A DNA stretch of 44,079 nt from Actinomycetota bacterium (lineage in GTDB: Bacteria; Actinomycetota; Actinomycetes; S36-B12). The stretch lies in NCBI GenBank assembly GCA_016870515.1, contig VGBL01000016.1:1-44079 (forward strand). Direction: 5' to 3'. Both the position numbers and the translations under genes were made by a program. Shown here piece by piece: positions 1-44,079 of the stretch; the stretch's first letter is position 1, and each line of letters starts with the position of its first letter. The notes below the pieces were generated by a model. The model searched no databases. It saw only the letters and a program-made list of their open reading frames with translations, and was not told the DNA's origin.

Positions 1-1
1 G

Positions 2-397
2 CCCACCGGCTACGCCAGCATGATCCTTCTCGCTCTCGTGCCTCCGGCATGGAATCGCGTCATGGATCCGCGCGTGCTGGATCACTTCGATGGTGACATC
101 TCGCGCGCCAACGTCGCCCCGCACAAGCGGGAGCGCATCCTGCGGCGTTACCCGGCACCGCAGGCCGCGACGGCCGCGGCGCGCGCGAGCGAGGATCTCC
201 CGGGCTCGTTGCTCGTCGCCGAGGGACCCGTGGTCGCCACCTGCCCCGGGTGTGCCTACTCCTATGACGAGCGCCGCGGGGATCCGCGTGAGGGCTTCGC
301 CGCGGGGACGGCGTTCGCCTCGATCCCCGACACCTGGTGCTGCCCGGACTGCGGCGTGCGCGACAAGGTCGACTTCCTCGTTGCGCACGTGGGGTGA
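2..397 (+). CDS. alkB: Alkane 1-monooxygenase (AlkB)-rubredoxin fusion, C-terminal part
   Basis: The reading frame is already open at base 2, so the gene is cut by the window edge; only about 130 residues remain. The first 35 residues (GYASMILLALVPPAW, MDPRVLDHFDGD) match the end of the membrane di-iron alkane hydroxylase AlkB. After a linker of about 40 residues comes a rubredoxin domain: CPGC near residue 80, a YDE..GDP..GF..GT stretch, and CPDCG near residue 115. These four cysteines bind the iron that passes electrons to the hydroxylase. AlkB-rubredoxin fusions are known in actinobacteria; AlkB oxidises n-alkanes to 1-alkanols in the membrane. The glycine usually following the first CxxC is Ala here. 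The stop overlaps the GTG of the downstream TetR gene (GTGA). The histidine-rich AlkB core lies outside the window, so activity cannot be judged. Confidence 0.88.
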   Translation, partial: PTGYASMILLALVPPAWNRVMDPRVLDHFDGDISRANVAPHKRERILRRYPAPQAATAAARASEDLPGSLLVAEGPVVATCPGCAYSYDERRGDPREGFAAGTAFASIPDTWCCPDCGVRDKVDFLVAHVG

Positions 398-969
398 GCG
401 TGCCTGTCGCGCAGATGGCGACCGGTGAGCGGATTCTGGCCGCGGCCGCCCAGATGACTGCCGAGTCGGGATGGTCCGGCGTGACCATGGCCGCGCTTGC
501 CGAGCGCGTGGGCGTGAGCCGCCAGACGGTCTACAACGAGTGGGGTTCGCGTGATCGACTCGCAGAGGCGATGGTGCTCCGGGAGCTCGGAGCCTTCCTC
601 GATGAGGTCGATGCCGGCTTCGATGCTCACCCGGATGACCTTCAGGCGAGTGTCGCCGATGCCATCGGGCGCGTGCTCGGCCTGGCGCGTGTCAATCCGC
701 TCCTGCGCGCAATCGTCACCGCCACTCACGGAGCAGAGACCGAGCTCGTGCCGCTGCTCACCACGCGTGCCGATGTTGTCATCGCCGTGGCGAGCGAACG
801 CGTCCGTGATCGCCTCATCTGCTACCCCGGCGTTTGCAGCGAGAGTCTCGATGTCACGACCGACATGCTTGTGCGCACCGTGCTCAGTCATGTGATGCAG
901 CCATCTGCACAGTCTCAGGATGCGCCGGCCATGCTTGCGGCAGCGGTCGCTCGCCTGCTGGCGGACTGA
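394..969 (+). CDS. TetR-family regulator, probable regulator of the alkane hydroxylase
   Basis: This 191-residue protein has the length and layout of TetR repressors: an N-terminal helix-turn-helix (ERILAAAAQM, then TMAALAERVGVSRQTVYNEWGS, about residues 12-50) and a helical ligand-binding domain. The start is set at the GTG whose last bases overlap the alkB-rubredoxin stop (GTGA), which implies translational coupling; GTG at 400 or ATG at 415 are alternatives. A TetR gene directly after alkB and rubredoxin is the usual layout in alkane-degrading actinobacteria, so I infer that it represses this operon and responds to an alkane-derived ligand. No operator is visible because the promoter lies outside the window. 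Confidence 0.85.
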   Translation: MSVPVAQMATGERILAAAAQMTAESGWSGVTMAALAERVGVSRQTVYNEWGSRDRLAEAMVLRELGAFLDEVDAGFDAHPDDLQASVADAIGRVLGLARVNPLLRAIVTATHGAETELVPLLTTRADVVIAVASERVRDRLICYPGVCSESLDVTTDMLVRTVLSHVMQPSAQSQDAPAMLAAAVARLLAD

Positions 970-975
970 GCGAGC

Positions 976-2163
976 TCACGCGCGGATGACGGTGCCCTTG
1001 CGCAGGGGGACGAGCACGGGCAACTGGAGCAGCGCGACAACGGCCAGGATCACGTAGACCTGAGTCCATGAGCTGGCGGCGTCGAGCAGTGCACCGGCCA
1101 GGGCCGGCCCGACCGCGGCCAAGAGGTAGGTGATGGCGAAGGCCATGGCCGTGAGGCGTGCTGCGGACGGTGCGTCGAGGGAGAACTCGCTCAGCATCGA
1201 CAAGCCGATGGTGAAGCCGCCGGCATTGGAGAAGCCGAAGAGGAAGAGCACCAGTGCGGTGAGTAGTCCGGGCGTGTAGGCCAGGCTCACCAGGCACAGC
1301 GCCGTCACCACGACCGTGGCGGACCAGACGATCCGGCGTCCGGGGAGACGCTGAGCCAGCCCGGGCATGAGCAGGGCGGCGGCGATCTGCGAGGCAGTGA
1401 AGAGGCCGAAGAGCAGTCCGCCCTCCCCCGAGGTCCATCCGCGCTCGTCCAAGGACGGGGCGATCCAGGCCAGGGCGGTGTAGAAGACGACCGAGTTGAT
1501 GGCGAGGTACGCCGTCAGCGCCCATGCGAGCGGCTGCCGCCAGGGCAGTGAGCGCAGCGAGATGGCGCCGCCCGCGCGATCATCGGCGTGCCGGCGATAC
1601 GGGGTCTCCACCACCGTCCACAGTGCGACGGCGACGAGTGCGGGGATCGCCCACACGGCAAGGCCCCACTGCCAGGAGCCTGTCCACAGTGCGACGGGCA
1701 CGGTGAGCGCCGCGGCGAGGGCCGCACCAGTGAACATCGCAGCGGTCCACAGACCCGTGGCCGACCCTGTCGCGCTCGGCAACTTCTCGCGCACGAGGGC
1801 GGGCACCAGCCCGGAGGCGAGTGCGATGCCCAGCCCGCCGAGAAATGCGGTGACGAAGAGCACGATCGGGATCCCGGCCAGGAGGCGCCCCGCGCTCGCG
1901 ACCACCAGCAGGCCGAGGGCCAGCCAGACCGTCTGCGGTCGTCCGATGCGCTGCGCGACCCACGGCACGATGAGTGCCGCGAGGCCCATGACGATGACGG
2001 GAAGGGTCGTCAGCAGCCCGATCGTCGTATCGTTCCACCCCGTCTCCTGCTGGATCGTCAGTGTCAGCGGCGGGATCGAGGTGAGGACCGTCCGCAGATT
2101 GAGCGCGACGAGCGCAAGGGTGATGAGGAGCAGACACACAGGGGGTTGCGTGCGGCTCGACAC
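976..2163 (-). CDS. MFS exporter, CynX/NimT type
   Basis: The protein has 395 residues and about twelve hydrophobic segments. It begins with the ALNLRTVLTSIPPLTLTIQQ segment characteristic of the CynX/NimT branch of the major facilitator superfamily (cyanate and 2-nitroimidazole transporters). Known members move small anions or drugs; the substrate here cannot be told. The GTG start at 2163 lies six bases after a TAGTCT -10 box, which fits a leaderless transcript and fixes the start. The C-terminus ends with a short basic tail. The gene is convergent with the TetR gene and follows the damaged arsR on the same strand, with no visible functional link. Confidence 0.82.
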   Translation of the reverse strand: MSSRTQPPVCLLLITLALVALNLRTVLTSIPPLTLTIQQETGWNDTTIGLLTTLPVIVMGLAALIVPWVAQRIGRPQTVWLALGLLVVASAGRLLAGIPIVLFVTAFLGGLGIALASGLVPALVREKLPSATGSATGLWTAAMFTGAALAAALTVPVALWTGSWQWGLAVWAIPALVAVALWTVVETPYRRHADDRAGGAISLRSLPWRQPLAWALTAYLAINSVVFYTALAWIAPSLDERGWTSGEGGLLFGLFTASQIAAALLMPGLAQRLPGRRIVWSATVVVTALCLVSLAYTPGLLTALVLFLFGFSNAGGFTIGLSMLSEFSLDAPSAARLTAMAFAITYLLAAVGPALAGALLDAASSWTQVYVILAVVALLQLPVLVPLRKGTVIRA

Positions 2164-2169
2164 CGGCCG

Positions 2170-2175
2170 AGACTA
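2170..2175 (-). promoter_or_regulatory. -10 box of leaderless promoter for the MFS gene
   Basis: TAGTCT on the minus strand, followed by exactly six bases and the GTG at 2163. This matches the TANNNT-N6-start arrangement seen at many genes in this window. No clear -35 box. Confidence 0.5.
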
Positions 2176-2187
2176 CTCCTGCGTTAT

Positions 2188-2506
2188 CTAGGTGAGGACG
2201 GAGCCGAGCTCGGCCAGTCGGGTGCGCTTGAGTGAGTACCACGTCCAGTAGCCCTGCTTGTGTCCCTCGACGATGCCCGCCTGTGCGGGTCGGCGCAGAT
2301 GGTGACTCACGGTGGGCTGGCTCAGCCCGACGGCCTCGGTGATGTCAGCGACACATGCGGAGCACTGCGGCTCGGAGCGCAGGAATGCCAGGATCCTCAG
2401 GCGCGCGGGGTCGGCGACAGCCTTGAGCAATTTAGCGAGTTCCTCCGAGGCTTGACGATCGATCGGCTGGCCCAGGCCCGCGGGGCAGCAGGCGGGGCCT
2501 CGGCAT
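2188..2506 (-). pseudogene. arsR: ArsR-family metalloregulator, frameshifted near its start
   Basis: The main frame encodes a winged-helix ArsR/SmtB repressor: ELAKLLKAVADPARLRILAF, the cysteine-containing CSACVADITEAV, the recognition helix LSQPTVSHHL and the wing WTWYSL. The homology continues upstream of the first in-frame start (TTG 2430) into a segment with a Cys-Cys-Pro motif. Paired N-terminal cysteines plus the Cys in ACVADI are the arsenite-binding set of the actinobacterial ArsR type. No ATG or GTG precedes this segment in frame before a TGA at 2533-2535. The ATG at 2504-2506 would give MPGPACCPAG if one base (T at 2500) were removed. The gene therefore looks inactivated by a one-base insertion, unless this is a sequencing error or translation starts at TTG. 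Confidence 0.7.
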
Positions 2507-2708
2507 GGCGGGGATCTGCATCCTCGCGCTGATCATCACGCAGGTCTTCCAGATCGAGCCCGCGGGCAAGTCGCTGGACGAGATCTCCGGGCGCACGCTG
2601 TCGGGCCTCAAGGCCCGCCCGACGCCCCCGTTGGCCCCATCGCTCTGCCGGGCGACGCCGAGGACGACCGCGGTGATTACTGAAGCGAAGCGCTGTCCAC
2701 ACGCATAG
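2496..2708 (+). pseudogene. Possible MFS transporter C-terminal remnant
   Basis: The plus-strand frame reads GLGMAGICILALIITQVF followed by EPAGKSLDEISG. A last transmembrane helix ending in E..GKSL.EI is typical of the C-terminus of sugar-porter-like MFS proteins. The rest of the transporter is absent and the frame continues into low-complexity sequence. It overlaps the damaged 5' end of arsR on the other strand, as expected of a deletion scar. The assignment is tentative; the remainder of 2710-2779 shows nothing recognisable. Confidence 0.35.
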
Positions 2709-2779
2709 ATAAGGTCATCAGTCGTCCGAGCCATGGGATGACTCTGGGTGGGCTTGCGACCGTGCCGATGGATCAGGAC

Positions 2780-3223
2780 TTAGGACATGGTCACCGTCAC
2801 GGCACGTGACCGGATTCTGGGCTGCTCGGTGTGGTCATTTTCGGAGAAGATCGCATAGATGCGGTAGGTCTTTCCGGGCTTGAGTCGCCCGGGATCGCTC
2901 CAGTCGGTGAGGCCGTTGCCGGTCCACCCGATATAGCGCACCTTGCCGGTGTCGGTGTCCTTCGCGTAAATGTGGGCGTGGCCTTCCCCGGCGACGTTGG
3001 GCGCCCCGGCGTCTGACACCTTGACGTAGGTGAAGCCCTTGGGGGTGACGGTGAATTTCACCTGGCCGGTCGATGCCTTGACGCGGTCGACTTTCAGGGA
3101 GAGGGAGTAGTCCGCGCGCTCGCTGCTGCTGGCGTGATGGCCGTCGGAGGCAATCGCGACGGTGGTCGGCAGGGCGAGCGAGGCAATCAGCACGGGCACG
3201 ACGAATCTAGTTAGTAAGCGCAT
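2780..3223 (-). CDS. Small secreted protein of unknown function
   Basis: This protein of 147 residues begins with a Sec signal peptide (MRLLTRFVVPVLIASLALP, cleavage probably after AIA near residue 24) and continues with a polar, probably beta-rich domain containing GEGHAHIYAKDTDTGK and FSENDHTEQPR. The histidines (GHH, GHAH, NDHTE) could bind a metal, but this is only a suggestion. A longer frame begins at 3256, but the ATG at 3223 is preferred because it starts the signal peptide and sits six bases after a TATCGT -10 box. I do not recognise the family. Confidence 0.7.
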   Translation of the reverse strand: MRLLTRFVVPVLIASLALPTTVAIASDGHHASSSERADYSLSLKVDRVKASTGQVKFTVTPKGFTYVKVSDAGAPNVAGEGHAHIYAKDTDTGKVRYIGWTGNGLTDWSDPGRLKPGKTYRIYAIFSENDHTEQPRIRSRAVTVTMS

Positions 3224-3229
3224 AACACA

Positions 3230-3235
3230 ACGATA
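3230..3235 (-). promoter_or_regulatory. -10 box of leaderless promoter for the secreted protein
   Basis: TATCGT on the minus strand, six bases before the ATG at 3223. Confidence 0.5.
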
Positions 3236-3273
3236 CACGCCAGTGGGGAGAGCCACTTCTTTGGGCGATATGG

Positions 3274-3739
3274 TCAGGCCAAGGCCACGAGGGTGCCAGC
3301 GAAGACCTGCCAGGCCCGGGTCGATTTAGCCACCAGGCGCAAGATGATGTAGGCCGACTCCCCGCGGAGGTAATTGGCCCACTTCCCGACGGGCTCGTAC
3401 TGCAGGTACTGCACCAGCGCGAAGCAGTTGAAGAGCATGAACGGCGAAAGGATGATGCCACGGACAAAGCCAGGGTTTTTGATTGCCGCTCGCCAACCCG
3501 GGGGAGATCACGAAGATCACGATGATGATCCACGGCACGATCCCTGCGATGTAGCCTGGACAGACGGGCAGCAGCCCGCCACCGGGCTGGACGTACTTCT
3601 CCTGGAGTCAGCCGAAGAGGACCATCGAGACGTTGACGCCGAAGAATGCGATGATCGCGGCCACGTCAAAGATGCCGACGATCTGGGCGATGAGCACGAT
3701 CATGATTAAGGAAGTGAGGGAGTACTCCAAGTGGGGCCA
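3274..3739 (-). pseudogene. Decayed second copy of heliorhodopsin
   Basis: This segment matches the intact heliorhodopsin at 10710-11498 closely; in one stretch of about 107 bases (near 3623-3730) roughly nine of ten bases are identical by eye. It begins near the EYSL motif of helix 3, so helices 1 and 2 are missing. At 3608-3610 the Trp codon of FGWLQEK has become TGA. Around 3470-3510 the frame is lost. The retinal-binding lysine of the last helix is still present (RLVAKSTRAWQ), and the frame closes with its own TGA at 3274-3276. It cannot make a rhodopsin. Its orientation matches the intact copy, and the two flank the glutamine-synthetase cluster. Confidence 0.85.
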
Positions 3740-3967
3740 CTCCAGGGCGAGAGCCCGAGAGGGCGTTTCTATTTGGGAAACCTCCACGGCAGGGGGGTGG
3801 TCAGGTGGCGTCAAGGCGTCCTGCGACGGGCCTGACTGGACTTGCCTCAACGACGGTGAAGGTCTTGGCCACGGTGGGGCATTCCGCGACGATCTACCAT
3901 TGGAGAGTTCATCAGCCTTGTCGACATAGTCGGATGGCTCTGGGCTGGGGCATAAGAGGCGGTCAGC
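3740..3967. other. Intergenic stretch before the SDR gene
   Basis: No intact gene is visible. A short plus-strand frame ending at a TAA (3953-3955) reads TIGEFISLVDIVGWLWAGA, which resembles the last helix of a membrane transporter and may be another remnant. No convincing promoter box was found for the SDR; a purine-rich AGAGGCGG lies a few bases before its ATG. Confidence 0.3.
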
Positions 3968-4729
3968 ATGATCATCAGCCACGAGGGCAGGGTGGCCCTC
4001 ATCACGGGAGCGGGCTCGGGCATTGGCCGCGCCATCACGCTGCGCCTCGCCGGCGACGGTGCGCGAGTGGCGGTGGTCGACGTCAAAGCGGATGCCGCCC
4101 AAGCCACGGTGCATCTGGTCGAGCAGGTGGGAGGCACTGCCATCGCCCTCACGGCCGATGTGCGCGACCGGGCTCAGGTGAGCAGGGCAGTGGAGGACAC
4201 CGTCGCACAACTCGGCCGCCTCGACCTGCTGGCTAATAACGCCGGCGTGGTTCGTATGGCGAACTTCGAGAACCTCACCGACGATGAATGGGACTTCGTG
4301 GTCGATGTCAACCTCAAGGGCCAGTTCATCGTCGGTCAGTTGGCGTCACGAGCGATGACGGCCGGCGGTGCCATCGTCAACCTCGCGACCATCGAGTCGG
4401 AGGTCGTGGTGTCATCGTCGGGTAGCTGCCAGCCGCACTACAACGCTTCCAAGGGTGGCGTCACCATGCTGACCAAGGCGATGGCTGTCGAACTCTCCGC
4501 CAAGGGCATCAGGGTCAACGCCGTCGCCCCCGGGCCGATCAATACGGGGTTCGCCGGCGGTGACATCACCAGCCCCGAGGCGATGGCCTTCATAGGCCAG
4601 CGGGTGCTCGTGCACCGGGTCGGTGAGCCCGAGGACGTTGCCAACCTGGTGTCGTTCCTGCTCTCCGACCAGGCTTCCTTCATCGACGGGGTGCAGATCC
4701 CCATTGACGGTGGTTGGCTGACGCGATGA
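3968..4729 (+). CDS. Short-chain dehydrogenase/reductase
   Basis: A classical SDR of 253 residues. It has the NAD(P)-binding TGAGSGIG motif (residues 14-21), an Asp after beta-2 (VVDVK) that favours NAD, the NNAG motif (LLANNAGVV), a catalytic Ser region, YNASKGG with the catalytic Tyr and Lys, and a C-terminal DGGWLTR close to the family end. The substrate is unknown. It is the first gene of a plus-strand cluster and its stop overlaps the ATG of the glutamine-synthetase-like gene (ATGA), so the two are probably co-translated. It most likely oxidises or reduces an alcohol or aldehyde intermediate of the same pathway. Confidence 0.85.
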   Translation: MIISHEGRVALITGAGSGIGRAITLRLAGDGARVAVVDVKADAAQATVHLVEQVGGTAIALTADVRDRAQVSRAVEDTVAQLGRLDLLANNAGVVRMANFENLTDDEWDFVVDVNLKGQFIVGQLASRAMTAGGAIVNLATIESEVVVSSSGSCQPHYNASKGGVTMLTKAMAVELSAKGIRVNAVAPGPINTGFAGGDITSPEAMAFIGQRVLVHRVGEPEDVANLVSFLLSDQASFIDGVQIPIDGGWLTR

Positions 4730-6096
4730 CGGGCACGCTGACACTTGATGACCTGCACCAGCGGGGATATGACACGGTCATCGTTGCTGCGCCGGATATG
4801 CATGGCCGGCTCATCGGCAAGCGCCTCACGCCGCGCAAACTGGAGGAGTTCCAGCACCACGGCATCGGAGTGTCGTCCTGCACCTTCAGCTGGGACCTGC
4901 CGCAGGACATCGGCCTGCAGGTGCCCTATACGGGCTGGCACAGCGGCTGGCGGGACTTCCTGCTTATGCCCGACCTGTCCACCATGGTTCCGGCGGCCTG
5001 GCTCGAGCGCACCGCCATCGTCATGAGCGACATCGTCGAGGAGCATGACCATTCGCCGGTGGAGGTCACTCCCCGGCGCATCCTTCAGCGACAGGTCCGG
5101 GCCCTCGCCGATGAGGGGCTGGAGGCTGCCGTGGCAACCGAACTCGAGTTCCACCTCTACCGAGACGGCTACGACGACCTGCGCGCCCGGGGCTACCGCG
5201 ATCGTCACCCGACGACCATCATTCACGCCGACTACACCGTGCAGCAGGTCGATGCGTGGGAGCCGTTCTTCCGGCGCCTGCGCAACGCGCTCGACGCGAG
5301 TGGCCTCGATGTCGAGATGAGCCAGGGCGAGTGGGGCCTGGGCCAGTGGGAGATCAATCTCGCCTACGGCGACCCGGTGGGCATGTGCGATCGGCACTCC
5401 ATCTTCAAGCTCGCGGTGAAGGATGTGGCCGCGCAGGCGGGCATGTCGGCGACGTTCATGCCCAAGCCCACGGCAGGTCAGGTCGGCTCCTCGTGCCACG
5501 TGCACCTGTCCCTCAAGGGGCACCGTGGGGAGACGGACGAGCAGCGCTATCCGTTCTGGTCGGCCCGGGCGCCGCACCATATGAGCCCACGGATGCTGCA
5601 TGCGATCGGCGGCATCCTCGAGCATGGCGCTGACTTCATGGCGTTCTACGCCCCGACCATCAACTCCTATCGGCGCACGAACTCCAGTGAGTTCGCCGGC
5701 CGCGGGGCCTCCTGGGGATTCGACAACCGCACGGTGTCGTGCCGGGTGCTGGGCAACTCGCCGACGTCGATTCGCGCGGAGTGGCGCGTGCCCGGCGCCG
5801 ATGTGAATCCCTATCTGGTCGTGGCCGGTCTCCTCGCGTCGATACGAGACGGCATGGCGCGCGAAGTCAGCCCGGGTGCTCCTGTCGAGGGTGATGCCTA
5901 TACGCAGGACGTGTCGATGCGCTTCCCGACGCACCTGGGTCTGGCGGCCGACGCCCTGGCCGCTAGTCAGTTCGCTGTGCGCGAGCTGGGGCCGGACGTC
6001 GTCGAGCAGTACTCGCTCGCTGCGCAATGGGAGTGGAGCACGTTCCAGGAGGCGGTCACCGACTGGGAACTTGACCGCTACTACGAGAACATCTAG
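4726..6096 (+). CDS. Glutamine-synthetase-like gamma-glutamyl ligase (GlnA3/PuuA type)
   Basis: The protein has 456 residues and the glutamine synthetase fold: an N-terminal beta-grasp part, then metal- and ATP-site motifs ELEFHLY, GEWGLGQWEIN, GSSCHVHLSL and the C-terminal RVPGADVNPYL. The NSYRRTNSSEFAGRGASWG and DNRT segments are of the GlnA3/GlnA4/PuuA branch rather than housekeeping GlnA, and there is no adenylylation loop. Members ligate glutamate to polyamines or other amines using ATP. The ATG at 4726 overlaps the SDR stop; ATG 4714 is a less likely start. An aldehyde dehydrogenase gene follows after 21 bases, as in putrescine-type (Puu) routes. The substrate is inferred, not shown. 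Confidence 0.85.
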   Translation: MTGTLTLDDLHQRGYDTVIVAAPDMHGRLIGKRLTPRKLEEFQHHGIGVSSCTFSWDLPQDIGLQVPYTGWHSGWRDFLLMPDLSTMVPAAWLERTAIVMSDIVEEHDHSPVEVTPRRILQRQVRALADEGLEAAVATELEFHLYRDGYDDLRARGYRDRHPTTIIHADYTVQQVDAWEPFFRRLRNALDASGLDVEMSQGEWGLGQWEINLAYGDPVGMCDRHSIFKLAVKDVAAQAGMSATFMPKPTAGQVGSSCHVHLSLKGHRGETDEQRYPFWSARAPHHMSPRMLHAIGGILEHGADFMAFYAPTINSYRRTNSSEFAGRGASWGFDNRTVSCRVLGNSPTSIRAEWRVPGADVNPYLVVAGLLASIRDGMAREVSPGAPVEGDAYTQDVSMRFPTHLGLAADALAASQFAVRELGPDVVEQYSLAAQWEWSTFQEAVTDWELDRYYENI

Positions 6097-6117
6097 TGGC
6101 CGGGGCAGGGAGCATTC

Positions 6118-7581
6118 GTGAGTAGCAGCGAAGGGCTGGTCCTGCGGCAGGTCGACCGCATCGGCGGCGAGCAGGTGGCGCCGGCCGGCACCCTTTCCGA
6201 CTGGCTGTGCGATCCGTCGACCGGGGAGCTCGTCGTGCAGATGGCTGCCACCGACCTGGCATCGGTTGAGCGCGCTATCGCTATCGCGGACGCCATTGAC
6301 CGGTCCGGCATCTGGTGCGATCTGTCCGTTGACGTGCGCTGCGCCTACCTTGAGGTGATCGCCGACCAGCTCGAGCCGCTTGCCGACATGGTGGGCCGGG
6401 TTGAGTCGCTCACCACCGGGGTGCCGATCTCGATCGCCCGGGCTTTCGGCGGCTCATTGGCCGGCAATTTCCGTGATGCCGCGGCGCTGCTACGCCAGGG
6501 CTGGGCGCACGCCGAGCTCGGCGAAGCCGATCGACCTGTCCAACTCCTGCGCATCCCCTGGGGCCCGACCGCCATCCTCGTCCCCTTCAACGCGCCTGCC
6601 GGTCAGGCGGCGAAGAAGGTTGCCTACGCCCTGGCCGCGGGCGCTCCGGTCATCCTCAAGCCGACCGAGCACGGTCCCTTCGGCTGCAATCTGCTCGCCG
6701 ATGCGATCGACGCGGCATGCTTGCCGCCCGGCGTCTTCCAGATGGTGCACGGCGGTCCCGAGGTCGGCCGCGCGCTGACGACCGACCCCCGCATCCGAGC
6801 GGTCGTCTTCACGGGCGGAGTCGAGATCGGTCGCGCCATAGCGCGTGCGGCCGCGGAGGACTTCAAGGCACTGCAGCTCGAGCTGGGCGGCAACAACCCC
6901 GTCATCGTCCGTGACGACGCGAATGTCGAGTCGACGGCCGCTGCCATCGCCGCAGGCATGATCAAGCTCAACGGCCAGTGGTGCGAGGCCCCCGGCAAGG
7001 TCCTGGTGGCGCGTTCGCTACACGATGACCTGGTCGCCGCGCTCCTTGGACACCTCGGCGGCTACCGCATCGGTGCACATGACGATGAGGAGACCCAGGT
7101 GGGACCGCTGTCCTACGAGGGACATCGCACCCGACTCGACGCCCAGGTGGGGGCACTCGTCGATGCGGGCGCCAAGGTGCTCGTTGCGGGCTCAGAGCCG
7201 GATTCGGGCGGATGGTTCTGGGCTCCGCGCGTGATCGTGGGAGCCGATCCGCAGGATGCGATCGAGGAGATGTTCGGCCCGGTAGTGACCGTGCATGCCG
7301 TTGATTCCGACGCCGAGGCCCTTGAGCTGGCTAACGCGAGCCCCTACGGGCTGGCCGCCTACGTCTTCGGTGCCGACATCCCGGCCGCGATGGCCGTGGG
7401 TCGCGCGATGCGATTCGGGGAGGTCAAGATCAACGGCACGAGCCTGCTCGACATGAGTCCCTCGTCGGCGCAGAGCTTCTGGCGCAACAGCGGGATCGGC
7501 GGCCATGGCGACACGGACGTCTTCCGGTTCTTCTACGGGACGCAGATCGTGGGCATGGACCGTCCCGGCCTGCCCATATGA
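6118..7581 (+). CDS. NAD(P)-dependent aldehyde dehydrogenase
   Basis: The protein has 487 residues, the normal length for the ALDH superfamily. It carries the nucleotide-binding GPTAILVPFNAPAG and ILKPTEHGP segments, the general-base Glu255 in LELGG and the catalytic Cys289 in GQWCEA; the 34-residue spacing is that of active enzymes. The late EMFGPVVTVH motif is also present. It would oxidise an aldehyde to the acid, for example a gamma-glutamyl-aminoaldehyde made downstream of the neighbouring ligase (inference). The GTG start follows a GGGAG-like ribosome site, 21 bases after the ligase gene. Confidence 0.87.
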   Translation: MSSSEGLVLRQVDRIGGEQVAPAGTLSDWLCDPSTGELVVQMAATDLASVERAIAIADAIDRSGIWCDLSVDVRCAYLEVIADQLEPLADMVGRVESLTTGVPISIARAFGGSLAGNFRDAAALLRQGWAHAELGEADRPVQLLRIPWGPTAILVPFNAPAGQAAKKVAYALAAGAPVILKPTEHGPFGCNLLADAIDAACLPPGVFQMVHGGPEVGRALTTDPRIRAVVFTGGVEIGRAIARAAAEDFKALQLELGGNNPVIVRDDANVESTAAAIAAGMIKLNGQWCEAPGKVLVARSLHDDLVAALLGHLGGYRIGAHDDEETQVGPLSYEGHRTRLDAQVGALVDAGAKVLVAGSEPDSGGWFWAPRVIVGADPQDAIEEMFGPVVTVHAVDSDAEALELANASPYGLAAYVFGADIPAAMAVGRAMRFGEVKINGTSLLDMSPSSAQSFWRNSGIGGHGDTDVFRFFYGTQIVGMDRPGLPI

Positions 7582-7651
7582 GGGCACACGTTGCCGTGAA
7601 CCGTCCCAAACGAGTGCCACGCGGGCGAGACCTCTCCTAGGGCCCACCTAA

Positions 7652-7810
7652 GAATGTTACGCCGTAGTAGAGGTGGCATGGCGCATGCAGGAAGACGGCG
7701 ACGTCCTCGTCACCAGTGCTGTGATCGACGGGATGACGGTGCTGCGACCGTGCATCACGAACTTCAGGACGACAGACGCGGACATCGATGCGCTCCCAGC
7801 CCAGCACTGA
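7652..7810 (+). pseudogene. Remnant of a PLP-dependent amino acid decarboxylase (C-terminus)
   Basis: A short frame bounded by a TAA at 7649-7651 and the TGA at 7808-7810 reads VLVTSAVIDGMTVLRPCI followed by TNFRTTDADIDAL. This is the typical ending of group II pyridoxal-phosphate decarboxylases (aromatic amino acid or diaminobutyrate decarboxylase type). Everything before it, including the lysine that binds the cofactor, is missing. It is a fossil of a gene once at the end of the gamma-glutamyl-amine cluster, where an amine-producing decarboxylase would fit. Confidence 0.65.
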
Positions 7811-7824
7811 CAGGCCACCCGCGC

Positions 7825-7926
7825 TCAGCGCCCATGGGCGAGCGTCGCGAGCGGGATGTCGGTTCGCCCGGTTTCCTGACCGGAAGCCGCCCACTCGGTG
7901 TCGCCGTGACGCAGCAGCCAGAGTGA
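7825..7926 (-). pseudogene. Remnant of a histidine phosphatase (N-terminus)
   Basis: On the minus strand, from about 7923 down to a TGA at 7825-7827, the frame reads LWLLRHGDTEW and then TGRTDIPL. This is the start of the phosphoglycerate-mutase-like histidine phosphatase family, with the catalytic RHG motif. About thirty residues remain and no start codon is in place. It faces the decarboxylase remnant end to end. The stretch 7930-7990 shows nothing else. Confidence 0.6.
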
Positions 7927-7991
7927 TCCGCGCGCGTAGGAAGGAATGCCGCGTCCCTACTAGCGCTGCGGATATCACGGGCCGCCAGCAC

Positions 7992-7997
7992 TAGGGT
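7992..7997 (+). promoter_or_regulatory. -10 box of leaderless promoter for aconitase X
   Basis: TAGGGT, six bases (GGGCGG) before the ATG at 8004. No good -35 box. Confidence 0.55.
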
Positions 7998-8003
7998 GGG
8001 CGG

Positions 8004-9281
8004 ATGCCTCTCCACCTCACCGAGGAAGAGCAGGCCATGCTGTCGGGGGAGCAGGGGCCGGCGGTCGCCCTCTCCATGCGGATCATCACCGAGCTCGGAC
8101 GCATCCGCGGCGCCACGGAGCTCGTCGACATCGACTCGGTCCACATCGACGGCTGCATCTTCTATGGCCAGGCAGGGCTGGACTTCGCGCAGAAGCTCGT
8201 AGCGCTCGGCGGCCAGGTGCGGGTGCCCACCACCGTCAATGTCGGGTCCGTCGACCTCATTCACCCCCACCTGATCCTGCAGAACACCGAGCGTGAGCGC
8301 TGGGTCGCCCAGGGCGGCCGCGATCTCATGCAGGCCTACGTCGACCTCGGCTGCCGCCAGACCTGGACCTGCGCGCCGTACCAGGTGGACTCCCGCCCCG
8401 ATGTCGGCCGGCACATCGCGTGGGCGGAGTCCAATGCCATTGTCTTCGCCAATTCCGTGCTGGGTGCGCGCACCGATCGCTACGGCGACTTCGTCGATAT
8501 CGCCGCGGCCATCACGGGCAAGGCACCCAAGGGCGGCCTGCACCTGGATGCCGAGCGCGGGGGCGATGTGGTGCTCGACTGCACGAGTCTGTCGCCGGAG
8601 ACGCTTGTCCTCGATGTGACCTATCCGGTCCTCGGCTATCTCGCGGGAGCGATCGCGGGTACGACGAATCCGGTCTTCGTCGGACTGCCGGCCGACGTGT
8701 CGGAGGACAGCCTCAAGGCCGTCGGAGCCGCCGCAGCCTCCTCAGGCGGCGTCGCGCTCTTCCATGTCGTCGGCCGCACTCCGGAGGCACCGACTCTCGA
8801 AGCAGCGCTGGGATCTCACGTCGATGCGCCGGTTCACCACATCACCGCGCAGCGACTCAATGCTGCGCGCCAGGAGCTCTCGACCGCGCGCGAGGACAAG
8901 CTCGATGCGGTGAGTCTCGGCACGCCGCACGCCTCCGTCGACGAGATCGCCGAGGCACACGCCGCCATCGTTGGCGGCCCGCCGCTCGCCGAGGGAGTCG
9001 CTTTCTACATCTCCACGGGCCGATCCGTCTTCGCCGAGGCAGAGCGTCGCGGGCTCGTGCAGCCGCTCGAGGAGTGGGGCGTGACCTTCGTGCTCGACAC
9101 GTGCACCTACGTCACGTCGATCCTGCGCCCGGGCACACGCACGGTGATGACGAACTCTGGCAAGTGGGCGCACTACGCACCGGGCAACATGGGCGTCGAC
9201 GTCGTCCTGGCGACGCTGGGCGAGTGCGTGGAGTCCGCCACGACCGGCACGGTCACGTGGAACCGGGAGCTCTTCACATGA
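8004..9281 (+). CDS. Aconitase X, large catalytic subunit (DUF521)
   Basis: This protein of 425 residues matches the aconitase X large subunit: IDGCIFYGQAGLDFA near residue 50, VPTTVNVGSVDLI, the cysteine-containing CRQTWTCAPYQ, NSVLGARTDRYGDF, and the C-terminal Cys near DTCTYV with TNSGKWAHYAPG. Members are iron-sulfur dehydratases; characterised bacterial ones act on cis-3-hydroxy-L-proline and archaeal ones on phosphomevalonate. Its stop overlaps the ATG of the small subunit (ATGA), giving the usual split pair. The start is fixed by the leaderless promoter. Which substrate applies here is not visible, but the neighbouring nitrogen-metabolism genes make hydroxyproline the better guess. Confidence 0.87.
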   Translation: MPLHLTEEEQAMLSGEQGPAVALSMRIITELGRIRGATELVDIDSVHIDGCIFYGQAGLDFAQKLVALGGQVRVPTTVNVGSVDLIHPHLILQNTERERWVAQGGRDLMQAYVDLGCRQTWTCAPYQVDSRPDVGRHIAWAESNAIVFANSVLGARTDRYGDFVDIAAAITGKAPKGGLHLDAERGGDVVLDCTSLSPETLVLDVTYPVLGYLAGAIAGTTNPVFVGLPADVSEDSLKAVGAAAASSGGVALFHVVGRTPEAPTLEAALGSHVDAPVHHITAQRLNAARQELSTAREDKLDAVSLGTPHASVDEIAEAHAAIVGGPPLAEGVAFYISTGRSVFAEAERRGLVQPLEEWGVTFVLDTCTYVTSILRPGTRTVMTNSGKWAHYAPGNMGVDVVLATLGECVESATTGTVTWNRELFT

Positions 9282-9697
9282 CCGCGATCACGGGCTGGCG
9301 TGTGACGTCGGGTGAGGCCTCTGGCGCGGTGCTCAAGCTCGACGAGCCGGTGTCCTTCTGGGGCGGCATTGGCCCCGACGGCGACATCATCGACGTCCGC
9401 CATCCACAGCACGGCGCAGTGGTCACGGGGCGCATCCTCGTCATGCGCTCGGGGCGCGGCTCGAGCTCGGGCACCTACGTGCTCGCCGAGCTCCTACGCC
9501 TGGGCATCGCGCCCGCAGGGATCGTCCTGACCGAGCCCGACGGCATCATCGCGACCGGGGCGCTCGTGGCCGCGGAGTTGTACGACGTGCAGATGCCCAT
9601 CGTCACCGTGAGCGAATCGGACTACGCGCTCATCGAGGACGGCGCTAATGCGAGCGTGTCCATGGACGGCGACACCGCCGTGATCGCCGTCGGGTAG
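9278..9697 (+). CDS. Aconitase X, small swivel subunit (DUF126)
   Basis: A 139-residue protein with the swivel-domain signature: SFWGGIGPDGDIID, HPQHGAVVTGRILVM and the serine-rich GRGSSSGTYVL loop that contributes substrate-binding serines in this family. It pairs with the large subunit encoded just upstream (4-base overlap). The end of the protein, SVSMDGDTAVIAVG, matches the compact family length. Confidence 0.87.
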   Translation: MTAITGWRVTSGEASGAVLKLDEPVSFWGGIGPDGDIIDVRHPQHGAVVTGRILVMRSGRGSSSGTYVLAELLRLGIAPAGIVLTEPDGIIATGALVAAELYDVQMPIVTVSESDYALIEDGANASVSMDGDTAVIAVG

Positions 9698-9721
9698 GCG
9701 CCGAAGCGCTAGGAGGTCCGC

Positions 9722-10705
9722 ATGAGGGTGTGGTTGAGCACGTTCCCCCGGGTCGGCGTCACGCAAGACGTTGGCCGCGCAGCTGAGGCGGCTGGCTTCT
9801 ACGGGCTCATGCTGACCGACTCTCAAATGCTGCTGCCCGATCCATTCGTCGAGCTTGCGGCTGTGGCTGATGCCACGACCAGCCTTCGCCTCGGCACCTG
9901 CGCGAGCAATGTCGTGACGCGGCATCCCACAGTGGTCGCCGCGATGGCATGCACGCTGCAGGCCCGGTCGCAAGGCCGCATGACCCTCGGCATCGGCAGA
10001 GGTGACTCGGCGGTCACCAAGATTGGACTGCGTCCGGAGGGCCCGGAGGCCTTTGGAACGTCGCTTGCGGAGCTTCGTCAACTCGTGCGCGGCGGCAGCG
10101 TTGAGATCGATGGATCGCTCACGTCATTGGCGTGGATCGATCCGAAGGCCTCGCCGCCTGCGGTCTTCGGCGTCGCCAGCGGGCCGCACGTCATCGTAGA
10201 GGTGGCGCGCAACGCCGACGGCCTGATCCTGCAGGTCGGCTCCAGTCCCGAAGCGATCGCATCCTGCATCGAGGAAGCGCGCGCGGAGCAGGGTGACAGC
10301 GACCTCTCGATCGCGGTCTACGTGATTGTGGGTCTGGAGCGCGAGGGGGCGGCGCCGCCGATCGACGGGGTCACCCCGCTCCTGGCGCGGATGGCCGACC
10401 ACGCGCTCGCTGACGACGACTCCCCGCAGGCGCGGGCAGCGGCTGAGGCGGCTCACACCTACACGCTGGCCACGCATGGGCTTGCGGCCGCGGGGGAGGG
10501 GCACCCAGAGATAGAGGACTACGCCGTTCGGGGAACCGCCGCCGAGTGCGTCACTGCCTTGCGCGCGATATCCGCTACCGGCTGCGACGAAATCGTCGTG
10601 ATCCTGGGCTCGGTGACCACATCTACCGCCGAGCTTCTTGGTCTGATCAAGGCCTTCGGCACTGACGTGATGCCCGACCTGCGCGAGATCGAGCCGAGTC
10701 GGTAG
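9722..10705 (+). CDS. Luciferase-like flavin-dependent oxidoreductase
   Basis: The 327-residue protein has the bacterial luciferase-like (LLM, F420/FMN) TIM-barrel pattern: AAEAAGFYGLMLTDSQ at the second strand, LRLGTCASNVVTRHP, and GRMTLGIGRGDSAV, the usual phosphate-loop region. Members use reduced FMN or coenzyme F420. The substrate is unknown. The ATG is preceded by a strong AGGAGG ribosome site at about 9711-9716, 24 bases after the aconitase X small subunit, so it is likely the last gene of that transcript. Its TAG lies inside a 10-base palindrome shared with the convergent heliorhodopsin stop. Confidence 0.8.
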   Translation: MRVWLSTFPRVGVTQDVGRAAEAAGFYGLMLTDSQMLLPDPFVELAAVADATTSLRLGTCASNVVTRHPTVVAAMACTLQARSQGRMTLGIGRGDSAVTKIGLRPEGPEAFGTSLAELRQLVRGGSVEIDGSLTSLAWIDPKASPPAVFGVASGPHVIVEVARNADGLILQVGSSPEAIASCIEEARAEQGDSDLSIAVYVIVGLEREGAAPPIDGVTPLLARMADHALADDDSPQARAAAEAAHTYTLATHGLAAAGEGHPEIEDYAVRGTAAECVTALRAISATGCDEIVVILGSVTTSTAELLGLIKAFGTDVMPDLREIEPSR

Positions 10706-10709
10706 GCGC

Positions 10710-11498
10710 CTAAGCCGGAGGCACCAGGGTGCCGGCGAAGACCTGCCAGGCCAGGGCCGACTTGGCCACCAGGCTCAGCACGATGTAGGCCGTCTCGCCG
10801 CGCAGATAGTTCGACCACTTGCCCACCGGCTTGTACTGCAGGTACTGCACGAGGGCGAAGCAGTTGAACAGGATGAACAGCGAGATGATGATCCCGTACA
10901 CGAACGCGGGTGTCTGCCCACCGTTGGCTGAGCCTGGGGCGATGACGAAGATCACGATGATGATCCACGGCACGATGCCGGCGATGCAGCCGAACCAGAA
11001 GGGCAGCAGCCCGCCACCGGGATTGACGTACTTTTCCTGTAGCCAGCCGAAGAGGATCATCGAGACGTTGACGCCGAAGATGGCGATGATCGCGGCCACG
11101 TCGGTGATGCCGATGATCTGGGCGATGAGCACGATCATGATCGAGGAGCTGAGGGAGTACTCCACCCACCGGAAGTTGTTGTGCTTCTCGAGCAGTCCCA
11201 CGACGTAGCGGCCGTTGAAGAGCGGGCTTGCCACAAGGAAGTGGAAGAGCGCGGAGAGGCCGAAGAACGCCGCGACACCCCAGGCGACTCGCACGTCGAC
11301 GAGGGTCACCGGATCTGAGAGCGGTGTGCCAGGCGGGCCCGCCATGTAGGACGCGGTGATCGGCAGCGTGAAGTCGGTCGCCAGGATCAGGATCATCAAC
11401 ATCTGCACGAGGTGGAAGAACCCCGCGATGACGTTGAGCCGGCGCAGACGGCGCATGGCGGCGGAGGTCTCCGGGCTCAACTCCACGACGACGGTCAT
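10710..11498 (-). CDS. Heliorhodopsin
   Basis: The 262-residue protein has seven hydrophobic helices and the heliorhodopsin signatures rather than those of type-1 rhodopsins: a His in helix 1 (GFFHLVQ), the counterion Glu113 in VEYSLSSSIM, and Lys246 in the last helix (LSLVAKSALAWQ) for the retinal Schiff base. Heliorhodopsins sit in the membrane with the N-terminus inside, have long photocycles and do not pump ions; their role is unsettled. The ATG at 11498 begins the usual short charged N-terminus and lies six bases after CACACT. It faces the aconitase X/LLM cluster and is divergent from a set of tiny membrane-protein genes. A broken copy lies at 3274-3739. No retinal synthesis gene is in the window. 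Confidence 0.92.
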   Translation of the reverse strand: MTVVVELSPETSAAMRRLRRLNVIAGFFHLVQMLMILILATDFTLPITASYMAGPPGTPLSDPVTLVDVRVAWGVAAFFGLSALFHFLVASPLFNGRYVVGLLEKHNNFRWVEYSLSSSIMIVLIAQIIGITDVAAIIAIFGVNVSMILFGWLQEKYVNPGGGLLPFWFGCIAGIVPWIIIVIFVIAPGSANGGQTPAFVYGIIISLFILFNCFALVQYLQYKPVGKWSNYLRGETAYIVLSLVAKSALAWQVFAGTLVPPA

Positions 11499-11504
11499 GT
11501 GCCC

Positions 11505-11510
11505 AGTGTG
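11505..11510 (-). promoter_or_regulatory. Possible -10 box of heliorhodopsin
   Basis: CACACT on the minus strand, six bases before ATG 11498. The A at position 2 and T at position 6 fit the local leaderless pattern, but the first base does not. Confidence 0.3.
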
Positions 11511-11595
11511 ACGACTGCGTCCTCGCACGCCAGGAGGCGCGCGGGAAGCCCGCTGCGAGACGTTCACCCCGCGACCTCACTGATGCCAGGAGCGC

Positions 11596-11624
11596 TTAAG
11601 ACCCACAACGGATACCACTACGCT
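11596..11624 (+). promoter_or_regulatory. Promoter of the small membrane-protein genes next to heliorhodopsin
   Basis: TTAAGA (11596-11601), a 17-base spacer and TACGCT (11619-11624), then six bases to GTG 11631. This is the most complete leaderless promoter in the left half and decides the start of the first small gene. It faces away from heliorhodopsin. Confidence 0.5.
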
Positions 11625-11630
11625 GTCTAC

Positions 11631-11813
11631 GTGCCCCCCGCTATTGCTGGCGTGGCCCCTCCTCCATTGATCTACCTTTGGGAAGTTGGCGCGGTGCCGA
11701 CCGCTCTCCGGGCGGTGCTGTTTGTCGTCGCCTTGGCGGTATTGGCATTCGGTTTCCTCGACATGCTGATCCGAGACATCCGACACACCTACCATCACTT
11801 CATCGACCGGTGA
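11631..11813 (+). CDS. Small single-span membrane protein beside heliorhodopsin
   Basis: A 60-residue protein with a proline-rich start (PPAIAGVAPPPLIYLWEVG), one clear transmembrane helix (ALRAVLFVVALAVLAFGFL) and a basic, histidine-rich C-terminal helix (IRDIRHTYHHFIDR). The GTG at 11631 is preferred over the in-frame ATG at 11583 because of the -35/-10 pair six bases before it. By the positive-inside rule the C-terminus would be cytoplasmic. It overlaps the next small gene by four bases (GTGA). I do not know a family; divergent position next to heliorhodopsin suggests, but does not prove, a shared function. Confidence 0.55.
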   Translation: MPPAIAGVAPPPLIYLWEVGAVPTALRAVLFVVALAVLAFGFLDMLIRDIRHTYHHFIDR

Positions 11814-11935
11814 AGACCGTGATGGCCATCATGGTGTCCGAGACTCTCCCATTGTTCGCGCTGACCTATATTGCCGTGGCCGCCATTCCCGGCGAGATCA
11901 CCGGCATGAAGACATTCTTGGATGCCGTCTACTGA
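11810..11935 (+). CDS. Very small membrane protein, 41 residues
   Basis: A coupled frame starting at the GTG that overlaps the preceding stop. The product is 41 residues with one hydrophobic segment (TLPLFALTYIAVAAIPGEI) and a short polar tail ending in DAVY. ATG 11822 is an alternative start. No ribosome site is visible, consistent with translational coupling. No family is recognised. Support rests on the overlap and the membrane-protein composition. Confidence 0.45.
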   Translation: MKTVMAIMVSETLPLFALTYIAVAAIPGEITGMKTFLDAVY

Positions 11936-11938
11936 ACG

Positions 11939-12004
11939 ATGACGACACTCCTCACCAGCCTGATTCGGGCCGCGACCGAGAAGGCCCGCCTGCGCCAGAT
12001 CTGA
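11939..12004 (+). CDS. Possible 21-residue peptide gene
   Basis: ATG three bases after the preceding stop opens a frame for MTTLLTSLIRAATEKARLRQ plus Ile. It would form a short amphipathic basic helix. Without a ribosome site or homologue it could be chance; it is listed because it continues the tightly spaced series of small genes and fills the space up to the convergent dksA-like gene. Confidence 0.25.
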   Translation: MTTLLTSLIRAATEKARLRQI

Positions 12005-12016
12005 CTCGTGCCGGCG

Positions 12017-12343
12017 CTAGGTGCTCGCGCAGGGAACGCAGAGCACAGCCCATGGGTGAATCTCCAGTCGGCCCTCGGGGATGTCGGCGCCGCAGGAGTC
12101 GCACCGGCCGTAGGTACCATCGTCGAGTTTGGTCAGTGCCCGACTGACCTCCTCGAGTTGCACGAGCAGTTGCTCGTGGGCAGCCACCTGGGTCAGTCGT
12201 TCGACGGCGATACTCGTGCCATCGCCGACTCGCTTGCCGAAGGAGATGCCGCCGGTGGCATCCGGTGCGACCGTGAGGTCGGCTGCTCGGCCGAGCAGGT
12301 CTTGCTGCTTGGCCATCAGCACGTCGCGCACGTCATCTGTCAT
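12017..12343 (-). CDS. DksA/TraR-family zinc-finger protein
   Basis: This 108-residue protein has an N-terminal helical (probably coiled-coil) part and a C-terminal four-cysteine zinc finger, CDSCG ... LCVPC, with 17 residues between the pairs, as in DksA/TraR proteins. Such proteins enter the RNA polymerase secondary channel or act as small regulators. It is the third gene of a minus-strand series: RiPP precursor, TAP-like peptidase, this gene, with 12 bases between the peptidase stop and this ATG. It may regulate the peptide operon or be an unrelated neighbour. Confidence 0.82.
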   Translation of the reverse strand: MTDDVRDVLMAKQQDLLGRAADLTVAPDATGGISFGKRVGDGTSIAVERLTQVAAHEQLLVQLEEVSRALTKLDDGTYGRCDSCGADIPEGRLEIHPWAVLCVPCAST

Positions 12344-12355
12344 CTGGCAGCGTAG

Positions 12356-13870
12356 CTAGTCCAACGGAGGGCTCGGTGTGAAGGCACAGGCGATGTCTCC
12401 ACTCGGCCTTCGCAGCGTGAGCAGGTATCTAGTGACGGTGTCGTTAACGCACGGAGAGGGTGCGAATAGATAGGTCACGTGCTGGGTGCTCGTGTAGGAG
12501 ATCGTGCGCGAGCCGGTGAAGGTGTTGGCCATGCTCCTGCCCCAGGCCCACGGCGTGGCAGCGTCGCCGGTCGACAGGACGAAAATCGGAGGGGTCGCTA
12601 GGTCGATGGGGTCGGTGCCGTGGGGGGATGGTGGAGACAGGTCATCGGGCAGCCCGGCGCACATGGAGGCGTTGGCCATCCACATGACAAAGACCGTGCC
12701 GAAGTCACGGGCTACGGCTCCCGACGCGGCGGCAAGCTGGTCAGCGGTGGGGCGGTCCGGCAGGTCGGCGCAGTTGATCAGTCGAATGGTCGTCGTGCTG
12801 TCGTTGGTCTTAGGCAGCAGCGCGCGGGCGTTGCGAACCGCGTGCGCCGCCCGAGCCTTCTGGGCGCCAGTTTTGGCCTTGACGAGACGGTAGAGCGCAT
12901 CGACGACCTTGCGAATGGTGGGGTACTGAGCCTGCTGGCCGAGTAAGCCCCTGAGTTCCTGCGCAAGTCCCCATCGGTCGATCTGCGTGCCCTTGATCGT
13001 GATGACCTTGCGGTCGAGGTAGTCGAAGATGGCATTCATCTTGTGGGCCTGTGCCTTGCCGTTGATCGAGGCATAGACCTGCTTCGTCACCGAAACCCCT
13101 GAGGGGAACGTCGTACCGAAGCGAAATGCCGTCTCCCCCGCCATGAGGCTTCCGTCCATGATCAGGGTCCGCAGACTCGATGGGAATGTGCGCGCGTAGG
13201 CATGGCCAATTCGCGTGCCATAGCTCATGCCCCAGTAGTTCCACTGCTTGTAGCCGAGGGCTATGCGCATGGCCTCGAGATCGCGGATAACCTGCCAGGT
13301 GCCCAGATAGGGCGCAGCGTTGGGATTGGCCGCCAAGCACTCAGAGTTCGCCTTGGCAAACGCTGCGAACTGCGAGTCCCAGAAGTCCCGCCAGTCGACG
13401 GGTCCGACGAGGGGAGCAGCAAGCCCCTCGGCGGCGGGGCAGTCGGTAAGAGCCGGCCCGCTGAGTCCAACGCCACGTGGGTCCCAGACGACGAAGTCGA
13501 ACCGGTCGCGTACAGCCGCGGGAAGCAACGAGTAGACAGCCGGACCGATGCCGATCGCTGGCTCGCCCGGACCGCCAGGGTTGAAGGTCAGTGCGCCATC
13601 ACGCTGTGCGGAGCGCGTGATGCGCAATGCGATCTTGATGGTCCGCCCATCCTTCGGCTTCTGCCAGTCGAGCGGCACCGTCAACGTCGCGCAGCGCGTA
13701 CGCGCGGGCAGCGCCTCCTTCGCCGGGCAGGAGACGTACTTCAATATCGGCGTGAAGCCGAGCAGCCTCGGGACCGGCGTGGCATCAGGAGGGGCTGCCT
13801 GTGCCGGGGCAACCGTGAGGCCCATGGCGATCAGGCCAACGCTGACCGTGGCGACGAGGATTCGCTTCAT
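12356..13870 (-). CDS. Secreted TAP-like serine peptidase (alpha/beta hydrolase)
   Basis: The 504-residue protein starts with a signal peptide (MKRILVATVSVGLIAMGL, cleavage likely after AQA near residue 30). The alpha/beta hydrolase domain has an NPGGPG oxyanion loop, WDPRGVG, and the nucleophile elbow GMSYG with Ser216. The C-terminal TAP-like domain supplies Asp436 (STGDAATP) and His464 (TQHVTYL). These are the features of actinobacterial tripeptidyl aminopeptidases, which are secreted. The ATG at 13870 overlaps the stop of the RiPP precursor (ATGA), so both are translated together; the longer open frame upstream is not coding. It may trim the exported peptide or protect the cell from it (inference). 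Confidence 0.85.
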   Translation of the reverse strand: MKRILVATVSVGLIAMGLTVAPAQAAPPDATPVPRLLGFTPILKYVSCPAKEALPARTRCATLTVPLDWQKPKDGRTIKIALRITRSAQRDGALTFNPGGPGEPAIGIGPAVYSLLPAAVRDRFDFVVWDPRGVGLSGPALTDCPAAEGLAAPLVGPVDWRDFWDSQFAAFAKANSECLAANPNAAPYLGTWQVIRDLEAMRIALGYKQWNYWGMSYGTRIGHAYARTFPSSLRTLIMDGSLMAGETAFRFGTTFPSGVSVTKQVYASINGKAQAHKMNAIFDYLDRKVITIKGTQIDRWGLAQELRGLLGQQAQYPTIRKVVDALYRLVKAKTGAQKARAAHAVRNARALLPKTNDSTTTIRLINCADLPDRPTADQLAAASGAVARDFGTVFVMWMANASMCAGLPDDLSPPSPHGTDPIDLATPPIFVLSTGDAATPWAWGRSMANTFTGSRTISYTSTQHVTYLFAPSPCVNDTVTRYLLTLRRPSGDIACAFTPSPPLD

Positions 13871-14166
13871 GGGATATAGCTGCATTGGCTGCCGCACTTG
13901 CCGGTCGACAGATCCTCCCAGTACGCGCCGCCGGCGACGAGCTCGAGGTCGGCGTCCTTGAGGTGCTCGCTCGAGGGGATGGTGAGGTGGATCTGGGTGA
14001 GGGATTCCTCGTGGATGACGACCTGGACGTTGTCGGGGATGTCGAAGCCGATGATCGTCGAGACCATGCCGCGGGGGTCGGCGAGGAGTACGTCGCGGAA
14101 GGCAGGGTCGGCGGCGATGCGCTCTGCGATGATCGCCTCGACCTCGGATCGGGTGGGCACGGCCAT
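13867..14166 (-). CDS. RiPP precursor with nitrile-hydratase-like leader
   Basis: The 99-residue product has a leader of about 80 residues that resembles the nitrile hydratase alpha subunit: EVEAIIAERIAADPAFRDVL, LLADPRGM, GFDIPDNVQVVIHEES and HLTIP. It ends in DLELVAGG, a double-glycine cleavage site. After it comes a core of 19 residues, AYWEDLSTGKCGSQCSYIP, with two Cys, three Ser and one Thr that could be modified. This is the layout of NHLP-type (proteusin-like) precursors. The ATG at 14166 is chosen for the AGGAG at 14173-14177; an earlier ATG at 14196 lacks a site. A secreted peptidase gene overlaps its stop. No modifying enzyme or exporter is in the window, so any modification must come from elsewhere. 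Confidence 0.8.
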   Translation of the reverse strand: MAVPTRSEVEAIIAERIAADPAFRDVLLADPRGMVSTIIGFDIPDNVQVVIHEESLTQIHLTIPSSEHLKDADLELVAGGAYWEDLSTGKCGSQCSYIP

Positions 14167-14260
14167 GGGTTTCTCCTCGCGTGGGACGTGATGCATGCCG
14201 GTTGGTGAAGTATTGCGCCCGGGGGGCTGGGTGGCTAGCCGGTTGGCGTGGTCCGAAAGT

Positions 14261-14277
14261 CCTCAGGGGGCCTGAGG
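14261..14277. terminator. Short perfect hairpin
   Basis: CCTCAGG-GGG-CCTGAGG, a 7-base-pair stem with a 3-base loop covering the stop of the lipase remnant. There is no T-tract, so its role as terminator is uncertain. Confidence 0.35.
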
Positions 14278-14460
14278 CGCCACCGGCAAGGGCAGTGAGC
14301 ATGTGCTCTCGGCAGGGCTTCCGGCGAAACGCTGAGAGATCCACTGGAAGGCAGACGCGCCGCCCACGTGTGCCGCATCCTGGTGGTCGACGCCACCCAT
14401 CCACAGCACGCTGAGAGTCGACCCGGCGTCGCACCACGTCTGGACGAGGCTGACGCCTAA
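14263..14460 (-). pseudogene. Remnant of a secretory lipase (C-terminus)
   Basis: The minus-strand frame ends at TGA 14263-14265 and reads SLVQTWCDAGSTLSVLW, GVDHQDAAHVGGASAF and QWISQRFAGSPAESTC. The WI..RFAG.PA.S.C ending is that of actinobacterial secretory lipases, with the likely catalytic His in GVDHQDAA. The nucleophile domain is missing. The fragment stops close to a HigB remnant on the other strand, so two unrelated gene ends have been joined. Confidence 0.55.
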
Positions 14461-14496
14461 CGTCTCACACGTCGATGGGCAGCAAGGTGTACCTAA

Positions 14497-14523
14497 CTCG
14501 TTGACTACCTGGACTACCACTAA
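14497..14523 (+). pseudogene. higB: Remnant of HigB toxin (last eight codons)
   Basis: CTC GTT GAC TAC CTG GAC then TAC CAC TAA encodes LVDYLDYH, the typical end of RelE/HigB-type host-inhibition toxins, directly before higA. An in-frame TAA at 14494-14496 shows that the rest of the toxin is gone. Confidence 0.5.
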
Positions 14524-14537
14524 GGAGGATGGAAGAC

Positions 14538-14819
14538 ATGAGGAATCCGGTGCATCCCGGTGCAATTTTGCGTGAGGACGTCCTTGTCGAGTTGGGCTTG
14601 AGCGTCAGCGAGGCAGCTGAGCGGCTGGGAGTATCCCGAGTCACGCTGAGCCGAGTTCTCCATGAGCACGCACGCATTTCGCCGAACCTTGCAGTCCGCC
14701 TCGAAGCTGCTGGAGTGGGCACGGCCCGTGCGTGGCTTGCCATGCAGTCAGCGTGTGATCTTGCGGAGGAGCGCGCCTCGGGAACTCCCAAGGTCCGGCG
14801 TCTGGATACCGTGGCCTAG
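14538..14819 (+). CDS. higA: HigA-type antitoxin, orphan
   Basis: The 93-residue protein has the HigA/VapI layout: N-terminal NPVHPGAILREDVL, then an Xre helix-turn-helix (SVSEAAERLGVSRVTLSRVL), ISPNLAVRLEAAG and AWLAMQSACDL. It represses its own promoter and normally neutralises HigB. Start ATG 14538 is chosen because AAGGAGG (14522-14528) lies nine bases before it; ATG 14529 touches that site. The partner toxin is reduced to its last codons, so the antitoxin is left alone. It lies immediately left of the first tRNA-His repeat. Confidence 0.8.
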   Translation: MRNPVHPGAILREDVLVELGLSVSEAAERLGVSRVTLSRVLHEHARISPNLAVRLEAAGVGTARAWLAMQSACDLAEERASGTPKVRRLDTVA

Positions 14820-14825
14820 CAACTC

Positions 14826-14911
14826 GGGGTGAGTGACGGGACTCGAAGGTGCCCGGAAAGCCCTAGTCGCGCTTCAGTTGTGGCCGCAAGGTAGTCGATG
14901 TCAGCGGCATT
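14826..14911 (+). repeat. Attachment-site repeat, copy 1
   Basis: The first 22 bases (GGGGTGAGTGACGGGACTCG plus AA) are identical to 27693-27714, the tRNA-His 3' end. The whole 86 bases match 26315-26400 at 76 positions by hand count without gaps. The extra 64 bases are absent next to the tRNA itself, so they look like a shared element end. Confidence 0.8.
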
Positions 14912-15020
14912 TGGAGGAGCTCGGTCATTTTCCGGCAGCAGGATCGTCGGCGAGGCGTTGAATACGGCGACCACCGGAGCTCTGGGCAGTCCTAGACTTG
15001 CGCCTAGCAAAGGAGGGCAT

Positions 15021-15659
15021 GTGAGTAAGGCGGGCAGACCCCCGGAACCCTGGAAGCGAACGATGATCATCGACGCGGCTGCCAGCGTATTCACGGAACG
15101 GGGTGTGAATTCGACCAGCCTCCAAGACCTTGCCGATGCTGCAGGAGTTTCCCGAGCGGCGATTCACTATCACTTTTCGGGTATGGACGGCGTCATCCTG
15201 GGTGTCGCGGAGCAAGGCTATCGACTCATGTACACATTGCGAGCCGCGGCTATCGCTCAGGAGACAGACGCCCGAGCACAACTGGTCACCATGATGCGAA
15301 TGGGAATTCCTGCGGACCCGCCTAGTGAGTACCTGGTCATGTACGAAAGCATCGCGACCTTCCGTGCCAACATCGATTTTCTGCCGGTCATGGCGCGGAT
15401 GTCAAAGGATCAGTTTGATCTGTACCTTGCCATCGTCAATAGGGGAGTAGCGCAGGGTTACTTTCGCCCGCGAGAAGCCGTTGAAGTCATCGGCTGGAAT
15501 TTGCTGGCCATTGAGGACGCAGCGGGCATCTACATCACCATTCGAACGAGCCCGGAAGCTGAAGTCATGAGAGGCCGCATCCTGAGCTACGCGAGCTCAA
15601 GCCTCGACTGCGACCTGGACGAAGAGAACAGCCGCCAGCGGGAACGCGGTGTCGGGTGA
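15021..15659 (+). CDS. TetR-family regulator
   Basis: The 212-residue protein has an N-terminal helix-turn-helix (IIDAAASVFTERGVNSTSL, then DLADAAGVSRAAIHYHFSG) and a C-terminal domain of the common TetR type. GTG 15021 is the start because AAAGGAGGG lies just before it; the longer frame from 14898 runs through the attachment repeat and is not coding. It is convergent with the ABC importer operon and probably regulates the importer or the catabolic genes of this segment, though no operator could be assigned. Confidence 0.85.
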   Translation: MSKAGRPPEPWKRTMIIDAAASVFTERGVNSTSLQDLADAAGVSRAAIHYHFSGMDGVILGVAEQGYRLMYTLRAAAIAQETDARAQLVTMMRMGIPADPPSEYLVMYESIATFRANIDFLPVMARMSKDQFDLYLAIVNRGVAQGYFRPREAVEVIGWNLLAIEDAAGIYITIRTSPEAEVMRGRILSYASSSLDCDLDEENSRQRERGVG

Positions 15660-15663
15660 GCAC

Positions 15664-17493
15664 TCAGGCCTGGCCTAGAGCCTGTGGAGGCTGCCAGCCG
15701 GGGCGAGGAGCGGCTTCCACCAGCCTCTGTGTGTAGTCGTGTTGAGGACTGTCGAGAACGCGCGAGGTTAGCCCTCGCTCCACGATCTTCCCGTCCTTCA
15801 TGACGATGACTCTGTGTGCAACCTGACGGATGACGGCGAGATCGTGAGAAATGAAGAGATACGTCACCTGGGTCTCCCGCTGCAACTCAGCGAGTAGGTT
15901 AAGTACCTGAGCCTGGATGGACACATCAAGACCGGAAACAGCCTCATCCAGAATGATGGCTTGGGGGCTAGCCGCGAGCGCCTTTGCGATGGCGACCCTT
16001 TGGCGTTGACCACCTGACAACTCGGAGGGCAACGCTGTCCGCATGGCACCCTCTAGTCCAACGCTCGCAAGAAGGCGATCCACCTGGGCTGTACGCCACT
16101 CTCTGCTCTGACCAGGCGAGTTCACGGTGAGGATTTCATCGACAGCTGCAGTTGGCGTCTGCCGAGGGTCAAGGGATGTATAGGGATCCTGAAAGACGAC
16201 CTGCAACTGAGCCGCCCAGTGTCGCCGTTGAGTAGCCGAGCGGGGCCTCGCCCCTCTCGGCTGACCGCTGATCATGACTGATCCCGAATCGGGGGTCTCG
16301 ATTCCGAGCAGAAGGCGTGCGAGTGTCGTCTTGCCGGATCCAGACTCGCCGACGATGCCGAGGCACTCACCGCTGTCGACGGTAAAAGAGACATCGTCCA
16401 CGGCCACGGTGACACCGCCTTGTCGACCCATCTTGAAGGTCTTCCGCAGATTCCTGACCTCCACAACCACTCGACCAGACTCAGGCTCCGTCAGATCTTC
16501 GGAGGGTACGTCAACGGCGAGGGCGAGCTCCGCGCGCAACTCCCCTGAGCGGAAGCACCGGACGTATCCCCCGGAGCCCGCGGTGATCTCTGGCGCAGAG
16601 TCACAGCACGACGCAATTGCGTAGAGGCATCTTGGAGCGAAGGCGCACGACCCCTGGGAATCGTCTGCCGTGGCAGGTTGTCCGCCGATAGCTCTGAGCG
16701 CCGTCGAGCGCCGACTCACCAGAGGGCGCGATCCGATGAGCGCCGCTGAGTACGGATGCCAGGGCGCGTCATGCAGATCCTCAGCGCGTCGAGACTCGAC
16801 AATGCGACCCGCGTACATAACGTCAATGCGGTTGCTCGTGGCGATAGCCAGATCAATGTCGTGAGTTACGAACACAACCGCGAGACCTAGACTTTGCTGA
16901 AGTTGCGTAAGGACTCCCATAATCTCGGCCTGGATGCTCACGTCCAGCGCTGTTGTCGGCTCGTCTGCCAGTAGAAGTCGCGCCCCAGAGCCAATCGCGC
17001 TAGCGATCATGACGCGTTGAAGCATTCCGCCAGAGATTTCATGTGGAAACTGGTTCAGTCGCTCAGCAGGGCTGGATAGGCCCACCGCGCGAAGCCACCC
17101 TTCTGCCTCGATCGCAGCCTCGCCTTTGGACAGCCCTCGGCTTGTGCGCAGCCCCTCGACGAGGTAGTCCCCAATCGACCGAACCGGGTTAATGGATGCT
17201 CGAGGATCCTGGAAGATCATGGCGACGTCCTGACGCCGCACGGTGCGCAACTCCTCCGCTGACATGCCGAAGATGGACCTGCCCTCGAAGAGGACCTCAC
17301 CGGCAATCTTCGCTCGCTCGGGTAAGAGGCCCAAGACCGAACGCACTGTCAGCGACTTTCCGGATCCCGACTCTCCAACAAGTGAGAGCGTCTCACCTCG
17401 ATCCACCGTGAGGGAAACACCATCCAAGAGGACCGCTCTTGAGGAGGAAGGGAGTTGGATTCGGAGATCGGCGATCTCAAGCAACGCAGTCAT
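15664..17493 (-). CDS. Peptide-type ABC importer, fused double ATPase (DppD-DppF)
   Basis: The 609-residue protein carries two complete ABC ATPase domains. Domain 1 has Walker A GESGSGKS, signature ISGGMLQRV and LLLADEPTTALDV. Domain 2, after about residue 330, has GESGSGKTTLARLL, LSGGQRQRVAIAKAL and IILDEAVSGLDV. Between them is the cysteine-rich oligopeptide C-terminal motif (CAFAPRCLYAIASC). Fusion of DppD and DppF in one chain is common in actinobacteria. It powers uptake through the DppB/DppC pore encoded upstream; its ATG overlaps the dppC-like stop by four bases. Confidence 0.9.
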   Translation of the reverse strand: MTALLEIADLRIQLPSSSRAVLLDGVSLTVDRGETLSLVGESGSGKSLTVRSVLGLLPERAKIAGEVLFEGRSIFGMSAEELRTVRRQDVAMIFQDPRASINPVRSIGDYLVEGLRTSRGLSKGEAAIEAEGWLRAVGLSSPAERLNQFPHEISGGMLQRVMIASAIGSGARLLLADEPTTALDVSIQAEIMGVLTQLQQSLGLAVVFVTHDIDLAIATSNRIDVMYAGRIVESRRAEDLHDAPWHPYSAALIGSRPLVSRRSTALRAIGGQPATADDSQGSCAFAPRCLYAIASCCDSAPEITAGSGGYVRCFRSGELRAELALAVDVPSEDLTEPESGRVVVEVRNLRKTFKMGRQGGVTVAVDDVSFTVDSGECLGIVGESGSGKTTLARLLLGIETPDSGSVMISGQPRGARPRSATQRRHWAAQLQVVFQDPYTSLDPRQTPTAAVDEILTVNSPGQSREWRTAQVDRLLASVGLEGAMRTALPSELSGGQRQRVAIAKALAASPQAIILDEAVSGLDVSIQAQVLNLLAELQRETQVTYLFISHDLAVIRQVAHRVIVMKDGKIVERGLTSRVLDSPQHDYTQRLVEAAPRPGWQPPQALGQA

Positions 17494-18311
17494 CGACGTT
17501 CCGTGCCCTCCGAGAGCCGATTCCCGATGATGGTGAAGGCTGCCACCACGGCAAGGATGCAGACGGCAGCAGCAGCGATGCTTGTGTAGCTGCCCTGCAC
17601 AAGACTCGTTGTATCGCCCACCATGACCCCCCAGTCCGGTGCCGGTGGGAGAATCCCTATTCCGACAAAGGACAGGGCCGCGAGATCGACCAGCGCAAAT
17701 CCGAAGGCGATCGTCGCCTGGGCCGTCAGGAATCGCGACAGGTTAGGCAGCAGGTGGTGGAGGAAGATTCTCGTAGTCGACAGTCCTTGGACCTCGCAGG
17801 CGATGATGTATGGCTTGTTTCGCTCTCGGAGTGCTGCGGCGCGCGTAATGCGTGCCGTGTAGGGAATGTAGGCAATTGATACCGCGATGATGGCTGCGGT
17901 GATTCCACGGCCTATAGCAAGGATGATGATGGCCGCGATAAGGACAGTGGGAAACGCGAAAATGAGGTCCAGCGAGCGGCCGATCACCTGATCAAATACG
18001 CCGCCTTTCCATGCTGAAATCAAGGCCAGAGGCACACCGATGAGCAGAGCGAGCGTCACGACCAGCAATGGCCCGAGAAGGCTGGGCCTAGCGCCGTGCA
18101 TGAGCCGCGACAAGATGTCGTTGCCGTCAATGTCAGTTCCGAGCCAGTGAGTCGAGCTTGGCGGCTCGAGTTGGCTGAGGATGCTGCCGCCCGTTGGCTC
18201 GTGAGGCGCGATGATGGGGGCGAAGATCGCGATACCAACGGCAAACACCAGGATCACTACCGAGAGCCATCCGAGAATGCCTGGTCGAACGCGGCGACCC
18301 GATCCCTTCAC
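17490..18311 (-). CDS. Peptide-type ABC importer, permease (DppC-like)
   Basis: The 273-residue membrane protein has about six helices, the N-terminal HEPTGGSI...HWLGTDIDGNDILSRLMHG segment typical of DppC proteins, and the EAA-type coupling loop (AAALRERNKPYIIACEVQGLS). It overlaps both neighbours by four bases in the order dppB-dppC-dppDF. It forms half of the transport pore; the substrate depends on the binding protein encoded at 19379. Confidence 0.88.
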   Translation of the reverse strand: MKGSGRRVRPGILGWLSVVILVFAVGIAIFAPIIAPHEPTGGSILSQLEPPSSTHWLGTDIDGNDILSRLMHGARPSLLGPLLVVTLALLIGVPLALISAWKGGVFDQVIGRSLDLIFAFPTVLIAAIIILAIGRGITAAIIAVSIAYIPYTARITRAAALRERNKPYIIACEVQGLSTTRIFLHHLLPNLSRFLTAQATIAFGFALVDLAALSFVGIGILPPAPDWGVMVGDTTSLVQGSYTSIAAAAVCILAVVAAFTIIGNRLSEGTERR

Positions 18312-19252
18312 TTGCCACCGACCTTCACTCGAGGGTCGAGCAGGCCGTAGGCGATGTCAACCGCAATCCCCAGAGTGACGGTGACAAACAAGATGATGAG
18401 CGCGATCGCTTGGACCAGAGCGAAGTCACCAGCATTCACGCCGGCCAGTAGGAGCGTGCCGGCGCCTCCCAGGTTGAAGGCTTGCTCCACGACTACCGTT
18501 CCCGCTATGAGCGCGGGGACCTGAAGGGCAATGACCGCGAGCATCGGAGGTAGACCGTTCCGGAGAACGTGCCTTCGGAAGACACGACCCTCGGGGACGC
18601 CGCGGGCTACCTCGGTGGTGACATGCGGAGACTCCATCTCGTCCTTCAAGGAGGACCGACCTACCCGGGCCAGAAGCGCCGAAGCGCCGATTGCGATTGC
18701 GAGCGCGGGAAGAAATAGGTGGTAGAGGCTATCCAGTGGACTTTCCCCAGCGCCAACCGTGGGAAACCACCCGAGAACGCGGCCGAAAACGATGGAGAAG
18801 AGGACCGCGACGACAAAGACAGGGACTGAAACTGCGAGGGAGGACCCAAGCGCCACCACAGTGTCAGGCGCACCCTTGTGTCGGGCGGAGACTATGGCAG
18901 CAACAACTCCGAAAACCACGATCAGGAACTCGGCCATGAGGATCAGCATCAAGGAGATGGGAAGTGCCTTTGCAAGAAGCGCTGTCACGCTTGCCTGATA
19001 GACAATCGACTGGCCCAGATCTCCTCGAACGGCGTCTCCGAGCCATAGGAAGTATCGGGCAACGAATGGCTGGTCAAGGTGATACTGCGCGTTGAGTTGA
19101 GCGATGCGCTCGGGGCTCGGTGGCTGATTTCCGAGCAAGGCTGAGATCGGGTCGCCCGGGGCGAGCTCCACCACGGAGAAGATGACGAAACTGCCCACGA
19201 GGAGAAGGGCCAATAGCACCCCCAGCTGGCGAAGTGCGTACCTGCCCATCAC
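18308..19252 (-). CDS. Peptide-type ABC importer, permease (DppB-like)
   Basis: The 314-residue protein starts with a membrane helix and the ELAPGDPISALLG motif near residue 30, as in DppB/OppB, then further helices and the coupling loop (RSSLKDEMESPHVTTEVARGV). It is the first gene of the importer operon on the minus strand and is divergent from the binding-protein gene, with a 126-base promoter region between them. Codon and base use match the rest of inserted segment A. Confidence 0.88.
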   Translation of the reverse strand: MMGRYALRQLGVLLALLLVGSFVIFSVVELAPGDPISALLGNQPPSPERIAQLNAQYHLDQPFVARYFLWLGDAVRGDLGQSIVYQASVTALLAKALPISLMLILMAEFLIVVFGVVAAIVSARHKGAPDTVVALGSSLAVSVPVFVVAVLFSIVFGRVLGWFPTVGAGESPLDSLYHLFLPALAIAIGASALLARVGRSSLKDEMESPHVTTEVARGVPEGRVFRRHVLRNGLPPMLAVIALQVPALIAGTVVVEQAFNLGGAGTLLLAGVNAGDFALVQAIALIILFVTVTLGIAVDIAYGLLDPRVKVGGK

Positions 19253-19378
19253 CCCTCCCCTGCCGGCTCCACGACCCGATTATGGCGAATTCATAGACAA
19301 TTAGTTGACAGAGTGCTAGAAAATGCCACAGATTATTCGGGCACGAACGTTCACTTGTGGTCGGACCTGGGAGGTTCC
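19253..19378. promoter_or_regulatory. Divergent promoter region of importer and catabolic operon
   Basis: An AT-rich stretch between the two operons. A TTGACA at 19305-19310 could be the plus-strand -35, with GATTAT at 19331-19336 as a poor -10 (20-base spacing). No clear palindromic operator was found. It probably drives both operons, with the TetR protein as a candidate regulator. Confidence 0.4.
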
Positions 19379-21010
19379 ATGCGAAGGACACAATGGAGTG
19401 CTTGCGTGCTTCTGGCCGCTGTGATGGTGACTGGATGCACTCAAGGCACTAACGAGGCAACCACCGCGGAGGATGGCGCCACCTCCTTCCGCACCGGAGA
19501 ACCAACCAAGCCGCTGCCGAGCGTTGACTGGTACACCTTCTATCGACCTGTGCTAGGCCTAGTAGCGGCAACCTGGGCTGACTATCCGGAATACATGGTC
19601 AACGCGAATCTATGTGAATCCCTCGTGCGTGTGCAGCCGGACTACTCCATCGTGCCGGGAGTCGCGGACTTTACTGTCAGCGAGGACTTCAAAACGTACA
19701 CGTACACGATTCGCGAGGGGGCGGCGTTCTGGGACGGCACCCCTGTGACGACGGACGATGTGATGTTCTCCCTAACGGCGAATACCACGCCACCCTTTGG
19801 CGCGGCCTTCTTTGCCATTGCCGATGCCATTGACTCCGTGTCCGCGACAGCCGAGCGGACGGTGACGATTACCCTGAAGGCACCGGACATCAACTTCAAC
19901 AGCCTCATGACTGGTCCTGCAGGCAAGATCTACCAAAAGAAGCAGGCTGAAGCCGCGGGTGAGGGATGGGGTAGCCCCGATGTTGGTGTCATGTGCACGG
20001 GCCCATACACGCTCGGCTCTTGGGATCCGGCGAGTTCCTTGTCCATCAAGAAGAACCCCAACTACTGGAGTTCGGACTTTTCTCCTCTAGTGGACGAAGT
20101 CGTCTTCACCTGGCCGCAAGACCCGACAACGCTGACCAACGCATTCACCTCGGGAGAAATCCAGGGCGGTTGGAACATTCCCCCGTCGATCATCACGCCC
20201 CTACAGGGCTCCGACAAGGGACAGATGTACGTCGGCTCACGCGATACGGCCGTGCAGATCTACGGGTTGATCGTGGGCAACGTACAGGAAGGCCCCCTCG
20301 CAGATCCCCGTATGCGGCAGGCGATCTCAGCCTTGATCGACCGTGAGGCGGTTGCGAGCAAGGTCTACAGCGGGGCAGCCGATCCCCTCTACACCTTGGC
20401 GACACCAGGCTCCATCACCAACGAGCAGGATGCTTGGAATGCTGCCAATGAGGCAGCCGCTACTGGAGCCGATCCCGAGCGCGCCAAGCAACTCGTGTCG
20501 GAGGCGGGGCAGACAGGGAAAACTCTGACGCTAGCCCTGCCGGCAGGCGATTCCCTGGCAACTATCACGGCCAAGGCGATTCAAACGGATGCGGCCAAGG
20601 CAGGAATCACCATGGAGCTCAAGCCGATGGAAGCATCTCAGTACGCCGTTATCTTCCTTGATCCCGCCTCGCGGGAGGGCATCGACCTGTTCTTCACGAT
20701 CTATGCACCGACAGTACGAGACCCGGTGCAGAACTACTTCGAGACGATCGTTACGGGGCAGGTGAACAACTTCAACGGGTACTCCAACCCCGAGGTCGAC
20801 GCCCTGATTGGGGAAGCGAAGGTGTCTACAGATCCCGCAGTGCGCGCTGAGAAAGCTCTCGCTGCGCAGCAGATCTACCTCGCCGATCTCCCCTACATCC
20901 CGATCAGCGCCCCCAGGGTCACGGTCTGGGAGGGCACGGGCCTTACTGGAGCGCCCACAACTTTCACGTGGATCAACAGCCCTTGGGCAGCATTGCTCGG
21001 GGGCAACTAG
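19379..21010 (+). CDS. Peptide-type ABC importer, substrate-binding lipoprotein
   Basis: The 543-residue protein is a cluster C (SBP_bac_5) binding protein. It has a lipoprotein signal (CVLLAAVMVTGC, lipid on Cys20) followed by the usual blocks: YTIREGAAFWDGTPVTTDDV, IKKNPNYW, DPRMRQAISALIDREAV and NPEVDALI. ATG 19379 is set by the lipobox distance and a GGGAGGT ribosome site. Such proteins bind peptides, but also sugars, nickel and diverse small molecules. It leads the catabolic operon, suggesting that the ligand is the compound degraded by the enzymes behind it. Confidence 0.9.
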   Translation: MRRTQWSACVLLAAVMVTGCTQGTNEATTAEDGATSFRTGEPTKPLPSVDWYTFYRPVLGLVAATWADYPEYMVNANLCESLVRVQPDYSIVPGVADFTVSEDFKTYTYTIREGAAFWDGTPVTTDDVMFSLTANTTPPFGAAFFAIADAIDSVSATAERTVTITLKAPDINFNSLMTGPAGKIYQKKQAEAAGEGWGSPDVGVMCTGPYTLGSWDPASSLSIKKNPNYWSSDFSPLVDEVVFTWPQDPTTLTNAFTSGEIQGGWNIPPSIITPLQGSDKGQMYVGSRDTAVQIYGLIVGNVQEGPLADPRMRQAISALIDREAVASKVYSGAADPLYTLATPGSITNEQDAWNAANEAAATGADPERAKQLVSEAGQTGKTLTLALPAGDSLATITAKAIQTDAAKAGITMELKPMEASQYAVIFLDPASREGIDLFFTIYAPTVRDPVQNYFETIVTGQVNNFNGYSNPEVDALIGEAKVSTDPAVRAEKALAAQQIYLADLPYIPISAPRVTVWEGTGLTGAPTTFTWINSPWAALLGGN

Positions 21011-21074
21011 CGAATCGGTGGGCCGCCGACTCATTTCGGCGGCCCACCTCGACTCAGAATCAGGGGTGCGTCAG

Positions 21075-21887
21075 GTGGGCCGGCTCCAGGACAAGGTCGT
21101 TCTCGTTACGGGAGCGGCAGGTGGGCTTGGGAGAACTCACTGCCAGCGGCTCGCCGAGGAAGGTGCGTCCATTGTCGCCGTCGACATCTGCCGACAAATC
21201 GACTCCGTGCCCTACCCGCTTTCCACTCCCGCGGAATTGAAAGACCTTGTTGATGAGATCGAAGGAATCGGCGGTCGCATCATGGGCCGTGAGGGTGATG
21301 TGCGAGATCCGTCATCCCTTAGGCAGGCCTTGGACGAGGCTGACCAAGAATTTGGTCCGCTTTTCGGTGTCGTTGCCAACGCTGGAATTGCATCTATGGT
21401 CCACGGAAAGCCGCAGGCTTGGCAGGACGTTATCGATGTCAACCTCACGGGCGTCTACAACACCATTGAGGCCGCGATTCCGAGAATGGTCGCGGCCGGC
21501 CAGGGCGGCTCGATTGTCATCGTGAGCTCCACCGCAGGGTTGTCGGGTATCGGCGGAGCCAGTGCGGGCGGCCTAAGCTACTCGGCTTCTAAACACGGAG
21601 TGGTGGGCCTCATGCGCACCTACGCAAACAATCTGGCTCCAGAGTGGATTCGCGTCAATTCCGTGCATCCCACGGGAGTTGCCACTCGAATGACTACCGA
21701 CAACACGATCATGGAGTTCGTCGCCAATGACCCCGTCCTCTCTCGCGAGCAGCCCAATGCGATGCCTGTTCTGGCGGTAGAGGCGGTGGATGTTTCCAAC
21801 GCCGTTCTGTGGCTCTTGTCGGATGAGGCGAGATATGTGACGGGAGTTACCCTGCCGGTCGATGCGGGCTTCGTGAATCGACGGTGA
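21075..21887 (+). CDS. Mycofactocin-coupled short-chain dehydrogenase
   Basis: The 270-residue SDR begins GRLQDKVVLVTGAAGGLGRTH and carries the insertion DICRQIDSVPYPLSTPAEL after beta-2. That insertion is the hallmark of the mycofactocin-dependent (carveol-dehydrogenase-like) SDR group, in which NAD is held tightly and electrons pass to the peptide cofactor mycofactocin. Catalytic YSASKHG is present. GTG 21075 fits the family start; GTG 21066 is close by. The stop overlaps the next gene's GTG. No mycofactocin synthesis genes are in the window. The substrate is an alcohol, possibly terpenoid or steroid-like (inference). Confidence 0.87.
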   Translation: MGRLQDKVVLVTGAAGGLGRTHCQRLAEEGASIVAVDICRQIDSVPYPLSTPAELKDLVDEIEGIGGRIMGREGDVRDPSSLRQALDEADQEFGPLFGVVANAGIASMVHGKPQAWQDVIDVNLTGVYNTIEAAIPRMVAAGQGGSIVIVSSTAGLSGIGGASAGGLSYSASKHGVVGLMRTYANNLAPEWIRVNSVHPTGVATRMTTDNTIMEFVANDPVLSREQPNAMPVLAVEAVDVSNAVLWLLSDEARYVTGVTLPVDAGFVNRR

Positions 21888-22762
21888 ATCCCTTCGATCA
21901 GCCGATCTTTGATGCCCGGGTTATGCCGCCCGCCCCTGCGTACTCCGACACGAGCTCTTGGCGCAAACCGGGTGCGACTGCGGCAAATGTCAGGTCACGC
22001 GGTTGGACACCGCCTGCCTCGCTGCTCACAGCCTCCATGCGGATGTTCGAGCAGGAGTGCGGGGATTCCGGGATAGTCGCCATGGGGCTGCCAGCTCGAA
22101 TCGCGAATGACGTGTGGGGATCTGCGCCCAATGACGCAGTGCGTGATCTCGCGGAGGACGATAATGGGTCCCGCATCTGGTACGCAGCCCTCGACCACCT
22201 GGAGCCCCCTGACCGAGTGGCCGAGGCTGTCAGCCACGGCGCGCGAGGCCTCGTCGTCGAGCCGTTTCTCTCCGCCACCCCAGCTCACGTCGATGACGTT
22301 GATGTAGACCCGATGTACGACGCTGCTCAGGCCCTGGGGGTCCCGGTGCTCGTCATGCTGGGGGGAGAATACGGGCTCGATTTGACGTGGTGCGACCCTG
22401 TCCGCATCGAGCGACTTGCCGCGCGATTCCCCCAACTCGACATCGTCGTGGTGCACGCCGCTTGGCCGCTGGTGCAGGCCATGGTGGGAGTCGCCTACCG
22501 ACAGCCGCGAATATGGCTCCTACCTGACGTGTACTTCCCCGGGATGCCGGGCCAATACGACTTGGTGCTGGCGATGCGGACGTTCTTGCACGACCGTGTC
22601 ATCTATGGGTCGGGCTATCCCTTTTGCCCTCAGGGGGAGCAGCTGGCAGCCATAGCCGCGCTTGACCTGCCGCCAACGTGCCAGGCGGCCTTCCTCTACT
22701 CCAACGCCGCGCGACTTTTCGGTACGCCGGATGCCATTCCTCAGCGAAAGGAAATGCCATGA
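21884..22762 (+). CDS. Amidohydrolase family 2 (ACMSD-like)
   Basis: The 292-residue protein has the amidohydrolase-2 barrel pattern: a middle segment GARGLVVEPFLSA, VPVLVMLGGEYG, FPQLDIVVVHAAWPLVQAM with the barrel His, and VIYGSGYPFCPQGEQ, where family members have an Asp-containing GSDYP motif. Here that position reads GSGYPF, so the usual metal-binding Asp is replaced by Gly. The N-terminal HxH motif is also not evident. It may therefore not bind metal in the normal way. GTG start overlaps the SDR stop (GTGA). Related enzymes are decarboxylases or hydrolases of ring-cleavage products. Confidence 0.7.
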   Translation: MNPFDQPIFDARVMPPAPAYSDTSSWRKPGATAANVRSRGWTPPASLLTASMRMFEQECGDSGIVAMGLPARIANDVWGSAPNDAVRDLAEDDNGSRIWYAALDHLEPPDRVAEAVSHGARGLVVEPFLSATPAHVDDVDVDPMYDAAQALGVPVLVMLGGEYGLDLTWCDPVRIERLAARFPQLDIVVVHAAWPLVQAMVGVAYRQPRIWLLPDVYFPGMPGQYDLVLAMRTFLHDRVIYGSGYPFCPQGEQLAAIAALDLPPTCQAAFLYSNAARLFGTPDAIPQRKEMP

Positions 22763-24417
22763 CATCGCGTGTTTCGGATCTGATTCTTCACTCCGGCAAG
22801 GTCCGGACTGAGTCGGGATGGGCCGAGGCGATGGCCATCTCGAACGGGGTCATCGAGCGTGTGGGCACCGATGCCGAGGTCCTTGATGGCGTCAGCAGTG
22901 AGGGCGCGCTCAAGATCGACCTCGCCGGTCGAGTCGTCTTGCCCGGGCTTCACGACCTTCACGTGCACCCCATCTTTGCCGGCGTGCGAGCAACGCGCTG
23001 CCGAATTCCTCAAGGGTCCTCGCTAGAAGAAACACTGCGAATCGTCGGCGAAGCCGTAGCGAGTGCTCGGCCTGGCGAGTGGGTGCTGGGTGGACAGTGG
23101 GACGCATCCGCTCTGGGTGGTGTCCCTCATCGCTCCATGCTGGACGCGATTGCACCGGATGTCCCGGTGCTACTGGAGGACACGAGCGCGCATAGCTCGT
23201 GGGCCAATAGTGCGGCCCTAGCCGTCGCGGGCGTCACGGCAGACACTCCGGATCCGGAGGATGGCATCTACGAGCGGGACGCAAATGGGGAACCCACAGG
23301 CATTCAACGAGAGACGGCCTCCTACCTTCTCGCCGCCGTTGCGCCCACTCCCACCCAGGCGGACGTAGAGGCGGGGCTGGCTTGGTCCTTGCGTGAGATG
23401 CTCAGCTACGGAATCACCTCCTTCACTGAGGCGGCGCTTGGGTTCACCGCCGGGGCTCGAACCGAGATTCGGGCGTATAACGCCCTCGCTCGAAGAGGAG
23501 AGATAAAGCAGAGAGTACGCATCAGCATCACGTGGGAGCCGAGCGATCCCGAGCAACTCGAGGTTATTGAGGACAGGAACTTCTACGCCTTTGGTCGTCT
23601 CAAGACAGATGGCATAAAGATCTTCCTTGACGGTGTGCCTACAGACAGTCACACGGCGGCGATGCTGCAGCCCTATGCTGATTCAGTCGCAGGTCGCGAC
23701 GACCACGCAAGTCGACACGGGATGCTACGCGTGGCTCCGCACGTACTCAACGAAGCGGTGGCGAGATTTGACCGCCTCGGGCTTACCGTCAAGTTCCATG
23801 CCGCGGGCGATGCGGCTGTCCGCGCGGCCCTTGACTCGATCGAGTTCGCGAGGAAACAAAACGGCATCGGCCCCCAGATGCACAATGTTGGTCACTGCAC
23901 CTTCGTCTCTGAGGCCGACGTTTCTCGAGCCAATGAGATCGGTGCAACCTTTGAAGTGTCCCCCTACCTGTGGCAGCCTTCCCCGATCTGCTCGGACATT
24001 GCCGTCGCGGTCGGCCCCGACATCATTCGCCGGGTATGGCCCATCCGAGAAATGCTCGATTCCAATGCGCTCGTTGTGGCCGGATCGGACTGGTCCGTCG
24101 TTCCTTCGGTCAACCCCTGGGTAGGAATCGAAACGATGGTCACACGCGAGGAACCAGGTGGCAGTACGGAGACCTTTGGCAAGGAGGAAGCCATAACCAT
24201 TGAGGAGGCGCTCGACATCTTCACCGTCAACGCCGCAAGGCAAGAGGGCATGGCCGACCGCATAGGACGCATCGCCCCGGGGCTTCTTGCCGATGTCATC
24301 GTGGTGGATCGGAACCCCCTCACGGTTCCAGCCCGCGAGATTCATGCGACTCAAGTGGACTACACGATCATTGAAGGCGAGGTAGTTTATGACCGGCTCT
24401 CCAGGGTCGAACAGTAG
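22759..24417 (+). CDS. Amidohydrolase family 3 (YtcJ-like)
   Basis: The 552-residue protein matches the YtcJ/NfdA-like metal-dependent hydrolases. The sequence shows LPGLHDLHVHP with the HxH metal pair (about residue 73), GEWVLGGQWD, DGIKIFLDGVPTDSH, a barrel His in VKFHAAGDAA, GHCTFVSEADV and the Asp in VVAGSDWSVVP, and it ends with LADVIVVDRNPL. Members hydrolyse amide or formamide bonds, sometimes in plant-derived or heterocyclic compounds. ATG 22759 overlaps the previous stop (ATGA) and has an AAAGGA ribosome site. It is probably functional, in contrast to the FAD gene behind it. Confidence 0.85.
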   Translation: MTSRVSDLILHSGKVRTESGWAEAMAISNGVIERVGTDAEVLDGVSSEGALKIDLAGRVVLPGLHDLHVHPIFAGVRATRCRIPQGSSLEETLRIVGEAVASARPGEWVLGGQWDASALGGVPHRSMLDAIAPDVPVLLEDTSAHSSWANSAALAVAGVTADTPDPEDGIYERDANGEPTGIQRETASYLLAAVAPTPTQADVEAGLAWSLREMLSYGITSFTEAALGFTAGARTEIRAYNALARRGEIKQRVRISITWEPSDPEQLEVIEDRNFYAFGRLKTDGIKIFLDGVPTDSHTAAMLQPYADSVAGRDDHASRHGMLRVAPHVLNEAVARFDRLGLTVKFHAAGDAAVRAALDSIEFARKQNGIGPQMHNVGHCTFVSEADVSRANEIGATFEVSPYLWQPSPICSDIAVAVGPDIIRRVWPIREMLDSNALVVAGSDWSVVPSVNPWVGIETMVTREEPGGSTETFGKEEAITIEEALDIFTVNAARQEGMADRIGRIAPGLLADVIVVDRNPLTVPAREIHATQVDYTIIEGEVVYDRLSRVEQ

Positions 24418-24427
24418 ATCCAGGTTG

Positions 24428-26143
24428 ATGACGACGAATCAAGGTCCGCGGGACAGGTACCGCCCGAAGGCAGCCAGGCATCTTCCAGTGCCCCCCAGAG
24501 AGTCTTCCCGTCCGGAGCTGTGCGATTCACGAATTGACCCTGACGCAGACGTGATCGTGGTGGGCTCAGGGTGCGCAGGGCTCGCGACGGCCCTCTTCTG
24601 TGCTTGGCGCGGCTTATCGGTGATCCTCTTGGAGAAGGCTCCGGAGATCGGTGGGACGACGCGTAAGTCTGCCTTTTGGACGTGGGTGCCAAACAACGGC
24701 CATCTGCAGGACATTGGCGTCGAAGACGTCGAAGAAGATTTTCTGCGCTACTGCTAAAGGACGGCAAGACCCGAGAACTTCAACCCCGACGCTCCGCTCA
24801 TGGGAGTCTCGGAGTGGGACTACACCCTGGTGAAAGCCATGTACGACGGCACTTGGCCGGCTGTTCGTGAGATGCACGAGCGCGGAGGCCTTCTGTTTAG
24901 GCCTGCAGATGACTTCATCGACTATCTGGCCCACCTGGAAGAAGATCGTGTCCCATATGGACGTGTCATGGTTCCACTTGATTCGAATCCAGAGATGACA
25001 AACGGTGGGGTCGTTGCGGTTACGCAGATGGCGCAAGTCTGCCAGGACTTGGGAGTAGACATTCGGGTTTCCCACCGGGTTCAGCGCCTGATGGTAGAAC
25101 CGACTGGGCAGGTCCGAGGTGTCATAGCGAGCGTCACTGATGCGCGCAAGGAACGGATCGCTTCGAAGGTGGGAGTGGTATTCGCATCTGGCGGCTTCAC
25201 GCATGATGCGGAGCTCGTGCGCAATTTCCTTGCCTTTCCTAGCTTGGGGGGATGTGCTGCCCGCACTAACGAGGGTGACTTTGTCCGGATCGGTTCGGCC
25301 GTGGGAGCACAACTTTGCAACATGCAGCATGGTTGGCGCAGTGCTGTAGCTCTTGAGCGGGTTGCTGCTCAGGACCCCCATATGAACGCCACAACGTCCT
25401 GGCCCGGTGACTCGATGATTGGGGTGAATCTCCGAGGAAAGCGCTGCCTCAACGAGAAGTTGCCCTACAACGAGTTGGCCACTGAGATGGGGGCATGGGA
25501 TTCACGATCAGCCTCTTATCCGAATCTCTTCATGATCCAGGTAGGGGATCAACGCGCCCAGGACAGCTGCCAGGCTGAGAGCAATGGAAGCATCGTCCCA
25601 ATGGGATTCCACGAACACGTGTTCAAGGCCACCACGCTTGAAGACTTTGCCGAACAGGCAAAGGACCGTCTGTCGCGCCTCGAGCACCTTACGGGCGGGG
25701 CGGTCCTTGATCCAGACTTCTTGGAAAACCTACGTCAAACCATCATTCGCTGGAATCAGATGGCCATTGCAGGTGTCGATGAGGACTTTGGCCGCGGGGC
25801 GGTCGCCCCTGATGTGGCTGGATTCGGTGGTCCAGTCCCAGATGAGCCTGGGAGAGTCAATCCGGTGATGTGGCCGCTTTCGCTGACCGGCCCCTACTTT
25901 GGCGCCATCGTGGCGGCAGGGACTCTTGACACCAAGGGCGCCCCCAAGGTTGACGTGGACGGGCGAGTACTTGACGACATGGACGAGCCAATTCCTGGGC
26001 TGTACGGCGTGGGCAACTGCGTGGGCGCCGTTCAAGGTCGGAGTTACTGGGCCGGCGGCGCGACGCTCGGACCCATGCTTGCTTTCGCTCGGCGAATCGC
26101 GGAACGCATTAGCTTGACGGCTGAAGACGGCACCAGGGCGTGA
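24428..26143 (+). pseudogene. FAD-dependent oxidoreductase interrupted by an in-frame stop
   Basis: One continuous frame encodes a fumarate-reductase/3-ketosteroid-dehydrogenase-like flavoprotein: the FAD loop VIVVGSGCAGLATAL, then EKAPEIGGTTRKSAFWTWVPNNG, GVVFASGGFTHD, and the C-terminal GNCVGAVQGRSYWAGGATLGPM. The frame is broken only by TAA at 24755-24757, between EDFLRYC and RTARPENFNPDAP; before and after it the homology continues without a shift. The first part could make about 109 residues and the second could restart at ATG 24800 without the FAD loop. It is either a recent nonsense mutation or a sequence error. It is the last gene of the catabolic operon, 10 bases after the amidohydrolase. 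Confidence 0.85.
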
Positions 26144-26314
26144 TCGCGGACGCAGGCAGTTTTTGCTCCGAGCTCGCGACTCCCGGCTCTGAGAGTTTCT
26201 GATTGCTGTCGAGTTACCCAACGGCCGTCTGTTGGCCCCTTGCCACCTGAATGCCCCGTCACTGGAAGGACGCCTGCTGAGGTAGGGCCGGAAGACGAAA
26301 GTCCCAAACCCCTT

Positions 26315-26400
26315 GGGGTGAGTGACGGGACTCGAAGGTGCCCGAAAAGCCCTAGTCGCGGTGTAGTTGTGAGTGCAGCGTAGTCGATGTCAGCGACATT
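26315..26400 (+). repeat. Attachment-site repeat, copy 2
   Basis: It begins with the same 22 bases as the tRNA-His 3' end and continues for 64 bases that match 14848-14911. It separates the two inserted segments. The bases just before it (CCCCTTGGGG at 26311-26318) form a short palindrome. The rest of 26144-26314 and 26401-26461 contains no recognisable gene. Confidence 0.8.
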
Positions 26401-26461
26401 CAGGGATGCTCAGTTGAATCGAGCTGGGTTGCTCCCTGGTGCAGGCCAACCGTGCGTACGG

Positions 26462-26731
26462 TCAGGCAACTTTGTCGGAGTATCGCTGTCGTGCGGCCTC
26501 TCCAGTGGTACCGACGAAGAGCCCGATAGCGGACCAGGACATGCCGGAATCCCGAGCGATCCGAATCGCCTCGATCATGTGGCGCTCGGCGTCCGAGCGT
26601 TCCTGCACTGCGATGCGCAAGGCGGCGACGGCGTGTGAGTCGAGTTCGTCAGCGGCCGAGGGTTCGTAGTCTTCAAATCGCGCGGCCAACGCATCTGCGT
26701 GCTGAAGGATCTCATCGACTGAACGTGGCAC
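26462..26731 (-). CDS. Small helix-turn-helix protein of unknown function
   Basis: The 89-residue protein is mostly helical (VDEILQHADALAARFEDYE) with a C-terminal helix-turn-helix (GMSWSAIGLFVGTTGEAARQ). The GTG at 26731 follows a strong GGAGGT ribosome site. It is divergent from the MNT/HEPN pair with a 96-base gap. Proteins of this shape often accompany toxin-antitoxin loci, but I cannot assign it a family or a target. Confidence 0.65.
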   Translation of the reverse strand: MPRSVDEILQHADALAARFEDYEPSAADELDSHAVAALRIAVQERSDAERHMIEAIRIARDSGMSWSAIGLFVGTTGEAARQRYSDKVA

Positions 26732-26779
26732 AACTCACCTCCGGGCATCTGGCAGCGCGGCCTCCTAGGGCAAAAATAA

Positions 26780-26821
26780 CTTGCCAAGCGGTTGGCGAGC
26801 TGGGCTGCGACGCTATAAGGT
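26780..26821 (+). promoter_or_regulatory. Promoter and palindromic operator of the MNT/HEPN operon
   Basis: TTGGCG (26792-26797), an 18-base spacer and TAAGGT (26816-26821), then six bases to ATG 26828, giving a leaderless transcript. CTTGCCAA (26780-26787) and TTGGCGAG (26792-26799) form an inverted repeat with 7 of 8 pairs, overlapping the -35. It is a good candidate site for autoregulation by the helix-turn-helix of the antitoxin. Confidence 0.5.
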
Positions 26822-26827
26822 GTACTT

Positions 26828-27301
26828 ATGAACCTGGCTGCATGTGTGAACGGCGCGCGGCGAGACGAGTCCGTGGCACGCCTGCGCAGAGCCCTCGCCA
26901 TTCGGGCGATGGCAGCCAACGGCATGAGCCAGCAAGCCATCGCCCGTGAACTGGGGGTGTCGCAGCCGGCCGTCAGCCAGGCGCTGGCTGCCTCGGCGCG
27001 TGTCAGTGGTCTCGACCTCGAACTGGTCCTTGAAGCTGTCTCCCCGGTGTTGAAGGTAGTCGCCGAGCAACGCGGATTCTCGGACCTTGCCGTGTTCGGT
27101 TCGGTCGCTCGTGGCGAGGCGGGACCCGAGTCCGACGTGGACCTGATCGTGCGCCCGCCTTCTGATGCGCAAATAGCGGACATGGTGTCCCTTGCGCAGA
27201 TTTTCTCCGAGATTGTGGGCCGACATGTCGATGTGATCAGTTACGGGGCGCTAAAGGAAGGCGTAGACGATGACATCCGCAGCGAGATGGTCCGGCTCTG
27301 A
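26828..27301 (+). CDS. mntA: MntA-type antitoxin: helix-turn-helix fused to minimal nucleotidyltransferase
   Basis: The first 55 residues form a helix-turn-helix domain (GMSQQAIARELGVSQPAVSQAL). The C-terminal half is a minimal nucleotidyltransferase with VFGSVARGEAGPESDVDLIV, the GSx10DxD catalytic motif, and VDVISYGAL. In HEPN/MNT (type VII) systems the nucleotidyltransferase adds AMP to a tyrosine of the HEPN toxin and silences it. The added DNA-binding domain suggests self-repression through the palindrome before the gene. Stop and the HEPN start overlap (TGATG). It lies in inserted segment B. Confidence 0.85.
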   Translation: MNLAACVNGARRDESVARLRRALAIRAMAANGMSQQAIARELGVSQPAVSQALAASARVSGLDLELVLEAVSPVLKVVAEQRGFSDLAVFGSVARGEAGPESDVDLIVRPPSDAQIADMVSLAQIFSEIVGRHVDVISYGALKEGVDDDIRSEMVRL

Positions 27302-27666
27302 TGGAGGTCCGCGTCGCCAAGGATTACCTGCACATTCGCGACTGGCTCGCTCTCGCACAGGAGATTGTCGACGAGGGGCGACAGGCCTACCTGGCCACAC
27401 CCCTGAGTCAGGAAGCTGGCGATTCGATCATTATGAAAGTGGGTGAGGCGGCCGGGCGCCTGGCGCGAGCAGGCATGGAGCCGCCACCGGGTGTGGAGTG
27501 GTCAGATGCGATCGCTAACCGCAACTGGGTCATCCACCAATACGACGAAATCGACAGATCGATTACCTGGAACACCCTCAGTCGCGCCATCCCGGCCTGG
27601 AGAACGGCCTTGGCCCCCAGGTTTGCCGAGGCCGAAGCCGTCTTGTCCCTTCGCCGCCCCGAGTAG
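27301..27666 (+). CDS. hepT: HepT-type HEPN toxin
   Basis: The 121-residue helical protein (VAKDYLHIRDWLALAQEIVD, DSIIMKVGEAAGRLA) carries the HEPN ribonuclease motif R-x4-H-x-Y as RNWVIHQY, near residue 75. HEPN toxins of this type cleave RNA (several act on tRNA) and are inactivated when the motif tyrosine is AMPylated by the partner MntA. All key residues are present. It starts inside the antitoxin stop codon, so production of the two is coupled. Confidence 0.83.
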   Translation: MEVRVAKDYLHIRDWLALAQEIVDEGRQAYLATPLSQEAGDSIIMKVGEAAGRLARAGMEPPPGVEWSDAIANRNWVIHQYDEIDRSITWNTLSRAIPAWRTALAPRFAEAEAVLSLRRPE

Positions 27667-27691
27667 GGCGGTACGGTCCCTCACGAATTCC

Positions 27692-27768
27692 TGGGGTGAG
27701 TGACGGGACTCGAACCCGCGACATCTGCGACCACAACGCAGCGCTCTACCAGCTGAGCTACACCCACC
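27692..27768 (-). tRNA. tRNA-His (GTG anticodon)
   Basis: Read on the minus strand, the sequence folds as a complete tRNA. The acceptor arms GTGGGTG and CACTCAC pair over seven bases with one G-T. A D-arm (GCTCAGCTGGTAGAGC) is followed by an anticodon stem CTGCG/CGCAG enclosing TTGTGGT, giving anticodon GTG for histidine. The T-arm is GCGGG-TTCGAGT-CCCGT. The extra 5' G (27768) opposite discriminator C is specific to tRNA-His, and CCA is encoded (27692-27694). Its 3' end is the insertion target of segments A and B and remains intact. Confidence 0.93.
27693..27714 (-). repeat. Attachment-site repeat, copy 3 (in tRNA-His)
   Basis: The 22 bases from the T-loop to the encoded CCA of tRNA-His, identical to the first 22 bases of repeats 1 and 2. 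As expected for an integrase target, insertion regenerates the tRNA end. Confidence 0.8.
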
Positions 27769-27926
27769 GCGACCCCTCGCGGAGGCGCCGCATGAGTCTA
27801 CGGGGTGGCGAGACAGGCCCGCATCCGCCGTCCGGCCGTCCCATCGGCCGTCGAGTGTGCAGTTGTATACGTGAGCCTATGAGGGACGCGCTGGCACGCG
27901 CGCACACTCGGCGGAATGCTGGGGGA

Positions 27927-28544
27927 TCAGCCGTGGTCGACGACGTGGCCCGCAGCTGTCGCGCGAGCTGACTCGGTGTCGGGCCCGGGAAGCGGCACGA
28001 AGATGGCGTCGCGGTAGTAGCGCAACTCGGCGATCGACTCGCGAATGTCGCCCAGGGCACGGTGGTTGCCGCGCTTCTCAGGGCTGGCGAAGTACGCGCG
28101 GGGATACCAGCGGCGGGCCATCTCCTTGATGGAGGAGACGTCGACCACGCGGTAGTGCAGATGGGAGTCGAGCGCCGGCATGTCCCGAGCGAGGAATCCG
28201 CGGTCGACGTAGACGCTCGACCCTGCCAGCGGAGCCTTGCGCGAGTCGGGCACGAATTGGCGCACGTAGTCGAGGATCTTCTCCTCGGCCTCGGCCAGCG
28301 TCACGCCGTTGGGGATCTCCTCGAGAAGCCCGGACGCCGCGTGCATTTCGCGTACGACCTCGTCCATGCTGTCGAGCACCGCGAGGTCGGCCGGGCGGAT
28401 GATGATGTTGAGGCCGCTATCGAGCTCGGTGAGGTCGGACTCCGTGACGATGACGGCGACTTCGACCAACTGGTCCTTGCCGAGGTCGAGGCCGGTCATC
28501 TCACAGTCGACCCAGACGAGTCGGTCGGTCGCGCGGTCGGCCAT
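27927..28544 (-). CDS. orn: Oligoribonuclease
   Basis: The 205-residue protein is a DEDDh exonuclease of the Orn family: WVDCEMTGLDLGKDQLVEVA (catalytic Asp and Glu), then IPNGVTLAEAEEKILDYV, SSVYVDRGFLARDMP, YRVVDVSSIKEMARRWYP and the final KRGNHRALGDIRESI with the catalytic His and Asp. It degrades two- to five-base RNA fragments, including pGpG from cyclic di-GMP turnover, and is widespread in actinobacteria. The ATG lies six bases after TAATCT. It is the first core gene beyond the tRNA-His locus. Confidence 0.95.
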   Translation of the reverse strand: MADRATDRLVWVDCEMTGLDLGKDQLVEVAVIVTESDLTELDSGLNIIIRPADLAVLDSMDEVVREMHAASGLLEEIPNGVTLAEAEEKILDYVRQFVPDSRKAPLAGSSVYVDRGFLARDMPALDSHLHYRVVDVSSIKEMARRWYPRAYFASPEKRGNHRALGDIRESIAELRYYRDAIFVPLPGPDTESARATAAGHVVDHG

Positions 28545-28550
28545 GCCCCG

Positions 28551-28556
28551 AGATTA
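28551..28556 (-). promoter_or_regulatory. -10 box of leaderless promoter for orn
   Basis: TAATCT on the minus strand, six bases before ATG 28544. Confidence 0.55.
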
Positions 28557-28565
28557 CCGGGGCGG

Positions 28566-29480
28566 CTAGTCCTCTTCGTCGTCGCCGCCACCGATCACGG
28601 CGACCGGGACCTTGGCCTTGAAGAGCACCCCCTGGCCGACCGAGCCGAGCATGGCGCCCATGAACTCCCCGCGGCCGCGCGAGCCGACCGCGATCATCGC
28701 CGCATCCTTGGCGTTGTCGAGGATCGATCGCGCCGGGGTCCCGCGTACGACCCGCACCTCGACGGGCACGTCGGGGTAGCGCTCGCGATGCTCGGCGAGG
28801 GCCTCGGCCAGCACCCGCGCCGCGACCTCGCCGAAGTCGTCGATGCTCGACGGGGGAAGGCCCATCGGTGCGGCTAGCACGTCGTAGGAGGGCACCTCCC
28901 ACGCGTGGATGGCGCGCAGCGTCCAGCCGTGGCGGCTGGCCATGTCGAAGGCGAAGTCGACCGCCTGGTCGGACAGGTCCGAGCCATCGACGCCGACGAC
29001 GATGGTCTTGGCGTCCGCGGGGGCGTCCTTGCGCAGCACCACCACCGGCCCATGCGCGTTGGAGGCGACGTTGACGCCGACCGATCCGAGCAGCAGCCCG
29101 CGGAAACCGCCCAGCCCGCGACTGCCCACGACGGTGAGCACGGCGTCGTCACTCGCCTGGATGAGTGCCGTGGTGGGGCTGCCCATCACCACGTCGGCGG
29201 TGACGTCGAGCCCGGGGTGGGCCGCGCGCACCGTTTCGGTGTAGGTCGCCAGGTCCCTCGACAAACGTTGCGACATGTCGTCGAGTGCGTCAGGGGATAG
29301 GTAGGCACCGAAGCCAAAGCTCGACCCCCCCACCGGTGGCGTGAACGCCGAGACGATGAACAGGCCGACGCCACGCGAGAGCGCCTCGCCTACGGCCCAG
29401 TCGACGGCATGCTGGGCGTGATCAGACCCGTCGAAACCTACGACGATCCGGCCAGCTGCTGCGCTCTCCACGGAGGTCAT
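28566..29480 (-). CDS. Tandem universal stress protein
   Basis: The 304-residue protein has two Usp domains of about 145 residues. Each begins with IVVGFDGSDHAQHAVDWA or IVVGVDGSDLSDQAVDFA and ends with an ATP-binding glycine loop (VVGSRGLGGFRGLLLGSVG and AVGSRGRGEFMGAMLGSVG). Tandem Usp proteins of this type are common in actinobacteria and respond to hypoxia or energy stress. ATG 29480 starts the first domain; CAGGCT six bases before it fits the leaderless pattern weakly. The gene is 21 bases beyond the orn start on the same strand, but orn appears to have its own promoter. Confidence 0.9.
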   Translation of the reverse strand: MTSVESAAAGRIVVGFDGSDHAQHAVDWAVGEALSRGVGLFIVSAFTPPVGGSSFGFGAYLSPDALDDMSQRLSRDLATYTETVRAAHPGLDVTADVVMGSPTTALIQASDDAVLTVVGSRGLGGFRGLLLGSVGVNVASNAHGPVVVLRKDAPADAKTIVVGVDGSDLSDQAVDFAFDMASRHGWTLRAIHAWEVPSYDVLAAPMGLPPSSIDDFGEVAARVLAEALAEHRERYPDVPVEVRVVRGTPARSILDNAKDAAMIAVGSRGRGEFMGAMLGSVGQGVLFKAKVPVAVIGGGDDEED

Positions 29481-29601
29481 GGCCCTAGCCTGCCGGAGGC
29501 AATCGACTCGGTCCACGGCATCTCGGTCATTGGCTTGGCCATCCGGTCGCTGCCTCCTGGCGGGCTCTTCTTATGTATCGGCGTCACGGTGCCGGCTCCC
29601 C

Positions 29602-29607
29602 TAGGGT
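29602..29607 (+). promoter_or_regulatory. -10 box of leaderless promoter for the MoxR operon
   Basis: TAGGGT six bases before ATG 29614. No clear -35. Confidence 0.55.
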
Positions 29608-29613
29608 GGCGGG

Positions 29614-30570
29614 ATGAGCGAGCCCCTCTCCGCCGAGGACGCCCAGCGCTTCGCGGCCAATGCCGAGGCCATCGTCGACAACGTCGCGGGCTTCATCCAG
29701 GGCAAGCGCGAGGTCATCTGCCTCGCGGTCACCTGCCTCCTCGCAGAGGGCCACCTGCTCCTCGAGGACGTGCCCGGCGTCGGCAAGACCTCCCTCGCCC
29801 GCAGCATTGCGGCCACCCTCGGCATGACGTGGCACCGCATCCAATTCACGCCCGACCTGCTGCCCAGCGACGTCACCGGAGTCTCGATCTTCCACCAGGG
29901 CTCGAGCACCTTCGAGTTCCATCCCGGCCCCGTCTTCGCCCACATCGTGCTCGCCGACGAGATCAACCGCGCCTCGCCACGCACGCAGTCGGCCCTGCTT
30001 GAGGTCATGGAAGAGCGCACCGTCACGGTCGACGGCATCACCCACGCGGTGCCGCGCCCCTTCCTCGTACTCGCCACGCAGAACCCGATCGAGATGGACG
30101 GCACCTTCCCGCTGCCCGAGGCGCAGCTCGATCGCTTCTTGATGTCGGTCTCGATCGGCTACCCCGATCTCGAGGCCGAGGTGCGCGTGCTCGCCAACAG
30201 CCATCGTGGACTCACCATCGAGGAGTTGCAGTCCGTAGGCGACGCCGATGACATCCGGCGCATGGTCGCGCTCGCGCGCACCGTCCACGTCGAGCCCGCG
30301 GTGATGGAGTACGTCGTGCGCCTCACCTCGGCGACCCGCACCGCGCCGGGCGTGCGCCTGGGCGCAAGCCCCCGCGGCAGCGTCGGCCTGCTGCGAGCCG
30401 CGCAGGTATCCGCCGCCATGTCCGGCCGCACCTATGTCACGCCCGTCGATGTCCAGCGACTGGCCGTGCCGGTCCTGGCACACCGCATCGTCCTCAATGA
30501 CGTCGAGGCCGACTCGGCCGCGCGCACGCGCGCGATCGAGCAGGTCGTCGCCGGAGTCCCCGCCGGGTGA
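29614..30570 (+). CDS. MoxR-family AAA+ ATPase
   Basis: The 318-residue protein has Walker A VPGVGKTSLARS (about residue 54), Walker B IVLADEINRASPRTQSALLEVMEE, sensor 1 LATQNPIEMDGTFPLPEAQLDRF and the lid domain characteristic of MoxR. MoxR ATPases act as chaperones for the assembly of metal- or von Willebrand-domain proteins. It is followed, with 4-base overlaps, by DUF58 and a transglutaminase-like membrane protein, a widely conserved three-gene set thought to act at the cell envelope. Confidence 0.92.
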   Translation: MSEPLSAEDAQRFAANAEAIVDNVAGFIQGKREVICLAVTCLLAEGHLLLEDVPGVGKTSLARSIAATLGMTWHRIQFTPDLLPSDVTGVSIFHQGSSTFEFHPGPVFAHIVLADEINRASPRTQSALLEVMEERTVTVDGITHAVPRPFLVLATQNPIEMDGTFPLPEAQLDRFLMSVSIGYPDLEAEVRVLANSHRGLTIEELQSVGDADDIRRMVALARTVHVEPAVMEYVVRLTSATRTAPGVRLGASPRGSVGLLRAAQVSAAMSGRTYVTPVDVQRLAVPVLAHRIVLNDVEADSAARTRAIEQVVAGVPAG

Positions 30571-31559
30571 GATCGCGACTGACTCCCCGGGGAGTGGGCG
30601 TTGTCGTCACCGCCCTCGCTCTTGTGGCGCTGGGCTTCGTGCTCGGCTACCCCGAGCTCCTCGGCCTCGCCGCCGGCGCCCTCGTGTTCATCGTCGTCTC
30701 CTTCTTCTTAGTCTCCGGCGGCCGCCCCGTCGGCGTGGAGTGCTCGGCGCCCCCGCGCGTGGAGAGACTGTCCGACGTCACCGTGCGGCTCGACCTGGAT
30801 GCCGACCGAGCGCATCGGCGTGGACTTCGGCTCCGCAGTCACGCGCCCACCGGCCTCGGTGACCGCGTGCCGGTCGTCTGGGATGCGAGCGGCGTCCACG
30901 CAGACGTGCCCGTGCCGACGCGTCGGCGCGGACCGCTGAGCCTGGGCCCCTGGGTCGTCGAGCGCGTCGATCCGTGGGGAATGTTTCGTCGCACCGTCGG
31001 CGAGGCCGACGGGGTCGCCATGCTCGTCGTGCCGCGCGTACGCCCGGTCTCGATGGCATCGCTGCCCAGTGCGCTCGCGGAGTTCGGTGGCTCATCCGAG
31101 ATGGGCACCACGACCTTCGCCATGCTGCGCGAATACGTGATCGGCGACGAATTGCGCCACGTGCACTGGAAGTCGTCGGCCAAGACCGGCACTCTCATGA
31201 TGCGGCAGTACATCGATGTCACCCGCCCCCGTCTGATGCTCGTGCTCGTGACCGAGACTCGCGCATACACCAGCGAGGAAGAGTTCGAGAGTGCTGTCGA
31301 CTTCATCGCGTCGCTGGCAACGGTCGCCGCGTCATCTGGACTCGACGTCGAAGTCTGCACGACGACGGGGGAGCGCGCCGCCCATGGCAAGGGCCGCTCG
31401 TCGGCGGCCATCGACATGCTCGCCCTCGTCGAGCGTGGTGCATCAGGAGTGGACATGCGCCTGCTGCGGGCCAACCGCGGGACGACGATCGTCGTCAGGG
31501 GTCATGATGCGACGGGATGGTGGGATCGCGTCCCGGCGATGGCGGTGCTTCGGCCATGA
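30567..31559 (+). CDS. DUF58 membrane protein
   Basis: The 330-residue protein starts with two membrane helices (VVVTALALVALGFVLGYP and AGALVFIVVSFFLVSGG) and a beta domain. It then has the DUF58 core DELRHVHWKSSAKTGTLMMRQY near residue 195, followed by a von Willebrand-like part. DUF58 proteins are regular partners of MoxR. GTG 30567 overlaps the MoxR stop (GTGA) and the stop overlaps the next ATG (ATGA), so the three genes are translationally coupled. Confidence 0.9.
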   Translation: MRSRLTPRGVGVVVTALALVALGFVLGYPELLGLAAGALVFIVVSFFLVSGGRPVGVECSAPPRVERLSDVTVRLDLDADRAHRRGLRLRSHAPTGLGDRVPVVWDASGVHADVPVPTRRRGPLSLGPWVVERVDPWGMFRRTVGEADGVAMLVVPRVRPVSMASLPSALAEFGGSSEMGTTTFAMLREYVIGDELRHVHWKSSAKTGTLMMRQYIDVTRPRLMLVLVTETRAYTSEEEFESAVDFIASLATVAASSGLDVEVCTTTGERAAHGKGRSSAAIDMLALVERGASGVDMRLLRANRGTTIVVRGHDATGWWDRVPAMAVLRP

Positions 31560-33760
31560 GCACCACGACGCGCGCCCGCCCCGCAGACGGAAGGGTTCTG
31601 CGCACGCCATCGTCGGAGATCACTGCCGGTCAGCGGTGGGGCGTGGCCGTGGTCGCGGCGCTGCCCTCCCTGCTCGTCGCACTCGCCATGCCCCTGGTCG
31701 TCGAGGGCACCCTCAGCGGATTCGTCTACGCCCCGCTCGTCGTCCTCGTCGCCGGGGTGACCGCCGGCCTGGGCCCGTGGATCGGGCTCGGTGCCGTGGC
31801 GTTCGGCATGGGAGTGGGCATCGCGGTCGGGCCGGGCGGATATGCCCCGTCGAGCCTGCTGCTGTCGGCCGGACTGGCCGGCTCCTTGCTGATCGGCACC
31901 TGGGCGAGTCAGGCGCTCGCGCGCGGACGACTCGCCGTCGCCGCGGCCATCCCGAGCATCGCGCTGGTCGCCGGAGTCCTCTCGACCGGAGTCACCGGCA
32001 CGCTCGAAGGAGGTGTGCTCGCGGCATTCACCACGCTGTCGATCACGCTGCTGCTCATCCTCCTCGGCCCCTGGAACGGCATCGATCCAGTGCGACCCGC
32101 TCGGTGGGCGGAAGTCCTCGTCGTCGTCACCATGGCCGTGGCATCACTTGCGACCAACGCCGTGTCGCTCGGAGCAGAGGCGATAACCGGCGATGCCCGC
32201 ACCAACAACCTCTTCGGACGCGACGTGCAGGAGTCTCGCACCGAGGGTGGCGTGCCCGACCCCTTCTTGGTGGCGACGCGCTGGCAGGTCGATCCCAACG
32301 AGCAAAGCCGCATCCTCTTCGCCATCGGCACCGGTCCGGAGATCCTGCGCAACAGGCCCACGTGGGCCACCTTCGCGTCGTACAACGGCATCGCCTGGAT
32401 CGCGCCGCCCACCTACGGCGTCTCCGGCGACCAGATCCCCGTCGAGTCCGTGGGCGCGCCGGCCGACACCTTCCAGTCCGGCACTCGCGTGACCGTGGGC
32501 GTGGGACTCCCCGGCCAATGGGTGCCGATGCCCCAGCGCGTCGACCAGGTGCTGTCGCCGGTGGCCACGCGCGCGGATCCCGCCGCGGGCATCGTCGCGG
32601 CGGTGTCCTCTCCGATCGACCAGGCATTCGACATTCGCTACTCCCTCGCGGTCGCGGAGGCAGGGCAGGTGCGCGAGGCGACCCCGGCGTTGAGCGGCGA
32701 TCTCGATCCGGCCGTCACCATCCCCGGGCCGCTCAGCGGCCCCATGGCATCGCTCGCGCAAACCGTCGAGGACGAAGCCGGGGACAACACCTGGAAGCGC
32801 CTGGTGATGTTGTCAGAGCTCCTGCGCAGCCCCTCGCTCGATGCGGCGCCGGCCCAGGCCCTGTCGGTGGGACCACCCGATCGTTCGTACGACGGGCTCA
32901 ATGGCGTGCTGGCCATCGGCCTGGGCTTCCAGGAGCAGTACGCCGCTATCTGGGCGATCATCGCGCGATCCTGGGGAGTCCCGACGCGCCTGGTCATCGG
33001 CTGGCCCTTGGACGAAGCCGCGCAGGCCGGCGTCGCCACGGTGACGGCCGGCCAGGTGAGCATCTGGCCGGAGGCGCGACTCGAAGGACTGGGCTGGGTC
33101 GCGTTCCAGCCCTCGCCGCAGGATCGCGACACCGGGCGTCCGGCCGTCGTCAAGCCGCTGACGCAGGCGGATCTGCCGGTAAAGCCAGAGCCTGAGCCCG
33201 ATCCGAGCGCGAGCGGCCAGGGCGGCCCTGACACCGACTCCGGTGGCGACCAGCAGCAGGGTGACTCGGCGGCTGAAGAGCAGCAGCTGGCCATCCCCTG
33301 GTCGGTGGTGATCCCAGCGCTTGTCGTCCTGGCCGGCCTGGCGTGGCTCGTCTACGTAGCGGTGCGACGCCGTCGCATCGGCAGCCGACTTCGGCGGGGC
33401 GACGCACGAGAGCAGGTGCTCGGTGCCTGGATGTGGGCGCGGCTACTGCTCGCCGAGGCATGGATTCCGCTGCCGCTGTGGTACGCGCCGGCTGCTGATG
33501 CCGACTATCCCGAAGACATGCCAGACGACGTGGCCTGGAGCGTGGTGAGGCTTGCTCGCCTCGCCGGCCCGGCCATCTACGGAGCAAGCGCTCCAGACGA
33601 AGCGATCGTGGCAGTGGCATGGCGGGGCAGCGCGACCGTCGGAAAGACCATCGGCGCGGCCACTGGTTGGCGCATCCGACTGCGGCGCCTTCTCGTCCCC
33701 CTCGATCCCACCAATGTCGCGGCCCCGCGATCGAGCGCCCCGGCTAGGCTGCCCGCGTGA
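31556..33760 (+). CDS. TgpA-like transglutaminase-domain membrane protein without catalytic triad
   Basis: The 734-residue protein has about six N-terminal membrane helices (to about residue 215), an outside domain with a transglutaminase-like fold, a polar linker rich in Pro, Glu, Asp and Gln near residues 540-580, one further helix (VVIPALVVLAGLAWLVYVAV) and a cytoplasmic tail. In the family the active site reads G-x-C-x-x-F, H-A-W and F-D-P. Here the matching stretches are GFQEQYAA (Gln459 for Cys), SIWPEA (Ser502 for His) and FQPSP (Gln518 for Asp). All three catalytic residues are replaced, so it should not have transglutaminase or protease activity but may keep a structural or binding role. 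Confidence 0.85.
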   Translation: MSTTTRARPADGRVLRTPSSEITAGQRWGVAVVAALPSLLVALAMPLVVEGTLSGFVYAPLVVLVAGVTAGLGPWIGLGAVAFGMGVGIAVGPGGYAPSSLLLSAGLAGSLLIGTWASQALARGRLAVAAAIPSIALVAGVLSTGVTGTLEGGVLAAFTTLSITLLLILLGPWNGIDPVRPARWAEVLVVVTMAVASLATNAVSLGAEAITGDARTNNLFGRDVQESRTEGGVPDPFLVATRWQVDPNEQSRILFAIGTGPEILRNRPTWATFASYNGIAWIAPPTYGVSGDQIPVESVGAPADTFQSGTRVTVGVGLPGQWVPMPQRVDQVLSPVATRADPAAGIVAAVSSPIDQAFDIRYSLAVAEAGQVREATPALSGDLDPAVTIPGPLSGPMASLAQTVEDEAGDNTWKRLVMLSELLRSPSLDAAPAQALSVGPPDRSYDGLNGVLAIGLGFQEQYAAIWAIIARSWGVPTRLVIGWPLDEAAQAGVATVTAGQVSIWPEARLEGLGWVAFQPSPQDRDTGRPAVVKPLTQADLPVKPEPEPDPSASGQGGPDTDSGGDQQQGDSAAEEQQLAIPWSVVIPALVVLAGLAWLVYVAVRRRRIGSRLRRGDAREQVLGAWMWARLLLAEAWIPLPLWYAPAADADYPEDMPDDVAWSVVRLARLAGPAIYGASAPDEAIVAVAWRGSATVGKTIGAATGWRIRLRRLLVPLDPTNVAAPRSSAPARLPA
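33745..33750 (+). promoter_or_regulatory. -10 box of leaderless promoter for the DUF2252-like gene
   Basis: TAGGCT six bases before GTG 33757, located within the end of the TgpA-like gene. Confidence 0.5.
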
Positions 33761-34431
33761 CCCAGATCGGGATCCACACCTTCGTCCCCCACTACACCGT
33801 CACTGAGCGCGAGGCGGTCGGGCGCACCGCACGCCAGCGGGTGCCGCGCACGCGACAGGGTCAGTGGCTGGTGCCCGCGGATCGCCCGGACCCGATCGAA
33901 CTACTGCTCGGGCAGGAAGTGAGTCGGGTGCCCCTCGCTGCTTGCGATAACTCCTACGGGCATGTGATCGCCCGATCTGCCGCTCGCGACGCTGCTGCGC
34001 AATACTGCCAGTCGATGGCGCAATCCGCGAGCATGAATGAGATTGACATCTGGTACGACCGCATCGATGCGTCATGCATGGAGCAGTGGGCTCGCACCAA
34101 CACCAAGCAGTTCAATCTCAAGGCGATGCAAAAGTCATTCGATCGCGCGCAGCAACGCACCATGTGGACGGCAGTCAGCAAGTCGGTCCTGGAGCCCTAC
34201 ACCGATGTGGCGGACTACTCCAATCAGGGGCAGCGCGTCGTCGAAGGCCAGCGCATCATCCAGGCGGCCATCGCCGACTTCTCGCTGACCTACGCCGACC
34301 TCGTGGCCCATGACTTCGAGCTCTTCCAGGAGGCGGTGGCCTCCGGTCGGCCGGTGGGTGGATCGGCCAGTGAGCAGATGGATGACTATCTCGAGGCCTT
34401 CCGCAATCCTGCCGCCTATCCCGTGCAGTAG
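33757..34431 (+). CDS. Shortened DUF2252-like protein
   Basis: The 224-residue protein lines up with several separated blocks of the much longer DUF2252 family (about 430-470 residues from memory). The blocks are a start block (TEREAVGRTARQRVP and RPDPIELLLGQEVSRVP), a middle block (SAARDAAAQYCQSMA to RTMWTAVSK), a later block (SVLEPY, NQGQRVVEGQRIIQAA) and the end block (IADFSLTYADLVAHDFELF). The regions between them, including the family's GDAHLxNFG and DFNDFDE motifs of its kinase-like site, are missing, yet the frame stays open. This implies several in-frame deletions. It has an intact leaderless promoter. It may be a decaying gene or a new small protein. Confidence 0.65.
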   Translation: MTQIGIHTFVPHYTVTEREAVGRTARQRVPRTRQGQWLVPADRPDPIELLLGQEVSRVPLAACDNSYGHVIARSAARDAAAQYCQSMAQSASMNEIDIWYDRIDASCMEQWARTNTKQFNLKAMQKSFDRAQQRTMWTAVSKSVLEPYTDVADYSNQGQRVVEGQRIIQAAIADFSLTYADLVAHDFELFQEAVASGRPVGGSASEQMDDYLEAFRNPAAYPVQ

Positions 34432-34455
34432 CCGCCTCCACTCGCGCCGTGGCCC

Positions 34456-34461
34456 TAGGCT
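34456..34461 (+). promoter_or_regulatory. -10 box of leaderless promoter for the sarcosine-oxidase-like gene
   Basis: TAGGCT six bases before GTG 34468. Confidence 0.5.
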
Positions 34462-34467
34462 CGGAGG

Positions 34468-35574
34468 GTGCGTGCGGATGTCGTCGTGATCGGTGCGGGT
34501 GCCATGGGCTCGTCCACCGCCTGCCACCTCGCCCGCGATGGACGGGATGTCGTGCTGCTCGAGAGATTCGATCGCGGGCACGCCTGGGGCTCTTCGCACG
34601 GCGCGACCCGGATCTTCCGCGTCTCCTATCGCGACTCCCTCTACTCCCGGCTTGCTGCTGACGCGATCCCGCTGTGGCACCAGCTCGAGTCCGAGGCGGG
34701 CGAGACGCTGCTGGAGCAGACCGGCCAACTCGATCACGGATTCGTGCGCGCCATCGACGAGATCGAGCACACCCTCGAGGCGGGCGGGTGGGCGTTCGAT
34801 CGTTTGACGCCGCAGGAGGCGCACGAGCGCTGGCCCGGCATGGTCTTCGACACGGCGGTCATCTCCTCGCCAGACGGCGGTCGCGTCTTCGCCGATCGCA
34901 CGGTCGAGGCGCAGATCTCCCTCGCCGAGCGCTACGGCGCCACCGTGCGATTCATGTCGCCGGCTCGTCGGATCGACAAACGTGGTAGCGGCGTGCGAGT
35001 TCACACCGACGACGAGTCCTTCGAGGCCGACGCCGTCGTCATCGCTGCTGGCGGATGGCTCGAGCAGGTCGACGGCCTGGCTGATTTCGGTATCACGCTT
35101 CCGCACCTCGAGGTCACGCTCCAGCAGCCGGTGCACTTCGCCATCAGGCCCGGCTACTCCTTCCCCTCCTACGTCCACCACCGCGACGCCGAGGGGTCGG
35201 CCAACACCGTTGCCGACGTCACCTACGGGCTCGAGTCGCCGGGAGAGGGGGTCAAGGTGGGCCTTGATGCGACCTACCCCGTGCCCGACCTCAGCGCGCG
35301 CACCCTTGACATCTGCGAGCAGTGGACCGCCGACGCCGCGGCGTACGCGCGAGAATGGCTGCCCGGCGCCGACACCAGCGTGTCGAGTGCGGTCACGTGC
35401 CTGTTCACGGTCACCGACGACAACCACTTCCTCCTCGACCGTCGCGGTCCGGTCGTCATTGCATCGGCGTGCTCGGGGCACGGCTTCAAGTTCACGCCGA
35501 TCATCGGTCGCCTGGTCGCCGACCTCGCCCTTGGCGGGGAGCAGCGCATCTGCGAGTGGCGGCTGCCCGACTAG
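34468..35574 (+). CDS. Monomeric sarcosine oxidase/N-methyltryptophan oxidase-like flavoenzyme
   Basis: The 368-residue protein has the FAD-binding VVVIGAGAMGSSTACHLA at its start, LLERFDRGHAWGSSHGATRIFR, and the C-terminal SACSGHGFKFTPIIG, whose Cys is the site of covalent FAD attachment in this family. It oxidises N-methyl or secondary amines such as sarcosine, giving the aldehyde and hydrogen peroxide. It is monocistronic, with a leaderless promoter, and its TAG shares CTAG with the stop of the convergent gene. It could feed on the same amine metabolism as the cluster at 4-10 kb, but they are far apart. Confidence 0.88.
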   Translation: MRADVVVIGAGAMGSSTACHLARDGRDVVLLERFDRGHAWGSSHGATRIFRVSYRDSLYSRLAADAIPLWHQLESEAGETLLEQTGQLDHGFVRAIDEIEHTLEAGGWAFDRLTPQEAHERWPGMVFDTAVISSPDGGRVFADRTVEAQISLAERYGATVRFMSPARRIDKRGSGVRVHTDDESFEADAVVIAAGGWLEQVDGLADFGITLPHLEVTLQQPVHFAIRPGYSFPSYVHHRDAEGSANTVADVTYGLESPGEGVKVGLDATYPVPDLSARTLDICEQWTADAAAYAREWLPGADTSVSSAVTCLFTVTDDNHFLLDRRGPVVIASACSGHGFKFTPIIGRLVADLALGGEQRICEWRLPD

Positions 35575-36272
35575 GACGCTGGAGGCGTGGGGCCGATCAG
35601 ATTGATTGCCCTGCTCAGCGTCACCACGATGGTCAGCACCGCTGTCGATGACTGAACGGCGAAGAGCACCTTCACCCGCTTGGTCAGCGGCATGGTGTCA
35701 GTGGGGCTGAAGGCGATGATGTTGGTGTAAGCCGTGAAGAGGTAGTCCAGGAGCCCGGGTTTCCAGTCGGCCATACCGTCCATGCCCTGCTGGGGGAAGA
35801 GGAAGTCGGGGGTCGTGGGTCGGCCCCCGGCGCGGAGCACGGGGCCACCGGCGTCGGCCCACCAGTAGACGAGCCCGAAGCTCAGCACGTTGATGATGAG
35901 AACACCGAAGCCCGCGAAGAGTAGCAGGCCGCCCTGCTCGGTGAATCCTGTGAGCAGGCTGAGGAGGAGCAGCACGGCGTTCATGACGCTGGCCAGGACA
36001 AGCAGCAGGAGGAAGGCCGACATCGCGCCTTGCACGACGCGCGGATGCTCGCCACCGAAGAACATGAGCAGAAAGATGATGGGGATGCCGATGAGTTCGA
36101 TGAACGGCACCAGCCATGTTGGTCCGACGGTGACGACATCGGGTAGCGCAAGCTGGATCGACACGATGACGATGACGACGAAGGTCACCCACAGGCCGGT
36201 GATGCGCAGGTGCTTGACCATGGCGGGAGCGAGCCTCGCCGGAGTGGTGGCGTCTGGTGAGTCGGTCGCCAT
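35571..36272 (-). CDS. Integral membrane protein, DUF1345-like
   Basis: The 233-residue protein has five or six hydrophobic helices (ITGLWVTFVVIVIVSIQLAL, WLVPFIELIGIPIIFLLMFF, AFLLLLVLASVMNAVLLLLS, and others). It ends with DYLFTAYTNIIAFSPTDTMP followed by a helix, a segment that recalls both DUF1345 proteins and the pore region of two-helix ion channels. The ATG follows a TAGATT -10 box by six bases. The function is unknown. Confidence 0.7.
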   Translation of the reverse strand: MATDSPDATTPARLAPAMVKHLRITGLWVTFVVIVIVSIQLALPDVVTVGPTWLVPFIELIGIPIIFLLMFFGGEHPRVVQGAMSAFLLLLVLASVMNAVLLLLSLLTGFTEQGGLLLFAGFGVLIINVLSFGLVYWWADAGGPVLRAGGRPTTPDFLFPQQGMDGMADWKPGLLDYLFTAYTNIIAFSPTDTMPLTKRVKVLFAVQSSTAVLTIVVTLSRAINLIGPTPPAS

Positions 36273-36278
36273 GGGCCC

Positions 36279-36284
36279 AATCTA
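36279..36284 (-). promoter_or_regulatory. -10 box of leaderless promoter for the DUF1345-like gene
   Basis: TAGATT on the minus strand, six bases before ATG 36272. It overlaps the stop codon region of the DUF4349 remnant. Confidence 0.5.
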
Positions 36285-36562
36285 GTGCCGCCTGCGCCTC
36301 CGCAGGGCGATCTCCACCACGATGACGGGGATCGCGACGATGGCGATCACGAGCAGGAAGGGCAGCAAGAACCCGGCCGCTGTGAGGAGGGTGGCGGTCC
36401 CGGTTCGAAACGCGTTCCAGCCGGACTGCAGCCCTAAGACGAAGCCCGGTGGCGTGAACGCTGCGGCCTCGCTGGTGCCATGTCGCCTCCGCCGCAACCG
36501 GCTAGGAGCGCGAAGGCCACGAGGCTCCCCACCGCAGTGAGTGCCGACAGTCCACGACGCAT
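36282..36562 (-). pseudogene. Remnant of a DUF4349 lipoprotein
   Basis: Two pieces lie on the minus strand in different frames. The first starts at ATG 36562 after GAGAGG and encodes a lipoprotein signal (MRRGLSALTAVGSLVAFALL, then AGCGGG). It runs into a TAG about 15 residues after the AGCGGG lipobox. The second encodes GFVLGLQSGWNAF, the helix LLTAAGFLLPFLLVIAIVAI and a basic tail RRRRRH. Signal plus C-terminal helix with this tail is the DUF4349 layout, but the whole extracellular domain between them is deleted and the join is out of frame. Confidence 0.65.
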
Positions 36563-36681
36563 GAGACCTCTCGCCCTGTGACAATTCGCTACGTTCGGCG
36601 CTTGCGTGCGGGGATTGCCCGAAGGGCAGCGATCGGTCAGATCGGGTGGACACCGCGCTACTGCGGGTGGAGCATGGCCGG

Positions 36682-37320
36682 ATGCGCAGGACCGGGTCCG
36701 GTGTGATCGCAGCGACGATGGGGTTGGTGATTTCGGTCATGGTCGTGGGATGTGCCGGCGATGACTCAGTTGTCGTTCCCACGCCTGACCCGGGCAGTCC
36801 CACCACGAGTTCGGCTCCGCCGACCCCGACGCCGTCTCCCACGCCTGAGATCATCACGTGGGCAGGCAGCGTGTGCATTGCCCGCGATGAGCTCGTCGCC
36901 ACCGTCGGCGAGATCGCCACCAACCTCGACTACGACCCAAACTCAGCAGACTCCGTCGGCGAGCAGTTCCAAGCTCAGGTCGAGGCTCAGATGGGTGATG
37001 TCCAGGCGGCTTCCGAGCGCCTCGGCGCCGCCTTGGGCGGTGTACCCCTCGACTACGTCGAGGCAGCGGCGGCCCTGACGGCCCTTCAGGCGCAGGTCGA
37101 TGCGCTCAATGCGGCCAAGGACACCACCATGGGCCATGTCACGGCCGCGCAGAATGCCGGCGATCCGGTGTCGGCCGGTCTGGAGTGGTTGAGGGCGGCT
37201 GGAGCGGCCAAGGAGACCTTCGACGCCGGCACATCGACCCTCGACGCGCTATCGAAGGCCAATGACGCTGTCGATGGTGACGTGGGCGATGCCTTCGCCA
37301 AGGCACCCAAATGCCAGTGA
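36682..37320 (+). CDS. Putative lipoprotein, helical, unknown function
   Basis: The 212-residue protein has a lipoprotein signal (GVIAATMGLVISVMVVGC, lipid on the Cys near residue 24) and a Thr/Pro/Ser-rich linker (PTTSSAPPTPTPSPTPE). An alpha-helical domain follows, rich in Ala, Asp and Gln, with predicted coiled-coil stretches (AAALTALQAQVDALNAAKD). ATG 36682 gives a normal signal length; the longer frame from 36646 would add charged residues. The two Cys in SVCIARDEL and APKCQ could form a disulfide. The family is not recognised. Confidence 0.7.
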   Translation: MRRTGSGVIAATMGLVISVMVVGCAGDDSVVVPTPDPGSPTTSSAPPTPTPSPTPEIITWAGSVCIARDELVATVGEIATNLDYDPNSADSVGEQFQAQVEAQMGDVQAASERLGAALGGVPLDYVEAAAALTALQAQVDALNAAKDTTMGHVTAAQNAGDPVSAGLEWLRAAGAAKETFDAGTSTLDALSKANDAVDGDVGDAFAKAPKCQ

Positions 37321-37328
37321 CCTGCCTC

Positions 37329-37334
37329 TAGGGT
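37329..37334 (+). promoter_or_regulatory. -10 box of leaderless promoter deciding the start of the next gene
   Basis: TAGGGT six bases before GTG 37341. An earlier in-frame GTG at 37335 directly touches the box and would not be transcribed in full, so 37341 is the start. Confidence 0.5.
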
Positions 37335-37340
37335 GTGCGT

Positions 37341-38114
37341 GTGGGCTTGATCTCGGTCGTCGACGACCAGGGCGTACGCACCGTCACGATGACCCACCAG
37401 GAGCGGCGCAATGCCCTGGGAGTGGCCCTGCTCGACGAACTCCTGCCCGCGGTGGAAGGCGCCGACTGTCGGGCACTGATCCTGCGAGCTGAGCCAGGCG
37501 TGACCACGTGGTCCGCGGGCCACGACATCGATGACCTTCCGGTTGACGGGAGCGATCCGCTCGCGTGGACCTCGCCGGTGGAGCACCTGGTGCGCGCAGT
37601 GCGTGGGGCTGGATTTCCGGTCATCGCGGCAGTGGAGGGTGGCGCATGGGGCGCTGCGTGCAACCTCGCCTTCGCCTGCGACATCATCGTCGCCACTCGC
37701 ACGGCGGAGTTTGCGATCACGCCAGCCAAGCTCGGCGTGCCCTATCACTCGGAGGGGGTTGCCCAGTTCCTTGCCGCCGTGTCAGCGCCGGTCGCCAAGG
37801 CGATGTTCTTCACCGCTGAGCCCCTTCGCGCCGACTCGGCCCAACTCGCCGACACCGTCTTCTCCGTCGTCGACTCGAGCGACGAGCTCACGGCGTCGTC
37901 GGAGCGACTAGCCCGGCGAATTGCCTCACTGGCTCCCTTGTCCATCAAGGCCATCAAGGCGGAGATCAACGCCCTGACCGATGCTCGCCCGCTGACCGCC
38001 GACTCCTTTGAGCAGCTGACGGCCCTGAGGCAACGTGCCTGGACGAGCGCCGACTTCCACGAGGGCCTGGCTGCCTTCTGTGAGAAGCGCGCGCCGGACT
38101 TCACCGGGGAGTGA
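37341..38114 (+). CDS. Methylmalonyl-CoA decarboxylase-like crotonase (ScpB type)
   Basis: The 257-residue enoyl-CoA hydratase/isomerase family protein has features of E. coli ScpB (YgfG), recalled from memory: WSAGHDIDDLP.DGSDPL, VEGGAWGAACNLAFACDIIVA, TPAKLGVPYHSEG, and the ending AFCEKRAPDFTGE (E. coli: AFLEKRKPNFVGH). ScpB decarboxylates methylmalonyl-CoA to propionyl-CoA. The usual acidic pair of hydratases is absent, as in ScpB. The leaderless promoter fixes GTG 37341. No other methylmalonyl-CoA genes are adjacent, so the exact substrate remains inferred. Confidence 0.75.
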   Translation: MGLISVVDDQGVRTVTMTHQERRNALGVALLDELLPAVEGADCRALILRAEPGVTTWSAGHDIDDLPVDGSDPLAWTSPVEHLVRAVRGAGFPVIAAVEGGAWGAACNLAFACDIIVATRTAEFAITPAKLGVPYHSEGVAQFLAAVSAPVAKAMFFTAEPLRADSAQLADTVFSVVDSSDELTASSERLARRIASLAPLSIKAIKAEINALTDARPLTADSFEQLTALRQRAWTSADFHEGLAAFCEKRAPDFTGE

Positions 38115-38139
38115 CGCACCCGTCGACGGGCACGACTGG

Positions 38140-38145
38140 GATAGT
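38140..38145 (+). promoter_or_regulatory. Possible -10 box of the queuosine precursor transporter
   Basis: GATAGT six bases before GTG 38152; only the A and final T fit the TANNNT pattern. Confidence 0.35.
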
Positions 38146-38151
38146 CGTGCT

Positions 38152-38826
38152 GTGAGCAGCAACGACCCCCACTTCGCGCGAACGACCGGCGGTCTCTACC
38201 CCGTCATCGTCGGGATCTTCGTGGGCCTGCTGCTCATCTCCAATATCGGTGCCGTCAAGCTCATCGCCTTCGGCTCGATCATCACCGACGGCGGGGTATT
38301 CCTCTTCCCGCTCGTCTACGTCGTCGGCGACGTGCTGAGCGAGGTCTACGGCTTCACGGCAGCGCGCCGGGCCATCCTTCTGGGCTTCGCGATGTCGGTC
38401 CTGGCTGCGGCCACCCTTTGGTTGGTCCAGATCTCCCCACCGGCCGCCGACTGGGGCAACCAGGAGGCCTTCGAAGCCGTCCTCGGATTCGTCCCGCGGA
38501 TCGTGCTCGCGAGCATCTGTGGCTATCTTGTGGGTCAGCTTTTCAACGCCTGGGTGCTCGTCAAGATCAAGCAGCGCACCGGCGAGCGATCCTTGTGGGT
38601 GCGACTGATCGGTTCGACCGCTGTCGGCGAGCTCGCCGACACCATCGTCTTCTGCACGGTCGCCTTCTTCGGGGTCTTGACCGGCGTGGACTTCCTCATC
38701 TACGTGATCGCGGGATACGTCTACAAGACCCTCATCGAAGTCGTGCTGCTACCGGTGTCCTACGCGATCATTCGCTTCGTGAAGCGGCACGAGCCGTCCT
38801 ACGACCTGGCCACCGACCCGGCGTAG
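38152..38826 (+). CDS. yhhQ: Queuosine precursor transporter (YhhQ/VUT family)
   Basis: The 224-residue protein has about six helices and the family blocks: ISNIGAVKLIAFGSIITDGGVFLFPLVYVVGDVLSEVYG, here split into two runs (ISNIGAVKLIAFG, LFPLVYVVGDVLSEVYG), then VGQLFNAWVLVKIKQ, STAVGELADTIVF and YVYKTLIEVVLLPVSY. YhhQ proteins import the queuosine precursors preQ0 and preQ1. The stop lies inside the 3' end of the convergent tgt gene (28-base overlap), which encodes the enzyme that uses the imported base. This pairing supports queuosine salvage. Confidence 0.88.
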   Translation: MSSNDPHFARTTGGLYPVIVGIFVGLLLISNIGAVKLIAFGSIITDGGVFLFPLVYVVGDVLSEVYGFTAARRAILLGFAMSVLAAATLWLVQISPPAADWGNQEAFEAVLGFVPRIVLASICGYLVGQLFNAWVLVKIKQRTGERSLWVRLIGSTAVGELADTIVFCTVAFFGVLTGVDFLIYVIAGYVYKTLIEVVLLPVSYAIIRFVKRHEPSYDLATDPA

Positions 38827-40022
38827 TAGCGCCCGAGGAATTCTGACCGAAATGCGCTGAAATCGCCGACCTCGATCGATTCACGCATGCGATCAACGAG
38901 CCGCACGACGAATCGGATGTTGTGGATAGTGGCGAGGGTGGCGCCGACCATCTCCTTTGCCTTGAAGGCGTGGTGAAGGTACGCACGGGTGAAGTTGCCG
39001 CAGGTGTAGCAGTCGCAGACCTCGTCGATCGGGACGAATGCCCGGCGATTGGTGCTGGTGACCAGATTGAAGCGACCGCTGGGGGAGTAGACCGCGCTGT
39101 TGCGCGCCTCTCTCGAAGGTGAGACGCAGTCGAAGGTGTCGGCACCTGCGGCCACTCCGGCGAAGAGGTCACCGGGCTCGCCAATACCCAGCAGGTGGCG
39201 CGGCCGGTCGTCGGGGAGCTCAGCGGTGACCCAGCCGACTATGAGCGGCAGGTTCACCTTCTCGATCGCACCGCCGATGCCGAAACCGACGAAGTCCATC
39301 GCCCCCAGGTCCCGGGCCGCCCTACGGCGAAGGTCCTCGTACTGCGCCCCCTGGATGACGCCGAAGAGCGCCTGGTAGGGCCGCCGCGGGTGCTCCTCGC
39401 GCAGGCGGGCGTGCTCGACGAGACAGCGCTTTGCCCACAGTCGCGTGCGTTCCAGCGAGGCCTCCTGGTAGTCGCGCGTGTTGTTCAGTGTCGTCAACTC
39501 ATCGAAGGCAAAGGCAATATCGGCCCCGATGGCCGCCTGCACGCGCATCGATATCTCCGGAGTGAACCGGTGCTCCGAACCGTCGAGGTGCGAGCGAAAG
39601 GTCACGCCATCGTCATCGACGACCGCCAGTCGCTCCTTGCCGGGCGCGATGACATGGTCATCGCGACGACCGGCATCCATGGCGAGTACCTTCTTGAAGC
39701 CGGCGCCGAGGCTGAGGACCTGGAAGCCGCCGCTGTCGGTGAACGTCGGCCCCGGCCAGTTCATGAAGGCCCCGAGCCCACCCGCCTCCGCCACGATGTC
39801 GGCTCCGGGCTGGAGGTAGAGGTGGTAGGCGTTGGCCAGCACGGCCTGCGCACCGATATCTAGAAGCGACTCGGGCAGCATCGTCTTGACCGTTGCCTTC
39901 GTGCCCACGGGGATGAAGGCGGGGGTGCGAATCTGGCCGTGCGGCGTGGAGATGACACCGGTTCGCCCCGCCCCGTCGGGCATGCGCGTGCCGAGGGCAA
40001 ACGAGAATTCCGGGGTGGACAC
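38799..40022 (-). CDS. tgt: tRNA-guanine transglycosylase
   Basis: The 407-residue protein has the Tgt pattern: TPAFIPVGTKATVKTMLPESL, NAYHLYLQPG, FTDSGGFQVLSL with the first catalytic Asp, FAFDELTTLNN, the substrate-binding GVIQGAQYEDLRRRAA and GFGIGGAIEK, DTFDCVSPSREARNS, and the zinc ligands CDCYTC with YLHH. It exchanges guanine 34 for preQ1 (or queuine) in tRNAs with GUN anticodons, one of which is tRNA-His, also encoded in this window. The GTG at 40022 is the chosen start; no convincing promoter box lies before it. A bacterial Tgt of 407 residues is slightly longer than the common 370-390. Confidence 0.92.
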   Translation of the reverse strand: MSTPEFSFALGTRMPDGAGRTGVISTPHGQIRTPAFIPVGTKATVKTMLPESLLDIGAQAVLANAYHLYLQPGADIVAEAGGLGAFMNWPGPTFTDSGGFQVLSLGAGFKKVLAMDAGRRDDHVIAPGKERLAVVDDDGVTFRSHLDGSEHRFTPEISMRVQAAIGADIAFAFDELTTLNNTRDYQEASLERTRLWAKRCLVEHARLREEHPRRPYQALFGVIQGAQYEDLRRRAARDLGAMDFVGFGIGGAIEKVNLPLIVGWVTAELPDDRPRHLLGIGEPGDLFAGVAAGADTFDCVSPSREARNSAVYSPSGRFNLVTSTNRRAFVPIDEVCDCYTCGNFTRAYLHHAFKAKEMVGATLATIHNIRFVVRLVDRMRESIEVGDFSAFRSEFLGRYYAGSVARS

Positions 40023-40334
40023 CCCGGTATCCCATCACAGTCGGGATGCCGGGATGCGACTAGCGCGTGCATCGAATGCTGAAGTGGAGGTAGGCGATCC
40101 CCGGTGTAGTAGCGGCGGTCCTCGCGGAATTGGGGCTTTATCTGCACGCCCGCGGCACACGAGTCGTTGCTGACGACGAGATAGGGCAGATTGGTTGCTT
40201 CCCAAACACGCTCTTGGCGAATGTGCGTCGATGCGCCGAACCCTCGTCACGCCTGCGCCACTGCCAGGTCATTCCAGGAAGCGCCTTCACCGATCGCGAT
40301 GGTCCGGCAGGGGTCGCCGCACTAGGGTCTGAGC
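40023..40334. other. Gap between tgt and the hydrolase gene, possible remnant
   Basis: No intact gene. On the minus strand a coding-like frame between about 40060 and 40205 reads VWEATNLPYLVVSNDSCAAG followed by QIKPQFREDRRYY, then continues into the tgt start region out of frame. It looks like a piece of an unrecognised protein. The only other feature is the promoter box at 40323. Confidence 0.3.
40323..40328 (+). promoter_or_regulatory. -10 box of leaderless promoter for the epoxide-hydrolase-like gene
   Basis: TAGGGT six bases before GTG 40335. Confidence 0.55.
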
Positions 40335-41216
40335 GTGCGTGAGGTCATCGACGGCGTCGAGGTTGAGCACCGCGATCTCCTGACCAACGGCATTCGCCTG
40401 CACTGCGTGATCGCCGGGCCTGGTGACGGCCCGCTCGTGGTCGCCCTCCACGGTTTCCCGGAGTTCTGGCGTGGGATGTCGGGCGTGGTGGTGGCGCTGG
40501 CCCGCGCCGGCTACCGCGTGGTTGCCCCTGACCAGCGCGGCTACAACCTCAGCGAGAAGCCGCGGGGGATCGACGCCTACCGCATAGAGGAACTCGCGGC
40601 CGATGTCGTCGGGCTCATCGACGCCTTCGGTCGAGATAGGGCTGACATCGTCGGTCACGACTGGGGAGCCGCAGTCGCCTGGTGGACGGCCCTGACGCAC
40701 GCCGACCGGGTGCGCCGCATGGTGGTCATCAACGTGCCGCATCCGAGCGTGTTCGCCAAGGAGGTGCGCACCAATCGGCGCCAGACCCGCAAGAGCTGGT
40801 ACATCTTCGCGATCCAGCCAGCGGCAGTCGCCGAACGCGTGGCCTTCTCGCGGCGAACGCGCCCACGATTCGCTCGACTCATTGCCGGGACCGCCAACCC
40901 GGGCTCATTCGACGAGCCCTACCTCGCCCAGCTCCAGCAGGCATGGGCGCAGCCGGGAGCGGCGACAGGCATGCTCAACTGGTATCGCGCGTCAGTGCGC
41001 CGACGACCTGGCCGTCTGGCCGACAAGCGGGTGCACGTGCCCACCATGATCATCTGGGGGCGCAATGACATGGCCCTCAGCGACACGATGGTGCAGCCGA
41101 GCGCTGACCTGTGCGACGACGTACGCGTCGAGTGGTTCGACAACGCCACGCACTGGGTGCTGCACGACGAGCCGGAGCGCACGAGCGCCCTCATCGTCGA
41201 CTTCATGTCGTCCTAG
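40335..41216 (+). CDS. Alpha/beta hydrolase, epoxide hydrolase-like
   Basis: The 293-residue protein has the alpha/beta hydrolase core with LHGFPEFWRGMSGVV (oxyanion HGFPE motif of epoxide hydrolases) and VVAPDQRGYNLSEKP. The nucleophile elbow GHDWGAAVAWW carries Asp as nucleophile. The late strand IIWGRNDMALS supplies the acid, and ATHWVLHDEPE the catalytic His. Asp nucleophile plus HGFPE points to epoxide hydrolases or related dehalogenases rather than esterases. It is cytosolic and monocistronic; the last base triplet shares CTAG with the convergent DUF1028 gene. Confidence 0.87.
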   Translation: MREVIDGVEVEHRDLLTNGIRLHCVIAGPGDGPLVVALHGFPEFWRGMSGVVVALARAGYRVVAPDQRGYNLSEKPRGIDAYRIEELAADVVGLIDAFGRDRADIVGHDWGAAVAWWTALTHADRVRRMVVINVPHPSVFAKEVRTNRRQTRKSWYIFAIQPAAVAERVAFSRRTRPRFARLIAGTANPGSFDEPYLAQLQQAWAQPGAATGMLNWYRASVRRRPGRLADKRVHVPTMIIWGRNDMALSDTMVQPSADLCDDVRVEWFDNATHWVLHDEPERTSALIVDFMSS

Positions 41217-42046
41217 CACGCAGCAGCAGCCAACCGCTCGAGGAAGTCCAGGACGACGGGGTCGACGGCTCCCGGCACGAGGCGCTCCTCGAGGTTCTCG
41301 ATGCCGGCGGCTCGCTCGAGCGCCTTCTCGAGGTCGGGGTCGTCGTAGCCGAGCGTGTCGAGGGCGCGGCGCAGTCGGGCCGCGGTCTCTCCCTCCAGGG
41401 GCAGGGTCGACTCCGGGGATCCGAAGAGCAGCGAGTGGATCTCCATTAGCCGGCCGAGTTCGACGACGGGATCGGGATGGTCGTCGACGCGCAGGTCGAT
41501 GGCGATGTCGCTGCCGCCCCCGTAGCCGGCTCCGACTCCGCCGACGAGGAGCGCGGCGCTCTGCCGACCTCGGGAGTCGCCTCCGGCACGGTCCCCTGCG
41601 AGCAGGGCGGCGTGGAGTCGTGTCTCGAAGGCGTCGGCGGGATGGGCGAGATAGGCGTCACGCATGGCCGCGACCACGTGCGGGCCGGTGAGGATGTTGC
41701 CCTGAATGGCGTAGCCCGGGCCGGTGATTCCGCCCGCCCAGTCGAGGCACTCGTCGCCGGTGAAGGTGGCCGCGCTGCCCGCCGCGTCGACGATCCCGGC
41801 CTGACGCTGATCCCGGCCCTCGTCGGCAGCGACGAGAACGTCAAGAGACGCCTGCGCATCGTGGCCACTCCCCAGCAGGGCGAAGCCGTCCGGCAGGTAG
41901 CGCATGTTGGCGAAGGACTGGGTGGCGATGGCGCCGAGGGGTGCGCGAACGCCGGGCACCACGGCTCCGGCGGCGAGGAATTTGCTCGCGACGGCCACTC
42001 CCCAGCGGGTGCCGTCATCGCTGCGAGCCACGATCGAGAACGTCAT
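41213..42046 (-). CDS. DUF1028 Ntn-hydrolase-like protein
   Basis: The 277-residue protein begins TFSIVARSDDGTRWGVAVASK and contains GAIATQSFANMRYLPDG, GPGYAIQGNILTGPHVVAAM, GDSRGRQSAALLV and IDLRVDDHPDPVVELGRL, all blocks of the DUF1028 family, which has an Ntn-hydrolase-like fold. The C-terminal 70 residues form a peptidoglycan-binding-like helical extension seen in longer members. Its role is unknown; genes of this family often lie beside amino acid or amidohydrolase genes. The ATG follows TACCGT by six bases. Confidence 0.87.
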   Translation of the reverse strand: MTFSIVARSDDGTRWGVAVASKFLAAGAVVPGVRAPLGAIATQSFANMRYLPDGFALLGSGHDAQASLDVLVAADEGRDQRQAGIVDAAGSAATFTGDECLDWAGGITGPGYAIQGNILTGPHVVAAMRDAYLAHPADAFETRLHAALLAGDRAGGDSRGRQSAALLVGGVGAGYGGGSDIAIDLRVDDHPDPVVELGRLMEIHSLLFGSPESTLPLEGETAARLRRALDTLGYDDPDLEKALERAAGIENLEERLVPGAVDPVVLDFLERLAAAAC

Positions 42047-42052
42047 GGCCCG

Positions 42053-42058
42053 ACGGTA
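42053..42058 (-). promoter_or_regulatory. -10 box of leaderless promoter for the DUF1028 gene
   Basis: TACCGT on the minus strand, six bases before ATG 42046. Confidence 0.5.
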
Positions 42059-42066
42059 GCGGGAGG

Positions 42067-42200
42067 TCAGGCGTGGCTGTGCTCAATGGCGTCCCGAACC
42101 TGGTCACGCAGGGCGATGAACTCCGGCTGGGAGCGCAGTTCGGCGACGGGCACGCCCTCGGGGGTCACGTTGGACTCGACGTCGAGGACGATCTCGCCGG
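42067..42200 (-). pseudogene. C-terminal remnant of an unrecognised protein
   Basis: The minus-strand frame ends at 42067 and reads GEIVLDVESNVTPEGVPVAE followed by LRSQPEFIALRDQVRDAIEH. It has normal coding composition up to about 42200, after which the frame becomes the antisense of another remnant. No start codon suits it. I do not recognise the family. Confidence 0.4.
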
Positions 42201-42208
42201 GCCGGGGG

Positions 42209-42394
42209 CTCACGAACCGGCACCTGCTGGAGGTGGTCGAGTCGATCGAGGCCGATCCGTCGGTGCACCTGGCCGGGCTCGGCATCGGGCACGACATGAG
42301 TTCGTACCTGCGCCGCTCGCGGGTCGTGGACCCCGACCGGATCCTGGACCGCGAGACGGCCCGCGCCATCCTGGGATTCCTGGCGCAGCCGTGA
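42209..42394 (+). pseudogene. Remnant of a VWA-domain (CobT-like) protein, C-terminus
   Basis: The plus-strand frame from about 42209 reads NRHLLEVVESIEADPSVHLA, GLGIGHDMSSYLRRS, then VVDPDRILDRETARAIL to a TGA at 42392-42394. GIGHDxxxYYRR is the end of the VWA domain of cobaltochelatase CobT-like proteins. All upstream parts are missing, and the fragment abuts the minus-strand remnant. It is debris from two genes brought together by deletion. Confidence 0.5.
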
Positions 42395-42424
42395 CCGACG
42401 CGATTTCGGGAATCCGGGACGCGG

Positions 42425-42453
42425 TTGGCCCATTATCGGAAGCCCTCTACAGT
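42425..42453 (+). promoter_or_regulatory. Promoter of the class III aminotransferase
   Basis: TTGGCC (42425-42430), a 17-base spacer and TACAGT (42448-42453). Transcription would start near 42460, leaving a leader of about 26 bases before ATG 42486. Unlike most neighbours this promoter is not leaderless. Confidence 0.5.
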
Positions 42454-42485
42454 TATCCCGTAGCCGTCCCCGAAAGCGAGTTGCC

Positions 42486-43835
42486 ATGACCATCACCGCC
42501 AATCCCGACGAGGGCAAGCGCGTCTACGACCTGGACCGCGAGTACGTCTTCCACTCGTGGAGTGCACAGGGCAAGCTCAATCCGCTCTGCATAGCCGGCG
42601 CTGAGGGGTCCTACATCTGGGACTACGACGGCAACCGCATGCTCGACTTCTCGTGCCAGTTGGTCTACACCAACCTCGGCCACCAGCACCCCAAGCTCGT
42701 CGCCCGCATCCAGGAGCAGGTGGGCAAGCTGGCGACCATCGCCCCGCAGCACGCGGTCGACGTGCGCGGCGAGGCCGCCAAGAAGATCGTCGAGGTGGCC
42801 GGGCCCAACATGAAGCAGGTCTTCTTCACCAACGGCGGTGCCGATGGCATCGAAAACGCGATCCGCATGGCGCGCCTGCACACGGGTCGCACCAAGGTCC
42901 TGACGACCTACCGGTCGTACCACGGCAACACCACGACCGCGATCACGGCCACGGGCGATCAGCGCCGCTGGCCCAACGAATATGGCATCCACCACGTTCA
43001 CTTCTTCGGCCCCTACCTCTACCGCTCGGTGTTCGGCTCCATGACCGAGGAGGAGGAGTGCCAGCGCGCGCTCGCGCATCTCGAGGAGGTCCTCACCTTC
43101 GAGGGTCCGCAGACGATCGCGGCGATCACGCTCGAGTCGGTGCCCGGCACCGCCGGCATCTTCCCGCCGCCGCCCGGCTACCTCGAGGGCGTTCGGGCCC
43201 TGTGCGACAAGCACGGGATCATGTACATCGCCGACGAGGTGATGGCCGGCTTCGGTCGCACGGGCAAGTGGTTCGCCTTCCAGAACTACGACGTGCAGCC
43301 CGACCTCATCGTCTTCGCCAAGGGCGTCAACTCCGGCTACGTGCCGGTCGGCGGCGTGGTCATCTCCGAGCCCATCGTCGCGACGTTCCAGGATCGCGTC
43401 TTCCCCGGCGGCCTGACCTACTCCGGTCACCCGCTGGCCATGGCATCGATCTGCGCGGCCATCGACACCATGCACGAAGAGGGCACCATGGACAACGCCG
43501 CGGCGATCGGCCGCAACGTCCTCGGCCCCGGCCTCACTGAGCTCAAGGAGCGCCACCCGATCGTGGGCGACGTCCGCGGCATCGGCGTTTTCTGGGCCGT
43601 CGAGCTCGTGCTCAATCGCGAGACCAAGGAGCCGGTCGTTGCCTACGGCGCCCCGGTCAGCGGCGCGCTCGCCGAGGTCAACGCCGAGTGCAAGAAGCGC
43701 GGCCTCCTGCCCTTCGTCGCCGGCAACCGCGTGCACATGGTGCCGCCGTGCAACGTCAGCGAGACCGAGGCCAAGGAAGGCATCGCCCTGCTCGACGAGG
43801 CGCTGTCGACCATCGATCACTACGCCCAGGTGTAG
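42486..43835 (+). CDS. Class III PLP-dependent aminotransferase (taurine-pyruvate type)
   Basis: The 449-residue protein is a fold-type I aminotransferase. Its motifs include the FFTNGGADGIENAIRMAR cofactor-binding loop, YRSYHGNTTTAITATGDQRRWPNE, the acidic pair in MYIADEVMAGFGRTG, and the Schiff-base Lys in LIVFAKGVNSGYVPVGGV. The FSCQLVYTNLGHQHPKLV and the GDQRRWPNEYG segments suit the branch with taurine-pyruvate and related omega-amino-acid aminotransferases. It moves an amino group from a primary amine to pyruvate or a keto acid. The precise substrate is not visible. Confidence 0.85.
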   Translation: MTITANPDEGKRVYDLDREYVFHSWSAQGKLNPLCIAGAEGSYIWDYDGNRMLDFSCQLVYTNLGHQHPKLVARIQEQVGKLATIAPQHAVDVRGEAAKKIVEVAGPNMKQVFFTNGGADGIENAIRMARLHTGRTKVLTTYRSYHGNTTTAITATGDQRRWPNEYGIHHVHFFGPYLYRSVFGSMTEEEECQRALAHLEEVLTFEGPQTIAAITLESVPGTAGIFPPPPGYLEGVRALCDKHGIMYIADEVMAGFGRTGKWFAFQNYDVQPDLIVFAKGVNSGYVPVGGVVISEPIVATFQDRVFPGGLTYSGHPLAMASICAAIDTMHEEGTMDNAAAIGRNVLGPGLTELKERHPIVGDVRGIGVFWAVELVLNRETKEPVVAYGAPVSGALAEVNAECKKRGLLPFVAGNRVHMVPPCNVSETEAKEGIALLDEALSTIDHYAQV

Positions 43836-43969
43836 GTAGGCGGCCTAACGGCCGGACCCGAGGCTCGACGGCCGGTCTGCTACAGGCGAGCGGGGCCGCG
43901 TGGAGCGCGGCGGTGCTGCGGGCGACGCCCCCTACGGCGTGGCCTACGTCGTCGCGCTCTGGACCCCGG

Positions 43970-44079
43970 CTAGCGGCGCGTCGTGACTGTCACGGTATTG
44001 CTCGCGGTCGAGCCCACCGTGAAGTAGACCGAGAGACTCACGGCCTTCCCAGTGCGATAGCGCCAAACAAAGCCGCCCT
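43970..44079 (-). CDS. C-terminus of a probable secreted beta-rich protein (partial)
   Basis: The minus-strand frame enters from the window edge and ends at TAG 43970-43972. It encodes about 36 residues: GGFVWRYRTGKAVSLSVYFT followed by VGSTASNTVTVTTRR. Alternating hydrophobic and Thr/Ser residues suggest a beta-sandwich repeat of a surface or secreted protein. Too little is present to name it. The stretch 43836-43969 before it contains only GC-rich sequence with a weak GGCC inverted repeat. Confidence 0.5.
   Translation of the reverse strand, partial: GGFVWRYRTGKAVSLSVYFTVGSTASNTVTVTTRR

Follow-up and report, generated by a model that had tools for sequence, protein, structure and literature searches.

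An intact NHLP-family precursor gene overlapping a secreted peptidase gene in an actinobacterial genome is most likely a stranded leftover

In the 44,079-nucleotide stretch of actinobacterial DNA analyzed here (contig VGBL01000016.1 of assembly GCA_016870515.1; hereafter, the window), a gene for a RiPP precursor overlaps the gene for a secreted peptidase, which is followed by a gene for a DksA/TraR-type protein. The original prediction interpreted this arrangement as a functional link between the three genes and as a possible minimal, undescribed peptide system. The locus thus raises the question whether precursor and peptidase form a maturation pair or whether their overlap has another origin. 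The features concerned are:

12017..12343, minus strand: DksA/TraR-type C4 zinc-finger protein (PF01258)
12356..13870, minus strand: secreted TAP-like alpha/beta-hydrolase, an S33-type peptidase (PF08386 and PF00561 above cut-off)
13867..14166, minus strand: NHLP-family RiPP precursor gene, 99 aa (TIGR03793 match, homologues, upstream SD)
13927..14154, minus strand: region aligned to TIGR03793, the NHLP leader model (positions 1-77, whole-genome profile search)
14529..14819, plus strand: HigA-family antitoxin gene (TIGR02607, 93.7 bits)
14826..14847, plus strand: att-like repeat, an exact 22-bp match to the tRNA-His 3' end
27692-27767: tRNA-His gene, containing the 22-bp copy at 27693-27714

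The product of the precursor gene reads MAVPTRSEVEA...DLELVAGG, followed by AYWEDLSTGKCGSQCSYIP. Against the leader_NHLP model TIGR03793, it scored 55.9 bits (E 2.9e-15; curated cut-off 50.9), with residues 5-80 aligned to all 77 model positions. The leader (approximately residues 1-80) ends in VAGG, a GG-type cleavage motif, and the short, variable core behind it comprises 19 residues with two Cys, four Ser/Thr and a Trp. Both the NHLP leader ending in LVAGG and the 19-residue core with two Cys and several Ser/Thr had been predicted, and the model match and the translation, respectively, confirmed them. An SD-like GAGGAG precedes the start codon. Identity to close relatives was 68-80% and the pairwise leader dN/dS between the window copy and its relatives was 0.15-0.30, which together indicated that the leader is not a chance ORF. 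Changes private to the leader of the window copy (four synonymous, four non-synonymous) do not show fully relaxed selection. Judged by its sequence, the gene is a genuine NHLP RiPP precursor and a member of a known family.

Matches to the precursor were found in 17 of 146 related genomes, the weakest being distant NHLP or nitrile-hydratase-like matches, and a close-clade profile search of the order (166 genomes, threshold E<=1e-8) returned 11 genomes. Its closest relatives occur in tandem arrays, with three intact copies and one broken copy in genome G002 (contig C242) and three copies each in G112 (C426) and G122 (C242). The array leaders share approximately 75-80% identity. At the DNA level, likeness to the window copy begins near the start codon, continues slightly beyond the GG site and, in nearly all cases, ends there. 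Majority identity among 14 close homologues averaged 0.77 in the leader versus 0.52 in the core; the cores vary in length and sequence, with Trp83 as the sole invariant core residue (14/14) and Cys usually present. This combination of a conserved leader with a hypervariable core is that of RiPP precursors and supports the assignment of these genes to a RiPP-precursor family; the invariable core that would have spoken against the original prediction was not observed.

Enzyme genes adjoin the arrays of the relatives. The neighbors in G002 are a 720-aa YcaO to which a TOMM leader-binding domain is fused, sulfotransferase and PhyH-type oxygenase genes, and a gene whose match to squalene cyclases is weak; those in G122 are a YcaO, a radical SAM protein, a sulfotransferase and a DUF2332 protein; and those in G112 are a radical-SAM/SPASM protein and a DUF2332 protein. 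The YcaO proteins beside the G002 and G122 arrays matched the TOMM leader-binding domain TIGR03882 above cut-off, and TIGR03604 scored under its cut-off even in the relatives. A C39 peptidase domain (PF03412) was detected in 11 of 16 compared genomes, the window's own genome being negative. These gene contents are consistent with a route in which, in the relatives, the conserved leader is probably recognized by the fused YcaO cyclodehydratase or by the radical-SAM/SPASM enzyme and a C39-type exporter-peptidase probably cuts after the GG.

Known NHLP precursors (TIGR03793; PMC2887384) share with the window gene a nitrile-hydratase-like leader, about 80 aa long with a terminal GG, and a short core containing Cys. 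The window gene differs from them in that its genome yielded neither a maturation enzyme nor a C39 exporter and in that it overlaps a peptidase gene. Prochlorosin-type (Nif11) families likewise combine a conserved leader with hypervariable cores and have several precursors scattered over a genome; they combine a Nif11 leader with maturation by LanM, whereas here the leader is of the NHLP type and the relatives carry YcaO or radical SAM. In a survey of prochlorosins, LanM was present in 9 of 12 strains, so that precursors without LanM occur (PMC10783134). The YcaO proteins with TIGR03882 beside two of the arrays recall TOMM systems with a fused SagD-type cyclodehydratase; unlike in those systems, the relatives' TIGR03604 scores are below cut-off and the fused cyclodehydratase is absent from the window's genome. 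A literature search for YcaO-associated RiPPs of freshwater actinobacteria retrieved no paper.

The window's genome (G000; assembly of 2.42 Mb, 96.7% completeness) was searched for the usual NHLP companions, a maturation enzyme and a C39 exporter-peptidase, which are not strictly required. Neither was found: the assembly yielded no C39 exporter-peptidase (PF03412), LanC-like protein, YcaO, array-type radical SAM or SPASM enzyme in searches that did give matches in control genomes. The suggestion to look elsewhere in the genome for LanM, radical SAM or C39 genes therefore led to none of the LanC-like, array-type radical SAM, SPASM and C39 families. The predicted absence of a modifying enzyme and an exporter thus holds for the searched assembly but, since the relatives have such genes, its reading as the sign of a minimal system is not the simplest one. 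An oligopeptide ABC transporter in the window (15664-19252; solute-binding protein at 19313) was considered as exporter and rejected as OppDF/OppB/OppC-like by eye. Absence of a maturase is compatible with NHLP membership, because family members are reported from species that have neither TOMM nor lanthionine enzymes and the genes often lie remote from such enzymes; descriptions of orphan NHLP genes exist already (Haft 2010, PMC2887384). Such genes also recur in the bacteria compared here: G028 (97% complete; L045, L044, L057) has several NHLP genes, three of them in a tandem array, and its YcaO, C39 and SPASM searches gave no match.

Three further NHLP copies are present in the window's genome, and all are decayed. 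The copy on contig C2 lacks its first ~20 residues and those on C1 and C11 are fragments, so that the window copy, beside the peptidase gene, is the only intact one of four. The C1 fragment (L006 9567-9843) starts about a dozen bases past a tRNA-Thr gene and the C11 fragment (L007 9239-9552) sits after a degenerate tRNA-Thr-like sequence; the NHLP pieces seem to occupy tRNA-linked integration sites.

In the bases ATGA, the stop codon (TGA) of the precursor gene overlaps the start codon of the peptidase gene (ATG, at 13870), which no SD-like sequence precedes. The peptidase consists of an Abhydrolase_1 domain (PF00561) and a TAP-like C-terminal Abhydrolase_4 domain (PF08386), and its N-terminus is signal-peptide-like as judged by eye. 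In alignment with homologues, the GMSYG Ser and the Asp and His regions are conserved. It thus shares hydrolase and C-terminal domains, nucleophile motif and an apparent signal peptide with the TAP-like secreted tripeptidyl aminopeptidases (Pfam Abhydrolase_4), and the stop/start overlap with a secreted serine peptidase carrying a Ser-Asp-His triad was as originally described. The same was true of the DksA/TraR zinc-finger gene, which begins 12 bases past the peptidase stop and matched PF01258.

Conservation did not accompany this arrangement. Among 82 NHLP loci (many overlapping), only that of the window contains a peptidase relative, and none lies in those taken from other genomes. The closest homologues of the peptidase, in the sister genome G001 (contig C357, 73%) and in G005 (63%), have no NHLP gene beside them. 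The G001 gene occupies the syntenic place, beside heliorhodopsin and ion-channel genes, at a locus in which neither an NHLP gene nor dksA is present. The check on conservation of the precursor-peptidase pair thus gave a negative outcome, so that the proposed functional link between precursor, peptidase and DksA is not supported. Counting the peptidase itself, its genome encodes four homologues (E<=1e-60), with up to seven per genome in the genus, where TAP-like peptidases are a general, expanded family. DksA as a pathway regulator was rejected as well, since its place is not conserved: in G005 its gene lies upstream of the peptidase gene (L060, contig C43, 1036-1422), in the window downstream, and at the G001 locus it is missing.

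Comparison with G001 also bears on how the two genes came to overlap. In G001, the peptidase gene is preceded by an SD of its own (AAGGAGG) and, immediately upstream, by an att-like element. The window has an element of this kind at 14820-14905, on the far side of the precursor and of the divergent higA, which is placed between precursor and repeat. Because the element abuts the peptidase gene in G001, and because the SD present there is absent in the window, the comparison suggests insertion of a segment carrying higA and the precursor between the att-like repeat and the peptidase gene. The boundary of this putative insertion is suggestive rather than fixed, as the shared 64-bp element derives from tRNA-His and occurs a second time in this genome (26312-26394). 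The 22-mer of the tRNA-His 3' end occurs in three exact copies in the window (14826-14847, 26315-26336 and 27693-27714), with none expected from shuffles, and 14823-14905 is 88% alike to 26312-26394 over 83 bp. These copies resemble att repeats and would belong to one or two old integrative islands of approximately 11.5 and 1.4 kb. The other flank of the peptidase gene is rearranged as well: the ion-channel gene (11616-11932), intact in G001, has a frameshift near 11810 and is truncated at 11932, shortly before dksA. Carriage of the precursor by a virus or plasmid was rejected; no relative was found in IMG/VR contigs (pattern search) or phage records, and plasmid matches were limited to distant Tistrella and Azospirillum genes.

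The reading that we favor, at a probability of roughly two in three, is that of an orphan NHLP precursor from a lost or unlinked TOMM/rSAM pathway, whose coupling to the peptidase is a by-product of its landing site and not a maturation pair. The precursor would occupy a lineage-specific segment bounded on one side by the att-like repeat and on the other by a secreted peptidase gene that was already there. Since searches for the partners gave none and the remaining NHLP copies have decayed, the peptide, if made at all, most likely receives no maturation. Counting against this reading are the intact ORF with its SD and a core of normal appearance (Trp and two Cys), the private leader changes, which do not show fully relaxed selection, and the missing ~3% of the genome, which could hold maturation genes. 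Given the intact ORF and this missing part, maturation in trans of a functional precursor, by enzymes and an exporter encoded in an unassembled part of the genome or belonging to an enzyme family outside the searches, retains some likelihood, and the distance at which NHLP precursors often lie from their enzymes (Haft 2010, PMC2887384) and the separate contigs of C39 gene and array in G002 agree with it. We nevertheless consider it unlikely, since with YcaO, SPASM, LanC-like and C39 genes all absent at 96.7% completeness several unlinked loci would have to be missing together, and the decay of the other copies in the genome also argues against it.

The overlap itself invites two further explanations. 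Exact ATGA overlaps are frequent in selected operons, which counts against a mere by-product, and together with the shared strand and the intact catalytic motif the overlap would fit a dedicated pair, with the secreted peptidase cutting off the leader or trimming the peptide extracellularly. With the pair absent from the NHLP loci of other genomes, closest peptidase homologues that lack an NHLP neighbor, four such peptidases here and as many as seven in a sister genome, and no exporter found that could carry the precursor to a secreted enzyme, this explanation is very improbable, and the peptidase was rejected as leader peptidase. We know of no TAP-like peptidase that acts on NHLP leaders. A combined scheme, in which an expressed orphan precursor is matured by enzymes outside the assembly and the co-translated peptidase performs the last proteolytic step, has the slimmest chance of all; if true, such cleavage would be a new type of NHLP processing. 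There is also little to be said for the idea that the leader protein was kept for something other than RiPP production, such as serving the peptidase as a translational or regulatory cistron: the SD-less peptidase start at the precursor stop and the survival of just the peptidase-adjacent copy speak for it, but the intact copy may be merely the youngest, and we regard such a role as hardly more probable than the scheme just described. Under the favored reading of an orphan precursor, the overlap most likely gives translational coupling at most, in that ribosomes probably pass from the precursor to the peptidase start, for which the precursor may now act only as an upstream cistron.

Given the enzymes of the relatives, it is simpler to assume loss or incompleteness than the minimal, undescribed peptide system that had been proposed, and the window precursor is most likely a stranded leftover. 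Leaders of this RiPP precursor family remain recognizable when their pathway can no longer be detected, and a lone NHLP gene should therefore be compared with its relatives before it is taken for a minimal system. The arrays of the relatives (L040 in G002, L041 in G122, L038 in G112/G001) possibly represent a new modified-peptide family and, with YcaO, radical SAM/SPASM and sulfotransferase genes and invariant-Trp cores, are a better lead for new chemistry than the window gene.

Contig C426 of G112 (L038) is 99.5% identical over 2381 bp to contig C476 of G001 (L118), two genomes assigned to different families, which probably reflects a contaminated bin or a very recent transfer. The G112 array cluster would accordingly be either native to the window's genus, to which G001 belongs, or part of a bin that is contaminated, and it was dropped as a case from a different bacterial family. 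Beside higA no HigB was called, and the sequence before higA ends in a possible HigB-like C-terminal remnant (by eye). The heliorhodopsin gene of the window (10710-11567) matched NF038020 with 331 bits and is syntenic with that of G001.
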